Assembly (NCBI RefSeq): GCF_010731615.1
Contig: NZ_AP022618.1
Span: 744,001-808,000, forward strand
Source of the DNA: Mycolicibacterium insubricum
Lineage (GTDB): Bacteria; Actinomycetota; Actinomycetes; Mycobacteriales; Mycobacteriaceae
DNA: 64,000 nucleotides
Reading direction: 5' to 3'
This document shows positions 1-64,000 of the stretch, piece after piece; positions within the stretch are counted from its first letter, which is position 1, and each line of letters begins with the position of its first letter. The notes under the pieces were generated by a model. That model ran no database searches. It saw nothing but the letters and a program-made list of their open reading frames with translations, and was not told where the DNA came from. The position numbers and the translations under genes were made by a program.

Positions 1-1
1 C

Positions 2-550
2 CTCAACGGCGACCCCACCCAGGCCGGCGCCGGGTTCTCCGGCGTGCTGATGGCCTCGCTGGCCCGCGGTGGGTCGGCCGATGACATCGGACCCGGCGTG
101 GACTTCTTCCGGGATCTCAACCAGGCGGGCAACTTCCTGCCGGTCGACCCCACCCCGGCGACCATCGAAGCCGGCCAGACGCCGGTGGTGATCGACTGGA
201 ACTATCTCAATGGCGCCGAGACCGAGCAGGTGCCGACGTGGCGGGTGTTCGTGCCCAACGACGCCGCGGTGGCCGGTTACTACTTCCAGGCCATCAATGC
301 CGACGCCCCGCATCCGGCCGCCGCCCGGCTCTGGCAGGAGTTCCTGTTCAGCGACGAGGGGCAGAACCTGTTCGCCCACAGCGGGGTGCGGCCGGTGCGC
401 GCCGACGTCATGATGATCAACCGGACCCTGGACCGCAAGGCCTTCGAAACGATGGTCACCATCGACGGGCCGATCACCATCCCCACCGAGGACCAGGTGC
501 GCGCCGCCACCGTCTACCTCGCCGACAATTGGGCCAAGGCCATAGGGTGA
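2..550 (+). CDS. ABC transporter extracellular solute-binding protein (3' part only)
   Basis: The reading frame is open from the first bases of the window, so this is the C-terminal part (about 182 residues) of a longer periplasmic-type binding protein; the apparent internal Met at 44 is not a real start. It carries the family 1 solute-binding C-lobe pattern: a lobe rich in small residues, then AARLWQEFLFSDEGQ, which in AfuA/PotD-like proteins marks the helix near the C-terminus. It would bind the substrate outside the cell and deliver it to the two permeases that follow. The stop (548-550) overlaps an in-frame GTG (547-549) of the permease frame. The substrate is unknown: the family covers polyamines, iron and phosphonates, and the neighbours treS and mak do not settle it. 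Confidence 0.85.
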   Translation, partial: LNGDPTQAGAGFSGVLMASLARGGSADDIGPGVDFFRDLNQAGNFLPVDPTPATIEAGQTPVVIDWNYLNGAETEQVPTWRVFVPNDAAVAGYYFQAINADAPHPAAARLWQEFLFSDEGQNLFAHSGVRPVRADVMMINRTLDRKAFETMVTIDGPITIPTEDQVRAATVYLADNWAKAIG

Positions 551-720
551 TTCGGCGAGACTCGGTGGAGTGGACGGGAGCGCAGCGAGTGGCCGCGGAG
601 CCGAGGGGAGGCCGGGATCACCCGCAGAAACATAGGGTGATTCGGCGAGACTCGGTGGAGTGGACGGGAGCGCAGCGAGTGGCCGCGGAGCCGAGGGGAA
701 GCCGGGATCACCCGCAGAAG
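541..720 (+). repeat. Two tandem 90-bp MIRU-like units at an operon junction
   Basis: Bases 541-630 and 631-720 are near-identical: only positions 610/700 (g/a) and 630/720 (a/g) differ. Each unit contains TTCGGCGAG, then GAGCGCAGCGAGTG, and ends with ATCACCCGCAGAA; GGGTGAT near the start and ATCACCC near the end form an inverted pair. The first unit spans the binding-protein stop, so the last codons and TGA are duplicated. In the permease frame each unit is 30 codons without a stop (VIRRDSVEWTGAQR and so on), opening with a GTG that overlaps the upstream TGA. MIRUs of M. tuberculosis have the same size range and the same habit of sitting on overlapping stop/start codons in operons; assignment to that class is inference. 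Confidence 0.9.
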
Positions 721-729
721 TATCGGCTG

Positions 730-1572
730 ATGACGGTCCTTCGACGCGTGGTCGCGGCGGCTCCGCTGCTGCCGCTGCTGCTGTTCATCGCGGTATTCCT
801 GGTGGTGCCGTCGGGAACCGTACTGATCAACGCGTTCGTCGACGACGGCTCGTTCACCTGGATCCATATCGAGGCGCTGTTCTCCTCCACCGCGCTGCAC
901 GCGCTGGGCCGCAGCCTGGCGCTGTCGGCGGCCAGCGCGGCGCTCGGGGCGGTGTTCGGCGGACTGCTGGCCTGGCTGATCGTCGCGCTGCGGCCCACCT
1001 CCCTGGTGCGGCGCGCGGCGCTCGCGCTGTCCGGTGTGCTGGCCCAGTTCGGCGGGGTGGCGCTGGCATTCGCCTACCAGGCCGCGCTCGGGCTCCTCAC
1101 GCTGTGGGTGACGCAACTGTTCGGCGTGGATCTGGTGCCCGGTCGCTGGATGTACGGACCGGTCGGCCTGACCCTGGTCTATACCTTCTTCCAGATCCCG
1201 CTGATGGTGGTGATCTTTCTGCCGGCCCTGGAGGGGTTGCGACGACGGTGGCGTGAGGCGGCGGTCAACCTCGGAGCGACGGAATGGCAGTACTGGCGCG
1301 AGGTCGCCGTCCCGGTGCTGTGGCCGGTGTTCCTCGGCTCGACGCTGCTGCTGTTCGCCAACGCCTTCGCCGCCTATGCGACGGCGGCCGCCCTGATCAG
1401 CCAGGGCAACCTGATCCTGCCGCTGCTGATCCGCTCGGCGCTGACCAGCGAGGTGGTCCTCGGCCAGACCGGGATGGCCTATGCGCTGGCACTGGAGATG
1501 ATCGTCGTCGTCGGCGCGGTGATGTTCGGCTACACCCGTCTGGTCCGGCGTACCGCGCGGTGGCTGTCATGA
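730..1572 (+). CDS. ABC transporter permease, PotB-like
   Basis: About 280 residues with six likely membrane segments, starting with a hydrophobic stretch after MTVLRRVV. The EAA loop of binding-protein-dependent permeases is visible as EAAVNLGATEWQYWREVAVP near residue 175. It pairs with the next gene to form the membrane channel. ATG 730 gives a normal N-terminus for the family. The frame stays open upstream to GTG 547, which would add two 30-residue repeat-encoded blocks ahead of Met; I prefer 730 because those blocks are highly charged and unlike a permease N-terminus, but translation re-initiating at GTG 547 cannot be excluded. It overlaps the next permease by ATGA. Confidence 0.85.
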   Translation: MTVLRRVVAAAPLLPLLLFIAVFLVVPSGTVLINAFVDDGSFTWIHIEALFSSTALHALGRSLALSAASAALGAVFGGLLAWLIVALRPTSLVRRAALALSGVLAQFGGVALAFAYQAALGLLTLWVTQLFGVDLVPGRWMYGPVGLTLVYTFFQIPLMVVIFLPALEGLRRRWREAAVNLGATEWQYWREVAVPVLWPVFLGSTLLLFANAFAAYATAAALISQGNLILPLLIRSALTSEVVLGQTGMAYALALEMIVVVGAVMFGYTRLVRRTARWLS

Positions 1573-2348
1573 TCAGGGAGCGGTGGATCCGCGGCAGTCT
1601 GGCGCTGGGGTTCGCGGTCTTCTTTCTGTTCCCGCTGTTCGCCATGGCCGACTTCTCCACCCGCGACCTGCGCACGGGCGGACGGACCCTGGCGTCCTGG
1701 CGGAACTTGGTATCCGACCCGGCGATGCTCGACGCCATCGGCGCCTCGCTAGGGCTGGCGGCGCTGACCTCCCTGGTGCTGCTGGTGGTGCTGTTGCCGA
1801 CACTGATCTGGGTGCGGCTGCGCGCCCGGTGGGCCCAGGGGCCGCTGGAATTCCTTTGCCTGCTGCCGCTGGTGGTGCCGGCGCTGGTGATCGTGGTCGG
1901 ACTGCGCAACGTCTACCTGTGGATCGCCTACCTGCTCGGTGACTCTCCGCTAACCCTGACGTTCGTGTACGTGGTGCTGGTGCTGCCGTTCGGCTACCGG
2001 GCGTTGGACACGGCGCTGGCCGGGGTCGATCTGCGGACCCTGGTGGAGGCGGCCCGTTCGCTCGGCGCCGGCTGGACGACTACCGTCGTACGCGTGGTGA
2101 TCCCCAACATCTGGTCGGGAATCCTTGCCGCCGCTTTCATTTCGACCGCCGTCGTGCTGGGTGAATACACCATCGCGTCGCTGCTCACCTTCCACACGCT
2201 GCCGGTCGAGATCGTGGCGGTCGGTGGGACCGACGGCCGGACCTCGATCGCGGCGTCGCTGGCGGTACTACTGTTCGGTTTCGCGCTGCTGCTGGGCCTG
2301 ACGCTGTTGACCGGCGGGCGGCGCCGACGGAACTCGGCGGGGGTGTGA
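1569..2348 (+). CDS. ABC transporter permease, PotC-like
   Basis: About 259 residues and a second inner-membrane permease with an N-terminal membrane segment (LALGFAVFFLFPLFAM), several further hydrophobic helices, and an EAA loop (VEAARSLGAGWTTTVVRVVIP) at about residues 160-180 that docks onto the ATPase. ATG 1569 overlaps the stop of the preceding permease (ATGA), and its own stop overlaps the ATPase start, so the subunits are translationally coupled. The two different permeases fit the PotB/PotC or AfuB-type importers rather than the SugA/SugB trehalose importer, but family-level similarity alone does not identify the substrate. Confidence 0.88.
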   Translation: MIRERWIRGSLALGFAVFFLFPLFAMADFSTRDLRTGGRTLASWRNLVSDPAMLDAIGASLGLAALTSLVLLVVLLPTLIWVRLRARWAQGPLEFLCLLPLVVPALVIVVGLRNVYLWIAYLLGDSPLTLTFVYVVLVLPFGYRALDTALAGVDLRTLVEAARSLGAGWTTTVVRVVIPNIWSGILAAAFISTAVVLGEYTIASLLTFHTLPVEIVAVGGTDGRTSIAASLAVLLFGFALLLGLTLLTGGRRRRNSAGV

Positions 2349-3390
2349 TGACTGCGCGCCAATCGGTTTCGGTGGACGTGGTCGACCTCGGCCGGCAGTA
2401 TGGGACAGTCCGCGCGCTCGACGGGTTGACGCTGCGAATCGAACCGGGTGAACTGGTCGCGCTGCTGGGCCCGTCGGGCTGCGGTAAGACCACCGCGCTG
2501 CGCATCGTGGCCGGCCTCGACGAACCGAGCACCGGCTCGGTGTATCTGGACGGCGTCGACGTCACCCGGGTGCCGGCCAACAAGCGGGACATGGGCATGG
2601 TGTTCCAGGCCTACAGTCTCTTTCCGCATCTGAGCGCGCTCGACAACGTCGCCTTCGGACTGAAGGTCCGCGGCCGCGGTGCCACGCAGCGACGCCGGCG
2701 TGCGGGCGAGATGCTGGACTTGGTCGGGCTTTCCGGGCACGCCGACAAGTTCGCCGATCAACTCTCCGGTGGCGAACAGCAGCGAGTGGCGCTGGCCCGG
2801 GCGCTGGCGATCGAACCCCGGGTGTTGCTGCTCGACGAACCGCTGTCGGCGCTGGACGCCAAGGTGCGTGCTCAACTGCGCGAACAGATGCGCCACTTGC
2901 AGTTGGAACTGGGCATCACCACCCTGTTCGTCACCCACGATCAGGAGGAGGCGCTGGCGCTGGCGGACCGGGTCGCGGTGATGAATGACGGTAGGCTTGA
3001 ACAGATCGACACCCCAGCCGAGTTGTACGCGCATCCGGCCACCCCGTTCGTGGCCGACTTCGTCGGGTTGTCCAACTACATTCCCGCCCGGGTGATCGAC
3101 GGTAAGGCCTGGGTGCTCGGCGTCGCGCTGCCGTTGCGCGCGGGGTCGATCGAAGCCGGGCCGGGTCTGGCGATGGTGCGTCCGGAGGCTTTGGCGCTGC
3201 GCCCAGTCCAGGACGGCCCCGGCGTCGTGGAATCCAACGCCTTCCTCGGGCCGATCTCCCGGGTGCACGTCGTGCTGCCCGACGCAACCCTGCTGATCGC
3301 CGAACTGGGCAGCGCCCGGGCTCGCGACTTTCCGCCGGGAACCCGGGTGAAGGTCGGTGTCCGGCCGGCGCCGGTACTGGTGGTGGCGCC

Positions 3391-3394
<4 letters not shown>
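2348..3394 (+). CDS. ABC transporter ATP-binding protein, PotA/FbpC-like, with C-terminal TOBE region
   Basis: The 348-residue cytoplasmic ATPase energises the importer. Walker A is GPSGCGKTT at residues 41-49, the ABC signature is [15 protein letters not shown], Walker B is [12 protein letters not shown], and the switch histidine is in [15 protein letters not shown]. The last 110 residues form the TOBE-type regulatory region of importer ATPases ([19 protein letters not shown]). ATG 2348 overlaps the upstream stop; GTG 2345, one codon earlier, is an equally possible start. Its stop overlaps the GTG of treS, which puts the importer and the trehalose/maltose genes in one translationally coupled run. 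Confidence 0.9.
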
Positions 3395-5144
<1,750 letters not shown>

Positions 5145-5148
<4 letters not shown>

Positions 5149-6479
5149 GCGCGCAAGTGAACCTGCCATGGATGAGCTGGCTGCCGAACCAACGCTGGTA
5201 CGCCGGGCGGGGACGGACGCTGACCTCGGCGGAACCGGGCGTCGTCGTCCCGCTCGGAGACCGCCTGGACCTGGTGCTCGTCGATGTCGAATACACCGAC
5301 GGCGGCACCGAGCGCTACCAGGTGTTCGTCGGGTGGGACGGGGAACCGCTGGCCGAGTACACTGCGCAGGCGACCATCGGATCCGACGGCGACCGCCTCG
5401 GTTGCGACGCACTGTACGACCCGGAGGCCGCGGCGTACCTGCTGTCGCTGTTCGCCGAGTCGGCGACCCGGGGAAGGGTGAGATTCTCCGCGGAGCCCGG
5501 TGTGGCACTGGATGTTTCGGCCCCGGCGCGGGTGTCGACCGCCGAGCAGAGCAACACCAGCGTCATCTATCACCAGCACGCGATCCTCAAGGTGTTTCGC
5601 CGGGTGGTGCCCGGGATCAACCCGGACGTCGAATTGAACCGGGCGCTCGGCCGGGCGGGCAGCCGCCACGTCGCCCGGTTGCTGGGATCGTATGAGACGG
5701 TGTGGTCGGGGCAGCCGTGCCCGCTGGGCATGCTCACCGAGTTCGCCGTCAACGCCGCCGAGGGCTGGCGGATGGCCACGGCCAGCTCGCGCGACCTATA
5801 CGCCGAGGGTGACCTCTACGCCGACGAGGTGGGCGGCGACTTCGCCGGGGAATCCCACCGCCTGGGGATGGCCGTCGCCGACGTGCACACCATGCTGGCG
5901 GGTGAACTCGGCTCTGCGGTAGGGGAATTCCCGGTGGACGAGGCGCTGCGCCGACTGGCCGCCGATGTGGAGCGGGCACCGCAGCTGGGCGAGTTCGCCG
6001 CGGGATCGCGGGCACGGTTCGAGGCGCTGGCCGGCGTCCCGATCACCGTGCAGCGGGTACACGGCGATCTGCACCTGGGGCAGGTGCTGCGGACCCCGGA
6101 GCATTGGCTGGTCATCGATTTCGAGGGGGAGCCGGGCACCCCGTTGGACCAGCGCAGCCGGCCCGATTCGGTGCTGCGCGATGTGGCCGGAATGCTGCGT
6201 TCGTTCGAGTACGCGGCGTATCAGCCGTTGATCGGCCAGGGCGGTGACCCGCGGGACAAGCAGTGGGCGGCCCGGGCGCGGGAGTGGACCGGTCGTAACC
6301 GAGAGGCGTTCTGCGACGGCTATGCCGAACTCGCGCAGTGGGATCCGCGCGAACACGCCGAGGCGCTGGCCGCCTACGAGCTGGACAAGGCGCTGTATGA
6401 AACGGCCTACGAGGCGCGGTACCGGCCGACCTGGCTGCCGATTCCGCTGCAGGCGGTCGCCGATCTCGTCGGGCGCTGA
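5145..6479 (+). CDS. mak: Maltokinase
   Basis: The 444-residue kinase phosphorylates maltose with ATP to maltose-1-phosphate, the GlgE substrate. The start [20 protein letters not shown] is the characteristic N-terminal cap of mycobacterial Mak/Pep2. The kinase core has [10 protein letters not shown] (catalytic Asp308) and the metal-binding VIDFEGEP (Asp325), as in aminoglycoside-phosphotransferase-fold kinases. GTG 5145 overlaps the treS stop. TreS and Mak form a complex in mycobacteria (known for the family), and the overlap fits equimolar synthesis. It is the last gene of the run; a repeat-rich 248-base intergenic stretch follows. Confidence 0.96.
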
Positions 6480-6533
6480 GCCACCTTCGGGCCCTGCTGC
6501 GAAAGTGGCTGGTGTTGAGGTCTCGGTGTGCGG

Positions 6534-6713
6534 TCGGGAGTGCGTCGGGCCGGTTCTTGGGCGTCGGCAGTGCGTTGAGCGTGTTCGGGAGTGCGGTGAG
6601 CGTGGTTTCGGGCGTCGAGAGTGCGCTCAGCCGTGGTTGCCGGATCGGCAGTGCAGTGAGCTTGCCGACAAGGCCCGATTCGGGCGAAAGGGCCGCGCCC
6701 AGTGCACTCCCGA
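6534..6713 (+). repeat. Array of degenerate ~20-bp repeats between mak and the next gene
   Basis: The motif TCGGGAGTGCGGTGAGCGTG and close variants occur at 6534, 6564, 6585, 6615 and 6645, so spacings are 30, 21, 30 and 30. An inverted copy (GCGCCCAGTGCACTCCCGA) lies at 6695-6713. All are in the 248-base gap between two convergent genes. An open frame crosses the array, but it looks like a shadow of the repeat and has no protein character. The inverted last copy could pair with any direct copy to form a stem, so a role in 3'-end formation is possible. Confidence 0.65.
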
Positions 6714-6727
6714 TGCGAAGAACGTCC

Positions 6728-7267
6728 CTAGATGAGGGTGCGGGTGCAGTACGTCCGCGCCGGTGAGGGATAGGGCCAGACGTGATCGGCGCCGGTCTGC
6801 GGGCAGGCGGTCCGGTCGTGGGTGTCGAGGCGTTTGGTGATCTGGACCAGCAGCCCGGCCTCGGGCGGGGCGGCGCAGTTGCTGCGGGCCAGGGTGCCGA
6901 TCGGCATGTTCAGCAGGTAGCAGTGCTCGGCGACCAGGTTGGGCACCAGGCACAGAGTGTTGGAGTCGGAGTCGGCCCGCTGGTACTCCGGGCTCGGGCA
7001 GGTGTTGCCGGCCGCGACGACGGCGCCGACGGTGTAGCTGGGGTCCTCGGTGCAGGACGCGGGCTGGGCCTGGCCCGGCTCGGCGGGGCTGTTCGCGGCC
7101 GCAACGGTGACGCAGCCACCGACGGTGAACGACTGGGCCCGCTGGCTGTTGTCGGTAGTGGTGCGTAGGGCATGCAAGGCGGTGATCATGGCGGCCGCCA
7201 GCGCGACGGCGGCCACCGCGACGACCGCGATGGTGACCGGTGTGCGTCGCGCGCCGGAGGAACTCAT
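6728..7267 (-). CDS. Small secreted or membrane-anchored cysteine-rich protein, function unknown
   Basis: This 179-residue protein is not one I can name. A short basic start (MSSSGARRTP) is followed by an uncleaved-looking hydrophobic segment at about residues 11-33 (VTIAVVAVAAVALAAAMI), then an exported domain with eight cysteines spread over 130 residues (GGC, SC, NTC, LC, HC, NC, AC, YC), compatible with four disulfides outside the cell. The C-terminus ends TYCTRTLI. It converges with mak across the repeat array and is divergent from recC across a long gene-free stretch. An actinobacterial septum- or membrane-anchored protein is plausible, but no domain was recognised. Confidence 0.7.
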   Translation of the reverse strand: MSSSGARRTPVTIAVVAVAAVALAAAMITALHALRTTTDNSQRAQSFTVGGCVTVAAANSPAEPGQAQPASCTEDPSYTVGAVVAAGNTCPSPEYQRADSDSNTLCLVPNLVAEHCYLLNMPIGTLARSNCAAPPEAGLLVQITKRLDTHDRTACPQTGADHVWPYPSPARTYCTRTLI

Positions 7268-8001
7268 TCCTAGAGACTGCCAGACGCAGTCACACCTGTC
7301 TCAACAACCCCATAACACACATTGGTGTAATTCGCTGGAAGGCGCGCCGGGTGGTGTGTCGGCGCAGGTAATGGTGATCGAAACTCACGCCTGGGCTGCT
7401 GGCGTCGCAGCGGCACAGCCCGGGTGTCGATCTCGATGCAAAACGCCCGCGCGCAACAGCCCTGACGTCGATCTCGGCGAGTTGGCCACCGGGGAACCGC
7501 CAGGGTGTGAATGGCGTGGTTCGCGGTGAGCGCATACGGTGAGCGCACTTCACTGTGCGGTGAAGCTGGCGCATCGCGGTGACGTCAGAAGTGGACCCCA
7601 GGAGATCCTGCCGGAAGACAGGGCCTGGGGTCCGAGCCTTTCATGGGTGGGTTTTCGGCATCGTCGCGGAAGACTGGATCAGTGAGTATGAGTCCGGATT
7701 ACCGCAGCGAAGCTCGGTGACTGCTCCGCAGCACGCGTCAGCGATCCATAGCATCGGTTCTGCGGGTCCGTCGACGTGTTCGAGGTGCAGGCGACCTCCG
7801 ATGCATGTTTTCTGCGCAGGTTGTCGAGGGTGGTCTGGTCTCTCCGGGCGTCTTTGTAGCCGCGTGATTCGCTGATCGCCTGATCAATGCCGGGGTGACA
7901 GAGGACTTCGGCCCGAAGCCCGCCTGTGGATAGATTCGGCCGGCGGCAGATAGTGACTGGCCCGTCGTTCCTGTCGGAGGGCCCCGATAGATTTGCCAGC
8001 G
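7268..8001. other. 734-base stretch without a convincing gene
   Basis: The stretch lies between the divergent starts of the cysteine-rich protein and recC, so promoters for both are expected here. It looks less G+C-rich than its neighbours, especially 7640-7960. The open frames on either strand have no domain, no plausible ribosome site and unnatural composition. One plus-strand frame (7579-7875) contains CSRCRRPP and VFCAGC, which look like a zinc ribbon, but I do not trust it. A strong hairpin at 7593-7633 is listed separately. The stretch may be a decayed gene or a scar of the recCBD insertion. Confidence 0.6.
7593..7633 (+). other. Strong inverted repeat in a gene-free region
   Basis: GGACCCCAGG (7593-7602) and CCTGGGGTCC (7624-7633) are perfect 10-base arms; a nested CCTG/CAGG pair inside could lengthen the stem. 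It is followed by a moderately T-rich stretch. Since both flanking genes point away from it, it does not terminate either; it could end a small untranslated RNA or be a binding site. Confidence 0.5.
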
Positions 8002-11000
8002 ATGGCATTTCATCTGCACCGCGCGGAGCGCACCGATCTGCTCGCCCAGGGGCTGGGGGAGCTGCTCGCCACGCCTCCTGACGATCCGTTCGGGATGGAC
8101 CTGGTGCTGGTGCCGGCCCGCGGTGTGGAGCGGTGGCTCAGCCAGCGGCTCTCCCACCTGCTGGGCGCAACCCGCGGCAACGACGGGGTGTGCGCGGCGG
8201 TGCAGTTCCGGTCCCCGGGGTCGCTGATCGCCGAACTCACCGGCGCGGACGATCACGATCCCTGGTCCCCAGACGCCCTGACCTGGCCGCTGCTGCGCGT
8301 CATCGACGACGCCCTGGCCGCCGACGCCGGCCAACCGTGGTGTGCGGCACTGGCCGCCCACCTCGGAGCCACCGCCGAGGGCGAGGAAGCCGAACTGCGC
8401 CGCGGCCGCCGCTACGCCGTCGCCCGTCGTATCGCCGGCCTGTTCGCCTCCTACGGCTACCAGCGCCCCGCGCTGCTGGCCGACTGGGCGGCCGGCCGCG
8501 ACACCGACGGCGCGGGCGATCCGCTGCCCAAAGACCTGAGCTGGCAACCGATCCTGTGGCGCCGACTCGTCGACCAAGTCCGAGCCTCTCCACCAGATGA
8601 GAGGCACCGCGACACCGTCACCAGGCTGCGGGCCGGCGCACTCGACCTGCCACAGCGACTGTCGCTGTTCGGCCACACCCGGCTGTCGGCCACCGACATC
8701 GAACTGCTCGACGCCCTCGCCGTTCACCACGAGCTGCACCTGTGGCTGCCGCATCCCAGCGACGTGCTGTGGCAGCACCTGGCCGACGACAAAGAAACCG
8801 TGCGCCGACGCACCGACACCAGCCACCGCAGCGTCGGGCACCCGCTGCTGGCCACCCTCGGCCGCGACTTGCGCGAACTGCAGCGCGCCCTGCCCGCCGG
8901 CATCGACGACGACCACCGCGAACTCGCCGACCGCCCGGACACGCTGCTGTCCTGGCTGCAATCCGACCTGGCCGCCGATGCGGTGCGTCCGCAGGGCCGT
9001 ACGCACCGGTCCGAAGACCGCTCGGTGCAGGTGCACAGCTGCCACGGTCCGGCCCGCCAGATCGAGGCGCTGCGCGAGGTCCTGCTCGGGCTGCTCGCCG
9101 ACGACGACACCCTCGAACCCCGCGACATCCTGGTGATGTGCCCCGACATCGAACGATTCGCCCCGCTGTTCGTGGCGGACTTCGGCCTCGGGGACCTCAC
9201 CGGGCGCGCCAACGGAACCGACATCCACGCGCACCCCGCCCACCGGCTGCGGCTGCAACTGGCCGATCGGGCGCTCAGCCAGACCAACCCGCTGCTCGGC
9301 GTCGCCGAGACCCTGCTCGCCATGGCCGGCGGCCGCGCCACCGCCACCGAACTGCTCGACCTCGCGCAGCAGCCACCGGTACGTGCCCGATTCGGCTTCA
9401 CCGACGACGACCTGGAGACACTGGTCGAGTGGGTGCGCACCTCGGGCATCCGGTGGGGCATTGACGCCGAACACCGCCGGCCCTACGGCCTGGACGCCAT
9501 CCTGCACAACACCTGGCGCTTCGGCCTGGACCGCATCCTGTCCGGCGTCGCCATGTCCGCCGACGCCCCCGGCTGGATCGGCACCACCCTGCCCCTCGAC
9601 GACGTCGGCAGCAACCGGGTGGACCTGGCCGGCCGGTTCGCCGAATACTGCGACCGGCTCGCCGGCACCCTCGGTGCGTTGTCGGGCACCGCACCCCTGC
9701 ACGACTGGCTGACCACCCTGCGCCACGGCGTCGACGCTCTCACCCGCGCCGTCGGCGACGACGCCTGGCAGCACGGGCAACTCGACCGCGAACTCGCCGC
9801 CGTCGCCACCGCCGCCGCGGGCCACGAGAACACCGAACTACGCCTCGGCGACGTCCGCGCGCTGCTGCGCGACCACCTGGTCGGCCGACCCACCCGCGCC
9901 AACTTCCGCACCGGCGCCATCACCGTGTGCACCATGACCCCGATGCGCTCGGTGCCGCACCGGGTGATCTGCCTGGTCGGCCTGGACGACGGCGTGTTCC
10001 CGCGCGCAGCGACCGACGACGGCGACGACGTCCTGGCTCGCGACCCGCTGACCGGGGAACGCGACCGGCGCAGTGAGGACCGCCAACTGCTCCTCGACGC
10101 CATCGGCGCGGCCACCGACACCCTGGTCATCACCTACACCGGCGCCGACGAGGTCACCGGTCAGGAACACCAGCCCGCCGTCCCGCTGGCCGAACTGCTC
10201 GACGCGCTGGACCGCACCACCGGGAAACCGGTCCGCGAGGCGATTCGCGTCGAGCACCCGCTGCTGCCGTTCGATCCTCGCAACGTCACCCCGGGAACCC
10301 TGGTCCCCGGCAAGCCGTTCAGCTTCGACCCGGCCGCCCTGGCCGGAGCCCGGGCCGCCGCCATCCGACCCCGACCGACCCCACCGCCGTTCCTGTCCGG
10401 ACCGCTGCCGACCCCGCCGCCCGGTGACATCGAACTCGACGCCCTGCTGAGCTTCTACCGCGACCCGATCCGCGGCTTCTTCCGGGAACTGGACTTCAAC
10501 CTGGGCTGGGAGGCCGACGAGATCGCCGACGCCATCCCGGTTGAGATCGACGCGCTCACCGAATGGACTGTGGGCCAACGCATGCTGTCCGATCTGCTCA
10601 ACGACATGGACCCCAAATCGGTACTGCAGGCCGAATGGCGCCGCGGCACCCTGCCGCCTGGACGGCTGGGCTGGCGACGCGCCGGCGAAATCCTCACCCT
10701 GGCAACCGCGTTAGCCGATGCCGCCCGACCGCATCGCAGCGCGGCACCGCGGTCCGTCGACGTCGATGTGGAGCTCGCGGGCGGCCGTCGCCTGACCGGA
10801 ACCGTGACACCGCTGTACGGCAGTGGACTGCTGTCCGTCTCCTACTCGCGCCTGTCCGGAAAACAACTGCTGCAGGAGTGGATTCGGCTGCTGGCGGTCT
10901 CTGCGCAGCAACCCGGAACCCGGTTCACCGCCCGCTGCCTCGGTCGGGCCCGATCCCGCAACCCGGTGTCGGAGACCCTGCTCGCCTCCCCGGCCGATCC

Positions 11001-11328
11001 GATCGCGGTGCTGTCCGATCTGGTTGCCGTCTACGATGCCGGACGCATCGAACCGCTTCCGCTGCCGATCAAGACGTCGTATGCCTGGGCGCAGGCACGC
11101 CGCACCGCCGACGACGCCGAACAGCGTGCGAGGTGGGCCTGGTACACCGACAAATTCCCCGGCGAATGCGAAGACCCCGCCGTCCGCCGCGCCTGGGGCG
11201 ACAACGGCTGGTCGGTGCTGCAGGCCGAACCCCGCCCCGGCGAACAGACACCCGGCGAGACCACCCGACTCGGTGGCTACGCCGCCCGGGTATGGGGCCC
11301 GCTGCTGGCCGCGGAGGAGATCGACTGA
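8002..11328 (+). CDS. recC: Exodeoxyribonuclease V subunit gamma (RecC)
   Basis: The 1108-residue protein begins MAFHLHRAERTDLLAQGL, followed by VLVPARGVERWLSQRLSHLLG, the conserved opening of RecC (M. tuberculosis RecC is about 1100 residues). RecC is the Chi-scanning and scaffold subunit of RecBCD, acting on double-strand ends. Like other RecC proteins it keeps an inactive helicase fold: no Walker A, but the motif-like regions DIEIHAHPAHRLRLQLADRA and TVCTMTPMRSVPHRVICLVGL are present. ATG 8002 is chosen over TTG 7993. Its stop overlaps the recB start (TGATG), so subunits are coupled. In mycobacteria RecBCD is reported to act mainly in single-strand annealing while AdnAB handles resection. 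Confidence 0.95.
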   Translation: MAFHLHRAERTDLLAQGLGELLATPPDDPFGMDLVLVPARGVERWLSQRLSHLLGATRGNDGVCAAVQFRSPGSLIAELTGADDHDPWSPDALTWPLLRVIDDALAADAGQPWCAALAAHLGATAEGEEAELRRGRRYAVARRIAGLFASYGYQRPALLADWAAGRDTDGAGDPLPKDLSWQPILWRRLVDQVRASPPDERHRDTVTRLRAGALDLPQRLSLFGHTRLSATDIELLDALAVHHELHLWLPHPSDVLWQHLADDKETVRRRTDTSHRSVGHPLLATLGRDLRELQRALPAGIDDDHRELADRPDTLLSWLQSDLAADAVRPQGRTHRSEDRSVQVHSCHGPARQIEALREVLLGLLADDDTLEPRDILVMCPDIERFAPLFVADFGLGDLTGRANGTDIHAHPAHRLRLQLADRALSQTNPLLGVAETLLAMAGGRATATELLDLAQQPPVRARFGFTDDDLETLVEWVRTSGIRWGIDAEHRRPYGLDAILHNTWRFGLDRILSGVAMSADAPGWIGTTLPLDDVGSNRVDLAGRFAEYCDRLAGTLGALSGTAPLHDWLTTLRHGVDALTRAVGDDAWQHGQLDRELAAVATAAAGHENTELRLGDVRALLRDHLVGRPTRANFRTGAITVCTMTPMRSVPHRVICLVGLDDGVFPRAATDDGDDVLARDPLTGERDRRSEDRQLLLDAIGAATDTLVITYTGADEVTGQEHQPAVPLAELLDALDRTTGKPVREAIRVEHPLLPFDPRNVTPGTLVPGKPFSFDPAALAGARAAAIRPRPTPPPFLSGPLPTPPPGDIELDALLSFYRDPIRGFFRELDFNLGWEADEIADAIPVEIDALTEWTVGQRMLSDLLNDMDPKSVLQAEWRRGTLPPGRLGWRRAGEILTLATALADAARPHRSAAPRSVDVDVELAGGRRLTGTVTPLYGSGLLSVSYSRLSGKQLLQEWIRLLAVSAQQPGTRFTARCLGRARSRNPVSETLLASPADPIAVLSDLVAVYDAGRIEPLPLPIKTSYAWAQARRTADDAEQRARWAWYTDKFPGECEDPAVRRAWGDNGWSVLQAEPRPGEQTPGETTRLGGYAARVWGPLLAAEEID

Positions 11329-14300
11329 TGCAGCCCTTCAACCTCCTCGACCCGCTGCCCGCACCCGGCACCACCCTGCTGCTGGAGGCCAGCGCCGGCA
11401 CGGGCAAAACCTATGCGCTGGCCGCCATGGTCACCCGCTACATCGCCGAGGGCGCGGTCACCCTCGACCAGATGCTGCTGATCACCTTCACCCGCGCCGC
11501 AACCCGGGAACTGCGGGAACGGGTCCGCGGCCAACTGCTCGCCGCCGCCGAGGCATTCGAGGACCCGGAAACCGCCACCGGGGACCTTCTACCTGCCCTG
11601 CTCGACGTCGACGCACAAGAATTCGCCGCGCGCCGCAAACGCCTGCGCGACGCCCTGGCCGACTTCGACGACGCCAGTGTCACCACCACCCACGGCTTCT
11701 GTCAGATCGTGTTGAAATCGTTAGGTATCGCCGGTGATTCGGAATCCGGCGTCACCCTGGTGGACAACCTCGACGACCTCGCCGACGAGATCACCGACGA
11801 CCTCTATCTGGCCGGCTTCGCCCAGAGCGCCGACCAGCCGACGCTGACCCGTGCCGAGGCGGGAAAACTCGCCAGGCACGTCATCGCCAACCCTGGCGTC
11901 GAATTACAGCCCGTCGCACCGCAACCCGGAACCGAGGCCGCCCTGCGCCGGGCATTCGCAGGCAGAGTGCTCGCCGAACTGGAGATCCGAAAACGCCGCA
12001 GCGGCATCCTCAGCTACGACGACCTGCTGAGCCGGCTGGCCACTGCCCTGGCCGATCCGCAGGCACCCGCCCGGGAACAGATGCGCCGGCGCTGGAAAGT
12101 GGTGATGGTCGACGAGTTCCAGGACACCGACCCGATCCAGTGGCAGATCCTGCACCGCGCGTTCGACGGGCACTCGACGCTGATTCTCATCGGTGATCCC
12201 AAGCAGGCCATCTACGCGTTCCGCGGCGCCGACGTGAACACTTACCTGCAGGCTGCGGCGACCGCGGGTATCCAGCGCACCCTGGACACCAACTGGCGCA
12301 GCGACGCGCGGCTTGTCGACGCCCTGGCGATACTGACCGGCGGTGCGGCACTGGGTGATCCGGCGATCGTCGTGCATCCGGTGAAGGCCAGCCACGACGG
12401 AGGACGGCTGGTGTACCCGTCGGGCGAGTCGGCACCGCCGATTCGACTACGTACCGCCGACCGCGCCCGGTTCCGGGTCAGAGACCGCAAGACGATCCGC
12501 ATCGACTGGCTGCGTGAACACATCACCGCGGACCTGGTCGCCGATATCGGCCGCATGCTCGCCGACGGCACGAGGTTCGACGGTGAGCCGCTGACCGCCG
12601 GTGACATCGCCGTTCTCACCGAGAGCAACTTCGACGCCCGTCGTTGCCATGAAGCCCTACTGGCGGCGGGCATTCCGGCGGTCTACACCGGCGAGATCGA
12701 CGTCTTCGATTCCGAGGCCGCCGACGACTGGCTGATCCTGCTGGAGGCATTCGACGCCCCGCACCGCTCCGGACTGGTCCGGGCGGCCGCCGCCACCATG
12801 TTCTTCGGGCACACCGCCAACACCCTCGCCGAGGGCGGGCCGGCACTGACCGATCGGATCGCCGACACCCTGCGGGAGTGGGCCGGGCACGCCCGGGACC
12901 GGGGGATCGCCGCGGTACTGGAAGCCGCGCTGCTCGACGGGATGGGGCAGCGGGTCCTCGGCTGCGTCGGCGGCGAACGCCGGATGACCGACCTGACCCA
13001 GCTGGCTCAGCTGCTCGGCGACGCCGCCCACCGCAACCGGCTGAGCCCGTCGGGCCTGCACGGCTGGCTGACCGAACAGCGCCGGGACCGCGGCGGAGCA
13101 TCCGAACGACGCCGGCGGCTGGACAGCGACGCCCAGGCCGTGTCGGTCCTCACGGTGTGGGCCAGCAAGGGGCTGCAGTTCCCGGTGGTCTACCTGCCTT
13201 TCGCGTTCAACCGGCACCTGCACACCGACGACTATCCGCGCTATCACGACGATGCCGGACGGCGCTGCCTGTACATCGGGGGGGATGGGGGCCGGGAGCG
13301 TCGCGACGCCGACGGCATCGGGCGACGGGAATCGGCCGGCGAATCGCTGCGCGTCAACTACGTCGCGCTCACCCGGGCGCAGTCCCAGGTGGTCGCCTGG
13401 TGGGCGCCGGCCCGCGACGAACCCACCGGAGCGCTGTCTCGCCTGTTGCGCGGGCGGACACCGGGCGGCCCGGAAGTACCCGACGAATGCGACCCGGTGG
13501 ACACCGACGACGCGGCCCGGACCATCCTCGATGACTGGCAGCGCCGCGGCGCGATCACCGTCGAAGACGCGGAGATTGCCGCGATACCAACCCCGGTTGA
13601 GCAACCCCCCGCGACCGGGCAGAGCGTGCGCCGGTTCACCCGCGGCCTCGATTCGGGCTGGCGACGCACCTCCTACAGCGGCCTGCTGCGCGCCGCCGAG
13701 GGCATGGTCGTCGCCACCGGAGTGGGCAGCGAACCCGTCGATGTCGGCAAGGACGACGAGCCGGGACCGTCCGTGATCAGCCCGGGCGGTTCGGCGAGCG
13801 TAGGCGGAGGTGGCGCGAGCGTAGCGAGTGCCGGCGGACCCGGAGTGAAACCGGGACCGTCCGTGATCAGCCCGGGGGCCCCGGAGGAGATCGCGGTGCC
13901 CGGCGGGACAGCGGACGCCCCGGTCTCGCCGATGGCCGACCTGGCCGCCGGCGCGGCCTTCGGCTCCCTGGTGCACGCGGTCCTGGAAAGCGCCGATCCG
14001 CAGGCACCGGACCTCGCCGCCGAACTCACCGAACAGGTTCGGGCCCACCAGCTGTGGTGGCCCTGCGACATCGACGCGTCTGACCTCGCCGAAGCGCTGG
14101 TCCCCATGCACGACACCCCACTCGGGCCGCTGGCTGACGGGCTGACGCTGCGCCAGATCGGCCGGCGTGACCGATTGCGTGAACTGGACTTCGAAATCCC
14201 CCTGGCCGGCGGGGATTCCATCACCGGTTCGAGCCCGCAGATCACCGTCGCGCAATTCGGTCAGGTGATCGCCGACGCGCTGGCGCCCGACGATCCGCTG

Positions 14301-14765
14301 GCCGGGTACGCCGCGCGGCTGCAGACACCGGAGCTGGGAGGGCAACCGCTGCGCGGCTACCTCTCTGGTTCCATCGACGCGGTGTTGAGAGTTCCCGGCC
14401 CCCGCTACCTGATCGTGGACTACAAGACCAACAGGCTCGGCGACCCGTCGCGGCCACTGACCGCCGCCGACTACGGGCCCCGACAACTCGTCGACGCCAT
14501 GGAGCACTCCCACTACCCGCTGCAAGCGCTGCTGTATTCGGTGGTGCTGCACCGTTTCCTACGTTGGCGCCAACCCGGATACCGTCCCGAGCAGCACCTG
14601 GGCGGAGTGCTGTACCTGTTCCTGCGCGGTATGTGCGGACCCGACACCCCCGCGGTCGACGGCGTACCCGCGGGGGTGTTCAGCTGGCGCCCACCGGCGC
14701 GGCTCATCGAGGACCTCTCGGATCTGCTGGCCGCGAGCGAGGCCGACGGGCGGGTGAGCAGATGA
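11328..14765 (+). CDS. recB: Exodeoxyribonuclease V subunit beta (RecB), with an in-frame repeat insertion
   Basis: The 1145-residue UvrD-type helicase/nuclease is 3'-5' translocase and nuclease of RecBCD. Walker A is EASAGTGKTYAL at residues 20-31; MVDEFQDTDPIQW (about 260) is motif II, followed by LIGDPKQAIYAFRGAD. VWASKGLQFPVVYLPF is a late helicase motif. The RecB-family nuclease site is YLIVDYKTNRLG at about 1026-1037. It is longer than M. tuberculosis RecB (about 1094), and part of the excess is a low-complexity block at residues 812-850 in which PGPSVISPG occurs twice, 30 residues apart, encoded by a relative of the 90-bp repeat at 541-720. The block lies between the helicase core and the nuclease domain, in a linker. 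Confidence 0.95.
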   Translation: MQPFNLLDPLPAPGTTLLLEASAGTGKTYALAAMVTRYIAEGAVTLDQMLLITFTRAATRELRERVRGQLLAAAEAFEDPETATGDLLPALLDVDAQEFAARRKRLRDALADFDDASVTTTHGFCQIVLKSLGIAGDSESGVTLVDNLDDLADEITDDLYLAGFAQSADQPTLTRAEAGKLARHVIANPGVELQPVAPQPGTEAALRRAFAGRVLAELEIRKRRSGILSYDDLLSRLATALADPQAPAREQMRRRWKVVMVDEFQDTDPIQWQILHRAFDGHSTLILIGDPKQAIYAFRGADVNTYLQAAATAGIQRTLDTNWRSDARLVDALAILTGGAALGDPAIVVHPVKASHDGGRLVYPSGESAPPIRLRTADRARFRVRDRKTIRIDWLREHITADLVADIGRMLADGTRFDGEPLTAGDIAVLTESNFDARRCHEALLAAGIPAVYTGEIDVFDSEAADDWLILLEAFDAPHRSGLVRAAAATMFFGHTANTLAEGGPALTDRIADTLREWAGHARDRGIAAVLEAALLDGMGQRVLGCVGGERRMTDLTQLAQLLGDAAHRNRLSPSGLHGWLTEQRRDRGGASERRRRLDSDAQAVSVLTVWASKGLQFPVVYLPFAFNRHLHTDDYPRYHDDAGRRCLYIGGDGGRERRDADGIGRRESAGESLRVNYVALTRAQSQVVAWWAPARDEPTGALSRLLRGRTPGGPEVPDECDPVDTDDAARTILDDWQRRGAITVEDAEIAAIPTPVEQPPATGQSVRRFTRGLDSGWRRTSYSGLLRAAEGMVVATGVGSEPVDVGKDDEPGPSVISPGGSASVGGGGASVASAGGPGVKPGPSVISPGAPEEIAVPGGTADAPVSPMADLAAGAAFGSLVHAVLESADPQAPDLAAELTEQVRAHQLWWPCDIDASDLAEALVPMHDTPLGPLADGLTLRQIGRRDRLRELDFEIPLAGGDSITGSSPQITVAQFGQVIADALAPDDPLAGYAARLQTPELGGQPLRGYLSGSIDAVLRVPGPRYLIVDYKTNRLGDPSRPLTAADYGPRQLVDAMEHSHYPLQALLYSVVLHRFLRWRQPGYRPEQHLGGVLYLFLRGMCGPDTPAVDGVPAGVFSWRPPARLIEDLSDLLAASEADGRVSR
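13761..13876 (+). repeat. In-frame copy of the 90-bp repeat family inside recB
   Basis: A 26-base sequence starting CCGGGACCGTCCGTGATCAG is perfectly repeated at 13761-13786 and 13851-13876, exactly 90 bases apart. The 64 bases between them align with the unit at 541-630: both share TTCGGCGAG, then GGAG, then GAGCG-AGCGAGTG, GCGGA, CCG and CCGGGA at matching distances. The unit length (30 codons) keeps the recB frame and adds a Gly/Ser/Pro-rich linker. Confidence 0.85.
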
Positions 14766-16615
14766 CTACCACCCCGAACACCGGCGTCCAGCAGATCGCG
14801 GCACCCGAGGACCCGTTCGACCGGCGCCTGGCACTGGCCGCGACCGGACTGTTGGCCGAATTCAACCGCGCCGGCATCCTCGACGCCGCCGACGTTCACG
14901 TCGCAACCCGGCTGTGCGCGCTGCGCCCGGCCGCAGGCAACCCTGCGGAGTCCGATCAGCTGGTGGCCCTGGCCGTGGCGTTGGCCGCCCGAGCGGTCCG
15001 CAACGGGTCGGTATGCGTGGATCTGGCCACCGTGCACCAGGATTCACCCGAGGGTCTGGCCTGGCCGGACCGCCACGGCTGGCTGGCTGCTATCCAGGCC
15101 AGCCCGCTGCTGGCGTCCGACATGCCGGTCCTGCGGCTCTACCGCGAGAACCTGCTCTATCTGGATCGCTACTGGCGCGAGGAGGAACAGGTCTGCCGGG
15201 ATCTACTCGACCGGGTCGGCCCGGGACCCGGCGCGGATGAATCCGGCTCGACGGCAATCGAGTCCGGCCTGACCCGAGTCTTCTACCGGGACGGCTCCGA
15301 CGAGCAACGCGAAGCGGCCCGGATCGCGCTGAACCAGGCCACCACGGTACTCACCGGCGGACCGGGGACCGGGAAGACCACCACGGTCGCGGGCCTGTTG
15401 GCGCTGTTGGTCGAGCAGGCTGAAGCCGCCGGCCGGCCACGGCCTCGAATCGCCCTGGCAGCACCCACCGGAAAGGCGTCCGCGAGGCTGCAGCAGGCCG
15501 TCGCCGCCGAAGTGGCGCTGCTCGACGACGCCGACCGCGACCGACTGCCGGAACTGCGCGCGGTCACCCTGCACCGGCTGCTCGGCGTGCGACCCGACTC
15601 CTCGGTACGGTTCCGCCACCACCGCGGCAATCGGCTGCCGCACGACGTCATCGTGGTCGACGAAACCTCGATGGTCTCGCTGACCATGATGGCCAGGCTG
15701 CTGGAGGCGGTACGCCCGGAAGCCCGGCTCATCCTGGTCGGCGACGCCGACCAGCTGACGTCGGTGGAGGCGGGTGCGGTGCTGGCCGACCTGGTCGACG
15801 GGCTCGGCGCTCGACCCGACACCCGGATCGCAAAACTGCTGACATCGCACCGATTCGGTTCCGATATCGGCGACCTCGCCGCCGCGATCCGCGCCGGCGA
15901 CGCCGCGTCGACGCTGAGTCTGTTGCGCGGCGGGTCGCCGAGTATCGAGTTCGTCGAGGTCACCGACCCTGACGATCCCGTATCCACCGGAGTCGAACCG
16001 GCGGCCGCACTGCGCGATGTGCTGCTCCCGCACGCCCTGGCGGTGCGCGAGGCCGCTCTGTCCGGCGCCGACCCGGACACCGCGGACCGCGATGCGCTCG
16101 CGGTTCTCGACGGCCACCGGCTGCTGTGCGCGCACCGGGAGGGCCCGTTCGGGGTGTACCACTGGAACCGTCAGGTGGAACGCTGGCTTTCCGACGCCAC
16201 CGGGGAGAACCTATGGGCACACTGGTATGCCGGACGTCCGATCCTGGTGACCGCCAACGACTATGGGGTGGGGCTGTACAACGGTGACACCGGGGTGACC
16301 GTCGCCCGGGACGGCATTTTGCGGGCGGTGATCGAAACCGACACGGGTCCCAAGACATTCGCCACAAGCCGGCTGTCCGACGTGGAGACCATGCACGCGA
16401 TGACCATCCACAAGAGCCAGGGCAGTCAGGCCGCCGAGGTCACCGTGCTGCTGCCATCGGCGCAGTCCCGGCTGCTGACCCGCGAGCTGTTCTACACCGC
16501 GGTCACCCGCGCCAAGGACAAGGTCCGGGTGGTCGGCACCGAGGCGGGGGTGCGGGCAGCGCTGGAGCGCAGGGTGATTCGCGCGTCCGGCCTGCGCTAT
16601 CGGCTGGTCGAATAG
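14762..16615 (+). CDS. recD: Exodeoxyribonuclease V subunit alpha (RecD)
   Basis: The 617-residue SF1B 5'-3' helicase is the fast motor of RecBCD. Walker A is LTGGPGTGKTTTVAG near residue 199; motif II is VIVVDETSMVSLTMMARLL; LILVGDADQLTSVEAGAVL is motif III; HAMTIHKSQGSQAAEVTVLLP and ELFYTAVTRAKDKV are motifs V-VI. The N-terminal 150 residues are the RecB-interacting region. ATG 14762 overlaps the recB stop (ATGA). M. tuberculosis RecD is about 575 residues, so this one is slightly longer, mostly at the N-terminus. The order recC-recB-recD is usual for mycobacteria; its position between mak and fbpC is not that of M. tuberculosis. Confidence 0.95.
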   Translation: MTTTPNTGVQQIAAPEDPFDRRLALAATGLLAEFNRAGILDAADVHVATRLCALRPAAGNPAESDQLVALAVALAARAVRNGSVCVDLATVHQDSPEGLAWPDRHGWLAAIQASPLLASDMPVLRLYRENLLYLDRYWREEEQVCRDLLDRVGPGPGADESGSTAIESGLTRVFYRDGSDEQREAARIALNQATTVLTGGPGTGKTTTVAGLLALLVEQAEAAGRPRPRIALAAPTGKASARLQQAVAAEVALLDDADRDRLPELRAVTLHRLLGVRPDSSVRFRHHRGNRLPHDVIVVDETSMVSLTMMARLLEAVRPEARLILVGDADQLTSVEAGAVLADLVDGLGARPDTRIAKLLTSHRFGSDIGDLAAAIRAGDAASTLSLLRGGSPSIEFVEVTDPDDPVSTGVEPAAALRDVLLPHALAVREAALSGADPDTADRDALAVLDGHRLLCAHREGPFGVYHWNRQVERWLSDATGENLWAHWYAGRPILVTANDYGVGLYNGDTGVTVARDGILRAVIETDTGPKTFATSRLSDVETMHAMTIHKSQGSQAAEVTVLLPSAQSRLLTRELFYTAVTRAKDKVRVVGTEAGVRAALERRVIRASGLRYRLVE

Positions 16616-16627
16616 CCGCCCAATGCA

Positions 16628-16660
16628 CTGCGGCCCCCACCGCAGAGGTGGAGGCCGCAG
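16628..16660. terminator. Hairpin between convergent recD and fbpC
   Basis: CTGCGGCCCCCACC (16628-16641) pairs with GGTGGAGGCCGCAG (16647-16660) with one mismatch and a 5-base loop. It lies 12 bases after the recD stop and 13 bases beyond the fbpC stop, so it can serve both strands. There is no T-run, as is usual for mycobacterial terminators. Confidence 0.75.
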
Positions 16661-16673
16661 GCGAGGGGTTCGG

Positions 16674-17690
<1,017 letters not shown>

Positions 17691-17802
17691 TCATTCGTAA
17701 TTACACGTCTGTGTTACCTACGTGACGAAAGTGAATCATGTGACCTGTGAGGTTCCCGTGCGGGAAACTCGGCAACCCGATCGCGGTTGGCTAACGATTA
17801 CG

Positions 17803-19068
17803 TCACGGGGCCGAGGCCGCGCCGTCGCCGCTTTGTGACCCGGTGTGCAATCCGCCCAGTTCGTAGCCGACCACCACGACCAGCGGCGCCAGGTTGACCA
17901 GCAGCAGTCCGACCGGCATCGGCGCCCCGGCGGCAGTAGCCCCCACCGCGGCGGCCAGCCCGGCCATGCTCGCGGACACCATGGCCAGGTGCGCCCGGTC
18001 GAAGGTGCCGACCAGGTAGGCGTACATGGCGAATATCGCCAGGATGTACACCCCGACGGGTACCGCCACGGCGAGCAGCGTCTGCGTCGCGCTCAGCCGG
18101 GAATGACCCTCCAGATAGATGGCCGCGGTGTGCAGGCCGGCGCCGGTCGCCACGATCGCCCCGAAGATCACGATATGCCCGTAGCCGAATCCGAACGCCC
18201 GCTCCGGGCGCGCGTGCAGCGCGGGGGCGGCCGGAACGACGAAGTAGGTCCACCACAGCCCGAAGGTCAACGCCATGCCGGCCAGCGCGACCAGCGCGGC
18301 ATCCAGGGTCCAGCCGTGTTCACCGACCACCGCCGACAGCGTGGCGACGGTGCCCACCACACCTTCGCCCAACGCGATGATGACCAGCAGGCTGTAACGC
18401 TCGGCGATGTGATGCGGATGCCACGGCGTGATCCCGCGAAACCGTTCGGCATACCAGGGGCCGGCGAATTCGACCAGCACCAGCACGGCATAGACGGTGA
18501 ACGTCGCCGGCACCGAGGTGTGGACGAAAATCGCTGCGATCCAACCGATCTGCGCGACGGTGATGGTGACGGCATAGGTCACGCACGTCCTGCGCCGCGC
18601 TGGATCCGCGGCGGCCGCACGCAGCCACTGGGCGACCATGGCCAGCCGCATCACGACGTAGCCGGCGACCGCAATCCGGTTGTCGACGTGCTCGCCGGCG
18701 GCGATGGAGGAGTAGATCGGCGGAATACCCAGGGCCAGCACGATCACGCCGATCATCTGCAGCATCGTGGTCAGCCGGTACAGCCAGTCGTCGGTGTCAT
18801 ACGCGGAGGCGAACCAGCTGAAGTTGATCCACGCCCAGGACACGCCGAACGTCGAGAACGCGAAGCCGGCCACCGCCGCGCCGACGTGGCCGTCGGCCAG
18901 CAGATCGGCCAACTGCGCCGCCGACAACCCGAAGGCGATGACGAAGGTCAGGTCGAACAGCAACTCCAGCGGCGTCGCCACCCGGTTCTGCTCGTGCGGG
19001 TCGCGGCCGGTCATTCGGCGCAGCCGGTGGGAGGGCGCCGCGGTGACCGCCGGCTCGGGTTCGCTCAC
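17803..19068 (-). CDS. Low temperature requirement protein A (LtrA)-family membrane protein
   Basis: About 421 residues with around ten to twelve hydrophobic segments. The N-terminal signature PLELLFDLTFVIAFGLSAAQLADLL, followed by WAWINFSWFASAYDTDDWLYR and ERYSLLVIIALGEGVVGT, is that of the LtrA family (Pfam LtrA). The biochemical role of the family is not established; the name comes from a Listeria cold-growth mutant. GTG 19068 (VSEPEPAV) is chosen as the start; a more upstream ATG would run into the divergent lipoprotein gene. The gene follows fbpC on the same strand with a 127-base gap that must contain the fbpC promoter. Confidence 0.85.
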   Translation of the reverse strand: MSEPEPAVTAAPSHRLRRMTGRDPHEQNRVATPLELLFDLTFVIAFGLSAAQLADLLADGHVGAAVAGFAFSTFGVSWAWINFSWFASAYDTDDWLYRLTTMLQMIGVIVLALGIPPIYSSIAAGEHVDNRIAVAGYVVMRLAMVAQWLRAAAADPARRRTCVTYAVTITVAQIGWIAAIFVHTSVPATFTVYAVLVLVEFAGPWYAERFRGITPWHPHHIAERYSLLVIIALGEGVVGTVATLSAVVGEHGWTLDAALVALAGMALTFGLWWTYFVVPAAPALHARPERAFGFGYGHIVIFGAIVATGAGLHTAAIYLEGHSRLSATQTLLAVAVPVGVYILAIFAMYAYLVGTFDRAHLAMVSASMAGLAAAVGATAAGAPMPVGLLLVNLAPLVVVVGYELGGLHTGSQSGDGAASAP

Positions 19069-19161
19069 CCGGGTATCGTGCAACCGCCCGCCCGGGTCTG
19101 CAACAACCGGCGCGACGAGTTGGCGTCGGTTCGGGGCCCGGAACCGGGATAGGCTCGATTC

Positions 19162-19860
19162 GTGAAGGTGCGATCGATGTGCGCGGTGGCCGGTCTCGGC
19201 CTGTTGTTGACCGGCTGCACGACGATGGTTTCGGGCACGGCCCAGCCGGCCGACCACGACGGCCCGATCAAGGCGAAGCCGATCAGTGCCTCGGCGATGG
19301 CCGGCAAGCTGCTGGACACCTCCGAGGTCGCCGACATCGTCAAGACCAACGGGACGCTGATACAGCGCAGCACCTCCAGCACGATGGGGGACACCGGCGC
19401 GGTGGCCAAGAAGGAGTGCCGCGCCTCCTGGTCACCCATGCAGGAGGCCGCCTACAACGGCTCCGGCTGGTCGGATGCGCTGGCCAACACCTACGACGAC
19501 GCTCCCGACGCCGACACCCGCCCGGAAAACGGCGTGGTCGAGGCCGTCGTACGGTTCGCCGACTCCGACGCCGCCGACACGTTCTTCACCAAGGCGAAGT
19601 CCTTGTGGTCGCAGTGCGCGGACCAGTCGGTGGTGTACGACGGTGACTCCAAGCGGATCTGGCGCTACAGCGCGATGACCGAGCCCGAAGGGGCCATCCA
19701 GATCAAACAGGCCGCCGAGGGCGCCGGCGGCTGGGGCTGTTCGCGGGTTCTGGGGGTGCGCAACAACATTGCGATCGACGTGATGCACTGCGCCACCGAT
19801 CCGGCGGACCAGGGCGTCGCGGTGTTCAACGCAATCGCGGCGAACATCGAGAAGAGCTGA
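19162..19860 (+). CDS. Lipoprotein with PknH-like extracellular sensor domain
   Basis: The 232-residue protein has a lipoprotein signal with lipobox LLLTGC (Cys at about residue 19) and a PknH_C-type domain seen in mycobacterial lipoproteins (LppH, LprH) and in the kinase PknH. The pattern includes LLDTSEVADIVKT near residues 51-62, paired cysteines (KKECRASW, SLWSQCADQ, GWGCSRVLG, VMHCATD) and the ending AVFNAIAANIEKS. Family members are cell-surface ligand binders with unknown ligands. It starts with GTG 19162 and is divergent from the LtrA gene with 93 bases between. The next gene converges on it. Confidence 0.85.
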   Translation: MKVRSMCAVAGLGLLLTGCTTMVSGTAQPADHDGPIKAKPISASAMAGKLLDTSEVADIVKTNGTLIQRSTSSTMGDTGAVAKKECRASWSPMQEAAYNGSGWSDALANTYDDAPDADTRPENGVVEAVVRFADSDAADTFFTKAKSLWSQCADQSVVYDGDSKRIWRYSAMTEPEGAIQIKQAAEGAGGWGCSRVLGVRNNIAIDVMHCATDPADQGVAVFNAIAANIEKS

Positions 19861-19870
19861 ACCGCTCCGG

Positions 19871-20680
19871 TCAGCGCACCAGACGGCGCAACAGTGCCGA
19901 CGCGCTGAGGATGCCCAGCAGGGCCGCGACCACCAGCACGCCGATATCGGCCCACAGGTTGCCCGGCGTACCGATGAGCAGCGCGCGCAAGGCATTGACC
20001 TGGTAACTCAGCGGATTCACCGCCGACAGTGCGCGCAGCCAGGACGGCATGATGTCCACCGGGTACAGCGCATTGGACGCGAAGAACAGAGGCATGGTGA
20101 TCGCCTGCCCGATACCCATCAACCGGTCCCGGTTGCGCACCAGCCCGGCCAGCGTCATCGACAGGCAGGTGAAGAACATGGTGCCCAGCACCACCACGGC
20201 CATGGCCGCTAGGATGCGTAACGGGTTGACGGTCAACGGAATCCGCATCAGGTACGCGATCGCCAGGGTGCCGACCACCTGCGCCACCGACCGCACACCG
20301 CCGGCGAATGCCTTGCCGGTCACCAGGGCAGCCGGCGGTGCCGGGGTCACCATCAACTTCGCCAGGATGCCGGCGTCGCGGTCCCAGACGATCTGAATGC
20401 CGTAGAAGATCGCGATGAACAGGGCCGACTGGGCGATGATCCCCGGTGCCAGGAAGGCCAGGTAGGACACCGATCCGGTGTCGATCACCCGCAACTGGGA
20501 GAACGTCTGCCCGAAGATCAGCAACCAGAGCGCCGGTTGCACCATCCGCATCAGCAGTTCGGTCGGGTCTCGGCGCAGCTTCTGCAGTTCGACCAGTGCG
20601 AACGTGCCGACCTGGCCGGCCAGCGCGGTAACCCGACGCCGCCCCCGTGGAGCGGCGAGGACCACCGGCTCAGCCGGCAC
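19871..20680 (-). CDS. ABC-2 type transporter permease (DrrB-like)
   Basis: About 269 residues with six membrane segments. TFALVELQKLRRDPTELLMRM is the cytoplasmic lead-in typical of drug/lipid exporter permeases, followed by LWLLIFGQTFSQL. The C-terminal part has MGIGQAITMPLFFASNALYPVDIMPSWLRALSAVNPLSYQVN in pieces that match the ABC2_membrane signature. GTG 20680 overlaps the end of the ATPase gene by 11 bases; a longer open frame upstream is only a shadow of the ATPase. With the ATPase it forms a DrrAB-type exporter. The substrate is unknown; polyketide lipids and drugs are typical for the family. Confidence 0.87.
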   Translation of the reverse strand: MPAEPVVLAAPRGRRRVTALAGQVGTFALVELQKLRRDPTELLMRMVQPALWLLIFGQTFSQLRVIDTGSVSYLAFLAPGIIAQSALFIAIFYGIQIVWDRDAGILAKLMVTPAPPAALVTGKAFAGGVRSVAQVVGTLAIAYLMRIPLTVNPLRILAAMAVVVLGTMFFTCLSMTLAGLVRNRDRLMGIGQAITMPLFFASNALYPVDIMPSWLRALSAVNPLSYQVNALRALLIGTPGNLWADIGVLVVAALLGILSASALLRRLVR

Positions 20681-21479
20681 GACGGGCCACCCTCCGGCTG
20701 GCCCGCACGCCGCGGAAGCCCTCGCCGGTGTCGTCGGTGCTGAGATCGCGCCCGGCGTAGTGACGGAACACGTCCTCCAGCGTCGCCTGCGGTGTATCCA
20801 GCCCCGCCTTGAGTTCGGCCGGGGTGCCGACGGCCTGCAACCGACCGTGGTGCAGCAACGCCACCCGGTCACACAGTGCGTCGGCCTCCTCCATGTAGTG
20901 GGTGGTCAGCAGCACGGTCATACCGAAGTTCGCCTGCATTCCGCGCAGCTGCGTCCACAGTGATTCCCGGGCAATCGGATCCAGGCCGACGGTCGGCTCG
21001 TCGAGCAGCAGCAGGGCGGGCCGATTGACTAGGGCCTGGGCCAGCTCGAGGCGGCGCACCATGCCGCCGGAATAGCCGCCGGCCGGCCGATCGGCCACGT
21101 CCAGCAGGTTCATCGCGTCGAGCGCATGGGTGATCCGGTCGTCGCGGACACGCCGCGGGACGCCGTAGAGCCGCGCGAACCAGGCCACGTTCTGCCGGCC
21201 GGTCAACGCGGGCTCAATGGAAAGCTGTTGTGGCACATAGCCGATGTTGTAGCGGATGTCGGTCGGCGACCTCCGGGCGTCGAACCCCAGGATCGACAGC
21301 GTTCCCTGCTGGACGGGAGTCAGCGTCGCCAGCGTCTTGATGAAGGTGGACTTGCCGGCCCCGTTCGGGCCCAGCAGGCCGAACGTCTCGCCGCACTCGA
21401 CAGACAGCGTCAAGTCGTCGACGGCGGTGAAATCCCCGTAGCGGTAGGTCAACTCGCGACAGTCAATGGCGGGAGTCAC
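20670..21479 (-). CDS. ABC exporter ATP-binding protein (DrrA-like)
   Basis: The 269-residue ATPase has Walker A GPNGAGKSTF (about residues 37-46), Q-loop in IGYVPQQLS, signature YSGGMVRRLELAQALV, Walker B LLLLDEPTVGLD and the switch His in LLTTHYMEEADALCDR. The C-terminal extension (LQAVGTPAELKAGL, TLEDVFRHYAGRD) is typical of DrrA-type exporters. GTG 21479 overlaps the stop of the SDR gene (GTGA), so SDR, ATPase and permease are one operon read leftwards. Confidence 0.92.
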   Translation of the reverse strand: MTPAIDCRELTYRYGDFTAVDDLTLSVECGETFGLLGPNGAGKSTFIKTLATLTPVQQGTLSILGFDARRSPTDIRYNIGYVPQQLSIEPALTGRQNVAWFARLYGVPRRVRDDRITHALDAMNLLDVADRPAGGYSGGMVRRLELAQALVNRPALLLLDEPTVGLDPIARESLWTQLRGMQANFGMTVLLTTHYMEEADALCDRVALLHHGRLQAVGTPAELKAGLDTPQATLEDVFRHYAGRDLSTDDTGEGFRGVRASRRVARRAG

Positions 21480-22303
21480 ACCGTGTCTCCCGTCTCGTCC
21501 GGGCCCAACTGGTAGCCCGAGCGGTCGGCCCGGTGATACCAGCCGCCGGCCGCCTCAGTGCCGCCGTCGACGAACAGGGTCTGCCCGGTGAGGTAGCCGG
21601 ACAGGTCCGAGGCCAGGAACACCGCGGCACCGGCCAGATCGTCGACGTGCCCGGGCCGGCCCAGCGGGATGATCCGGGCCAGCCGGTTCGAGGCCGCCGG
21701 GCTCTCCGACAGAGCGGCCAGCCCTTCGGTGATCGTGATGTCGGGCGCCAGGGCGTTGACCCGGATGCCGTGCGGGGCGAGCTCCAGCGCCGCGGTCTTG
21801 GTGTAGCTGATCACCCCGGCCTTGGCCGCGGCGTAGGCGGCGTAGCCCGGTGCGGCGCGCACGCCCTCGATCGAGGTGACGTTGATGACGGACCCGCCGA
21901 GCCCCGCGTCGACCAGCATGCGGGCCACCCGCTGCGTGCACAGCAGGACATGGTGCAGGTTGGACCGGTAGAGGGTGTTCCAGCCGTTCTCCGAGGTGTC
22001 CAGCAACGGCGAGGCGAAGGTGCCGCCGGCGTTGTTGACCAGGATCGTCGGCGCCCCGACGAGATCGCAGGTGCGGGCCAGGGCATCGTCGACGGCCGCG
22101 GCGTCCCGTACGTCCAGGGCCATCGGGACCGCACCGATGTCGGCGGCCGCTGCGGCGGCGGTGTCCGGGTTGCGCTCCCAGATCACCACCTGGGCGCCGA
22201 ACGCGCGCAGACCGGCGGCGATGCCGCGACCGATGCCGGCCCCGGCGCCGGTCACCACCGCGACCCGCCCGGTCAGATCGGTCATTCCCGGGTCAATGGG
22301 CAT
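21476..22303 (-). CDS. Short-chain dehydrogenase/reductase, classical type
   Basis: The 275-residue Rossmann oxidoreductase has the cofactor site VTGAGAGIGRGIAAG, Asn motif LVNNAGG, catalytic Ser in INVTSIEG and YAAYAAAKAG (Tyr and Lys). The C-terminus (YLTGQTLFVDGGTEA) is complete. ATG 22303 is preceded by GGAGGTGG at good spacing, supporting it over the internal Met. It is first in the operon with the DrrAB-type exporter; the link suggests modification of an exported metabolite, which is inference. The actual substrate cannot be read from the sequence. Confidence 0.9.
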   Translation of the reverse strand: MPIDPGMTDLTGRVAVVTGAGAGIGRGIAAGLRAFGAQVVIWERNPDTAAAAAADIGAVPMALDVRDAAAVDDALARTCDLVGAPTILVNNAGGTFASPLLDTSENGWNTLYRSNLHHVLLCTQRVARMLVDAGLGGSVINVTSIEGVRAAPGYAAYAAAKAGVISYTKTAALELAPHGIRVNALAPDITITEGLAALSESPAASNRLARIIPLGRPGHVDDLAGAAVFLASDLSGYLTGQTLFVDGGTEAAGGWYHRADRSGYQLGPDETGDTV

Positions 22304-22384
22304 CCGAACACCACCTCCGCACGATTTCCGCTTCGGCGCTCAACCCTATTCACCGAGCCTGTGTGCGGATGGTTGACTGCCCGA

Positions 22385-23266
22385 ATGTCGGATCGTAGAG
22401 ACCAGCCGGAGGCCCGGACGGAGTTGGTGCGGCTGCTGACGGTCGAACCGGCCGGTTCAAGCGTCGCCGGGCCTCGTGCTCGCGGAACCACACCGCTCGC
22501 CGAACCCGGCGGGGAGGAGTTCACCGCAACCGGCTACGGGCCGGCGGACAAGCGGGCGTTCGGTGGGCAGTTCGTCGCCCAGGCGCTGCGCGCCGCCGCG
22601 GCGACCGTCACCCCGGAGGCCCGGCCGACCAGTGTGCACGTGCAGTTCCTGCGCGCCGGCACGGCGGGACCGGTGGACTACCGGGTCGAGCGGACCTACG
22701 ACGGGCGCACCGCGATGACCCGCCGGGTGTCCTCTCGCCAGGGCGGCCGGATCAATACCGTCGCCACCGTCTCCTTCGCGACGGAGTTGCCCGGCCCGGT
22801 CCACCCCCGCGTGGGTGACCCGATTCCGGACCCGACGCAGCTGCCGGTCGCCGCACCGCCCGGGCCGGCGCCCGGCGTGCCGCTGCACGACTTCGATCTG
22901 CGCTACCGCGAGGATGGCGAAGGAGAGGGCTTCGTCCGTGAATTCCACTGGCGCACCGTGCAACCCCTGTCCGGCGACCCGATCCTGCACTACGCCGTGG
23001 CGGCCTATCTCACCGACCTGTACCTGCTGGACACCGCACTCCGAGTGCATGACCACACGGTGACCGACCGACATTTCCGGTACGGCACCACCGACTCCGC
23101 CATCTGGTTCCACACCCCGCTGCGGGCCGACGAGTGGAATCTGCTGCGATCGTCCTCGCCGGTGGCAGGCGCGGGCCGGGGACTGGTCACCGCCACCTTG
23201 TTCGGTGCCGATGGCCGGCCGGCCGCGACGCTCGTGCAGGAGGGGTTGGTGGCCGCGCGAGAATAG
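22385..23266 (+). CDS. Acyl-CoA thioesterase II (TesB-like)
   Basis: The 293-residue protein has a double hot-dog fold and hydrolyses acyl-CoA to free acid and CoA. The first half has the substrate-tunnel signature FGGQFVAQALRAAAATV followed by SVHVQFLRAGTAGPVDYRVER; the second has HYAVAAYLTDLYLLDTAL and TTDSAIWFHTPLRADEW, the region holding active-site residues in TesB. ATG 22385 is chosen because the longer open frame upstream is antisense to the SDR gene. It is divergent from the SDR operon (81 bases) and 63 bases upstream of htdZ in the same direction. Confidence 0.9.
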   Translation: MSDRRDQPEARTELVRLLTVEPAGSSVAGPRARGTTPLAEPGGEEFTATGYGPADKRAFGGQFVAQALRAAAATVTPEARPTSVHVQFLRAGTAGPVDYRVERTYDGRTAMTRRVSSRQGGRINTVATVSFATELPGPVHPRVGDPIPDPTQLPVAAPPGPAPGVPLHDFDLRYREDGEGEGFVREFHWRTVQPLSGDPILHYAVAAYLTDLYLLDTALRVHDHTVTDRHFRYGTTDSAIWFHTPLRADEWNLLRSSSPVAGAGRGLVTATLFGADGRPAATLVQEGLVAARE

Positions 23267-23329
23267 CGTTACCGCAAGATGGGAGAACCGGCCCGGATGA
23301 ACCGGGCCGCCGACCACCGGAAGGACACC

Positions 23330-23785
23330 ATGCGCACCTTCGCATCGCTCGACGACTTCGCCGCCGCCAAGGGCGAGGTGCTCGGTACCAGCGACTGGTT
23401 CACCGTCACCCAGGAGGCCGTCGACCAGTTCGCCGACGCCACCGGCGATCACCAGTGGATTCACGTCGACCCGGTGAAGGCCGCCGCCGGCCCGTACGGC
23501 GGCACGATCGCCCACGGCTTCATGACGCTGTCGCTGCTCCCGGTGCTCATGCACCAGATCTACGAGGTCAAGGGCCTCAAGATGGCGCTGAACTACGGCG
23601 TCAACAAGGTGCGCTTCCCGTCGCCGGTGAAGGTCGGCAGCAGGGTCCGGGCCACCAGCACCCTGGTTGACGCCGAGGACCTGGGCAACGGGACTCAGCA
23701 GATCATCGTCTCGACGGTGATCGAAACCGAGGGCGGCGGCAAACCGGCCTGCGTCGCCGAGTCCGTCCTGCGTTACATGAGTTGA
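23330..23785 (+). CDS. htdZ: MaoC-like (R)-specific enoyl-CoA hydratase
   Basis: The 151-residue single hot-dog protein has exactly the length of M. tuberculosis Rv0130. The hydratase-2 dyad is Asp40 and His45 in DATGDHQWIHVD, the numbering reported for Rv0130; GGTIAHGFMTLSLLP follows. It hydrates trans-2-enoyl-CoA/ACP. ATG 23330 is preceded by GGAAGGA; an upstream frame start at 23279 is less likely. Here TesB lies upstream and small unknown proteins downstream, whereas Rv0130 is next to fbpC in M. tuberculosis. Confidence 0.92.
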   Translation: MRTFASLDDFAAAKGEVLGTSDWFTVTQEAVDQFADATGDHQWIHVDPVKAAAGPYGGTIAHGFMTLSLLPVLMHQIYEVKGLKMALNYGVNKVRFPSPVKVGSRVRATSTLVDAEDLGNGTQQIIVSTVIETEGGGKPACVAESVLRYMS

Positions 23786-23841
23786 GGAATTCGTCATCAC
23801 CCCTCTTCCGTCGCGGGGGTGGGGTCGGGTAGACCTGATGC

Positions 23842-23988
23842 ATGAAAACGCATCTGAACTGCCCGTGCGGCGAGTCCATTGTCGGGACCGACGAAGACGA
23901 CCTGGTGGAGAAGACTCAGCAGCACCTCACGGCGAACCACCCGGGCCACGAGTACAGTCGCGACGAAATACTATTCATTGCCTACTGA
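23842..23988 (+). CDS. Small DUF1059-like protein (48 aa)
   Basis: The ORF reads MKTHLNCPCGESIVG and ends EILFIAY. CPCGE near the N-terminus, an acidic middle (GTDEDDLVEKTQQH) and HLTANHPGH fit the small DUF1059 family, suspected metal-binding proteins of unknown role: two cysteines and three histidines could form a site. It is too short for common ORF thresholds. It is preceded by a short gap from htdZ and followed by the acidic DUF5709-like protein. Confidence 0.75.
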   Translation: MKTHLNCPCGESIVGTDEDDLVEKTQQHLTANHPGHEYSRDEILFIAY

Positions 23989-24038
23989 GGCCGGTCTGCC
24001 CATAGACCACCCCTGATCGAGACGAGGACACCCACCGG

Positions 24039-24335
24039 ATGGACGCTGACGACAACGGTCCGGACCAGACGCTGAACCCGAGCGAGTCGCTGGATTCCGA
24101 CGAGGTGCGCAACGACGACGGCGACATCGTCGTCGACCCGCCGGAGCGCTGGATTCCGGTGGTGGAAGACCAGAGTCTCGATGAGCGGTTGGCCGCCGAG
24201 GTCCCCGATGTGCTGACCGGGGACCCGCAGCCGCCCCGCCCGACCCGCCGCCATCTCGGCCAGATCGACGGCACGCCGGAAGACGGCGACTCGTTCTACA
24301 CGGTCGTCGACGACAACGAGCCCGAGCTCGCCTGA
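24039..24335 (+). CDS. Acidic DUF5709-like protein
   Basis: This 98-residue protein is very acidic and likely disordered. NPSESLDSDEVRNDDGD and LDERLAAEVPDV are the pattern of the actinobacterial DUF5709 family. No enzyme motif, signal peptide or membrane segment is visible. An ATG 24039 start gives the whole family-like N-terminus. It converges with the alcohol dehydrogenase gene with 18 bases between the stops. Function unknown. Confidence 0.75.
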   Translation: MDADDNGPDQTLNPSESLDSDEVRNDDGDIVVDPPERWIPVVEDQSLDERLAAEVPDVLTGDPQPPRPTRRHLGQIDGTPEDGDSFYTVVDDNEPELA

Positions 24336-24353
24336 TCGCGGTCAGACGCTCGC

Positions 24354-25379
24354 TCAGACGCTGAGGATGACCTTCAGGCAGTCCGCGTCACGGGCGGCCA
24401 CCGCGGCGTAACCCGCCGCGGCGTTGTCCAGCGGCATGGTGTGGGTGAAGATCCCACTGGTGTCCAGGCGTCCGCTCTGGATCAGCGGGATCAGCTCCGG
24501 CCAGGTCTGCTGCACCGGTGCGGTGGTCATCCGCAGTGTGATGCTGCGGATCAGGCTCATGGTGGCCGGGAACGGGAACGGGTTCAGGTCGTGCACGCCG
24601 ACCACTGATACCGTGCCTCCCGCCCGCACCAGGCCCAGTGCATCGGTCAGCGTGGTGTCGTTGCCGACGGCGTCGATCACCGCCGCGGCACCGCGCCCGC
24701 CGGTGGCGTCCAGCACCGCCTGCAGAGCGGGCGGTTCCAGCGGAATCGCTCCGGCCAACGCGGCCCGGTCACGGCGGCCGGCGACCGGGTCCACGGCAAA
24801 GACCGTCCCCGCGCCCTGAACGATCGCACTGCGCACCGCGCACAGACCCACCGCGCCCGACCCGAGTACGACGACGGTGCCGCCCAGGGGGAAATCGGCC
24901 CGCCGGGCCGCGGCCCAGCCGGTGGCCAGGTTGTCGGTCAGCAGCAGTGCTTCCTCGGTGTCGATCCCGTCGGGAATCCGGCACAGTTGGAAGTCGGCGG
25001 CCGGTACCGCCAGCAGCTCGGACTGGGCCCCGCCGAGCATTCCGGAACCGAAGATCTGCGGTCCCGATACACAGGTGATCGGGTCCGCGGTGGCGCACCC
25101 GACGCAATGCCCGCACCCGGCCACCGAACTCACCAGCACCAGGTCACCGACGGTGACGTGACGCACGTCCGGCCCCACCTCGACGACCGTGCCGATCGCC
25201 TCGTGGCCCAGGGCCACCGGCTCCAGTAGCGGGTAGTCGCCCTCGTAGAAATGCAGGTCCGAACCGCAGATGGCGGTGGCGGTGACGGCGACGATCGCGC
25301 CGTCCGGGCCGGGCAGAACCGGGTCGGGCCGGTGGTCGATGCGGATCTGTCCGGGGGCGTCGATCACCACACTGCGCAT
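24354..25379 (-). CDS. Zinc-dependent alcohol dehydrogenase, MDR family
   Basis: The 341-residue enzyme has an N-terminal GroES-like domain with catalytic zinc ligands Cys38 (AICGSDLHFYEGD) and the GHEAIGTVVEVG histidine, and structural zinc cysteines in GCGHCVGC and ITC. A Rossmann domain follows (VVVLGSGAVGLCAV). It oxidises an alcohol with NAD(P). Neighbours give no substrate: glgX lies upstream on the same strand, 65 bases away, but is not overlapping. The end VAARDADCLKVILSV is typical of the family. Confidence 0.9.
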   Translation of the reverse strand: MRSVVIDAPGQIRIDHRPDPVLPGPDGAIVAVTATAICGSDLHFYEGDYPLLEPVALGHEAIGTVVEVGPDVRHVTVGDLVLVSSVAGCGHCVGCATADPITCVSGPQIFGSGMLGGAQSELLAVPAADFQLCRIPDGIDTEEALLLTDNLATGWAAARRADFPLGGTVVVLGSGAVGLCAVRSAIVQGAGTVFAVDPVAGRRDRAALAGAIPLEPPALQAVLDATGGRGAAAVIDAVGNDTTLTDALGLVRAGGTVSVVGVHDLNPFPFPATMSLIRSITLRMTTAPVQQTWPELIPLIQSGRLDTSGIFTHTMPLDNAAAGYAAVAARDADCLKVILSV

Positions 25380-25444
25380 GCGGCCCTCATTTCGTGTCGT
25401 TCAATTCGTGCCATTGCGCCCGCACCGGGCGGAATGTGAACAGG

Positions 25445-27616
<2,172 letters not shown>

Positions 27617-27648
27617 GCTGTTCGCTCCTCGTCGCCTCGTCTGCAAAC

Positions 27649-28281
27649 CTAGTCGGTGCCCGCGGGGGCGCCTACCAGCCCCAGGCAGGCCGACACCGCG
27701 GCATGCGTGATATCGCGGATCCGGCCGCCGTCCTCCATGGTTTGCGCAGTGAGCTCGCGCAGGCCGCCGAGCAGGATGATCACTGTCTCCCGTGACACCG
27801 GCGGGATGCCGGCGCGGGCGAATCCCGGGCTGGCCGTGATCTCCAGCAGCAGTGTGGTGAACCGTTCCATGCCTCGGCGCTGGATCGGGCGCGCCGCGTC
27901 GCCGAGGGCGGGGAACTCCCGGATCCAGGCCAAGGTGATGGCCGGGCGGGCCTCGATCGCCGCGAGGTAGGACTCCACCGCGGCGTCGATCTGGTCGAGG
28001 TAGTCGGCCTGCGGGTCGACGGCCGCGCGGATGGCGGCGATCATCGCGACGTTATCGGCGTCGAGCAGGTCCCGCAGGCAGTCGTCCTTGCTGGCGAAAT
28101 GGGCGTAGAAGGTGCGCTTGGAGGTTTTGGCGTGCCGGACGATGTCGGCGACCGTGGTGTCGCGGTAGCCGCGCTCGGCGATCGACGCGGTCAGCCCGTC
28201 GAACAACCGCGCGGGGAAACCGAGTTCTGCCGCACCGGGATCGGTGAGCGTGGCGGACGGGCTGTTGGTGGGCTGTGGCAT
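27649..28281 (-). CDS. TetR-family transcriptional regulator, divergent from cyp138
   Basis: The 210-residue repressor-type protein has an N-terminal helix-turn-helix: GYRDTTVADIVRHAKTSKRTFYAHFASKDDCL at about residues 40-70. The C-terminal ligand-binding half is unassigned. ATG 28281 has a GGAGG-like site upstream. It is divergent from the P450 gene with 99 bases between, containing two copies of a GGTAC-type palindrome, so it probably represses itself and the P450. This matches the order Rv0135c-Rv0136. glgX lies just downstream on the same strand and might be co-transcribed. Confidence 0.92.
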   Translation of the reverse strand: MPQPTNSPSATLTDPGAAELGFPARLFDGLTASIAERGYRDTTVADIVRHAKTSKRTFYAHFASKDDCLRDLLDADNVAMIAAIRAAVDPQADYLDQIDAAVESYLAAIEARPAITLAWIREFPALGDAARPIQRRGMERFTTLLLEITASPGFARAGIPPVSRETVIILLGGLRELTAQTMEDGGRIRDITHAAVSACLGLVGAPAGTD

Positions 28282-28305
28282 CCCGGCCTCACCTCCTTGC
28301 CAATG

Positions 28306-28358
28306 CTGGTACCTGCCGGTACCGTAAGCGTGAACAGCTGGTACTGCACGGTACCAGC
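28306..28358. promoter_or_regulatory. Two TetR operator-like palindromes between tetR and cyp138
   Basis: CTGGTACCTGCCGGTACC at 28306-28323 and CTGGTACTGCACGGTACC at 28338-28355 share CTGGTAC-N4-CGGTACC; the second extends to a longer imperfect palindrome (28337-28358). Starts are 32 bases apart, or three helical turns, so two dimers could bind one DNA face. Binding by the adjacent TetR is inference. Confidence 0.7.
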
Positions 28359-28380
28359 AGGCGTTCGCGGAGGTGCCGCC

Positions 28381-29709
28381 ATGACCGAGATTGCCGTTGA
28401 GCCCGTCGACGCCCAGCGGCAGCCGGAGGTCAAACTCCCGCCGTCGCCGCGCCGGGCGCCGAAGGTCGTCCAGGGGCTGGCGTTCGTCATGCTGCGCCGC
28501 CGGGTCATCAACCGGCTGAGCAAGCGCTACGGCGGCGCGTTCGCCATCGACGCTCCGCTGTTCGGGAAGATGGTGGTGGTCACCGACCCCGCACTGGCCC
28601 GACAGGTCTTCGCCGCCAGCCCGGACGATCTGGGCAACGTCCAGCCCAACCTGAGCCGAATGTTCGGCCCGGGTTCGATTTTCGCGCTCGACGGCACCGA
28701 ACACCGCAGCCGCCGCAAGCTGCTGACCCCGCCGTTCCACGGTAGGGCCATGCACCGCTATGAGGAGATCGTCGAGGAAGAAACCGAGCGGGAGATCGCG
28801 AACTGGCGTGACGGGGAGGAATTCCCGACGCTGGAACCGATGATGCGCATCACCCTCAATGTGATCCTGCGGGCCATCTTCGGAGCCGACGGCGCCGAGC
28901 TGGCGGCGCTGCGGGAGAAGATCCCGGCCTGGGTCACACTGGGCTCGCGGCTGGTCGTTTTACCCGCTCCCAAGCGGACATTCGGGCCGTGGAAGCGGTT
29001 GAGGCAATACCGCGAGGAGTACGACGCCGTCGTCGAGACGCTCATCGAGCAGGCGCTGGCCGACGAGAAGCTCGACGAGCGCACCGACATCCTGTCACTG
29101 CTGCTGCGCAGCCGCTACGACGACGGTACCGCCATGACGCAAAGCGAAATCGCCGACGAACTGCTGACCCTGTTGGCCGCCGGTCACGAAACCACCGCAT
29201 CGACCCTGGCCTGGGCGTTTGAGCGGATCCGCCGACATCCCGAGGTGTTGGACCGGTTGGCCGCCGAGGCCGACACCGACGACGCCGAATTCCGGCAGGC
29301 CGTCATCCACGAGGTGCAGCGCAATCGCACGGTCATCGACTTCGCCAGCCGGCACGTCTACGCACCGGTGTTCGCACTCGGCGAGTGGCGGATACCGCGC
29401 GGATTGTCGGTATCGGTGGCCATTGCTCAAATGCACTGGAATGAGGCAGAATTCCCGGATCCACAGCAGTTCGACCCGGAGCGTTTCCTGGGCCAGCGAG
29501 CCGCGGCGTCCGGTTGGATCCCGTTCGGCGGCGGTACTCGTCGCTGCGTCGGTGCGGCGTTCGCGAACATGGAGATGCACGTCGTTCTGCGTACCGTGCT
29601 GTGCCGGTTCCGCATCGAGACGACGGATGGGCCCGGCGAGAAGGCGCACAACCGCGGGGTGGCATTCGTGCCGCGTAACGGCGGGCGGATCACCGTGCAC
29701 CGCCGGTGA
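28381..29709 (+). CDS. cyp138: Cytochrome P450, CYP138 type
   Basis: The 442-residue soluble P450 has I-helix LLAAGHETTASTLAWAF (about 262-278), a K-helix EVQRNRTVIDFASR region in which the usual ExxR is read as EVQR, and the haem loop FGGGTRRCVGAAFAN with the thiolate Cys389. Length and position (divergent from a TetR, followed by msrA) match CYP138 (Rv0136, about 441 residues). The physiological substrate of CYP138 is not known; regulation by the neighbouring TetR is likely. ATG 28381 follows GGAGGTG at suitable distance. Confidence 0.88.
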   Translation: MTEIAVEPVDAQRQPEVKLPPSPRRAPKVVQGLAFVMLRRRVINRLSKRYGGAFAIDAPLFGKMVVVTDPALARQVFAASPDDLGNVQPNLSRMFGPGSIFALDGTEHRSRRKLLTPPFHGRAMHRYEEIVEEETEREIANWRDGEEFPTLEPMMRITLNVILRAIFGADGAELAALREKIPAWVTLGSRLVVLPAPKRTFGPWKRLRQYREEYDAVVETLIEQALADEKLDERTDILSLLLRSRYDDGTAMTQSEIADELLTLLAAGHETTASTLAWAFERIRRHPEVLDRLAAEADTDDAEFRQAVIHEVQRNRTVIDFASRHVYAPVFALGEWRIPRGLSVSVAIAQMHWNEAEFPDPQQFDPERFLGQRAAASGWIPFGGGTRRCVGAAFANMEMHVVLRTVLCRFRIETTDGPGEKAHNRGVAFVPRNGGRITVHRR

Positions 29710-29746
29710 CGGTGATGATCGCGAAAACCGCTCCCGTCGTGGCAGC

Positions 29747-30208
29747 ATGTCCGGCATGACCGAATCGCTCGTCGACGCCATGAACGCCGCACTGTCCACC
29801 ACCATCCCGATCGCCGGGAAGATGGGTGTGCGGGTGGTCGACGCCGGTCGCGGCTACGCAGTCACCTCGGTGCCCGCCGAGGGCAATGGGAATCACTTCG
29901 GGGTGATCTACGCCGGCGTGCAGTTCACCGTGGCCGAGGTGCTCGGCGGGATCATCGCGCTGTCGACCTTCGACACCGGCAAGTACTTCCCGCTGGTCAA
30001 GAACCTCGATATCAGCTACCGCGCGATGGCCACCACCGACCTGCGCGCCGAAGCGCGCGTCGATGACGAGACCATCGCCCGGATCGAGACCGAGGCCGCC
30101 GAGCACGGTAAGTCCGACTTCACCCTGGAGGCGACCGTCACCGACGCCAACGGCACCGTGGTGGCCACCAGCACCGGTCTCTACCAGCTGCGCGCGTTCG
30201 GCAAGTAA
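29747..30208 (+). CDS. Hot-dog thioesterase-like protein (DUF4442/YiiD type)
   Basis: The 153-residue protein has a single hot-dog domain: GKMGVRVVDAGRGYAVTSVP, GNHFGVIYAGVQFTVAEVLGG and LVKNLDISYRAMATTDLRAEA. The tail SDFTLEATVTDANGTVVATSTGLYQLR is the last hot-dog strand pair. Probably an acyl-CoA thioesterase or a non-catalytic acyl-CoA binder. ATG 29747 is used; a second ATG is three codons later. It follows cyp138 by 37 bases and converges with msrA (3-base gap). Confidence 0.82.
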   Translation: MSGMTESLVDAMNAALSTTIPIAGKMGVRVVDAGRGYAVTSVPAEGNGNHFGVIYAGVQFTVAEVLGGIIALSTFDTGKYFPLVKNLDISYRAMATTDLRAEARVDDETIARIETEAAEHGKSDFTLEATVTDANGTVVATSTGLYQLRAFGK

Positions 30209-30211
30209 GCG

Positions 30212-30712
30212 TCAGGACCGCTGCGGCAGCCGCCAGCCCGGCCGCGGGAAGTGGCAGGTGTAGCCGTTGGGGATGCGCATCAGATAATCCTGGTGTTCCG
30301 GCTCGGCGTCCCAGAACGTCTGTGCTGATACGACTTCGGTAACCACCGGGCCCGGCCACAGCCCGGAGTCGTCGACGTCGGCGATGGTTTCCTCGGCAAC
30401 CCGGCGCTGGTCCTCGTCGAGATAGAAGATCGCCGAGCGGTAGCTGGTCCCGATGTCGTTGCCCTGCCGGTTGCGCGTGCTGGGGTCGTGGATCTGGAAG
30501 AAGAACTCCAGCAACCTCCGGTAGTCGGTTGCCTCCGGGTCGAAGACGATCTCGACGGCCTCGGCGTGCCCCGGATGATTCCGGTAGGTCGGATGGTCGT
30601 TCTCGCCGCCGGTGTAGCCCACCCGGGTGGCCAGCACGCCGGGCTGTTTGCGGATCAGGTCCTGCATGCCCCAGAAGCAGCCACCGGCCAGGATCGCGGT
30701 TTGAGTACTCAC
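30212..30712 (-). CDS. msrA: Peptide methionine sulfoxide reductase MsrA
   Basis: The 166-residue repair enzyme reduces methionine-S-sulfoxide in proteins. The catalytic Cys12 is in [34 protein letters not shown] and [10 protein letters not shown] are the conserved substrate-pocket motifs. Further cysteine near the C-terminus (GYTCHF) is the usual position for a resolving residue. GTG 30712 start. The neighbour order cyp138-msrA-Rv0138 is as in M. tuberculosis. A palindrome resembling a KstR operator lies about 49 bases upstream, shared with the divergent NTF2-like gene. Confidence 0.95.
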
Positions 30713-30760
30713 CGCTTGGCCAACGTCGCGCGCCGGGGGAAGATTCCCGGGACATTCTGC

Positions 30761-30776
30761 CTAGAACATGTTCTAG
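30761..30776. promoter_or_regulatory. Perfect 16-bp palindrome matching the KstR operator pattern
   Basis: CTAGAACATGTTCTAG is a perfect palindrome and contains T-NN-AAC-NN-GTT-NN-A, the consensus I recall for the cholesterol-catabolism repressor KstR. It ends 7 bases before GTG 30784, in promoter position for the NTF2-like gene, and lies 49 bases from the msrA start. It does not fit the mycobacterial LexA box, which needs four bases between GAAC and GTTC. Binding is inferred. Confidence 0.75.
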
Positions 30777-30783
30777 TTGAGGG

Positions 30784-31296
30784 GTGAGCAGCACTACCGG
30801 ACCATTCAGCCGCGCCGAACTCCAGGACGCGTTCGCCCGTTTCGAGAAGACCGTCGATGAGGCCGCCAAGGCCCACGACTGGGACCTGTGGGTGGCGCAC
30901 TACACCGCCGACGTCGATTACATCGAACACGCCGCCGGCACTATGAAGGGCCGCGACGAGGTCCGCACCTGGATCCGGCGCACCATGGGCACCTTCCCCG
31001 GCAGCTACATGACGGCTTTCCCGTCGCTGTGGTCGGTGATCGACGAAACCCGCGGCCGCATCATCTGCGAGCTGGACAATCCGATGCGCGATCCCGGCGA
31101 CGGCACCATCATCAGCGCCACCAACATCTCGATCATCGACTACGCCGGCGACGGCCTGTGGCGCCGGCAGGAAGACGTCTACAACCCGCTGGAGTTCCTG
31201 GCCGCCGCGAAGAACTGGTGCCGTAAGGCCGCCCGGCTCGGCACCCTCGATGACGAGGCCGCTGCCTGGTACGAGAAGTTCGGCGGAGCGAAATAG
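30784..31296 (+). CDS. NTF2-like (SnoaL/ketosteroid-isomerase fold) protein, Rv0138 type
   Basis: The 170-residue alpha+beta cone protein reads FARFEKTVDEAAKAHDWDLWVAHY in the N-terminal helices, then DVDYIEHAAGTMKGRDEVRTWI, a typical SnoaL-like core, then ISATNISIIDYAGDGLWRRQEDVYNP. Position next to msrA matches Rv0138. The fold includes steroid isomerases, dehydratases and binding proteins; catalytic residues cannot be assigned with certainty. The start is GTG 30784, only 7 bases after the KstR-like palindrome, so the mRNA leader must be very short or absent. Confidence 0.85.
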   Translation: MSSTTGPFSRAELQDAFARFEKTVDEAAKAHDWDLWVAHYTADVDYIEHAAGTMKGRDEVRTWIRRTMGTFPGSYMTAFPSLWSVIDETRGRIICELDNPMRDPGDGTIISATNISIIDYAGDGLWRRQEDVYNPLEFLAAAKNWCRKAARLGTLDDEAAAWYEKFGGAK

Positions 31297-31300
31297 GGGG

Positions 31301-31771
31301 TCAGGGGTTCTCGGCGCGAGCCTTGAGCCGGGCCAGGGTGGTCTCGATGTGCTGCCGGTTGACCGTGTCGCGGTCGGAAACCCCGGTCAGCAACCCGGCC
31401 AGCGGGCTGAACCAGCCCGGCCGGCGGTCCCAGGTGCTCTCGGTCAGCCGGGAACCGGCCTCGGTCGCCTCCAGCTGGTAGCTCCAGTGCGCGATCGGGA
31501 TGCCCATCGCCCGCACGTCGAAGCTGAACTCCCGGCCCGGGACGGCTCGGGTGACGGTGCAGTTGGTCGACCAGGTCTTGGTGCCGTTGCGGTTGCGACC
31601 GGTGAACACCGCGCCGGGCTCGGCGGAATCGCCCTTCTTCCACACCATTTCGGTGGTTTCCTCGGCCAGCGCGGCCAGTGTCGGAAGGTCGGTGACCAGC
31701 GCGTAGACGGTCTGCGGATCGGCCGCGATGTCGACGGAGGCGGTCGCGTTGGGCGCGGATTGCGGTGTCAT
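31301..31771 (-). CDS. SRPBCC (polyketide cyclase/START-like) protein
   Basis: The 156-residue protein has the helix-grip fold: ASVDIAADPQTVYALVTDLPTLAALAEE (first strand and helix), then strand pairs FTGRNRNGTKTWSTNCTVTRAVPGREFSFDV, and a long C-terminal helix RDTVNRQHIETTLARLKARAE. SRPBCC proteins bind hydrophobic ligands in a central cavity; the ligand is unknown. It converges with the NTF2-like gene (4 bases between stops) and is downstream of another NTF2-like gene on its own strand with a 9-base gap, so these two are probably co-transcribed. Confidence 0.85.
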   Translation of the reverse strand: MTPQSAPNATASVDIAADPQTVYALVTDLPTLAALAEETTEMVWKKGDSAEPGAVFTGRNRNGTKTWSTNCTVTRAVPGREFSFDVRAMGIPIAHWSYQLEATEAGSRLTESTWDRRPGWFSPLAGLLTGVSDRDTVNRQHIETTLARLKARAENP

Positions 31772-31780
31772 GCCCGCAGC

Positions 31781-32185
31781 CTATGCCGACGGACCGAATA
31801 CCTCGAGGGCCAGGTTGGTGTCCCCGTACACCCGCAGCGCGGTGATCAGCCCGTCGTGGGTGTCGAAGAGGAACACCAGCGGGATCTCGTAGTGTCGCCC
31901 GTCGGCGGTGATGCCCTCGGCCTGCGCCTCGATCACCGTGTTCTCGGCGTCGTTGAGACAGCGGATCAGGTGGAACTCGACGCTGTTGTGCTGCCGGAAG
32001 CCCTCCAGAAGGGTGCGGAACGCCGCCGCGTCACAGGTTCGCCCGGCGGTGTTGGTCCAGTAGGTGAAATCGTCGCTGACCAGGGAGAACGCCTCGTCCA
32101 GGTCGCCGTCGGCGCTGATGGTCTGCACGAACAGCCAGCCCAGCTCGGCCTGCGGGTCGTCGAACGGCGTGGTCACGACGACCAT
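31781..32185 (-). CDS. NTF2-like (SnoaL-type) small protein
   Basis: The 134-residue protein has the cone fold: SADGDLDEAFSLVSDDFTYWTNTAGRTCDAAAFRTLLEGF followed by HLIRCLNDAENTVIEAQAEGITADGRHY and FLFDTHDGLITALRVYGDT. It resembles ketosteroid-isomerase-like proteins annotated as nuclear transport factor 2 family. It lies directly upstream of the SRPBCC gene (9 bases), a pairing that fits sequential handling of one hydrophobic metabolite, which is inference. The start at ATG 32185 is 67 bases from the divergent Ddn-like gene. Confidence 0.82.
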   Translation of the reverse strand: MVVVTTPFDDPQAELGWLFVQTISADGDLDEAFSLVSDDFTYWTNTAGRTCDAAAFRTLLEGFRQHNSVEFHLIRCLNDAENTVIEAQAEGITADGRHYEIPLVFLFDTHDGLITALRVYGDTNLALEVFGPSA

Positions 32186-32252
32186 CCTCGCCGTTGGCCG
32201 CGCCGGTCGTCAACGAGACGGGACCGGCCGCGTCGTCGGTAGCATCGAGAAG

Positions 32253-32693
32253 ATGAGCAGTACACCCGGAAGCATCAGGCGTGGCAATCCGTTGGAGACC
32301 GGGCACCGGCTGCTGTTGAAACTGACCGGCGGGCGCTTCCCGCGCACGGTGATGGGCATGCTTGCCGTCGAACTGCACACCGTCGGCCGGAAATCCGGAC
32401 GCCCGTTCGCGAACATGCTGACCAGCCCGGTGCACGACGACAACCGCATCGTGCTGGTGGCCTCCAAGGGCGGCGACCCGAAAGATCCCGACTGGTACCG
32501 CAATGCCATCGCCAATCCGGATGTCACCCTCACCGTCAACGGCGTGGACCGGCTGATGACGGCCCGTACCGCGACCCCCGCCGAGCGCGCGGAGCTGTGG
32601 CCGCAGGTGGTCAAGGCGTACCGCGGCTATGCCGGGTACCAGGAGAAGACTGACCGGGAGATCCCGCTGCTGATCTGCGAGCCGCGGGCCTGA
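32253..32693 (+). CDS. Deazaflavin (F420)-dependent nitroreductase-like protein, Ddn family
   Basis: The 146-residue split-barrel protein reads RFPRTVMGMLAVELHTVGRKSGRPFANML (barrel entry, with the GRKSG motif of the Ddn family) and VLVASKGGDPKDPDWYRNAIANPDVTLTVNG, the F420-binding and WYRNA signatures. C-terminal FWPxV-like region is ELWPQVVKAYRGYAGYQEKTDREIPLLICEP. The family uses F420H2 to reduce quinones or small substrates. ATG 32253 is chosen as the first Met inside the conserved part. It converges with ptsH. Confidence 0.88.
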   Translation: MSSTPGSIRRGNPLETGHRLLLKLTGGRFPRTVMGMLAVELHTVGRKSGRPFANMLTSPVHDDNRIVLVASKGGDPKDPDWYRNAIANPDVTLTVNGVDRLMTARTATPAERAELWPQVVKAYRGYAGYQEKTDREIPLLICEPRA

Positions 32694-32696
32694 GGC

Positions 32697-32957
32697 CTAT
32701 CCGGCGTCGAGATCACCGGCGATGAGCCCGGCGATGCGCTCCAGAAGGGCGGGGTCCTGGCAGCAGACGGTGACCTCGGTGCCCTTGGCGGCGCCCAGGG
32801 TCATCAGCATCAGCGCCGATCCGGCGTCGACGGGTGCACCCCCGGCGCACGACACCGTCACCTCGGCGCCGGAGGTGGTGACGGCGTCGGCGATGATCGC
32901 CGCGGGACGTGCGTGCAGGCCGACGGCGGACCCCACGGCGACAGTTTTGGAGGGCAT
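32697..32957 (-). CDS. ptsH: HPr phosphocarrier of the phosphotransferase system
   Basis: The 86-residue protein reads MPSKTVAVGSAVGLHARPAA; the phosphorylated His is in GLHARPA near residue 15, and GSALMLMTLGAAKGTEV is the regulatory Ser region. HPr passes phosphate from enzyme I to sugar-specific EII proteins, none of which is in this window. ATG 32957 is chosen over the TTG one codon earlier. It is divergent from ptsI, with only 9 bases between start codons, so the two promoters must lie inside each other's coding sequence. Confidence 0.93.
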   Translation of the reverse strand: MPSKTVAVGSAVGLHARPAAIIADAVTTSGAEVTVSCAGGAPVDAGSALMLMTLGAAKGTEVTVCCQDPALLERIAGLIAGDLDAG

Positions 32958-32966
32958 CAAGGCATC

Positions 32967-34664
32967 ATGCCTGGCATGACGTCACCGAGAACGCACGGCC
33001 CGCTGTGGGGCGTGCCCGTCGTTCCGGGTGTGCGTTACGCCCCGGTGATCCGGCCGGAAGCCGCACCGCCGCCCGTGCCCGCCGCGTCGACCCCGGCGGA
33101 CCCGGACGCCGAGGCCACCCGGTTCGAGGCGGCTGTCGGCGTCGTCGCGGAGCGGTTGCGTGGGCGCGCCGCGCGGGCCACCGGCCCCGCCGCCGAACTG
33201 CTTGCCGTCACCGCGGCACTGGCCACCGATAAGGCCTGGCTGGCGGCGGCGCGCACCCGGATCGCCGGCGGCGCCCCAGCCGAGTGGGCGACCGCCGAGG
33301 CCATCGCGGGGTTCGCCGAGATCTTCGCCGGCCTGGGCGGGTTGATGGCCGAACGGGTCACCGACCTGAACGACATCCGCGACCGGGTGACCGCGGAACT
33401 CGTCGGTTGGCCGGAACCCGGTGTGACACCGCCTGATTCGCCGTCGATCCTGTGCGCCGACGACCTCTCCCCGGCGGATGCGGCCCTACTGGATCCAGCG
33501 CTGGTGGTCGGTTTGGCCACCACACTCGGCGGCCCGACCAGCCACACGGCGATCATCGCCCGTCAGCTCGGTATCCCCTGTGTGGTCGCCGTCGCCGGAC
33601 TCGGCGGGGTCGCCGCGGGCACCATGGTGTTGATCGACGGCACCCGCGGCACCGTCCTCATCGAACCGGATCCGGCGGCGGCCGCCGCCGAGATCGCGCG
33701 TGCGGAGTCCGAAGCCGCGGCCCTGGCGTACTGGTCGGGACCCGGTGTCACCGCCGACGATCACCGTGTCGAACTGCTGGCCAATGTCGCCGACGGCGCC
33801 GCTGCACGCGCCGCGACCGCCACACCGGCCGAGGGGGTCGGGCTGCTGCGCACCGAGCTGTGTTTCCTGCACGCCGGAGCCGAGCCGACGGTCGAGGAGC
33901 AGGCCGGCGCCTACGCCGAGGTGCTGCGGGCCTTTCCCGGGGGCAAGGTCGTCATCCGCACGTTCGACGCGGGTTCGGACAAGCCGCTGGCGTTCGTCGG
34001 CGCGACGGGCTCCGATGAGGCCAACCCGGCACTCGGCGTCCGCGGCTACCGGGTGTCCGCCGCCGATCGGGGGCTGCTGGAACGCCAGCTGACCGCGATC
34101 GCCCGCGCGGCCGAACAGTCCGGTGCGGCGCCGTGGGTGATGGCGCCGATGATCGCCACCCCCGCCGAAGCGGCCGAGTTCGCCGAGCAGGCCCGCGCGC
34201 ACGGACTGAGCCCGGGCGTGATGATCGAGGTCCCGGCCGCCGCCCTGCTGGCCGACCGCATCCTCGCTCACGTCGACTTCCTCTCGGTGGGCACCAACGA
34301 CCTGGCCCAGTACACGATGGCCGCCGATCGGATGTCGGCGGAACTCGCGGCGCTGACCGACCCGTGGCAGCCGGCGGTGCTGGCCCTGGTGGCGATGGTG
34401 GCTCGGGCCGGCCGCGACGCCGGAAAGCCGGTCGGTGCTTGCGGTGAGGCCGCCGCCGATCCGCTGCTGGCCTGCGTGCTGACCGGGATGGAGCTGACGT
34501 CGCTGTCGTCCGCGCCGGCCGCGGTGCGGGCGGTCGGGGCCCGGCTGGCGACGGTGTCCCTGGCGCAGTGCCGGGACGCGGCGGAGGCCGCGCTGGCGAG
34601 TTCGAGTGCGGCCGAGGCCCGCGCTGCGGCTGCCGCGGTGCTGGAGCAGGGCATCCGGGAATAA
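32967..34664 (+). CDS. ptsI: Phosphoenolpyruvate-protein phosphotransferase (enzyme I)
   Basis: The 565-residue enzyme I starts the PTS: it takes phosphate from PEP and passes it to HPr. The active His (about residue 193) is in TLGGPTSHTAIIARQLGIPCVV (two parts). The PEP-binding barrel has AEGVGLLRTELCFL, VIRTFDAGSDKPL, NPALGVRGYR, and VDFLSVGTNDLAQYTMAADR; the active Cys is in PVGACGEAAADP. ATG 32967 (MPGMTSP) or the second ATG at 32976 could be used. It follows ptsH in divergent orientation. M. tuberculosis lacks a complete PTS, so this marks an environmental lineage. Confidence 0.95.
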   Translation: MPGMTSPRTHGPLWGVPVVPGVRYAPVIRPEAAPPPVPAASTPADPDAEATRFEAAVGVVAERLRGRAARATGPAAELLAVTAALATDKAWLAAARTRIAGGAPAEWATAEAIAGFAEIFAGLGGLMAERVTDLNDIRDRVTAELVGWPEPGVTPPDSPSILCADDLSPADAALLDPALVVGLATTLGGPTSHTAIIARQLGIPCVVAVAGLGGVAAGTMVLIDGTRGTVLIEPDPAAAAAEIARAESEAAALAYWSGPGVTADDHRVELLANVADGAAARAATATPAEGVGLLRTELCFLHAGAEPTVEEQAGAYAEVLRAFPGGKVVIRTFDAGSDKPLAFVGATGSDEANPALGVRGYRVSAADRGLLERQLTAIARAAEQSGAAPWVMAPMIATPAEAAEFAEQARAHGLSPGVMIEVPAAALLADRILAHVDFLSVGTNDLAQYTMAADRMSAELAALTDPWQPAVLALVAMVARAGRDAGKPVGACGEAAADPLLACVLTGMELTSLSSAPAAVRAVGARLATVSLAQCRDAAEAALASSSAAEARAAAAAVLEQGIRE

Positions 34665-34685
34665 ACGGACCGCAGTCCGGTTTAT
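34661..34685 (+). terminator. Intrinsic-type hairpin at the end of ptsI
   Basis: ATAAACGGAC (34661-34670) pairs with GTCCGGTTTAT (34675-34685) with one bulged base and the loop CGCA. The stop codon of ptsI (34662-34664) lies in the left arm, and the right arm is T-rich. It ends 31 bases before the pirin start, which suggests that pirin has its own promoter or reads through only partly. Confidence 0.6.
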
Positions 34686-34716
34686 CTGGGTATCCCATTC
34701 ACGAGGAGGTACCGAA

Positions 34717-35688
34717 ATGCCCGCCGTCACCGCAGACACCATCACACTGCCCCGGATCGGCCCAGCCACCGCCGCCGACGCCGAACGCCCGGTCCGGTCC
34801 ATCACCACCGGTCCGCGCGGCCACGAGGGGGAGGGGTTTCCCGTCGTCCGGGCGTTCGCCCGGGCCAACGCCGCAGACCTCGACCCGTTCATCCACATGG
34901 ACCAGATGGGCGAAGTCGACTACCAGCCCGGCGAACCGCGCGGCACCGATTGGCATCCGCACCGCGGCTTCGAAACGGTCACCTACATGATCGACGGCCG
35001 CTTCGCCCACCAGGATTCCCACGGTGGCGGCGGCCTCATCGGCGACGGCGATACCCAGTGGATGACCGCCGGAGCGGGCATCCTGCACATCGAAACGCCG
35101 CCGGCCGAACTCGTCGTCAGCGGTGGACTGTTCCACGGCATCCAACTGTGGGTGAACCTGCCCCGCGCCGACAAGTTCACCGCACCGCGCTACCAATCCA
35201 TCGAGGGCGGTCGGGTCACGCTGCTGGCGTCGGCCGACGGCGGTGCGCTGGTGCGCATCATCGCCGGAGAGATCGATGGCCACCGCGGCCCGGGAGTGAC
35301 GCACACGCCGATCACCTTGGCGCACGCCACGATTGCACCGGGAGCCCAGCTCGGTCTGCCGTGGAACCGGGCGTTCAACGCGCTGGTGTACGTGCTGTCC
35401 GGTCGGGGCAGCGTCGGGCCGGCGGGGCACCCGATCGAGCAGGGCCAGCTCGCGGTGCTCGGCCGCGGTGACCGGATCACCGTTGCCGCCGCGGCCGGCC
35501 AGGATTCGAATCGCCCGGCGATGGAGGTACTGCTGTTGGGCGGCAAGCCGATTCGCGAACCCGTCGCGCACCTGGGCCCGTTCGTGATGAACACCCGGGC
35601 CGAGGTGGCCACCGCCATGGCGGACTACCAGGCAGGACGGTTCGGCACCATCCCGCCGGATGCGTTGCGGCCCTACCGAATCAGCTGA
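34717..35688 (+). CDS. Pirin-family bicupin protein
   Basis: The 323-residue protein has the pirin N-terminal cupin with metal ligands in the usual pattern: DPFIHMDQMGEVDYQPG, then TDWHPHRGFETVTYMIDG and HQDSHGGGG, with AGAGILHIETP as second half. The C-terminal cupin (FNALVYVLSGRGSVG) is the pirin_C part. Bacterial pirins include quercetin dioxygenases and redox sensors; no specific role is visible. ATG 34717 is preceded by a strong GAGGAGG site. Its stop overlaps the end of the converging FUSC-type transporter gene by 8 bases. Confidence 0.92.
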   Translation: MPAVTADTITLPRIGPATAADAERPVRSITTGPRGHEGEGFPVVRAFARANAADLDPFIHMDQMGEVDYQPGEPRGTDWHPHRGFETVTYMIDGRFAHQDSHGGGGLIGDGDTQWMTAGAGILHIETPPAELVVSGGLFHGIQLWVNLPRADKFTAPRYQSIEGGRVTLLASADGGALVRIIAGEIDGHRGPGVTHTPITLAHATIAPGAQLGLPWNRAFNALVYVLSGRGSVGPAGHPIEQGQLAVLGRGDRITVAAAAGQDSNRPAMEVLLLGGKPIREPVAHLGPFVMNTRAEVATAMADYQAGRFGTIPPDALRPYRIS

Positions 35689-37813
35689 GCGAATACAGCT
35701 CGGTCAGTTCGCCCAGGTTAGCGGCGACGGTGATCAAGGGCAGGGCATCGGAGACGGGATCGGCGACGCTGGGCGCCTCCGACCGCAGCGTGGGCACCAG
35801 CTCGTCGAGCAACTGCCGCTGTACCGGGGGCCCGTCGTGCCCGCGCATCTGTGCACACAACTGCTCGGCCTCCGCGCCCAGGATCGCCCGGGTTCGCGGG
35901 TACGCCCCGGCGCTGGGCGGTTCCGGGACGTCGGCGATCAGATCCGCGGCCGCCCGCAGCTTGGCGACGCGGTTGATCTCCCGGACGACCGGCGTCGGAC
36001 GTTCCGGGCGGCCACCGCCCTCGGACAGGAACTGACGCGCACTGTCGTCGACGATGCGGGCCGCCGCCAGAGCCCGCCCGCCCAGTTCGGCGACCGTCGG
36101 GTCCGACGCCGACCGGTCGGCCGAGTCGGTGGTGATCCGGTCGACGGCGGCGTTCAGGTAGTCGAGGCTGGCCGACACCTCGGCGTCGAGTGCCCGGTGC
36201 AGCGCGTTGCCGGACCCGCGGGGCCACAGCAGCAGCGACACGGTCGCCGCGACCAGTCCGCCGACCAGGATGTTCTCGATGCGCAGCAGCCCGACCTGCC
36301 AACCCGACGGCTGAATCAGGTTGAACACGATCAGCACCTGCATGGTGAACGCGGCCTGCCCGGCGGTGAACGACCACAGCTTCGGCACGAACGCCGCCAG
36401 GAACGAGGCGATCGGCAGCAAGAGCCACAGCACCGCGGGATTCACGCCGATCAGTGCGATCAGCGCGGCTCCGAGGGCGAAGCCGAGGGTGGTGCCGACG
36501 ATGGCGCGGACCACGTTCGTACCGGTCGACAGCGCGGTGTTGCGCAGCACCGACATGGCGGCCAACACCACCCAGAAGCCATGTTCCACGGGAAACAATT
36601 GGGTAACGGCCACCGCGAGCGCCAGCCCCAGACCGGTGCGCAGGCTGTTGCGGACCGCCACCGAGCGGGCGGCCAGATGACCCGACGGGATCCGGGTGAC
36701 GGCCTGGGTCTCCGACTGCACCCGGACCGCGGCCTGGGTCGGTGGGAGACCGCGACCCAGGACGCGCGCCAGCAGCGGACGGGCATCGGCGGCCGCCGCT
36801 CCGGCGATGAGCCGGCCGACGACCGCGACTTGGGCGTTGACGGTTCGGCGATCCAGCAGCTGCCGGCCCACCTGCGCGGCCTCGTCGTCGTCGCCGGCGC
36901 GCAGCATCTGCTCGATGTCCGTGCGGTAGCCGCTGAAGGCCACGGTCCGCATGTCCTCGATCGCCGCGGTCAACTCGGCGCGTTGCCGATCACGGTCGCC
37001 GGGATCGCCGCCGCGCAACAGTTGCGCCGAGGCTCGCAGCACCCGCACCGCGGGTGCGGCGTCCGGGCCGAGGCCGGCCGCGGTGTCGTCGTCGACCCGG
37101 TCGCACAGCCAGCCCAGATCGTCGACGACGCGCACCAGCGCCCGGCTGCCGGCGGTCAGGCCGACGGGCCGGTACTCGCTGTCGACGTAGTGGGCGAACA
37201 ATCCGTTCATCGCGTTGTTGACCGCGCGGGCGCTGCCCTGGCCGGCCAGTCGGTCGGCCAGCGCCGAGGCGACCTGACCGCAGCGGCGGCGCAGTTCGTC
37301 GTGGTGCCGCGGTGGGAACACCCACACCGCGGCCGGGATGCACACCGCGGCCGCGATGAGCCAGCCGCCCAGCCGGTCGCCGACGGGTCCCGGCGGCGTG
37401 CACGCGGGAAAGACGAAGGGGACCAGGATCGCCCGTTTCGCCGCGGCCGCCGACGAGGACAGCACCCCGGAGAAGGTTGCCGTCGCACCGACGGCGAACG
37501 TGGTGGCCACCGCCGCCCACGGGTATGGGGCCACCAGCGTGCCGAGCACGATCAGCGCGGCGCCGGAGAGCGTCAACCCGGCATAGGACACCGCGCGGCG
37601 GGCCGGCGTGCCGGGGAAGTCGACCATGATGAGCATCGCGGTGGCCCCGAAGATGGCGAACAGCGGGCCCTGCCCGTGGCCGAGGGAGAAGCCGAGTGCG
37701 GCCGATGCCGGGACACCCAGACCGGCACGGGCCGCCCGGCGCAGCCCGTCGAAGCCCGGGTCGCGCGCGGCCAATGCGGACCGGAACCCGCGGAACGCGC
37801 TAGGCGCATGCAT
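35681..37813 (-). CDS. FUSC-family inner-membrane transporter
   Basis: The 710-residue protein has two blocks of about five or six membrane segments (residues 25-150 and about 355-490), separated by a large soluble middle region. The second block contains FWVVLAAMSVLRNTALSTGTNVVRAIVGTTLGFALG, the fusaric-acid-resistance signature. Family members export aromatic acids or hydroxylated toxins. ATG 37813 (MHAPSAFRG) is chosen; the longer open frame upstream invades the tetR gene. The tetR gene lies 35 bases upstream on the same strand, so the regulator and exporter are probably one unit and the TetR may sense the exported compound. Confidence 0.88.
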   Translation of the reverse strand: MHAPSAFRGFRSALAARDPGFDGLRRAARAGLGVPASAALGFSLGHGQGPLFAIFGATAMLIMVDFPGTPARRAVSYAGLTLSGAALIVLGTLVAPYPWAAVATTFAVGATATFSGVLSSSAAAAKRAILVPFVFPACTPPGPVGDRLGGWLIAAAVCIPAAVWVFPPRHHDELRRRCGQVASALADRLAGQGSARAVNNAMNGLFAHYVDSEYRPVGLTAGSRALVRVVDDLGWLCDRVDDDTAAGLGPDAAPAVRVLRASAQLLRGGDPGDRDRQRAELTAAIEDMRTVAFSGYRTDIEQMLRAGDDDEAAQVGRQLLDRRTVNAQVAVVGRLIAGAAAADARPLLARVLGRGLPPTQAAVRVQSETQAVTRIPSGHLAARSVAVRNSLRTGLGLALAVAVTQLFPVEHGFWVVLAAMSVLRNTALSTGTNVVRAIVGTTLGFALGAALIALIGVNPAVLWLLLPIASFLAAFVPKLWSFTAGQAAFTMQVLIVFNLIQPSGWQVGLLRIENILVGGLVAATVSLLLWPRGSGNALHRALDAEVSASLDYLNAAVDRITTDSADRSASDPTVAELGGRALAAARIVDDSARQFLSEGGGRPERPTPVVREINRVAKLRAAADLIADVPEPPSAGAYPRTRAILGAEAEQLCAQMRGHDGPPVQRQLLDELVPTLRSEAPSVADPVSDALPLITVAANLGELTELYSLS

Positions 37814-37848
37814 GACACTGCAGGGTAGTGCCGGTGCGGGCGTTCGGC

Positions 37849-38457
37849 TCAGCCGTCGTCGCCGGGTTCGTCGGAGGCGATGGTGGCCGCCGCCCCGTCG
37901 GGGGTGAAGCCGTCGCCCCACCAATCGGTGTTCAGGCTGTCGGTCAACCGCCGGAACATCCAGCCCAGGTCATCGGGATTGTGCGGCAGGGTGGACTGCT
38001 CGTACCCGGTCAGCAGGAACACCGCGCATTCGGCGAAGATCTTCGCCTGCCGCTCGTCGCCGGTGATCTCGCGGACCGACGAGACGATGATGTCGAAACG
38101 CTGGAAGTCGACCTCGACCTGGGCGGCCCGCACATCGGGATCCATCGAGGCCCAGGTCCGGATCGCCGCGTCGGCGTCCCAGGACAGGTTCAGCCCGATG
38201 TGCATCAGCCGTTCCAGCCGCTTGTGCGGGTCGGTGATGGAGCGCAGGACCGCCACGCGCTCCCGGGTGGTGCCCAGCCAGTACTCGATCAGCGCCCGGG
38301 TGTAGTGCCCCCAACTGGGAAAATAATGGTAGAACGAGCCGGTCGTCACGCCGAGGCGGTTGCACACCACCGCCAGTTTGAGGCCGCCGTAGCCGACATC
38401 GGCGAGCACTTCGAGACCGATCTCGAAGTACGCCTCGCGGGACACCACACTCGCCAT
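37849..38457 (-). CDS. TetR-family regulator upstream of the FUSC transporter
   Basis: The 202-residue protein starts [52 protein letters not shown] in pieces that form the HTH (the recognition helix is [11 protein letters not shown]). ATG 38457 is chosen over GTG/ATG ten codons earlier. It matches the position of Rv0144. It is divergent from the methyltransferase gene with 136 bases between, and lies 35 bases upstream of the FUSC gene on the same strand. Its ligand is unknown. Confidence 0.9.
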
Positions 38458-38593
38458 GACATCGCACCATATGTCGCGTGATGGCACTGTGGGGAGTCAG
38501 GGCTGGGAAATGCCCGAGACTTCTTTGCAGTCGAGAACAGTTGCGGTGGATAGCATCGGGAAACAGCCCGCTACGTTCTGGAGGATCCGACCG

Positions 38594-39529
38594 ATGAGTG
38601 CACTTCGCAGTGACGACGACAGTTGGGACATCGCCACCAGCGTCGGCTCGACCGCGGTCATGGTCGCCGCTGCGCGCGCGGCCGAGACCGCGAGCGCCGA
38701 TCCGCTCATCGAGGACCCGTATGCCGCGCTGCTGGTCGACGGCGCGGGCCACGGGTTGTGGTCCGAGGCGCTGCTGTCCGACGACAATCTGGTCCGACTC
38801 GCCGACATCGACGAGGAGCTGGCCGGGGTGGCTCGGCATATGCGCAACTACCAGGCGGTCCGCACCCACTTCTTCGACGCGTTCTTCACCGCAGCCGCCG
38901 CCGACGGGATCACCCAGGTGGTGATTCTCGCGTCAGGACTCGACTCCCGGGCCTACCGGCTGGACTGGCCGGCCGGCACCCGGATCTTCGAAATCGACCA
39001 GCCCAAGGTCCTGGAGTACAAGGCCGCGGTGCTGGACCGGCACGGCGTGCGTCCGGCCGCCGAGCTGACTCCGGTGCCGATCGACCTGCGGGCCGACTGG
39101 CCGGCCGCCCTGCGGGCCGCCGGGTTCGACCCGGAACTGCGTTCGGCGTGGCTGGCCGAGGGGCTGTTGATGTACCTGCCGTCGGAGGCCCAGGACCGGT
39201 TGTTCGAGAACATCGGAGAACTCTGCGCCCCGGGCAGCCGGGTGGCCGCCGAGACCGCGGTGAACCGCAGCGAGGAGCGGCGCGCCGAACTGCGGGAGCG
39301 GCTGGAACGGGCGACGGCGATCCTGGGACTGGAACCCGGCATCGACGTCGGCGAACTCATCTATCACGACCCGCAGCGCACCGAACTGGTCGGCTGGCTG
39401 GGCGATCACGGCTGGCGGGCGACCGGGGTCCGGGCGAACCGGGAGATGGCCCGCCTCGGCCGCGGGGTCGCCGGCCCCGACGCCGACGACGAGTCGTTTT
39501 CCTTTCTGGTGACCGCCCAGCGGCGCTGA
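38594..39529 (+). CDS. SAM-dependent methyltransferase, mycobacterial TIGR00027 family (Rv0145/Rv0146 type)
   Basis: The 311-residue protein begins with the family's typical [20 protein letters not shown] and RTHFFDAFF, then the SAM-binding [18 protein letters not shown] (motif I), [15 protein letters not shown], and [21 protein letters not shown]. tuberculosis carries many paralogues of unknown substrate and Rv0145-Rv0146 sit at this position. ATG 38594 is chosen from the first conserved residue; the longer frame upstream overlaps the tetR. A single copy is present here. Confidence 0.92.
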
Positions 39530-39622
39530 TCCCGTCATCGCCACCACCGGTCGACGACGGCCTGCCTACGATGGAGGCCACTGGCTGTCGCCGGAACTTC
39601 CGCAGGGCCGAAGGAGAACACC

Positions 39623-41023
39623 ATGACCGCCCAGATGACCAACACCACCGCCGTCGGGCCGGATATCCCCGGGCTGGTGGCCGCGTTGCGGGCCACCTTC
39701 GCCACCGGGCGGACCCGCCCGGTGGAATGGCGCCGCGCCCAGCTGCGCGCGCTAGAGAAGCTGATGACCGAGAACGAGACCCGGATCGCCGAGGCGCTGA
39801 ACACCGATCTCGGACGAAAGCCGTTCGAGGCCTGGCTGGCCGACATCGCGACCACCGCGGCGGAGGCCCGCGACGCCGCCAAGAACGTCGGGAAGTGGTC
39901 CAAGCGCCGCTACCGGTTGCTGGAGAAGTCGCAGCTGCCCGGCCGCGGCTGGGTCGAGTACGAGCCCTACGGCCTGGTGCTGATCATCGGGGCGTGGAAC
40001 TTCCCGTTCGCCCTGACGCTGGGACCGCTGGTGGGTGCGCTGGCCGCCGGGAACGCCGTCGTGCTCAAGCCGTCCGAGCTGGCCCCGGCCTCCTCGGCGC
40101 TGATGGCCGAACTGATTCCCAAGTACCTGGACCGCTCGGCCGTCGCCGTGGTGGAGGGCGACGGCACGGTCAGCCAGGAATTGATCGCACAGGGCTTCGA
40201 CAAGCTCTGCTTCACCGGTGGCACCGAGATCGGCCGCCGGGTGTACGAGGCCGCCGCGCCGCACCTGACCCCGGTCACCCTGGAGCTCGGTGGCAAGAGC
40301 CCGGTGATCGTGGCGGCCGACGCCGATGTCGAGGTGGCCGCCAAGCGGATCGCCTGGACCAAGCTGATCAACTCCGGGCAGATCTGCATCGCGCCGGACT
40401 ACGTGCTGGTCGACCGGTCGGTGCGGGATCAGCTGGTCGGCGAGATCGCCAAGGCGATCGAGCATTTCCGCTCCCAGGACACCGGTGGCATGCGGATCGT
40501 CAACCAGCGGCACTTCGACCGGCTGGCCGGTGCGCTGTCGGTGACCCGCGGCACCGTCGCCCTCGGCGGCGGCACCGACGCCGCCGCCATGACCATCGAA
40601 CCGACCGTCGTCGTCGACCCCGATCCGGCCGAGCCGTTGATGACCGACGAGATCTTCGGACCCATCCTGCCGGTGGTGACGGTCGACGACGTCGACGCGG
40701 CGATCGAGTTCGTCAACGCGCGGCCCAAGCCGCTGGCGGCGTACCTGTTCACCAAGACCAAGGCCGTCCGGGAGAAGGTGATCACCCGGGTGCCCGCCGG
40801 CGGCATGCTGGTCAACCACCTGATCTTCCACTTCGCGACCGCCAAGCTGCCGTTCGGCGGCGTCGGGCCGTCGGGCACCGGCGCGTATCACGGGCGCTAC
40901 GGCTTCGAGGAGTTCAGCCACCGCAAGACGGTGATGACCAAGCCGACCCGACCCGATCTCGCGGCGATGATCTACCCCCCGTATACAGAGAAGGCATGGA
41001 AGTTGGCGCGCCGGCTGTTCTGA
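39623..41023 (+). CDS. Aldehyde dehydrogenase (Rv0147 type)
   Basis: The 466-residue NAD(P)-dependent enzyme oxidises aldehydes to acids. EYEPYGLVLIIGAWNFPFALTLGPL gives the cofactor region, TLELGGKSPVIV the general-base Glu, and NSGQICIAPDYVLV the catalytic Cys; DEIFGPILPVV is near the C-terminus. It is of the class III/fatty-aldehyde type with the C-terminal tail PYTEKAWKLARRLF. ATG 39623 is preceded by GAAGGAGAAC. The run 38594-43375 has short gaps, and order matches Rv0146-Rv0149. Confidence 0.93.
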   Translation: MTAQMTNTTAVGPDIPGLVAALRATFATGRTRPVEWRRAQLRALEKLMTENETRIAEALNTDLGRKPFEAWLADIATTAAEARDAAKNVGKWSKRRYRLLEKSQLPGRGWVEYEPYGLVLIIGAWNFPFALTLGPLVGALAAGNAVVLKPSELAPASSALMAELIPKYLDRSAVAVVEGDGTVSQELIAQGFDKLCFTGGTEIGRRVYEAAAPHLTPVTLELGGKSPVIVAADADVEVAAKRIAWTKLINSGQICIAPDYVLVDRSVRDQLVGEIAKAIEHFRSQDTGGMRIVNQRHFDRLAGALSVTRGTVALGGGTDAAAMTIEPTVVVDPDPAEPLMTDEIFGPILPVVTVDDVDAAIEFVNARPKPLAAYLFTKTKAVREKVITRVPAGGMLVNHLIFHFATAKLPFGGVGPSGTGAYHGRYGFEEFSHRKTVMTKPTRPDLAAMIYPPYTEKAWKLARRLF

Positions 41024-41048
41024 CGGCGCGGAATCAGAGAGGAAGTTC

Positions 41049-41912
41049 ATGCCCGGAGTTGCAGATCGCGTCGTCATCGTTACCGGAGCCGGTGGGGGAC
41101 TGGGCCGCGAATACGCCCTGACACTGGCGCGCGAGGGCGCCTGCGTGGTGGTCAACGACCTCGGCGGCGCCCGTGACGGCAGCGGTGCCGGCCACAACAT
41201 GGCCGACGAGGTGGTCTCCGAGATCACCGCGGCCGGCGGGCGGGCCGTCGCCAACTACGACAGCGTCGCCGAGGCTGCGGGTGCGACCAACATCATCAAG
41301 ACCGCTATCGACGCGTTCGGCGCCGTGCACGGTGTGGTGAGCAACGCCGGCATCCTGCGCGACGGCACCTTCCACAAGATGAGCGACGAGAACTGGGACG
41401 CCGTGCTCAAGGTGCACCTCTACGGCGGCTACAACGTCATCCGCGCGGCGTGGCCGCACTTCCGGGAGCAGAGCTTCGGCCGGATCGTGGTGGCCACCTC
41501 GACCAGCGGGCTGTTCGGCAACTTCGGCCAGGCCAACTACGGCGCCGCCAAGCTGGGTCTGGTCGGTCTGATCAACACCCTCGCCCAGGAAGGCGCCAAG
41601 TACAACATCAAGGCCAACGCGATCGCCCCGATCGCGGCGACCCGGATGACCGAGGACATCCTGCCGCCCGAGGTCCTGAAGAACCTCACCCCCGAGTACG
41701 TCGCCCCGGTGGTGGGCTACCTGTGCACCGAGGAGGTGCCGGACTCGGCGTCGGTGTTCATCGTCGGCGGCGGCAAGGTGCAGCGCACCGCGCTGTTCCA
41801 GAACGAGGGCGTCACGTTCACCTCCCCGCCGTCGGTTTCCGACATCGCGGCCCGCTGGTCGGAGATCGACGATCTGTCCGCGGCCAAGCAGGCAACCTTC
41901 AGCCTGCAGTGA
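41049..41912 (+). CDS. Short-chain dehydrogenase, peroxisomal multifunctional-enzyme-like (Rv0148 type)
   Basis: The 287-residue oxidoreductase has VTGAGGGLGREYAL as cofactor site, VSNAGILRDGTFHKM, and catalytic Ser in ATSTSGLFGNFG with NYGAAKLG (Tyr and Lys). The last 60 residues (IVGGGKVQRTALFQNEGV) resemble the (3R)-hydroxyacyl-CoA dehydrogenase unit of type 4 17-beta-HSD. It likely acts on acyl-CoA thioesters in beta-oxidation. ATG 41049 is preceded by AGAGGAAG. It lies 25 bases after the aldehyde dehydrogenase and 10 before the quinone oxidoreductase. Confidence 0.92.
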   Translation: MPGVADRVVIVTGAGGGLGREYALTLAREGACVVVNDLGGARDGSGAGHNMADEVVSEITAAGGRAVANYDSVAEAAGATNIIKTAIDAFGAVHGVVSNAGILRDGTFHKMSDENWDAVLKVHLYGGYNVIRAAWPHFREQSFGRIVVATSTSGLFGNFGQANYGAAKLGLVGLINTLAQEGAKYNIKANAIAPIAATRMTEDILPPEVLKNLTPEYVAPVVGYLCTEEVPDSASVFIVGGGKVQRTALFQNEGVTFTSPPSVSDIAARWSEIDDLSAAKQATFSLQ

Positions 41913-41922
41913 GCAGCTGCGA

Positions 41923-42888
41923 ATGAAAGCCTGTGTTGTACAGGAACTCTCGGGGCCGTCGGGCGTGTCCTACCAGGACGTGCCCGACCCCGTCCCCGCT
42001 GCGGACCAACTGCTGATCGAGGTCCGCGCCGCCGGGGTGTGCTTCCCCGACCTGCTGTTGACCAAGGGGGAGTACCAGCTGAAGCTGGAACCGCCGTTCG
42101 TTCCGGGCCTGGAGGTCGCGGGCGTAGTGGCCGCGGCTCCGGCGGATTCGGGATACGTGGCCGGCGAGCGGGTGTACGCGGCCTCGATGATCGGCGGCTA
42201 CGCCGACCTCGTCGCCGTACCGATTTCCTCTGTGCACCGCACACCCGCTGAACTCGATGACGCGCAAGCGGTTTCGTTGTTGGTGAACTATCACACCATG
42301 TATTTCGCCTACTGGCGCCGGGCCGGCCTGCAGCCCGGCGAGACGGTGCTGGTCCTCGGCTCGGCCGGAGGGGTCGGCAGTGCGGCGATCCAGGTGGCCA
42401 AGGCCATGGGCGCCAGGGTGATCGCCGCCGTGCACCGCAGTGCGGCAACGGAATTCGTCTCCTCGCTGGGGCCCGACGAAGTGATTCCACTGACCGACGG
42501 CTGGGCGCAGCAGGTGCGTGATCTCACCGACGGGCGCGGTGTCGATCTGGTGGTGGATCCGATCGGCGGCCCGGCGTTCGACGACGCCCTGCGGGTGCTG
42601 GCACTCGACGGCCGGCTGTTGGTGATCGGCTTTGCCGCCGGGGGCATCCCGACGGTCAAGGTCAACCGGCTGTTGCTGCGCAACATCGGTGTCCTTGGTG
42701 TCGGCTGGGGCGAATACGTCCGACGGGATCCGGGCACTGGAACCGCGGTCACCGCGGGGCTGCACGAACTGGTCGCCGCCGGACTGCGTCCCCCGGCACC
42801 GCAGCGCTATCCGCTCTCCCGGGCGGCCGAGGCGCTGGCCGCCCTGGGTGACGGTGCGGTGTTCGGGAAGCTGGTGTTGGAACCCTGA
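41923..42888 (+). CDS. NADPH:quinone oxidoreductase-like MDR protein (Rv0149 type)
   Basis: The 321-residue zinc-free member of the medium-chain dehydrogenase family begins MKACVVQELSGPSGVSYQDVP; FVPGLEVAGVV is the GroES part, and LVLGSAGGVGSAAIQVAKAMGARVIAA the NADPH-binding Rossmann motif. It lacks the structural zinc cysteines seen in the alcohol dehydrogenase at 24354-25379. The Rv0146-0149 order is kept. Substrate probably a quinone or enone. It is separated by 4 bases from the next gene, suggesting joint transcription. Confidence 0.9.
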   Translation: MKACVVQELSGPSGVSYQDVPDPVPAADQLLIEVRAAGVCFPDLLLTKGEYQLKLEPPFVPGLEVAGVVAAAPADSGYVAGERVYAASMIGGYADLVAVPISSVHRTPAELDDAQAVSLLVNYHTMYFAYWRRAGLQPGETVLVLGSAGGVGSAAIQVAKAMGARVIAAVHRSAATEFVSSLGPDEVIPLTDGWAQQVRDLTDGRGVDLVVDPIGGPAFDDALRVLALDGRLLVIGFAAGGIPTVKVNRLLLRNIGVLGVGWGEYVRRDPGTGTAVTAGLHELVAAGLRPPAPQRYPLSRAAEALAALGDGAVFGKLVLEP

Positions 42889-42892
42889 GCCG

Positions 42893-43375
42893 ATGAGCAC
42901 GCTCGGGGTGCTGATCGTCGGCCTGGTCATCGCCCTTGGCCTGGTCGGCATCGTGGTACCACTGCTGCCCGGCGGGCTGCTGGTGTTCGCGGCGATCGCA
43001 GTCTGGGGCGTGATCGAGGGCGGTCCCTGGGGCTGGGGAACCGTGGGGGCGGCCGCGGCGCTGTACCTGGCCACGGTGGTGGTCAAGTATCTGTGGCCGG
43101 CCCGGCAGATGCGCGCCGCCGAGGTGCCCGGCTGGGTGCTGGTGCTCGGCGCGGTCGGCGGCGTCGTGGGGTTCTTCGTCATCCCGGTACTGGGGCTGCC
43201 GATCGGATTTCTGCTCGGGGTGTTCGCCGCCGAGCTGGTGCTGCGCCGCGATCTGCGTCGGGCCGCGGTGTCCACCTGGTTCGCGGTGAAGGCCGTGCTG
43301 TTGTCGGTGGGGGTTGAGTTCACCGGCGCGCTGTTGTCCGCGCTGGTGTGGTTGGTGGCGGTGTTAGCCGGCTGA
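42893..43375 (+). CDS. DUF456-like integral membrane protein
   Basis: The 160-residue protein has five or so hydrophobic segments. LVGIVVPLLPGGLLVFAAI at about residues 18-36 and GFFVIPVLGLPIGFLLGVFAAEL at about 98-120 form the glycine-rich repeated motif of DUF456. Function of the family is unknown. ATG 42893 lies 4 bases after the quinone oxidoreductase stop. It is the last gene of this plus-strand run; a 311-base gap without a convincing gene follows. Confidence 0.85.
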   Translation: MSTLGVLIVGLVIALGLVGIVVPLLPGGLLVFAAIAVWGVIEGGPWGWGTVGAAAALYLATVVVKYLWPARQMRAAEVPGWVLVLGAVGGVVGFFVIPVLGLPIGFLLGVFAAELVLRRDLRRAAVSTWFAVKAVLLSVGVEFTGALLSALVWLVAVLAG

Positions 43376-43686
43376 ACCGGGTGACGCGGGTCCTGGCTTT
43401 CCTTTGATGAGTGCGGCCGGCGGTTCCTCTGTGGCGCCGGTGGGCAGCGGCAGCTGCGCATATTGCGTTTCACGCGCCTCAGGAGTCACTTCAGGATCGC
43501 CGGAGCGCGGGATCGCCAAAAAAGTGCGGTGAATTTGCTGCGCGCCAGCCTGCGGAATCCTACAGTCCGTAGCAACGACGCCAGGCGAGCGTGCGCCCCC
43601 TGCCGTCGCATCAGGATCCACCCGGATGCCACGGCCCACCGCGTCCGGGACGGATGGGTGTTCGGCGGGCCAGGGGGCTCGGGCTC
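43376..43686. other. 311-base stretch without a convincing gene
   Basis: The gap lies between the DUF456-like gene and the PE-PPE protein. A minus-strand frame (43364-43639, 91 codons) ends in ETQYAQLPLPTGATEEPPAALIKG, which looks moderately protein-like, and M. tuberculosis has a small minus-strand gene (Rv0150c) at this position. It overlaps the DUF456 gene and has no good start, so it is at most a remnant. The promoter of the next gene should lie here but no clear -10/-35 pair was seen. Confidence 0.5.
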
Positions 43687-45555
43687 ATGGGGTCGGTTCT
43701 TCGGATACTCGGTGGGGTGGCGCTGGCGTTCGCCGGAGCGCTGGCTGCGGCCTGGTCGGTGATCGTCGCGGCGGTCGTGCCGGCGGCCACGGTGACCGGG
43801 TTGGTCATGGGCGGTACGGGTACGCCGCTGATGAATGTGGGGCCGATCGCCACGCCGGACGCGGCTACCGCGGGCTATCTGGATTGGACGAAAACCAAGT
43901 ACATCCTGCCTTCGCTACGGACCGGCGATATGTACAGCACGGACCGTTCGGGATCGGTCGCCGTGTACACGCCGGAGGAGTTCTGGCCGCTGCCGAACCA
44001 GCAGTTGACGTTCAACGAGTCGGTCAAGTACGGCCTGACGAACTTGACGACCTGCGCCGGGCGTCAGGCGGGATGCGTGTACAACGCGTCAGCGGTCGCC
44101 AACGGTGCTACGCCTTTCGCGAACGGTCCCGTGGGCGATGACCGCTATCTGGTGTTCGGCTACTCGCAGAGCGCCCGTATCGCGACGAATCTCAAGCAGT
44201 CCCTGGTGGCCAACTACAACTTGAATGGGTGGGACGGCGTGCCGGCCATGGACTTCGTTTTGATCGGCAATCCGAACCGGCCCAACGGCGGGATCCTGGA
44301 GCGGTTCAACGGCCTGTCCATCCCGTTCGTCGGCATCAATTTCGACGGTGCAACCCCGACGGACAGCAAACAGGACGGCGACGGCACCTATCGCTTCGCT
44401 ACCACCGACTTCTCCGGCCAGTACGACGGCTACTCGGACTTCCCGATGTACCCGCTGAACCTGCTGGCCGACCTCAACGCACTCGCCGGCATCGCCACCG
44501 TGCACGGCAGCTACTTCGCGTTCAATACGACGAAGAACGACGGCACGCTCGACCCGAACGCGCTGATCAACCAGGACACGTATGGCGACTCCCAGTACTA
44601 CATGATCCCCACCGCGCGGCTGCCGATCCTGGCCATCGTGGAGAACGTCATCCCGGACCCGGTCAAGGGCTGGGTCGATCCGGTGTTCACTCTGCTGGAT
44701 GCGCCGCTGCGGGCGGTGATCGAGACCGGCTACGACCGCGGCATCTCGCCCGGATCTCCGGAACCCATGCGGCTGATCCGGCTGAAGCCGATCACCGACC
44801 TGCTGACCATCGGGTACGCGGTCGGCGTCGGCATCGACAACGCCGCGTCCCAGATTGCCAACAACCCCGGCTTCCGGCCGCTGGGCACCGTCAAGCCCGC
44901 GGCAAACAGCTACGGCGTCACCGAGATCAGTCTGTCCAGCCTCTTCGGTGGATCCTCGCCGAACCAGCCGGTCGCGCCCGCCACCGCGCGGATAGCCCTC
45001 AACAGCAACGACAACAAGCCCGACCTCCCGGACGGCGAGGGCCCCAAGGAGGGAGACCCCGAGGGCGGGGCCAAGATCGACCTAGCCCAGGTTGCCGGCA
45101 GCGGGCCCACCCGCACCAACCCCCGACGTTCCTTCGAGGCGAACTTCGCCGGACGGAATCCGTTCCGCAGCAACCCGATCAGCGCGACGGCGGCAACCGG
45201 GCAGGAGCTCGACAAGACGGACACCGGCGGGCCGACTCCGCCTGCGTCGGAGCCGGATACGACCGTGGCCCCACCGACGGGTAAGCGGATCTGGCAACAC
45301 CGGATGAAGCCAGAAGCCGCCACCGCGACCGCCTCTGGGCCGACGGCGGAAGCGCCGGATAAGACCCGCGAAGACCGGCGACCGGTACGTCCTGCCCCGC
45401 CGCCGGACAAAACGGAAACCCGTGCGGTGCAGCAGGACAACACCAACCCGGCGCCGGGGCAACGCCAATCGCGGCACGATCGACACGCCGACGGCAACGA
45501 TGCGGCCAAATCGCCCCACCAGGCCAGCCGTCACCACGTCGGCAAGGCGGCCTGA
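43687..45555 (+). CDS. PE-PPE-domain serine hydrolase-like protein, without a PE or PPE domain
   Basis: The 622-residue protein has an N-terminal signal-anchor-like stretch (VLRILGGVALAFAGALAAAW and IVAAVVPAATVTGLVMGG, residues 4-45) in place of the PE domain. A PE-PPE esterase domain follows: VMGGTGTPLMN (oxyanion region), VFGYSQSARIATNLKQ with the nucleophile Ser in GYSQS, and IGNPNRPNGGILERF. The last 190 residues are disordered, Pro/Thr/Asp/Arg-rich, ending HHVGKAA. It occupies the position of PE1/PE2 (Rv0151c-Rv0152c) but on the opposite strand. A small inverted repeat GCCTGA/TCAGGC spans its stop and that of ptbB. Confidence 0.88.
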   Translation: MGSVLRILGGVALAFAGALAAAWSVIVAAVVPAATVTGLVMGGTGTPLMNVGPIATPDAATAGYLDWTKTKYILPSLRTGDMYSTDRSGSVAVYTPEEFWPLPNQQLTFNESVKYGLTNLTTCAGRQAGCVYNASAVANGATPFANGPVGDDRYLVFGYSQSARIATNLKQSLVANYNLNGWDGVPAMDFVLIGNPNRPNGGILERFNGLSIPFVGINFDGATPTDSKQDGDGTYRFATTDFSGQYDGYSDFPMYPLNLLADLNALAGIATVHGSYFAFNTTKNDGTLDPNALINQDTYGDSQYYMIPTARLPILAIVENVIPDPVKGWVDPVFTLLDAPLRAVIETGYDRGISPGSPEPMRLIRLKPITDLLTIGYAVGVGIDNAASQIANNPGFRPLGTVKPAANSYGVTEISLSSLFGGSSPNQPVAPATARIALNSNDNKPDLPDGEGPKEGDPEGGAKIDLAQVAGSGPTRTNPRRSFEANFAGRNPFRSNPISATAATGQELDKTDTGGPTPPASEPDTTVAPPTGKRIWQHRMKPEAATATASGPTAEAPDKTREDRRPVRPAPPPDKTETRAVQQDNTNPAPGQRQSRHDRHADGNDAAKSPHQASRHHVGKAA

Positions 45556-45560
45556 ATTAC

Positions 45561-46367
45561 TCAGGCGCGCAGGGCAGTCCGCAACGCGGCCAGATCACCC
45601 TCGGTGACACCGCAGGCCTCTAGGTAGCCTTGTGCCGAGCCGAAATCGGTCTCGATGCGGCCCAGTGCTGATTCCAGATACTCCGCGCGCACACCGAGGA
45701 CGTCCTCGGACAACCGCGCTTCGGTGAACTCCCTGGCATCGGCGGGGATCTCCCCGTCGAACCGGGTGCGGATGCGCTCCAGGATCTGTTCGCGCAACTG
45801 CGGGACCGCGTCGTTGCTGGCGAGGTAATCCGCCATCACGGCGTCGCGTTCGACACCGGTCGCCTCCAGTACGACCGCCACCGAGAACCCGGTGCGGTCC
45901 TTGCCTGCGAAACAGTGCGTCAGCACCGACGCGCCCGAGCTGAGCAGTGCCACCGTCTGCTGCATGGCGCGCTGCGCGCCGGATGCGGTTGCGAACCTCG
46001 CGTACTCCTCGAGCATGAACCGGCGGGCGGCTTGGATCAGTGATTCGTCGTCGGGTTTCTCGGTCATCAGTCGTTGAAACGCGTGCTCGTGCGGTGCATC
46101 CCCGTCGACCGACGCGACGACCTCGACGAACGGCAGGTTGTGTACGACGACACCGGCCGGCACCAGGTCGGCGCCGTGTTTGATGACTTCCGGGGGGCTG
46201 CGCAGGTCGGCGACATCGGTCACGGCCAGCGTCCTCAGCTGGTCCAGTCCGGTGTCGTCGAGTTTTGTCAGTTCGCCGGCCCGAAACAGCAGCCCGGGCC
46301 GGATGGCCCCCGAGGTGGACGTTGAGACGTCACGGAAATTCCAGGCGCCGCTCAGCCGATCGGTCAC
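45561..46367 (-). CDS. ptbB: Tyrosine/phosphoinositide phosphatase, PtpB type
   Basis: The 268-residue enzyme begins [29 protein letters not shown], as in M. tuberculosis PtpB (Rv0153c, 276 residues). The P-loop is [10 protein letters not shown] with catalytic Cys about 152; [10 protein letters not shown] is the substrate-binding part. Bacterial PtpB dephosphorylates phosphotyrosine and phosphoinositides and is secreted into host cells by pathogens; the export route is not visible in the sequence. GTG 46367 overlaps the stop of fadE2 (GTGA). A long open frame to its left over fadE2 is a shadow. Confidence 0.94.
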
Positions 46368-47593
46368 TGCGGGACCACCGCGGCCGCCAACGGGCTCTTC
46401 TCGGCACCGAGTTCGGCGCGCGCGATCGAGCGCAGGTGCACCTCGTCGGGACCGTCGAAGATCCGCATGGCGCGCTGCCATCCGTACATGCGTGCCAGCA
46501 CGGTGTCGTCGCTGACGCCGGCCGCTCCGTGCACCTGAATCGCCCGGTCGATGACATCGCACGCCATTCGCGGTGCGACGGCCTTGATCTGGGCGACCTG
46601 GTTGCGGGCGGCCTTGTTGCCGTGCTGGTCGATAGTCCAGGCGGCCCTCTGGCACAGCAGCCGCGCCTGGTCGATCTCGTTGCGCGACACCGCGATCGCC
46701 TGCTGCACCATGCCCTGGTCGGCAAGCGGTTTGCCGAACGCGATGCGCCGGTTGGCCCGGTCCACCATCAACGCCAGCGCCCGCTCGGCCACGCCGATGG
46801 CCCGCATGCAGTGATGGATGCGGCCCGGGCCCAGGCGCGCCTGGGCGATCGCAAACCCGGATCCTTCCTGGCCCAACAGGTTTGATGCCGGAACCCGCAC
46901 GTTGTCGTAGACGATCTCGGCGTGGCCGTGCTGGTCCTGCCAGCCGAACACACTGGTGGAACGCAGGATCTGCACACCGGGGGTGTCCACGGGAACCAGG
47001 ATCATCGACTGCTGCTGATGCGGCGGGGCGGTCGGATCGGTACGGCCCATCACGATCAGGATCTTGCACCGCGGATCGTTGGCGCCCGAGGTCCACCACT
47101 TGCGGCCGTTGATGACGTAGTCGTCGCCGTCGCGGGTGATCAGCGTCTCGATGTTGCGGGCGTCGCTGGAGGCCACCGCCGGCTCGGTCATCGAGAAACC
47201 GCTGCGGATCTCCCCGGCCAGCAGGGGTTCGAGCCAGTCGCGGCGCTGGGCCTCGGTGGCGAACAGGTGCAGGGTTTCCATGTTGCCGGTGTCGGGCGCA
47301 GCGCAGTTGATCGCCTCCGGTGCGATCTCGGTGCTCCACCCGGAGATCTCGGCCAGCGGCGCGTATTCCAGATTGGTCAACCCGGACTCGTCGGGCAGGA
47401 ATAGATTCCACAGGCCGCGCTTCTTGGCCGAGGCCTTGAGTTCTTCGACCACCGGCGGGACGGTGAAGTCCCTCGGGCCGGCGGCGGCCCGGTAGGCGTC
47501 GTAGGACTCCTCGGCCGGTAGCACCTCGGTCACCATGAAATCGGTGAGTCGTTTCTGGTAGTCCTGTGCCTTGTCCGACATCGCGAAGTCCAT
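46364..47593 (-). CDS. fadE2: Acyl-CoA dehydrogenase FadE2
   Basis: The 409-residue flavoprotein has three acyl-CoA dehydrogenase domains: helical N-terminus ([22 protein letters not shown]), FAD-binding beta domain ([32 protein letters not shown]) and C-terminal domain ([31 protein letters not shown]). It belongs to the ACAD10/11-like group. ATG 47593 ([10 protein letters not shown]) is chosen over GTG 47611. It is coupled to ptbB by a GTGA overlap, the M. tuberculosis Rv0154c-Rv0153c arrangement. Confidence 0.93.
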
Positions 47594-47774
47594 ATTTGCC
47601 ACCATAGACACCCGGGCCGGCGCGCGAATGCGGACCCGGTGTGCCGAACGTGGGGGCTACTGGACGGCCGGGTTGGTTGCGGCTCACGGTCGACGGTGAG
47701 TGGGGCGGCGGTGTCGCTTCGGGGGGCGATATTCGCTGTCGTCGGGCTTCGACACCGGGGTAGCGTCGGCAGCT

Positions 47775-48692
47775 GTGAAACGCAAGGTGGCCGCCGCGGT
47801 CGTGCTTCTGCTGGTGGTGCTGCTGAGCATCAATGCCGTCCTCACCGCGCGCCAGCAGCGGCCGGCCGAGGCGTTCGCGGGTGGCCGGGTGCTGGAGCTG
47901 GCCGGACCCGATCTCAACATCCGCGAGTACGGGCCTGCCGGGGGAGACGCCGTCGTCCTGCTGCACGGCTATTCGGCGTCGATCGAGTGGTGGGAACGGG
48001 TGGCCCCCGCACTGGCCGCCGACGGTCACCGGGTGATCGCCATCGACCTCGTCGGGCACGGGGGTTCGGAGGCCCCGAGCGACGCGGCTCGCTATGGCGC
48101 CGACGGGCAGCGCGACGCCGTGCGCCAGGCGCTGGACGCACTCGGGGTACGCCGCGCCGTGCTGGTCGGGCATTCGATGGGCGGGGCCGTGGCGACCGCG
48201 CTCGCCCAGGATGATCCGGGCCGGATCACCAAGGTCGTCGTCGCCGACACTCCGGCGGCCGACGGGATGACCGCCATGCCGTTTCTGGCCAGGGCCGTCT
48301 GCTGGCCGGTGCTGGGACCGGCGCTGGACCGCTTCCGCGGTATCAAGGCCGTCGATGAGGACGCACTGCAGACAGGTTTCGCCGCCGACTACCCCGTCCC
48401 CGATTTCGCCTACCGATCGCTGAGCCGGCTGACCCACACCGGAGTGTGCGACTCCGACGTCGTCGAGGACCTCGATGCGCAGCAGGCGGTGGCCGATCGG
48501 CTCGCCGGTCTCGGCAAACCGGTGCTGGTGCTCTGGGGTGAGCGCGACGTGCTGACCCCGACGGCGGCCAACGTGGCGCGCTACGAACAGGCGGGCCTGA
48601 AGCCACGGGTGATCGCCGGCTCCGGGCACTCCCCGATGGTGGAGAAGCCCGACGATTTCCTGGCTGCGCTGCGCGAGTTCCTCAAGAACTAG
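47775..48692 (+). CDS. Membrane-anchored alpha/beta hydrolase
   Basis: The 305-residue protein has an N-terminal hydrophobic anchor (VAAAVVLLLVVLLSINAVL, residues 5-23), so the catalytic domain probably faces outward. VVLLHGYSASIEWWERV is the oxyanion loop, VLVGHSMGGAVA the nucleophile elbow, LWGERDVLTP carries the acid and IAGSGHSPMVEKP the His. Hydrolase of unknown substrate. GTG 47775 (VKRKVAAA) is chosen; the longer frame upstream adds non-conserved sequence. Its stop shares the CTAG bases with the stop of the converging MFS gene. Confidence 0.88.
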   Translation: MKRKVAAAVVLLLVVLLSINAVLTARQQRPAEAFAGGRVLELAGPDLNIREYGPAGGDAVVLLHGYSASIEWWERVAPALAADGHRVIAIDLVGHGGSEAPSDAARYGADGQRDAVRQALDALGVRRAVLVGHSMGGAVATALAQDDPGRITKVVVADTPAADGMTAMPFLARAVCWPVLGPALDRFRGIKAVDEDALQTGFAADYPVPDFAYRSLSRLTHTGVCDSDVVEDLDAQQAVADRLAGLGKPVLVLWGERDVLTPTAANVARYEQAGLKPRVIAGSGHSPMVEKPDDFLAALREFLKN

Positions 48693-49969
48693 GCGCCGGG
48701 GCCGCCTTCCCTTGCCGGACCGCCAAGTCTTCTGTGGGTGGCCCCGGCGTCGCCGGCGCGGCGCAGTGTCGGCGCGAACACCCACCAGATCAGCAGCGAT
48801 CCCAGTGACAGTGTGCTCAACAGCAGGAATGCTGGCCGGAACCCGGCGTGCTGCGCGATCATCCCGCCCAACAGTGAGCTCAGTGCCGCGCCGATCCCCT
48901 GGGTGGTCAGCACCGCTCCCTGGCCGATATTGATGTGGCCGGTGCCGTCGAGCAGCCGGGCCACCAGCCCCGGTACGGCGACCGAGAGCAGGCCGGTGCC
49001 GACACCGTCGAGGATCTGCACCGGAACCACACCCCACCCGGTGATCACCGTCGCCGCGATCAGCCCGCGGACCGGCAGGGCCAGGAACGCGATCAAGATC
49101 ACCACCCAGTAGCCGCGCCTCCCGGCGATCCGCATGGCCGCCAGTGACGCCACGATCATCACCACCTGCGCGATCACCACCGTGCTGGCAACCGTGGTGA
49201 ACGGGTTGCCGTGGGCCACCACCACGGCGAGCCCGTAGAGCGGCAGCATGGCGGCGTTGCCCAGGTGAAACAGCAGCAGCGCACCTGCCAGTGCCAGCAG
49301 CGGTCGACATTCCAGCAGCGCCCGTAGCTTCTCGACCGGGGCCCGACCGGCATCGTCGGAGGCCCCGCGTGCGGAGCGGTGGTCGATGCGCGACGACGGC
49401 ACGCACAGCACAGCCACGACGGTGAACACCGCGAAGACGGCGGCAAGCCAGAACACCGCGGCGAATCCGAAGCGCCACCCCAAGAGACCCGACAGGCCCG
49501 CCCCGAGCACGTTTCCGGCGTGGTTGCAGGCCTGGTTGCGGCCGTTCTGGGCGAAGAACCCGGCCTGGCGCACGACACCCAGGGTGATGCCCATGACCGC
49601 CGGGCCGATCACGGCGCCGGCGATCGCGCCGGCAACCTGGGCACCTGCGATCACCCAGATCCGCTCGGAGACCAGGATCAGACCGGACGCGCCCACCGCG
49701 CACAGCCCGGCAACGATGACACAGGACCGCTTGCGTCTGGTGGCGTCGATCATCGCGCCCGCCGGTGCGGCTGCGATCATTCCGGCGACGCCGCCCAGCG
49801 TGCTCAGCGCGCCGATCAGCCCGGTGCTCCAGCCTCGCTCAAGCAGCAAAACCCCTACAAATGGTCCGATTCCGGCCTGCATATCGGCCATGAAGAAGTT
49901 CACCGCCTGCAGCGCCGCGCGAACCCCCGTACCCACCCGCGGCGCCGGCGCCGCCACGCTGACCGTCAC
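48689..49969 (-). CDS. MFS transporter
   Basis: The 426-residue protein has about twelve membrane helices. The cytoplasmic loop motif after helix 2 (GAMIDATRRKR) is typical of MFS proteins, and motifs such as QNGRNQACNHAGNVLGAGLSG mark helix 5. PSSRIDHRSARGASDDAGRAPVEKL forms the central loop. Substrate unknown; drug-proton antiporters are the closest general type. GTG 49969 start. It lies 58 bases downstream of the proline-rich membrane protein, on the same strand, so may be co-transcribed with it. Confidence 0.88.
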   Translation of the reverse strand: MTVSVAAPAPRVGTGVRAALQAVNFFMADMQAGIGPFVGVLLLERGWSTGLIGALSTLGGVAGMIAAAPAGAMIDATRRKRSCVIVAGLCAVGASGLILVSERIWVIAGAQVAGAIAGAVIGPAVMGITLGVVRQAGFFAQNGRNQACNHAGNVLGAGLSGLLGWRFGFAAVFWLAAVFAVFTVVAVLCVPSSRIDHRSARGASDDAGRAPVEKLRALLECRPLLALAGALLLFHLGNAAMLPLYGLAVVVAHGNPFTTVASTVVIAQVVMIVASLAAMRIAGRRGYWVVILIAFLALPVRGLIAATVITGWGVVPVQILDGVGTGLLSVAVPGLVARLLDGTGHINIGQGAVLTTQGIGAALSSLLGGMIAQHAGFRPAFLLLSTLSLGSLLIWWVFAPTLRRAGDAGATHRRLGGPAREGGPGA

Positions 49970-50027
49970 CGAGTCTCCTTCCGGGGAATCTCTGCGCCTC
50001 CTCTTCGATCGTTGGCTTCCCGCCCGA

Positions 50028-50504
50028 TCAGGGAGTGGGCGGCGGCACGGCCCGCGGCCCGGCGGGCTGAGGCGGCCCGGCGGGCTGAGGCGGCGCGGCG
50101 GGTGCAGCCGGGCCGGGTTGCAACAGCGCCGGCTGCGGGGGCGCGAGCGCAGACCCGGCGGGCAGCGGTCCGGGCGGCGGTCCCCACCCCGGGGGTGCCG
50201 GGTTGGACCAGGCGCCCGCAGGTGACGGGACGTCCCAGACCCCGGGCGGCGACGCCGGTCCGAAGAAACGCAAACCGGCCGTCGCGAGTATCGCGCCGGT
50301 GAGCAGTCCGGCGATACCGGTGCCGACGGCGAGGGCGATACAGCCCGGCCGGCGGGGAGAGATCGACGTGGCCGGAGGGCCGACGACCGTGGGGGAAACC
50401 GGGTGCAGAGGAGGAGTCGGGGTCAGCGGTGCAGCGCCGGGTCCGGGGTGTTCGCCACCGGCGGCGTGTGGAGCCGCGGAAATGGATTGGGTGTCGGCCA
50501 TCAT
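50028..50504 (-). CDS. Proline-rich single-pass membrane protein
   Basis: The 158-residue protein has a cytoplasmic N-terminus with Pro/Gly/Ser, one membrane segment (IALAVGTGIAGLLTGAILA, about residues 56-74), and a C-terminal, probably extracytoplasmic tail of about 80 residues that is more than a third proline with repeated PAGPPQPAG. No domain or lipobox is visible. It is divergent from the response regulator gene, across a shared 141-base region. Since the adjacent kinase has its own proline-rich outer loop, the two proteins may interact; that is speculation from sequence. Confidence 0.78.
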   Translation of the reverse strand: MMADTQSISAAPHAAGGEHPGPGAAPLTPTPPLHPVSPTVVGPPATSISPRRPGCIALAVGTGIAGLLTGAILATAGLRFFGPASPPGVWDVPSPAGAWSNPAPPGWGPPPGPLPAGSALAPPQPALLQPGPAAPAAPPQPAGPPQPAGPRAVPPPTP

Positions 50505-50568
50505 GCCTCCAGAAACTCAATAAGGGTGCGTCGATGTGGGCGACGCTAGGAGGCGAGTGTGAAATCAA

Positions 50569-50603
50569 CCTGAAGACCCGGCACGCAGGGGGATTTCTTC
50601 AGG
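50569..50603. promoter_or_regulatory. Inverted repeat in the divergent promoter region of the response regulator
   Basis: CCTGAAG (50569-50575) and CTTCAGG (50597-50603) are perfect inverted arms, centres 28 bases apart; TCAACCTGAAG overlaps the left arm. It lies 43 bases before the response regulator start and 65 bases upstream of the divergent proline-rich gene, in position for autoregulation. Binding by the adjacent OmpR-type regulator is inference. Confidence 0.5.
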
Positions 50604-50645
50604 TCGGATTCAGAAACTCGCGTGGACAGCGCCGAGAATGGAGCC

Positions 50646-51380
50646 ATGACCGACCGTGTCCGCCCGCAGGCTGCGCCTCGACGTCCCGGGGAGCGTGCAC
50701 TGAAACCGGCCGCCGCACGCGTGCTCGTGGTCGAGGATTCCGAAGCGATCCGTGAAATGGTCAGCGAGGCGCTGACCGACGCCGGGTATGTCACCGCGAC
50801 ACGCCCCGACGGGGCCGGACTCGAAGATGTCCTGGAGGGATTTCGGCCCGACCTGGTGGTGCTGGACGTCATGATGCCGGGCCGCGACGGTTTCGTGCTG
50901 GTCGACGTGGTTCGCGACTGGGGCGACGCCGCAATCGTGTTGCTCACCGCCCGAGACGGGTTGTCCGACCGCGTGCGCGGGCTCGACGGGGGCGCTGACG
51001 ACTACCTGGTCAAACCATTCGAACTGGTCGAGCTGGTCTCGCGCATCGGTGCGGTGCTGCGCCGGCGCGGTCGACTTGCGACAGTTCTGCAATACGGCGA
51101 CCTGGCACTGGATCTCGAAGCCGGGGTCGCCGCCCGGGCCGGACGTCGCCTGGACCTGACCGGTACCGAGTTGCGATTGCTGAGCTTCCTGGCCGAACAA
51201 CGCGGCCGCATCGTCAGCACGAATCAGATCCTGACCGCGGTGTGGGGTTACGACGCCTACGACACCAACCTGGTGCACGTCCATGTCAGCGCGATGCGAC
51301 GCAAACTGGAAGCCCACGGCCCGCGCATCCTGCACACGGTGCGCGGAATCGGTTATCGACTGCAACCCCACCGGCCGTGA
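50646..51380 (+). CDS. OmpR/PhoB-family response regulator
   Basis: The 244-residue regulator has a receiver domain (VLVVEDSEAIREMV; phosphoacceptor Asp74 in LVVLDVMMPGRDG; Lys in DYLVKPFELVE) and a C-terminal winged helix (LTGTELRLLSFLAEQRGRIVS, TNLVHVHVSAMRRKLE, ILHTVRGIGYRL). ATG 50646 is chosen; a 20-residue basic leader precedes the receiver. It overlaps the kinase by GTGA and is divergent from the proline-rich gene. Its targets are unknown; the inverted repeat upstream is a candidate site. Confidence 0.94.
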   Translation: MTDRVRPQAAPRRPGERALKPAAARVLVVEDSEAIREMVSEALTDAGYVTATRPDGAGLEDVLEGFRPDLVVLDVMMPGRDGFVLVDVVRDWGDAAIVLLTARDGLSDRVRGLDGGADDYLVKPFELVELVSRIGAVLRRRGRLATVLQYGDLALDLEAGVAARAGRRLDLTGTELRLLSFLAEQRGRIVSTNQILTAVWGYDAYDTNLVHVHVSAMRRKLEAHGPRILHTVRGIGYRLQPHRP

Positions 51381-52912
51381 CCGCCGCACCGAACCCGGTC
51401 ACCCGCACCCCGTCGCTGCGCCGCCGGGTGACGCTGATGACGCTGGCTGTGCTCGCAGTACTGCTCCTGGTTCTCGGCCTTACCGTCGATACGTTGCTGG
51501 GAGCTCAAACCCGCCGCAGTGTGCATGACCGGCTGCTGGCCACCGCGGCCCGTGCCGACGCGCTCGCCGCTGCGCACACCCCACCCGACCAACTCGTCGC
51601 TCAACTCGGCGGCGGCGGTATCCGGGCACTGCTCATCACCGCCGACGGCACCGGCTACGGAGACGACGCGATCCGCGCCGACACCGCAACCGGGCCCACC
51701 GTCCCCCCGCCACCTCCTCGGGGACCGGACCCGGGACCGTTGCCGCCCGACCGGGGGGCACCGCCGCCACCGCCGAACGAACCGCCTCCGGATGCCACCG
51801 CCGCCGCGGTCGTGCACCCATTGATATCCGGCGGGCGGGTCATCCTGGTTGCCGACACCACCGCGACGACCGCACTGATCCGCCGGTTACGGGAAGTCAT
51901 GATCGGCGCTGGGGTGATCACCCTGGCGGTCGCGGCCCTGTTGCTGGCCGCGGTCACCCGTGTGGCGCTGCGTCCACTGGATCAGCTCACCACGCTTGCC
52001 GAAACCATCACCGGGGGCGACCGCGGACGCCGCTTGCGGCCCGATCGGCCCGACACCGAACTCGGCAACGCCGCAGCGGCGTTCGACGGCATGCTCGACG
52101 CGTTGGAGGACTCCGAGGAGCGCGCCCAGTGCTCAGCCGAGGCCGCCCAGCGTGCTGAGGGCGCCACCCGCCGATTCCTCGCCGACGCCGCTCACGAGCT
52201 GCGCACACCGATCGCCGGGATCCGCGTCACCGCGGAGCAACTGCACTCCACCGCCGCCCAGTTCGGCGAGGACCCGCACGCGACCGGACAGTACCGGCGC
52301 GCGGCGCTGCTGCTCACCGAGGCCCGTCGCGCCAGTCGGCTCATCGCGGACATGCTCGACCTGACCCGCCTCGACGCCGGCGTGACCCTGGACCTCACGG
52401 ACACCGACCTCGCCGCACTCGCGGATGCCGAATGCGAGCGCGCGGCGCTGCTGTCCCCGGAGGTGACCGTCGTCCGCACTGGCGAGTCGGGCCTGCACGT
52501 CCGTGCCGACGCCAACCGGATCAGCCAGATACTGTCCAATCTGGTCGACAACGCCCGCCGGCACACCCCGCCGGGCGGGGACATCCGCATCGATGTCGGC
52601 TACACGGAACCGAACCGGTCGCCCGGTGGCGCCGACCCATGCGCCGAAGTAACCGTGACCGACACCGGCCCCGGCATCACCGATGCCGACCGCGAACGCG
52701 TATTCGGCCGCTTGGTACGTCTGGACTCCGCCCGGGACGCCGATCGCGGCGGCGCCGGCCTCGGCCTTGCCATCGCACGTGCGCTCGCCCGCGCTCACCA
52801 CGGCGACCTGGTCTGCCTACCCCACGGAGGTGGCGCTCGCTTCCGGCTAACCCTGCCGCTACCGGGCGGTACCGACACCGGCGGCCAACCCGACGGTGTC
52901 GTCGGTGGGTGA
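51377..52912 (+). CDS. Sensor histidine kinase with a proline-rich outer loop
   Basis: The 511-residue membrane kinase has two membrane segments (about 20-40 and 175-200) bounding a 130-residue extracytoplasmic loop. Its last part, about residues 108-141, is very proline-rich (VPPPPPRG, PLPPDRGAPPPPP). A HAMP region (RVALRPLDQLTTLAETITGG) is followed by the H-box FLADAAHELRTPIAG with phosphorylated His273, N-box LSNLVDNARRHTPPGG, G1 VTDTGPGITDADR and G2 GGAGLGLAIARALA. GTG 51377 overlaps the regulator stop (GTGA). Its C-terminus ends two bases from the converging acyl-CoA dehydrogenase. Confidence 0.94.
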   Translation: MTAAPNPVTRTPSLRRRVTLMTLAVLAVLLLVLGLTVDTLLGAQTRRSVHDRLLATAARADALAAAHTPPDQLVAQLGGGGIRALLITADGTGYGDDAIRADTATGPTVPPPPPRGPDPGPLPPDRGAPPPPPNEPPPDATAAAVVHPLISGGRVILVADTTATTALIRRLREVMIGAGVITLAVAALLLAAVTRVALRPLDQLTTLAETITGGDRGRRLRPDRPDTELGNAAAAFDGMLDALEDSEERAQCSAEAAQRAEGATRRFLADAAHELRTPIAGIRVTAEQLHSTAAQFGEDPHATGQYRRAALLLTEARRASRLIADMLDLTRLDAGVTLDLTDTDLAALADAECERAALLSPEVTVVRTGESGLHVRADANRISQILSNLVDNARRHTPPGGDIRIDVGYTEPNRSPGGADPCAEVTVTDTGPGITDADRERVFGRLVRLDSARDADRGGAGLGLAIARALARAHHGDLVCLPHGGGARFRLTLPLPGGTDTGGQPDGVVGG

Positions 52913-52914
52913 CC

Positions 52915-54054
52915 TCAGCCGGTGAGGGTGCGGGCGATCACCAGGCGCTGAATCTGGTTGGTGCCCTCGAAGATCTGGGTGATCTTGGCCTCGCGCATGA
53001 ACCGCTCCACTCGGTAGTCGCGGGTGTAGCCGGCGCCACCGAACACCTGCACGGCGTCGGTGGTCACCTTCATCGCGGCGTCGGTGCACACCAGCTTGGC
53101 GACGCTGGCGTGCTGGGAATACGGCAGCCCGGCGTCGCGGCGCCGCGCCGCATCGAGGTAGGTGGCCCGCGCCGAGGCGACCGCGGCGGCCATATCGGCC
53201 AGCAGGAAGCCCAGACCCTGGTGCGAGATGATCGTGCGGCCGAAGGTGGTGCGTTCGTTGCCGTACCGGACCGCCTCGTCGAGAGCGGCCTGCGCGATCC
53301 CGACGGCCACCGCCGCGATGCCGAGGCGCCCGGAGTCCAGCGCGCTGAACGCGATCTGCAGCCCCTGACCCTCGGCACCGATCAGCCGGTCGGCATCGAG
53401 GCGGGCGTTGTCATAGAACGCCGACGTCGTCGGGACCGCCGCCAGGCCCATCTTCTCCTCGGGCTTGCCGAAGGACAGTCCGGGCAGATCGCCGGGCACC
53501 AGGAAGCAGGAGATGCCCCGGCTGCCATCACCGGTGCGGGCAAACAGCGTGTAGAAGTCGGCGATGCCGCCGTGGGTGATCCACGCCTTGGTGCCGTTGA
53601 GCAGCCAGCCGTCCTCGACGCGGCTCGCGCTGCAGCGCAGTGCTGCGGCATCGGATCCGGCCTGCGGCTCGGACAGGCTGTAGGCGCCGATCTGGCTGCC
53701 CGACAGCATGCCGGGCAGCCAGCGCTGCTGTTGTTCGGCGGATCCGAAGTTCAGCAGCGGGTGCGACGAGAGGCTGTGCACGCTGACCGCGACGGCCACC
53801 GCCGCCCACCGCGCGGCGAGTTCCTCGAGAACCTGCAGGTACACCTCGAACGGTTGCCCGGCGCCGCCCCACTGTTCGGGTTGGGGCAGGCTCAGCAGCC
53901 CGGCCGCGCCGAGGGTGGCGAAGACCCCGTCGGGATAGGTCTCGGTGCGTTCGTGCTCGTCGACGATGGGATCGAGAACCTTGTCGACGATGTCGCGGGT
54001 GAGCGCGATCAGGTCGGCGGCCTCCGCCGAGGGCAGCAGTCGGTCGACCGGCAT
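52915..54054 (-). CDS. Acyl-CoA dehydrogenase
   Basis: The 379-residue flavoenzyme catalyses the first step of acyl-CoA beta-oxidation. FAD and substrate motifs: GAYSLSEPQAGSDAAAL, WLLNGTKAWITHGGIADFY; RTTFGRTIISHQGLGFLLADM; GGAGYTRDYRVERFMREAKI; the catalytic Glu is in IFEGTNQIQRLVIARTLTG. It is of the short/medium-chain type. ATG 54054 (MPVDRLLPSAEAADLI) is chosen over the longer frame upstream. It stands alone between the kinase and the pntAB terminator. Confidence 0.93.
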   Translation of the reverse strand: MPVDRLLPSAEAADLIALTRDIVDKVLDPIVDEHERTETYPDGVFATLGAAGLLSLPQPEQWGGAGQPFEVYLQVLEELAARWAAVAVAVSVHSLSSHPLLNFGSAEQQQRWLPGMLSGSQIGAYSLSEPQAGSDAAALRCSASRVEDGWLLNGTKAWITHGGIADFYTLFARTGDGSRGISCFLVPGDLPGLSFGKPEEKMGLAAVPTTSAFYDNARLDADRLIGAEGQGLQIAFSALDSGRLGIAAVAVGIAQAALDEAVRYGNERTTFGRTIISHQGLGFLLADMAAAVASARATYLDAARRRDAGLPYSQHASVAKLVCTDAAMKVTTDAVQVFGGAGYTRDYRVERFMREAKITQIFEGTNQIQRLVIARTLTG

Positions 54055-54109
54055 AGTTGCATCTCCTAGTAATTGCGGATCTGCAAACTTTAGCGGGCGG
54101 GGTTGAGCG

Positions 54110-54142
54110 ACGAAGGCCCGGTCGATTCGACCGGGCCTTCGT
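54110..54142 (-). terminator. Intrinsic-type terminator of the pntAB operon
   Basis: A near-perfect inverted repeat of 16-base arms: ACGAAGGCCCGGTCGA (54110-54125) and TCGACCGGGCCTTCGT (54127-54142) around one central base. It begins 13 bases beyond the pntB stop. No T-run follows on the minus strand, which is common in mycobacteria. It lies between pntB and the next acyl-CoA dehydrogenase start, separating their transcripts. Confidence 0.85.
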
Positions 54143-54155
54143 GCGAGCGGACAAG

Positions 54156-55637
54156 CTACAGCGCGGCGAGGATGTCGTTGACCCGGTCGCGGGCGTCGCC
54201 GAACAGCATCTGGGTGTTCTCCCGGAAGAACAGCGGGTTCTGCACACCGGCGTAACCGGAAGCCATCGACCGCTTGAACACGATGACGTTGTTGGCGTTC
54301 CACACCGTCAGCACGGGCATGCCGGCGATCGGACTGCTCGGATCCTCGGCGGCCGCCGGGTTCACCGTGTCGTTGGCGCCGATCACCAGCACGACGTCGG
54401 TGTCGTCGAAGTCGTCGTTGATCTCGTCCATCTCCAGCACGATGTCATAGGGCACCTTGGCCTCGGCCAGCAGCACGTTCATGTGCCCGGGCAGCCGGCC
54501 GGCCACCGGGTGGATGCCGAACCGGACGTTGACGCCGCGCTCGCGCAGCTTGCGGGTCAGGTCGGCGACACCGTACTGGGCCTGGGCCACCGCCATGCCG
54601 TAGCCGGGGGTGATGACCACCGAATGCGCCGACGCGAGCAGTTCGGCCGCGCCCTCGGCGTTGATCTCCCGGTGCTCGCCGTAGTCCTTGTCCTCGGCGG
54701 GGCCTGCCTCGATGCCGAAGCCGCCGGCGATCACCGAGATGAACGAGCGGTTCATCGCCTTGCACATGATGTAGGACAGGTAGGCACCGGAGGAGCCGAC
54801 CAGCGCACCGGTGATGATCAGCAGGTCGTTGGACAGCAGGAAGCCCGCGGCCGCCGCGGCCCAGCCGGAGTAGCTGTTGAGCATCGACACCACGACGGGC
54901 ATGTCGCCACCGCCGATGGAAGCCACCAGGTGCCAGCCCAGCAGCAGTGCCAGCACGGTCACCCCGGCCAGCAGCCACAGCTGAGTCTGCGGATCGTCGG
55001 TGATGACGAACCAGACGGTCAGCGCGACGAAGGCGACGAGCGCGCCGACGTTGATGAAGTTCTTACCGGGCAGCATCATCGGCGCGGACTTCATCTTCGC
55101 CGACAGCTTCAGGTTCGCCACGATCGAACCGGTGAAAGTCACCGCACCGATGAAGACGCCGATGACAACCTCGGCGGAGTGGATGCCGAGCAAGCCGTTC
55201 TTGACCATCTCGACGGCGTCGTCGCCCTGCGGATGGGCCTCAATGTGCAGGTAGCCGTTCCAGCCGACCAGCACCGCGGCCAGGCCGACGAACGAGTGCA
55301 GCAGGGCGATCAGCTCGGGCATGCCGGTCATCTCGACGACCTTGGCCTTCCACAGGCCGATCGCGGCGCCGATGGCCATGGCGCCGAACATCAAGGCCAC
55401 GCCGATCGGCTGCAGCGTGTGGTGGAAGGCCAGCGTGATAGTGGCGACCAGGGCGATGAGCATGCCGCCGATACCGAAGCTGATGCCGGCACGGGAGGTC
55501 TCGTGCTTGGACAGCCCGGCCAGGGACAGGACGAAGAGCAGCGCCGCCACAACGTAGGCCGCGTTGGCGGCCAACGTCAGGGGATCGAGTGGGGTATCTG
55601 TGGCCGCATTGGCGAGCAGATGGACGTTTTCCAGCAT
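54156..55637 (-). CDS. pntB: Proton-translocating NAD(P) transhydrogenase beta subunit
   Basis: The 493-residue membrane protein has eight or nine transmembrane helices in the N-terminal 280 residues, followed by the NADP-binding domain III with [42 protein letters not shown] and [14 protein letters not shown]. Uses the proton gradient to drive hydride transfer from NADH to NADP. ATG 55637 ([11 protein letters not shown]) is chosen over a longer frame. It lies 28 bases downstream of pntA. The terminator at 54110-54142 follows. Confidence 0.95.
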
Positions 55638-55665
55638 TGAATGTTCCGATCGGGTAGGCAGGCTG

Positions 55666-57198
55666 CTAGCTGCGGGAGAACATCGCGAGCATGCGACGCG
55701 TGACCGCGAAGCCGCCGAAGATGTTGATACTGGCGAGCAGGATGGCGAGCGTCGACAGCGTCGCGATGGCGACATTGTGGTCGCCGACCTGGAGCAACGC
55801 GCCGACCACGATGATGCCGGAGATCGCGTTGGTCACCGACATCAGCGGAGTGTGCAGCGCATGGTGCACATTGCCGATCACGTAGTAGCCGATCACGATG
55901 GCCAGCGCGAAGACGGTGAGATGGGTCTGGAGCGCGGCGGGTGAGATCGCGAGCAGCGCGAAGACCACGGCGGCGCCGGCGAAGGTGATGCCGAGCCGGC
56001 GGCCCGTCGTCATCGGCGCCTTTTCGTCGCGCACGACCGGCGCTGCCGCCGCGGCGGCCACCGGCGCAGCCGAGACCTGCACCGGCGGCGGGGGCCACGT
56101 TACGTCGCCGGCGCGCACCACCGTCATCGAGCGCTGCACGACGTCGTCGAAGTCCAGGGTGAGCTGCCCGTCCTTGGCTGGGGTGAGCAGCTTGAGCAGG
56201 TTCACCAGGTTGGTGCCGTAGAGCTGCGAAGCCTGTGCGGACAGTCGACCGGCCAGGTCGGTGTAGCCGATGATGGTCACGCCGTTGTCGGTGACGACGG
56301 ACTTGTCCTTGACGGTGCCCTCGACGTTGCCGCCGTTGGCTGCGGCCATGTCGACGATGACGCTGCCGGGCTTCATCGACGCGACCATGTCGGCGGTGAT
56401 GATGCGCGGCGCCGGCCTACCCGGGATCAGCGCGGTGGTGATGATGATGTCGACGTCCTTGCACTGCTCGGCGTACAGCGCCGCCTCGCGTGCCTTGTAG
56501 TCGTCGTCCATCTCCTTGGCGTAACCGGTGGCCGAGACCTCGGCCTTGTCGTTCGCGACCGACAGGTACTCGCCGCCGAGAGAGGCGACCTGGTCGGCGA
56601 CCTCGGGACGCGGGTCGGTGGCGCGCACGATGGCGCCGAGGCTGCCGGCCGCGCCGATCGCGGCCAGACCCGCCACGCCGGCACCTACCACCAGCACCTT
56701 GGCCGGCGGGACCTTGCCCGCGGCGGTCACCTGGCCGGTGAAGAACCGGCCGAAGGCGTGTGCGGCCTCGACGACGGCGCGGTACCCGGCGATATTGGCC
56801 ATCGAGCTCAGCACGTCGAGCGACTGGGCGCGGGAGATACGCGGCACCGAGTCCATCGACAGCACGGTGATCGGCCGGGCGGCCAGCTTCTCGACCAGTT
56901 CGGGGTTCAGCGCCGGGGAGATCAGGCTGACCAACGTCGCGCCGTCCTTGAGCGAGGCGATCTCGGCGTCGTCGGGGGCGTTGACCTTCAGCACCACGTC
57001 CGCGGACCAGACGGCCGCCGTCGTACCGATCTCCGCGCCGGCGTCGACGTAGGCCTGGTCGGCGAAGCTGGAGGCGTCGCCCGCGCCGGTTTCGACGAGT
57101 ACCGAGTAGCCCAGTTTGATGAGCTGACCGACGGTCTGCGGGGTGGCGGCGACGCGCGTTTCTCCTGGTAGAGACTCGCGCGGGATCCCGATGATCAT
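55666..57198 (-). CDS. pntA: NAD(P) transhydrogenase alpha subunit, single chain
   Basis: The 510-residue protein starts [23 protein letters not shown]-binding domain I has [22 protein letters not shown] and RITAD-type motifs ([26 protein letters not shown]). A Pro/Ala linker ([12 protein letters not shown]) at about residue 380 joins it to four C-terminal membrane helices ([34 protein letters not shown]). In M. tuberculosis these are two genes, pntAa and pntAb; here the frame runs through both, as in E. coli PntA (510 residues). ATG 57198. A hairpin (57234-57241/57251-57258) lies in its leader. Confidence 0.94.
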
Positions 57199-57396
57199 GG
57201 AATTGCGTTCCGATCTGGTTGCTGCAGCCCGGTGCCGGCGCGTATCGGATGCGCCGGCGGCTGACGGGTTTAGCGTCTCAGTGTAAAAGCTCGGGCAAAT
57301 CGCGGGTGTGCCTGCCCGGGGCCCGGCGTAGCTGCTACTCACGGTGCGCCCGACGGGAGGGGCCGGTGCGACGTGGTCGGACGTGGATACACTACT

Positions 57397-57426
57397 AACC
57401 GGTTGATTGGTAGCCCACCGGTGGGC
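57397..57426. promoter_or_regulatory. Two palindromes upstream of the TetR gene
   Basis: AACCGGTT (57397-57404) inside CTAACCGGTTGATTGGTAG and, 8 bases on, the perfect 14-base palindrome GCCCACCGGTGGGC (57413-57426). The second is 24 bases before the TetR start and upstream of the GAGGGGAGG ribosome site. They lie in the region divergent from pntA, so the regulator may control itself and pntAB; this is inferred from position. Confidence 0.5.
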
Positions 57427-57449
57427 GCAGACGCGAGGGGAGGTCAGTA

Positions 57450-58094
57450 ATGGCCGCGGACAACGGACAGACCCGTCGCGAGGAACTGCTGACCGTCGCC
57501 ACCAAGCTCTTCGCGGCCCGCGGCTACCACGGCACCCGGATGGATGACGTCGCCGACGTGGTCGGACTGAACAAGGCGACCGTCTACCACTACTACGCCA
57601 GCAAGTCGCTGATCCTGTTCGACATCTACCAGCGGGCTGCCGAGCGGACCCTGGCCGCCGTGCACGACGATCCGTCCTGGACCGCCCGTGAGGCGCTGTA
57701 TCAGTACACCGTGCGGCTGCTGACCCAGATCGCCAGCAACCCCGAGGGTGCGGCCGTCTACTTCCAGGAGCAGCCCTACATCGCCGAGTGGTTCACCGCC
57801 GAGCAGGTGTCCGAGGTCCGCGCCAAGGAGGTTCAGGTCTACGAGCACGTCCACGGGCTGATCGATCGCGGCATAGCCAATGGCGAGTTCTACCCGTGCG
57901 ATTCGCACGTCCTGGCACTGGGCTACATCGGTATGACCCTGGGCGCCTACCGCTGGATGCGGCCCGGCGGCCGGCGCACCGCCACCGGGATCGCCGAGGA
58001 GTTCAGCACCGCGCTGCTGCGCGGACTGATCCGGGACGAGGCGATCCGGGAGCAATCCCCCTTGGGAGACCGGCCCGCGGTGACGGCCGAATAG
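57450..58094 (+). CDS. TetR-family regulator (Rv0158 type)
   Basis: The 214-residue protein has the [30 protein letters not shown] in the first 60 residues (recognition helix KATVYHYY), and a C-terminal domain with [21 protein letters not shown], resembling the acyl-CoA- or lipid-responsive FadR/KstR-like TetR proteins. The position after pntAB matches Rv0158. ATG 57450 follows GAGGGGAGG. The SRPBCC protein gene is 9 bases downstream, so the two are likely co-transcribed. Confidence 0.92.
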
Positions 58095-58103
58095 GATTCG
58101 GGC

Positions 58104-58547
58104 ATGCCCATCGTCAGCAAGACCGTCGAAGTTGCCGCCGAAGCCGCCCTCATCCTGTCGATCGTCGCCGATTTCGAGGCGTATCCGGAGTGGAACGACG
58201 AGGTGACCGGCATCTGGGTGCTGCACCGCTACAACGACGGCCGGCCCTCGCAGCTGCGCCTGGACATGAAGGTCTCGGGCTTCGAGGGCAGCTTCATCCA
58301 GGCCGTCTACTACCCGGGTGAGAGCCAGATCCAGACCGTCATGCAGCAGGGCGACCTGTTCTCCAAACAGGAGCAGCTGTTCTCCGTGGTGGCGATGGGG
58401 CCGGCGTCGCTGCTGACCGTCGATATGGACGTGGAGACCTCGATGCCCGGGGTGCCCGCCATGATGGTGAAGAAACTGGCCAACGACGTGCTCGACCATC
58501 TGGCGGACGCGCTCAAGAGTCGCGCCGAACAGTTCGCGGCCGGCTGA
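58104..58547 (+). CDS. SRPBCC family (ligand-binding cyclase-like) protein
   Basis: The 147-residue helix-grip protein reads VSKTVEVAAEAALILSIVADFEAYPEWNDEV in the first strand and helix, then QLRLDMKVSGFEGSFIQAVYY, and a long C-terminal helix VKKLANDVLDHLADALKSRAEQ. It resembles the polyketide cyclase/dehydrase proteins of mycobacteria. Ligand unknown. It lies 9 bases after the tetR gene and 8 bases before the lipoprotein gene, so all three are likely one transcript. Confidence 0.85.
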   Translation: MPIVSKTVEVAAEAALILSIVADFEAYPEWNDEVTGIWVLHRYNDGRPSQLRLDMKVSGFEGSFIQAVYYPGESQIQTVMQQGDLFSKQEQLFSVVAMGPASLLTVDMDVETSMPGVPAMMVKKLANDVLDHLADALKSRAEQFAAG

Positions 58548-58555
58548 CCGCCCAC

Positions 58556-59233
58556 ATGCGTATCGGGGCACTGGCCGTCGCGCTGACCGCCGTGATCATC
58601 GGCGCCACGACGGCCGGCTGCGGCGGCGATCCCGGCGCCGCGCCGACGACATCGGCCGTGGCGAACTCCGGGGAGCCCGACGGTGGCTACGACGTCGGCC
58701 GGCTGACCTCCGCGACCGGGATCTTCCCGGACGGCGTCAAGGTCACCCAGATGCCCAAGGAGACGCTGAGCCGCGAGCAGGCCGACCAGAGGGCCGGGCT
58801 GTACGGCAGTATCCCGATGACCTACGACCCACCGGATTGCCGCGCGCTGGCCGATCCGTTCCAGATGAGCGAGGGCAGCGAGGTGGCCGGGATCCGGTCG
58901 GCCCAGCCGCCGTCCATCGTGGTGATGGCCTCGCGGGCCAAGATCGGCGACCCGGATTGGGTGGTCGGTCCCGAGTGCCAGAAGGTCAACGTGACCTCGC
59001 CGCAGGGGGTGTCCAAGGCCGGCTACGAACGGATCCCCGGGCCGGCGATCGACGGCGTGACGACGCTGGGCACCCGCGCGCAGCTGCAGTCCGGCGGTGG
59101 GTCCGAGACCCGGACTCTGTACACATTCGTCGCGGTGCTGAGCCCGCAGACCTCGGTGATGATCCAGGGTTCGGAGAATCCCGACCAGCTCAAGGCCATG
59201 CTGGTCAAATCCGTGGCGGCCATCCGCGGGTAG
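58556..59233 (+). CDS. Lipoprotein, DUF5642-like
   Basis: The 225-residue protein has a signal peptide with lipobox TTAGC (Cys at about residue 22) followed by a disordered, Pro/Ala/Ser-rich stretch. The C-terminal 170 residues start GRLTSATGIFPDGVKV, then PPDCRALADPF and GPECQKVNV, each with one cysteine that may pair; this fits the DUF5642 family of mycobacterial surface lipoproteins, of unknown role. ATG 58556 is preceded by the SRPBCC stop at 8 bases. A repeat-containing 126-base gap follows before the converging glycosidase. Confidence 0.8.
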   Translation: MRIGALAVALTAVIIGATTAGCGGDPGAAPTTSAVANSGEPDGGYDVGRLTSATGIFPDGVKVTQMPKETLSREQADQRAGLYGSIPMTYDPPDCRALADPFQMSEGSEVAGIRSAQPPSIVVMASRAKIGDPDWVVGPECQKVNVTSPQGVSKAGYERIPGPAIDGVTTLGTRAQLQSGGGSETRTLYTFVAVLSPQTSVMIQGSENPDQLKAMLVKSVAAIRG

Positions 59234-59327
59234 CGGTGACGCGGGCTTCCGGCAGTACCAAATGTTGACCGTGGGCGGCCGGCAGAGGGACTATCCACTT
59301 GGCGGCCGCCGTAGGCGACACTTCGGT

Positions 59328-59367
59328 ACTCAGTTGAGGGGCACTCAGTTGAGGGGCACTCAGTTGA
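59328..59367. repeat. Tandem 15-bp repeat over the end of the glycosidase gene
   Basis: ACTCAGTTGAGGGGC occurs at 59328-59342 and 59343-59357, and ACTCAGTTGA again at 59358-59367. On the minus strand this repeats the gene's last Asn codon and stop (CAACTGA) every 15 bases, so the true stop is the first of three. Confidence 0.85.
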
Positions 59368-60439
59368 AGGCGAGCCAGCTCGGCAGCGCCCGCTCGCGGG
59401 AGTCGCAGAGCACCTGGACGGTGTCGCACGAACCCTTGGGTACGCCGGCCCCGGCCCACATGCCGCCGGTGTCGCGGCGCAGCACGATCGCCGAGGAGCC
59501 GCCGCCGTCGAGCAGCAGGGCGGTGTCACTTCCCATGGCGCGGAACAGATCCTGGATCTGGTCCGGGGTGTAGGAGCCGCCCTGGAAGACGTACATCTCG
59601 TCCTTGCCGCGGTTGTAGGCCAGGGCGGTGCGTGCGGCCGACGGTCCGTTGTCGCGCAGCTGGCCGGTGTCACCGGGGGACAGCAAGCCGATGCCGCTCA
59701 CCGCGACGAACCGCACCCCCTTGTTCATCAGCCCGACGACGACCGGGCCGGCGGCGTCGAAATCGCTGCCGCCCTTCGGGGTGACCATGAACGGCTGCCC
59801 GGACACCGGGATGATCATCGTCGACAGCGGGGTCCAGGATTCGTTGCCGCCGGACAGCCCCTGCTTGCCGGCGTAGGGGATGGTGCCGGTGACCGCGGCG
59901 TTGGTCTTGCCCATGCCGTTGGTGTTGTCGACGTAGGTGCCCAGCGGCGAGGAGCAGCCGGTCGACTTCCACGAGCCGCCCTTCTGGCCCCGGACGTCGA
60001 AAAAGTTAGCGTTGATCGCGATGGTCGGCTTGCCGAGCACCTGCCACGCCGTGACCGGGGCGTACACCTCGGAGGCCTGCGGTAGTCCCTCGGAGGTGCG
60101 GGCGCGCGGGTCGCGTTCGCAGCGGGCCTGGTACCCCGAGTGGGAGTCGGTCAGCAGTCGCGGCGCGATGCGCGAGGAGGCGGCCTTGATGATCATCAGG
60201 TGGCCGCCGTTGTTCATCTCGTAGGCGTGGCCGTCGGCGGAGAGCATGGGCGCGGGAAAGCCACCGCCGAAGTTGTAGACGAGATAGGACCCGCGGGTGT
60301 TGGCGATGGCGGCCGCCAGCAGATCCGCGCCGGCCGCCCGGCTGGTGGGTATTCCGGTGGTCGCCGAGGAGAGCGCGCACAGCAGCGCGACGGCGGCGCC
60401 GGCCGCGGCGCGCCGCACCAACGCGACGGGAGTGCTCAC
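59360..60439 (-). CDS. Secreted phosphodiester glycosidase-family protein (NAGPA domain)
   Basis: The 359-residue protein begins VSTPVALVRRAAAGAAVALLCALSSATTG, a signal peptide with cleavage near TSRAAGA. The domain reads TIAINANFFDVRG with GNFF-like motif and VALLLDGGGSSAIVLR (LLLDGGGSS), the pattern of the phosphodiester glycosidase family, which in animals is the uncovering enzyme. Bacterial members have been linked to removing GlcNAc or glucose from phosphodiester-linked polymers; the cell-wall substrate here is unknown. GTG 60439 is preceded by AAAGGGGA. Its end carries 15-bp repeats. Confidence 0.85.
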   Translation of the reverse strand: MSTPVALVRRAAAGAAVALLCALSSATTGIPTSRAAGADLLAAAIANTRGSYLVYNFGGGFPAPMLSADGHAYEMNNGGHLMIIKAASSRIAPRLLTDSHSGYQARCERDPRARTSEGLPQASEVYAPVTAWQVLGKPTIAINANFFDVRGQKGGSWKSTGCSSPLGTYVDNTNGMGKTNAAVTGTIPYAGKQGLSGGNESWTPLSTMIIPVSGQPFMVTPKGGSDFDAAGPVVVGLMNKGVRFVAVSGIGLLSPGDTGQLRDNGPSAARTALAYNRGKDEMYVFQGGSYTPDQIQDLFRAMGSDTALLLDGGGSSAIVLRRDTGGMWAGAGVPKGSCDTVQVLCDSRERALPSWLAFN

Positions 60440-60714
60440 GCATCCCCTTTCGGCAAGAGTCACTACGACAGCTAACTCATAAACCCCTGTAGAAACACTG
60501 TCAACTTTGGTCACAACCGGGTGACGATTGAGTTCCCAGCGAATCTCTTTACCGCCAACCGTCTTTCGCCGCCGCCCGGGCTGGCTATCGTGCGCGGCGG
60601 TGACGCCGCCCGGCTCCGCGCGTCGGAGCTCCCCCGGTGCGCGTGCACCCGGGTACGGGCTCGACGGGCAACCTCGCTGCGGGCCGCCGTCGACGGGCGT
60701 TTTACTCTGTCGGC

Positions 60715-61491
60715 ATGGATATCAACGGAGCAAGTGCAATTGTCACCGGTGCCGCCTCGGGCATCGGCGCCGCAGCGGCCCGCCAGCTGGCGGCCAAGGG
60801 CGCCTTGGTCGTCGTCGCGGACCTGCAGGAGGACCGCGGGACCGAGCTGGCCAAGGAGATCGGCGGGGCGTTCGTCCGCGTCGACGTCACCGAAACCGCC
60901 CAGATCGAGGAGGCGGTCAACAAAGCCACCGAACTGGGACCGCTGCGCGCTCTGGTGAACTCCGCGGGCATCGGCTGGGCTCAGCGCACCATCGGCAAGG
61001 ACGGCGAATTCGCCTCCGCGCACAACCTGGACTTCTACAAGAAGGTCATCGCGATCAACCTGGTCGGCACCTTCGACTGCATCCGGCTGGCCGCCACCGC
61101 GATGAGCCGCAACGAACCGCAGGCCGACGGCGAGCGCGGTGCCATCGTCAACATGGCCAGCGTCGCGGCCTTCGACGGCCAGATCGGCCAGGCCTCCTAC
61201 TCGTCGTCCAAGGGCGGCGTCGTCGGCATGACCCTGCCCGTTGCACGCGACCTGTCGGCGGTCGGCATCCGGGTGAACTGCATCGCCCCCGGCTTGATCG
61301 ACACCCCGATCTACGGCGAGGGCCCGGACTCGGAGGCCTTCAAGGCCCGCCTCGGCGAGTCGGTGTTGTTCCCGCACCGGCTGGGCCGGCCCGACGAGCT
61401 GGCCTCCATGGTCGTCGAGCTGATCACCAACTCCTACATGAACGCAGAGGTCATCCGCGTCGACGGCGGCATCCGGATGCCTCCGAAGTAA
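60715..61491 (+). CDS. Short-chain dehydrogenase, 3-hydroxyacyl-CoA dehydrogenase type 2-like
   Basis: The 258-residue enzyme has [33 protein letters not shown], catalytic Ser in [14 protein letters not shown] and SYSSSKGG; the insertion [24 protein letters not shown] resembles the 17-beta-HSD10 type. It probably oxidises 3-hydroxyacyl-CoA or branched analogues. ATG 60715 is chosen; the frame stays open further upstream, into the divergent promoter region with the glycosidase (275 bases, no gene). A terminator at 61505-61557 separates it from ldh. Confidence 0.92.
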
Positions 61492-61504
61492 CTCGCCCGC
61501 CGCC

Positions 61505-61557
61505 CGCGAACCCCGGTAGACCCCCGGTGAACACCGGGTGGTCTGCCGGGTTTCGCG
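61505..61557 (+). terminator. Long hairpin after the SDR gene
   Basis: The arms CGCGAACCCCGGTAGACCC... at 61505-61529 and the reverse of 61532-61557 pair over about 24 bases with a few mismatches and a 2-base loop. It begins 14 bases after the SDR stop and ends before the ldh start at 61603. It should end transcription of the SDR gene. Confidence 0.8.
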
Positions 61558-61602
61558 TCTGTTGGGCCAGCGGCGGCGGCCGGTTGCGGTGATGATGGAC
61601 AG

Positions 61603-62559
61603 GTGAGCCTCGAACGCAACACCAAGGTGTCCATCGTCGGTGCGGGCAGCGTCGGCACCGCCATCGCCTATGCGTCCTTCATCCGCGGCGGCGCCGGGCA
61701 GATCGCGCTCTATGATCTCGATGCCAAGAAGGTCCGCGCCGAGGTGCTCGACCTCAACCACGGCCGCCAGTTCGTGCCGCACTGCCGGGTCACCGGATCC
61801 GACGACCTGGACGTGACGGCCGGCTCGGCCGTCATCGTGGTCACCGCGGGTGCCAAGCAAAAGCCGGGTCAGAGCCGCCTCGACCTCGCGGCGGCGAATG
61901 TGGCGATGGCACAGACGCTGACCCCACAACTCATCGAACGCTCGCCGCACGCCGTCATCGTGTTCGTCACCAATCCCGTCGACCTGGTCACCTACGCCGC
62001 CATCGAGGCGGTCGACGCCGCACCCGGGCAGATCTTCGGGTCGGGAACCGTGTTGGACTCCAGTCGATTCCGCAACCTGATTGCCGAACGTGCCGACCTC
62101 TCGGTGGGCAACGTGCACGCCGTGGTGGTCGGCGAGCACGGCGACTCCGAGATCCCGCTGTGGTCGAGCGCCTCGATCGGCGGTGTGCGGGTCGACCAGT
62201 TCCGCATCGACGGCAAACTGCTGTTCGACGAGGACGTGCGCGCGCAGATCTCCGACGACGTGATCAACGCCGCCTACGAGATCATCGCCGGCAAGGGGGC
62301 GACCAACCTGGCGATCGGCCTGTCCTCGGCCCGGATCATCGAGGCCATCCTCAACGACCAGCACCGGGTGCTGCCGGTATCCACCCTGCAGACCGGTGCC
62401 TTCGACATCGCCGACGTGTGCCTGTCACTGCCGACGGTGGTGTCCGGCCGCGGCACCGGCGCGGTATTCGAGGTCCCGCTGTCGGTGCCGGAACTGCTCG
62501 GCCTGCAGGCCTCGGCCCGGACGCTGCGGCAGACGTGGGAGGCGCTGGCCGCCGAATAG
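61603..62559 (+). CDS. ldh: NAD-dependent L-lactate dehydrogenase
   Basis: The 318-residue enzyme interconverts pyruvate and L-lactate. VSIVGAGSVGTAIAYA is the NAD site, and TAGAKQKPGQSRLDL contains the Gln that makes it lactate- rather than malate-specific; NPVDLVTY carries an Asn, GSGTVLDSSRFR an Arg pair, and VVVGEHGDSEIPLWS the catalytic His179. GTG 61603 start. Soluble NAD-LDH is sporadic in mycobacteria, which commonly use flavin-type lactate dehydrogenases. It stands alone after a terminator. Confidence 0.93.
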   Translation: MSLERNTKVSIVGAGSVGTAIAYASFIRGGAGQIALYDLDAKKVRAEVLDLNHGRQFVPHCRVTGSDDLDVTAGSAVIVVTAGAKQKPGQSRLDLAAANVAMAQTLTPQLIERSPHAVIVFVTNPVDLVTYAAIEAVDAAPGQIFGSGTVLDSSRFRNLIAERADLSVGNVHAVVVGEHGDSEIPLWSSASIGGVRVDQFRIDGKLLFDEDVRAQISDDVINAAYEIIAGKGATNLAIGLSSARIIEAILNDQHRVLPVSTLQTGAFDIADVCLSLPTVVSGRGTGAVFEVPLSVPELLGLQASARTLRQTWEALAAE

Positions 62560-62593
62560 CCGCGTCCCCGGCTCGACGGCGGCGGGCCGATAG

Positions 62594-63442
<849 letters not shown>

Positions 63443-63508
63443 CCGGTTATGCACAGGGCGAACACCCGGTGCACGGGCCGAATCGCCGCTGCGCCTTACC
63501 CTGTGGAC

Positions 63509-64000
63509 ATGGCTGAGGACAAGTTGCTGGCGCGGATCGCGGCACTGCTGCGCCAGGCGGAGGGCACCGACAATCCGCATGAGGCGGAGGCGTTCATGAC
63601 GGCCGCGCAGCGGCTGGCGACTGCGACCTCGATCGACCTGGCGGTGGCACGATCGCACACCGCCAAACGCGAAGCGGCACAGGCGCCCACGCAGCGTACG
63701 GTGACCATCGGCGAGGCCGGCAGCCGGGGGCTGCGCACCTACGTGCAGCTGTTCGCGGTGATCGCCCACGCGAACGACGTGCGCTGCGACGTGGCATCGA
63801 ACTCAACGTATGTGTACGCCTACGGTTTTCGCGAGGACCTCGACGCCGTGGAGGCGTTGTACGCGAGCCTGGTGGTGCAGATGGTGCGGACCTGCGACGG
63901 GTACCTGGCCACTGGTGCGCACCGTCCCACCCCGACCATCACCGCCCGGCTGAACTTTCAGCTGGCCTTCGGCTCCCGGGTGGGTGCGCGGCTTGCCGAG
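63509..64000 (+). CDS. DUF2786-domain protein (Rv0184 type), 5' part only
   Basis: 164 residues are visible before the window ends. MAEDKLLARIAALLRQAEGTDNPHEAEAFMTAAQRLATATSIDLAVAR (in pieces) is the DUF2786 signature at the N-terminus. FYVQLFAVIAHANDVRC-like and VEALYASLVVQMVR follow, as in the conserved second part. Function of the family is unknown, though some members are adjacent to DNA- or peptide-processing genes. The order with the monoacylglycerol lipase matches Rv0183-Rv0184. Confidence 0.9.
   Translation, partial: MAEDKLLARIAALLRQAEGTDNPHEAEAFMTAAQRLATATSIDLAVARSHTAKREAAQAPTQRTVTIGEAGSRGLRTYVQLFAVIAHANDVRCDVASNSTYVYAYGFREDLDAVEALYASLVVQMVRTCDGYLATGAHRPTPTITARLNFQLAFGSRVGARLAE

What the first reader, a model, noticed from the sequence alone, without database searches (positions are those of the whole stretch)
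541..732. A 90-bp MIRU-like repeat inserted exactly at a coupled stop/start, preserving the overlap
Two tandem 90-bp units start inside the final codons of the binding-protein gene and end at the permease ATG. Each is 30 stop-free codons in the permease frame and opens with a GTG (547-549) overlapping the upstream TGA (548-550). All other junctions in this six-gene run are 4-base or similar overlaps (1569, 2348, 3391, 5145), so the repeat seems to have entered an overlap and kept it. It may modulate coupling, or add 30 or 60 residues to the permease N-terminus. The unit does not look like a transposon (no ORF for an enzyme).
Basis: partly seen in the sequence, partly recalled or inferred. Interest (0 to 1): 0.75.

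Follow-up and report, generated by a model that had tools for sequence, protein, structure and literature searches.

The report
Mycobacterial hairpin repeat at gene stops
Two copies of a short hairpin-forming repeat sit at the ancestral end of a transporter gene in a mycobacterium, and related repeats in this and related genomes also sit inside protein genes, where the intact ones are mostly read in the one frame that adds a flexible linker.

Summary
The repeat is real: two 90-bp units, 98% identical, at 541-720. Each is a 79-nt palindrome plus an 11-nt spacer. The genome holds 72 full-length copies in 53 arrays (91 matches in 70 arrays with short or degenerate ones). The hairpin covaries strongly. 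Members occur in 43 of 396 genomes of the genus searched, own included.

Here the element is an insertion: in 44 of 44 relatives examined the binding-protein gene ends at the corresponding codon, with no element at the junction. The array ends carry near-copies of that junction (8 of 10 bases).

Preference for stop/start overlaps is not supported (11 of 70 arrays). Gene ends are preferred (20 of 43 full-length non-coding arrays). The 61-codon permease extension has no coding signature.

Unexpected: ten full-length arrays lie inside genes (HrpA, RecB, MurD, phosphomutase, M18 aminopeptidase, others). All 9 sense ones share one frame, encoding a Gly/Ser/Ala-rich linker, as do 8 of 8 sense copies read in relatives; three degenerate sense copies do not. 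Two species carry different insertions within about a dozen nt in murD.

Best reading: a selfish REP/MITE-like palindrome tolerated at gene ends and, like Rickettsia palindromic elements, inside proteins. Any effect here, as an intercistronic hairpin, is inferred.

The parts
541..630 (+). repeat unit 1 (79-nt palindromic element 545-623 plus spacer)
   Evidence: R1 match 545-623, 95.3 bits
631..720 (+). repeat unit 2 (79-nt palindromic element 635-713 plus spacer)
   Evidence: R1 match 635-713, 99.3 bits
542..551 (+). left copy of the junction (ATAGGGTGAT), overlapping the element's first bases; target-duplicate-like
   Evidence: 8 of 10 identical to 722-731; junctions of 44 relatives
722..731 (+). 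right copy of the junction (ATCGGCTGAT), which holds the ATCGGCTGA seen in many relatives
548..550 (+). stop codon of the binding-protein gene, at the ancestral codon and now inside the element (positions 4-6)
547..549 (+). GTG overlapping that stop, in frame with the permease; possible but unsupported start
   Evidence: coding score of the 61-codon extension -4.9
730..732 (+). permease ATG in TGATGA, the same arrangement as in relative L117
2..550 (+). ABC transporter substrate-binding protein, 3' part
   Evidence: weak NCBIfam match NF008633, E 0.00047, below its cut-off; 65-85% identical to the upstream gene of 44 relatives
730..1572 (+). ABC transporter permease
   Evidence: NCBIfam matches, all listed ones below their cut-offs; PF00528 in homologues
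13784..13862 (+). third full-length copy of the element in the window, in frame inside recB (11328-14765)
   Evidence: 84.3 bits; residues 819-845 of a RecB protein; absent from M. fallax RecB

Best explanation
The feature is a two-copy array of a short palindromic mobile element without an enzyme of its own. It inserted at the ancestral stop codon of the binding-protein gene, left near-copies of the junction on both sides, and then doubled locally. Shown: the family, the hairpin covariation, the absence of the element from 44 relatives, and the concentration at gene ends. Inferred: movement by a host or lost enzyme in trans, and tandem growth by slippage or unequal exchange. The spread is probably selfish and tolerated where it does least harm: just after stop codons, or inside genes in the frame that encodes a Gly/Ser/Ala-rich linker. 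At this locus the likely effect, if any, is that of an intercistronic hairpin pair: it protects or ends the binding-protein message and lowers permease expression relative to it. That last step is inference by analogy with the E. coli malE-malF REP case, which I recall and did not read.
For: 72 full-length copies in 53 arrays. Covariation: 97.5% of cells paired against 24-45% when slid; 9 pairs changed on both sides; 0 of 500 shuffles reach either. In 44 of 44 relatives the stop is at the corresponding codon and none has the element at the junction. 20 of 43 full-length non-coding arrays lie next to a facing stop, 17 without allowing for the spacer, against 508 of 6599 intergenic bases in the window (P 9e-12 and 7e-9). 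The right flank repeats locus-specific deviant 5' bases in 14 of 23 positions (shuffle mean 3.9, maximum 9 in 2000). In-gene: 9 of 9 sense full-length arrays in one frame and 8 of 8 sense among 46 loci read in relatives. MurD of 22 of 23 same-genus relatives with a match lacks the insert.
Against: No mobilising enzyme was found: no Y1 transposase match; IS elements with matching ends were not systematically searched. A clean target duplication is not visible at most arrays: with host-only left flanks, own pairs barely exceed mismatched pairs (58% against 55% at score 5; 7.5% against 2.5% at score 8). The right-hand copy of the 5' end is itself only partly above control (37 of 53 arrays against 19 of 53 further right). 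Short and degenerate in-gene copies do not follow the frame rule (0 of 3 sense). No terminator-like T tract or promoter was found. No expression data exist, so the effect on the operon is unproven. 19 of 43 full-length non-coding arrays are near no stop even by the wider criterion.
Confidence: 0.65

Rival explanations
1. MIRU-type coupling element: ribosomes ending the binding protein restart at GTG 547 and carry on into the permease, so the insert keeps coupling and adds 61 residues.
For: GTG 547 overlaps TGA by the -4 spacing that a review gives for MIRUs (passage). The frame is open to the permease. Three near-identical predicted permeases (P0001-P0003, the first being the window's own) are given starts upstream of ATG 730, within what corresponds to unit 2.
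Against: The extension scores -4.9 for codon usage against about 28 for flanking coding DNA. Its frame is not the one used in genes. Unit spacings are not kept at multiples of 3 (90: 11, 89: 3, 88: 3, 87: 2). Only 11 of 70 arrays are in tight same-direction junctions.
Confidence: 0.15
2. Adaptive regulatory hairpin: the array is kept by selection because it sets a high ratio of binding protein to permease, as REP sequences do in malE-malF of E. coli (recalled).
For: Strong predicted structure directly after the binding-protein stop; concentration of the family at gene ends.
Against: The same elements sit inside genes and between convergent genes with no such need. The relatives examined manage without it (44 of 44).
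Confidence: 0.25
3. Ancestral joining DNA rather than an insertion.
For: None found.
Against: 44 of 44 relatives have the stop at the corresponding codon and no element at the junction; the same sequence recurs at dozens of unrelated loci.
Confidence: 0.02
4. REP element moved by a RAYT (Y1) transposase.
For: Palindrome, gene-end placement; GTAG REP termini often supply stop codons (passage).
Against: No PF01797 match in the genome while 5 of 14 control genomes ring; 79 nt against the 20-40 bp given for REPs.
Confidence: 0.1

Closest known systems
Rickettsia palindromic elements (RPE)
   Same: Palindromic repeats inserted in frame inside unrelated protein genes, with a conserved encoded peptide (passage in PMC10969869).
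   Different: Here 49 to 79 nt against about 150 bp, in GC-rich mycobacteria, often as tandem arrays, with most arrays outside genes and many at gene ends. Sequence homology was not tested.
Mycobacterial interspersed repetitive units (MIRU)
   Same: Unit length within 46-101 bp and tandem repeats scattered over many loci (passage); here one end overlaps a stop codon by 4 nt.
   Different: MIRUs are said to insert at start codons with their own ORF coupled at -4 nt (passage). Here arrays are mainly elsewhere: between genes at their ends or inside genes. The element folds as a covarying palindrome; whether MIRUs do was not tested.
REP / BIME palindromes
   Same: Palindromes near gene ends whose termini can supply a stop codon and which can lie within ORFs (passages).
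   Different: Longer, no Y1 transposase found, no GTAG or CGTC tag noticed by eye.
MITE
   Same: Short, without an enzyme gene, terminal inverted repeats, multicopy.
   Different: No parent IS identified; outer stem of 11 pairs; target duplication only suggestive.
ETR-type VNTR loci of the M. tuberculosis complex
   Different: No M. tuberculosis genome was recognised among those searched (0 of 396 carry its CRISPR repeat as I recall it), so homology is untested.

Membership tests
MIRU | 46-101 bp units in tandem at many loci | tested here: met
   87-90 bp units, 53 full-length arrays, 15 of them with 2 or 3 full copies; definition from a passage
MIRU | Insertion at start codons with the element ORF coupled at -4 nt | tested here: not met
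   11 of 70 arrays in tight same-direction junctions; at this locus only the left overlap fits and the ORF reads into the permease; definition from a passage
MIRU | Sequence homology to M. tuberculosis complex MIRUs | not testable with these tools
   No such genome recognised in the 396 searched (recalled pattern); two related papers asked for are not held; search empty
Rickettsia palindromic element | Palindromic repeat inside ORFs of unrelated genes, in frame | tested here: met
   10 of 53 full-length arrays inside called genes; homology breaks at or around the element in MurD, M18 aminopeptidase, HrpA, RecB and a phosphomutase
Rickettsia palindromic element | Conserved encoded peptide | tested here: met
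   9 of 9 sense full-length arrays share one frame; of 5 short or degenerate in-gene arrays none was scored sense in that frame
Rickettsia palindromic element | Sequence relationship to Rickettsia RPE families | not tested
   No comparison made
REP | 20-40 bp palindrome | tested here: not met
   79-nt core; definition
REP | RAYT (Y1) transposase in the genome (recalled association) | tested here: not met
   0 matches to PF01797; 5 of 14 control genomes ring
MITE | 70-300 bp, no coding capacity | tested here: met
   79-nt core, 90-nt unit, definition; the short 49-nt class falls below this range
MITE | Terminal inverted repeats of 15-30 bp | tested here: inconclusive
   Outer stem of 11 pairs, then inner helices; definition
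MITE | Target-site duplication | tested here: inconclusive
   8 of 10 at the window locus; terminal duplication shared in 14 of 23 deviant positions; weak with host-only flanks

The most novel reading that the evidence does not exclude
A genus-wide mycobacterial family of palindromic elements spreads as selfish DNA that is tolerated inside proteins: in one fixed frame its palindrome encodes a Gly/Ser/Ala-rich linker, so housekeeping enzymes (RecB, HrpA, MurD and others) carry it as an expressed insert, and independent insertions strike the same loop of MurD in different species. In addition, the outer stem is rewritten at each site to match the target, both arms together, which would make the covariation a footprint of the insertion or repair mechanism rather than of RNA function.
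Probability: 0.4. Interest if true: 0.8.

Novelty: new variant of a known kind. Interest (0 to 1): 0.6.

Why it matters
In-frame palindromic elements are best known from Rickettsia; a review calls a similar route of protein change in other prokaryotes conceivable (passage in PMC10969869). A GC-rich genus with genetic tools would make it testable: which enzymes tolerate the linker, whether it is translated, and how an enzyme-less palindrome moves. It also shows that insertion at a stop/start overlap, the idea attached to MIRUs, is a minor part of a wider concentration at gene ends in this family.

Tried and rejected
Preference for stop/start overlaps: rejected. Added permease N-terminus: disfavoured. 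'Open in all six frames' as a special property: rejected, since 2652 of 5000 shuffles of the consensus are also open. The frame preference as an artefact of my gene caller: unlikely, because the element scores about equally in frames +0 and +1 (-3.5, -3.8). RAYT mobilisation: no enzyme found. Phage or plasmid carriage: no match in either collection. Rfam: no match in window 1-3000 at E up to 1. Close copies of the window unit in relatives: BLAST in 60 relatives gave one weak match, in another family; the distant members needed the covariance model. Classical target duplication at every site: not seen. P0122, a longer RecB, looked like a repeat-number variant, but its extra length is a duplicated stretch of RecB itself. 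A pattern scan for element ends (68 forward and 47 reverse hits, 5 and 2 for the control) was listed only in part and not followed into a search for a parent element. The malE-malF literature search gave nothing usable.

Full report
Observation. The window carries two 90-bp units at 541-630 and 631-720, 98% identical. The upstream ORF stops at TGA 548-550, GTG 547 overlaps it, and the frame is open to the permease stop. The downstream genes are two permeases, an ATPase, TreS and a maltokinase-like protein (of these only TreS passes its family cut-off); the ATPase's best match is of the 2-aminoethylphosphonate class. The genome is a single 4.58-Mb contig. By protein identity the nearest named relative seen was M. 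fallax (74% for the permease); the species is not identified.

Family. BLAST with the two-unit array gave 45 matches in the genome, 40 of 87 candidates being scored. From the 30 loci then held I extracted 43 copies of a gap-free 79-nt core, aligned 36 of them (7 exact tandem duplicates left out) and built a covariance model. It found 103 matches at E up to 1. I kept the 91 with E below 0.004, which form 70 arrays; 12 weaker ones were dropped. 72 copies in 53 arrays score at least 77 bits; 38 arrays are single, 11 double, 4 triple. Unit spacings are 90 (11 times), 89 (3), 88 (3) and 87 (2). The search scored only 150 candidates of its first look, so the census may be incomplete.

Structure. The core folds into a long hairpin whose pairs covary: 97.5% of cells paired, against 24-45% when partners are slid; 9 of 23 pairs changed on both sides; no shuffle of 500 reached either value. 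The two-unit array with its flanks also folds better than shuffles (z -3.0), though the predicted fold there mixes the two units. The outer pairs differ by site: GGGTGAT...ATCACCC in the window, CGCCGG...CCGGCG in murD. The deviant 5' bases tend to recur in the flank just right of the spacer (14 of 23 deviant positions, shuffles averaging 3.9 with a maximum of 9 in 2000; this used the 37 of 53 arrays whose right flank matches the 5' consensus at 5 or more of 8 bases, while a control stretch further right gave 19 of 53). So many sites seem to have a terminal direct repeat with their own bases, and the 3' arm follows the 5' arm. A plain target duplication explains part of this; with host-only left flanks the signal is weak.

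This locus is an insertion. I compared 44 relatives for which a locus was held: 15 same-genus loci, 28 and one Mycolicibacterium. Not examined in that count: 79 other loci, five loci from other families (looked at only), and the 17 matches without a locus, two of which (G034, G035) are among the 15. In the 44 the binding protein stops at the corresponding codon: the alignment reaches the window protein's last residue in 41 and ends at residue 177, 177 and 181 in three, with the same kind of tail (such as NWAKAIG-stop). A permease start codon was found between 5 nt before and 17 nt after the stop in 32 of 44; the script found none in 12. The model finds no element at the junction in any; its only other match is a weak one (23.5 bits) elsewhere in L126. 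The left array end reads ATAGGGTGAT and the right ATCGGCTGAT, 8 of 10 identical, and the right one holds ATCGGCTGA, seen at the junction of many relatives. A near-identical database permease (P0003) reads QKHRVMTV at the same point, which would fit CATAGGGTGATG, that is, a closer match between the two ends in that strain; this is read from protein, not DNA.

Placement. Gene calls are my own codon-usage calls trained on the window and are approximate. Of 70 arrays 18 are between convergent genes, 26 same-direction, 11 divergent, 15 inside genes. By a wider criterion that also counts stops up to 10 nt inside the element, 24 of 43 are near a stop and 19 are not. The null treats intergenic bases as equally likely and ignores selection against promoters, so it shows concentration at gene ends, not its cause. 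14 arrays sit between close convergent stops and 11 in tight same-direction junctions. A second GGGTGA copy, at genome position 4463215, also supplies the stop of its upstream gene by my gene call.

Inside genes. Ten full-length arrays are in called genes. Nine are sense, and all nine put the element's first base at codon position 3, giving peptides like GGSARLGGVDASAASGRGAEGKPGPP; one is antisense in another frame. P is 8e-7 for six equal frames and 2e-6 when weighted by how often each frame is open. Five short or degenerate in-gene copies do not follow: of three sense ones, none is scored in that frame, although by eye one (839294) reads the same peptide in its right half. Homology breaks at or around the element in MurD, M18 aminopeptidase, a phosphomutase and HrpA; in RecB the element lies between the helicase and nuclease matches. 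The RNA methyltransferase match was too partial to test. A called TreZ gene carries a degenerate copy at a break. Pfam found EspG for one host gene, nothing for two (genome positions 2856776 and 3777711, the weakest gene calls of the nine) and only a sub-threshold match for the antisense one.

MurD in relatives. Of 23 same-genus relatives with a match (24 searched), 22 align as separate pieces that leave out the insert and one, G022, aligns through. G022 carries a different, 49-nt element within about a dozen nt, by eye, in the same peptide frame (also found by the model, G022 2066479-2066527, 38 bits); G016, G011 and G012 show empty sites. These look like two separate insertions in one loop.

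Genus. In 43 of 396 genomes, own included, the model finds matches at E up to 1e-5, but that search scored only 11 candidates per genome with stricter filters. With 150 scored in eight of these genomes there were 4 to 26 matches each at E up to 0.001, many of a short 49-nt class. Three main size classes appear: about 49, 70 and 79 nt, with some of 57-58. I read the context of 46 of the 52 loci held (six tandem neighbours left out): 11 are in called genes, 8 sense all in the same frame and 3 antisense all in one frame. By their flanks L223, L228 and L229 look like one shared site, and so do L216 and L220, so the independent sense sites are about six.

Literature. Seen: passages of PMC10969869, PMC3733652, PMC3914561, PMC12548453 and PMC4213456. 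The term 'mycobacteri' does not occur in the main text of the first two. Full-text searches meant to catch a mycobacterial in-frame palindrome listed none that I recognised; I saw only the listings (20 of 99 papers, 12 of 14), and the library lacks most subscription papers. The malE-malF REP case, the ETR unit sizes and the link between REPs and RAYTs are recalled.

Verdict. The specific idea of targeting coupled junctions is not supported. The element is best seen as a REP/MITE-like palindrome with an RPE-like life inside genes; the fixed reading frame is the part worth pursuing.

Noticed in passing
window 13784-13862: A third full-length copy, in frame inside recB, between the helicase and nuclease matches; M. 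fallax RecB lacks it.
   Followed up: yes
L208, L210, L212, L222, L225, L230: One old copy seems shared by six genomes: the upstream gene is called as ending 14 nt inside the element in all six.
   Followed up: partly
L231 363-582: Four tandem 57-bp units of the short class between two same-strand genes, by eye smc-like and ftsY-like; a likely VNTR locus.
   Followed up: partly
window 59328-59367: A perfect 15-bp tandem repeat, 2.7 copies.
   Followed up: no
window 50054-50102: An 18-bp tandem repeat, 2.7 copies, 96% matches.
   Followed up: no
P0122: A database RecB named as M. abscessus carries a long internal duplication, possibly an assembly fault.
   Followed up: partly
alignment A1, 36 element copies: Among pairs that are usually Watson-Crick, G-U variants seem to outnumber A-C variants, which hints that one strand folds; judged by eye and not tested.
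   Followed up: no
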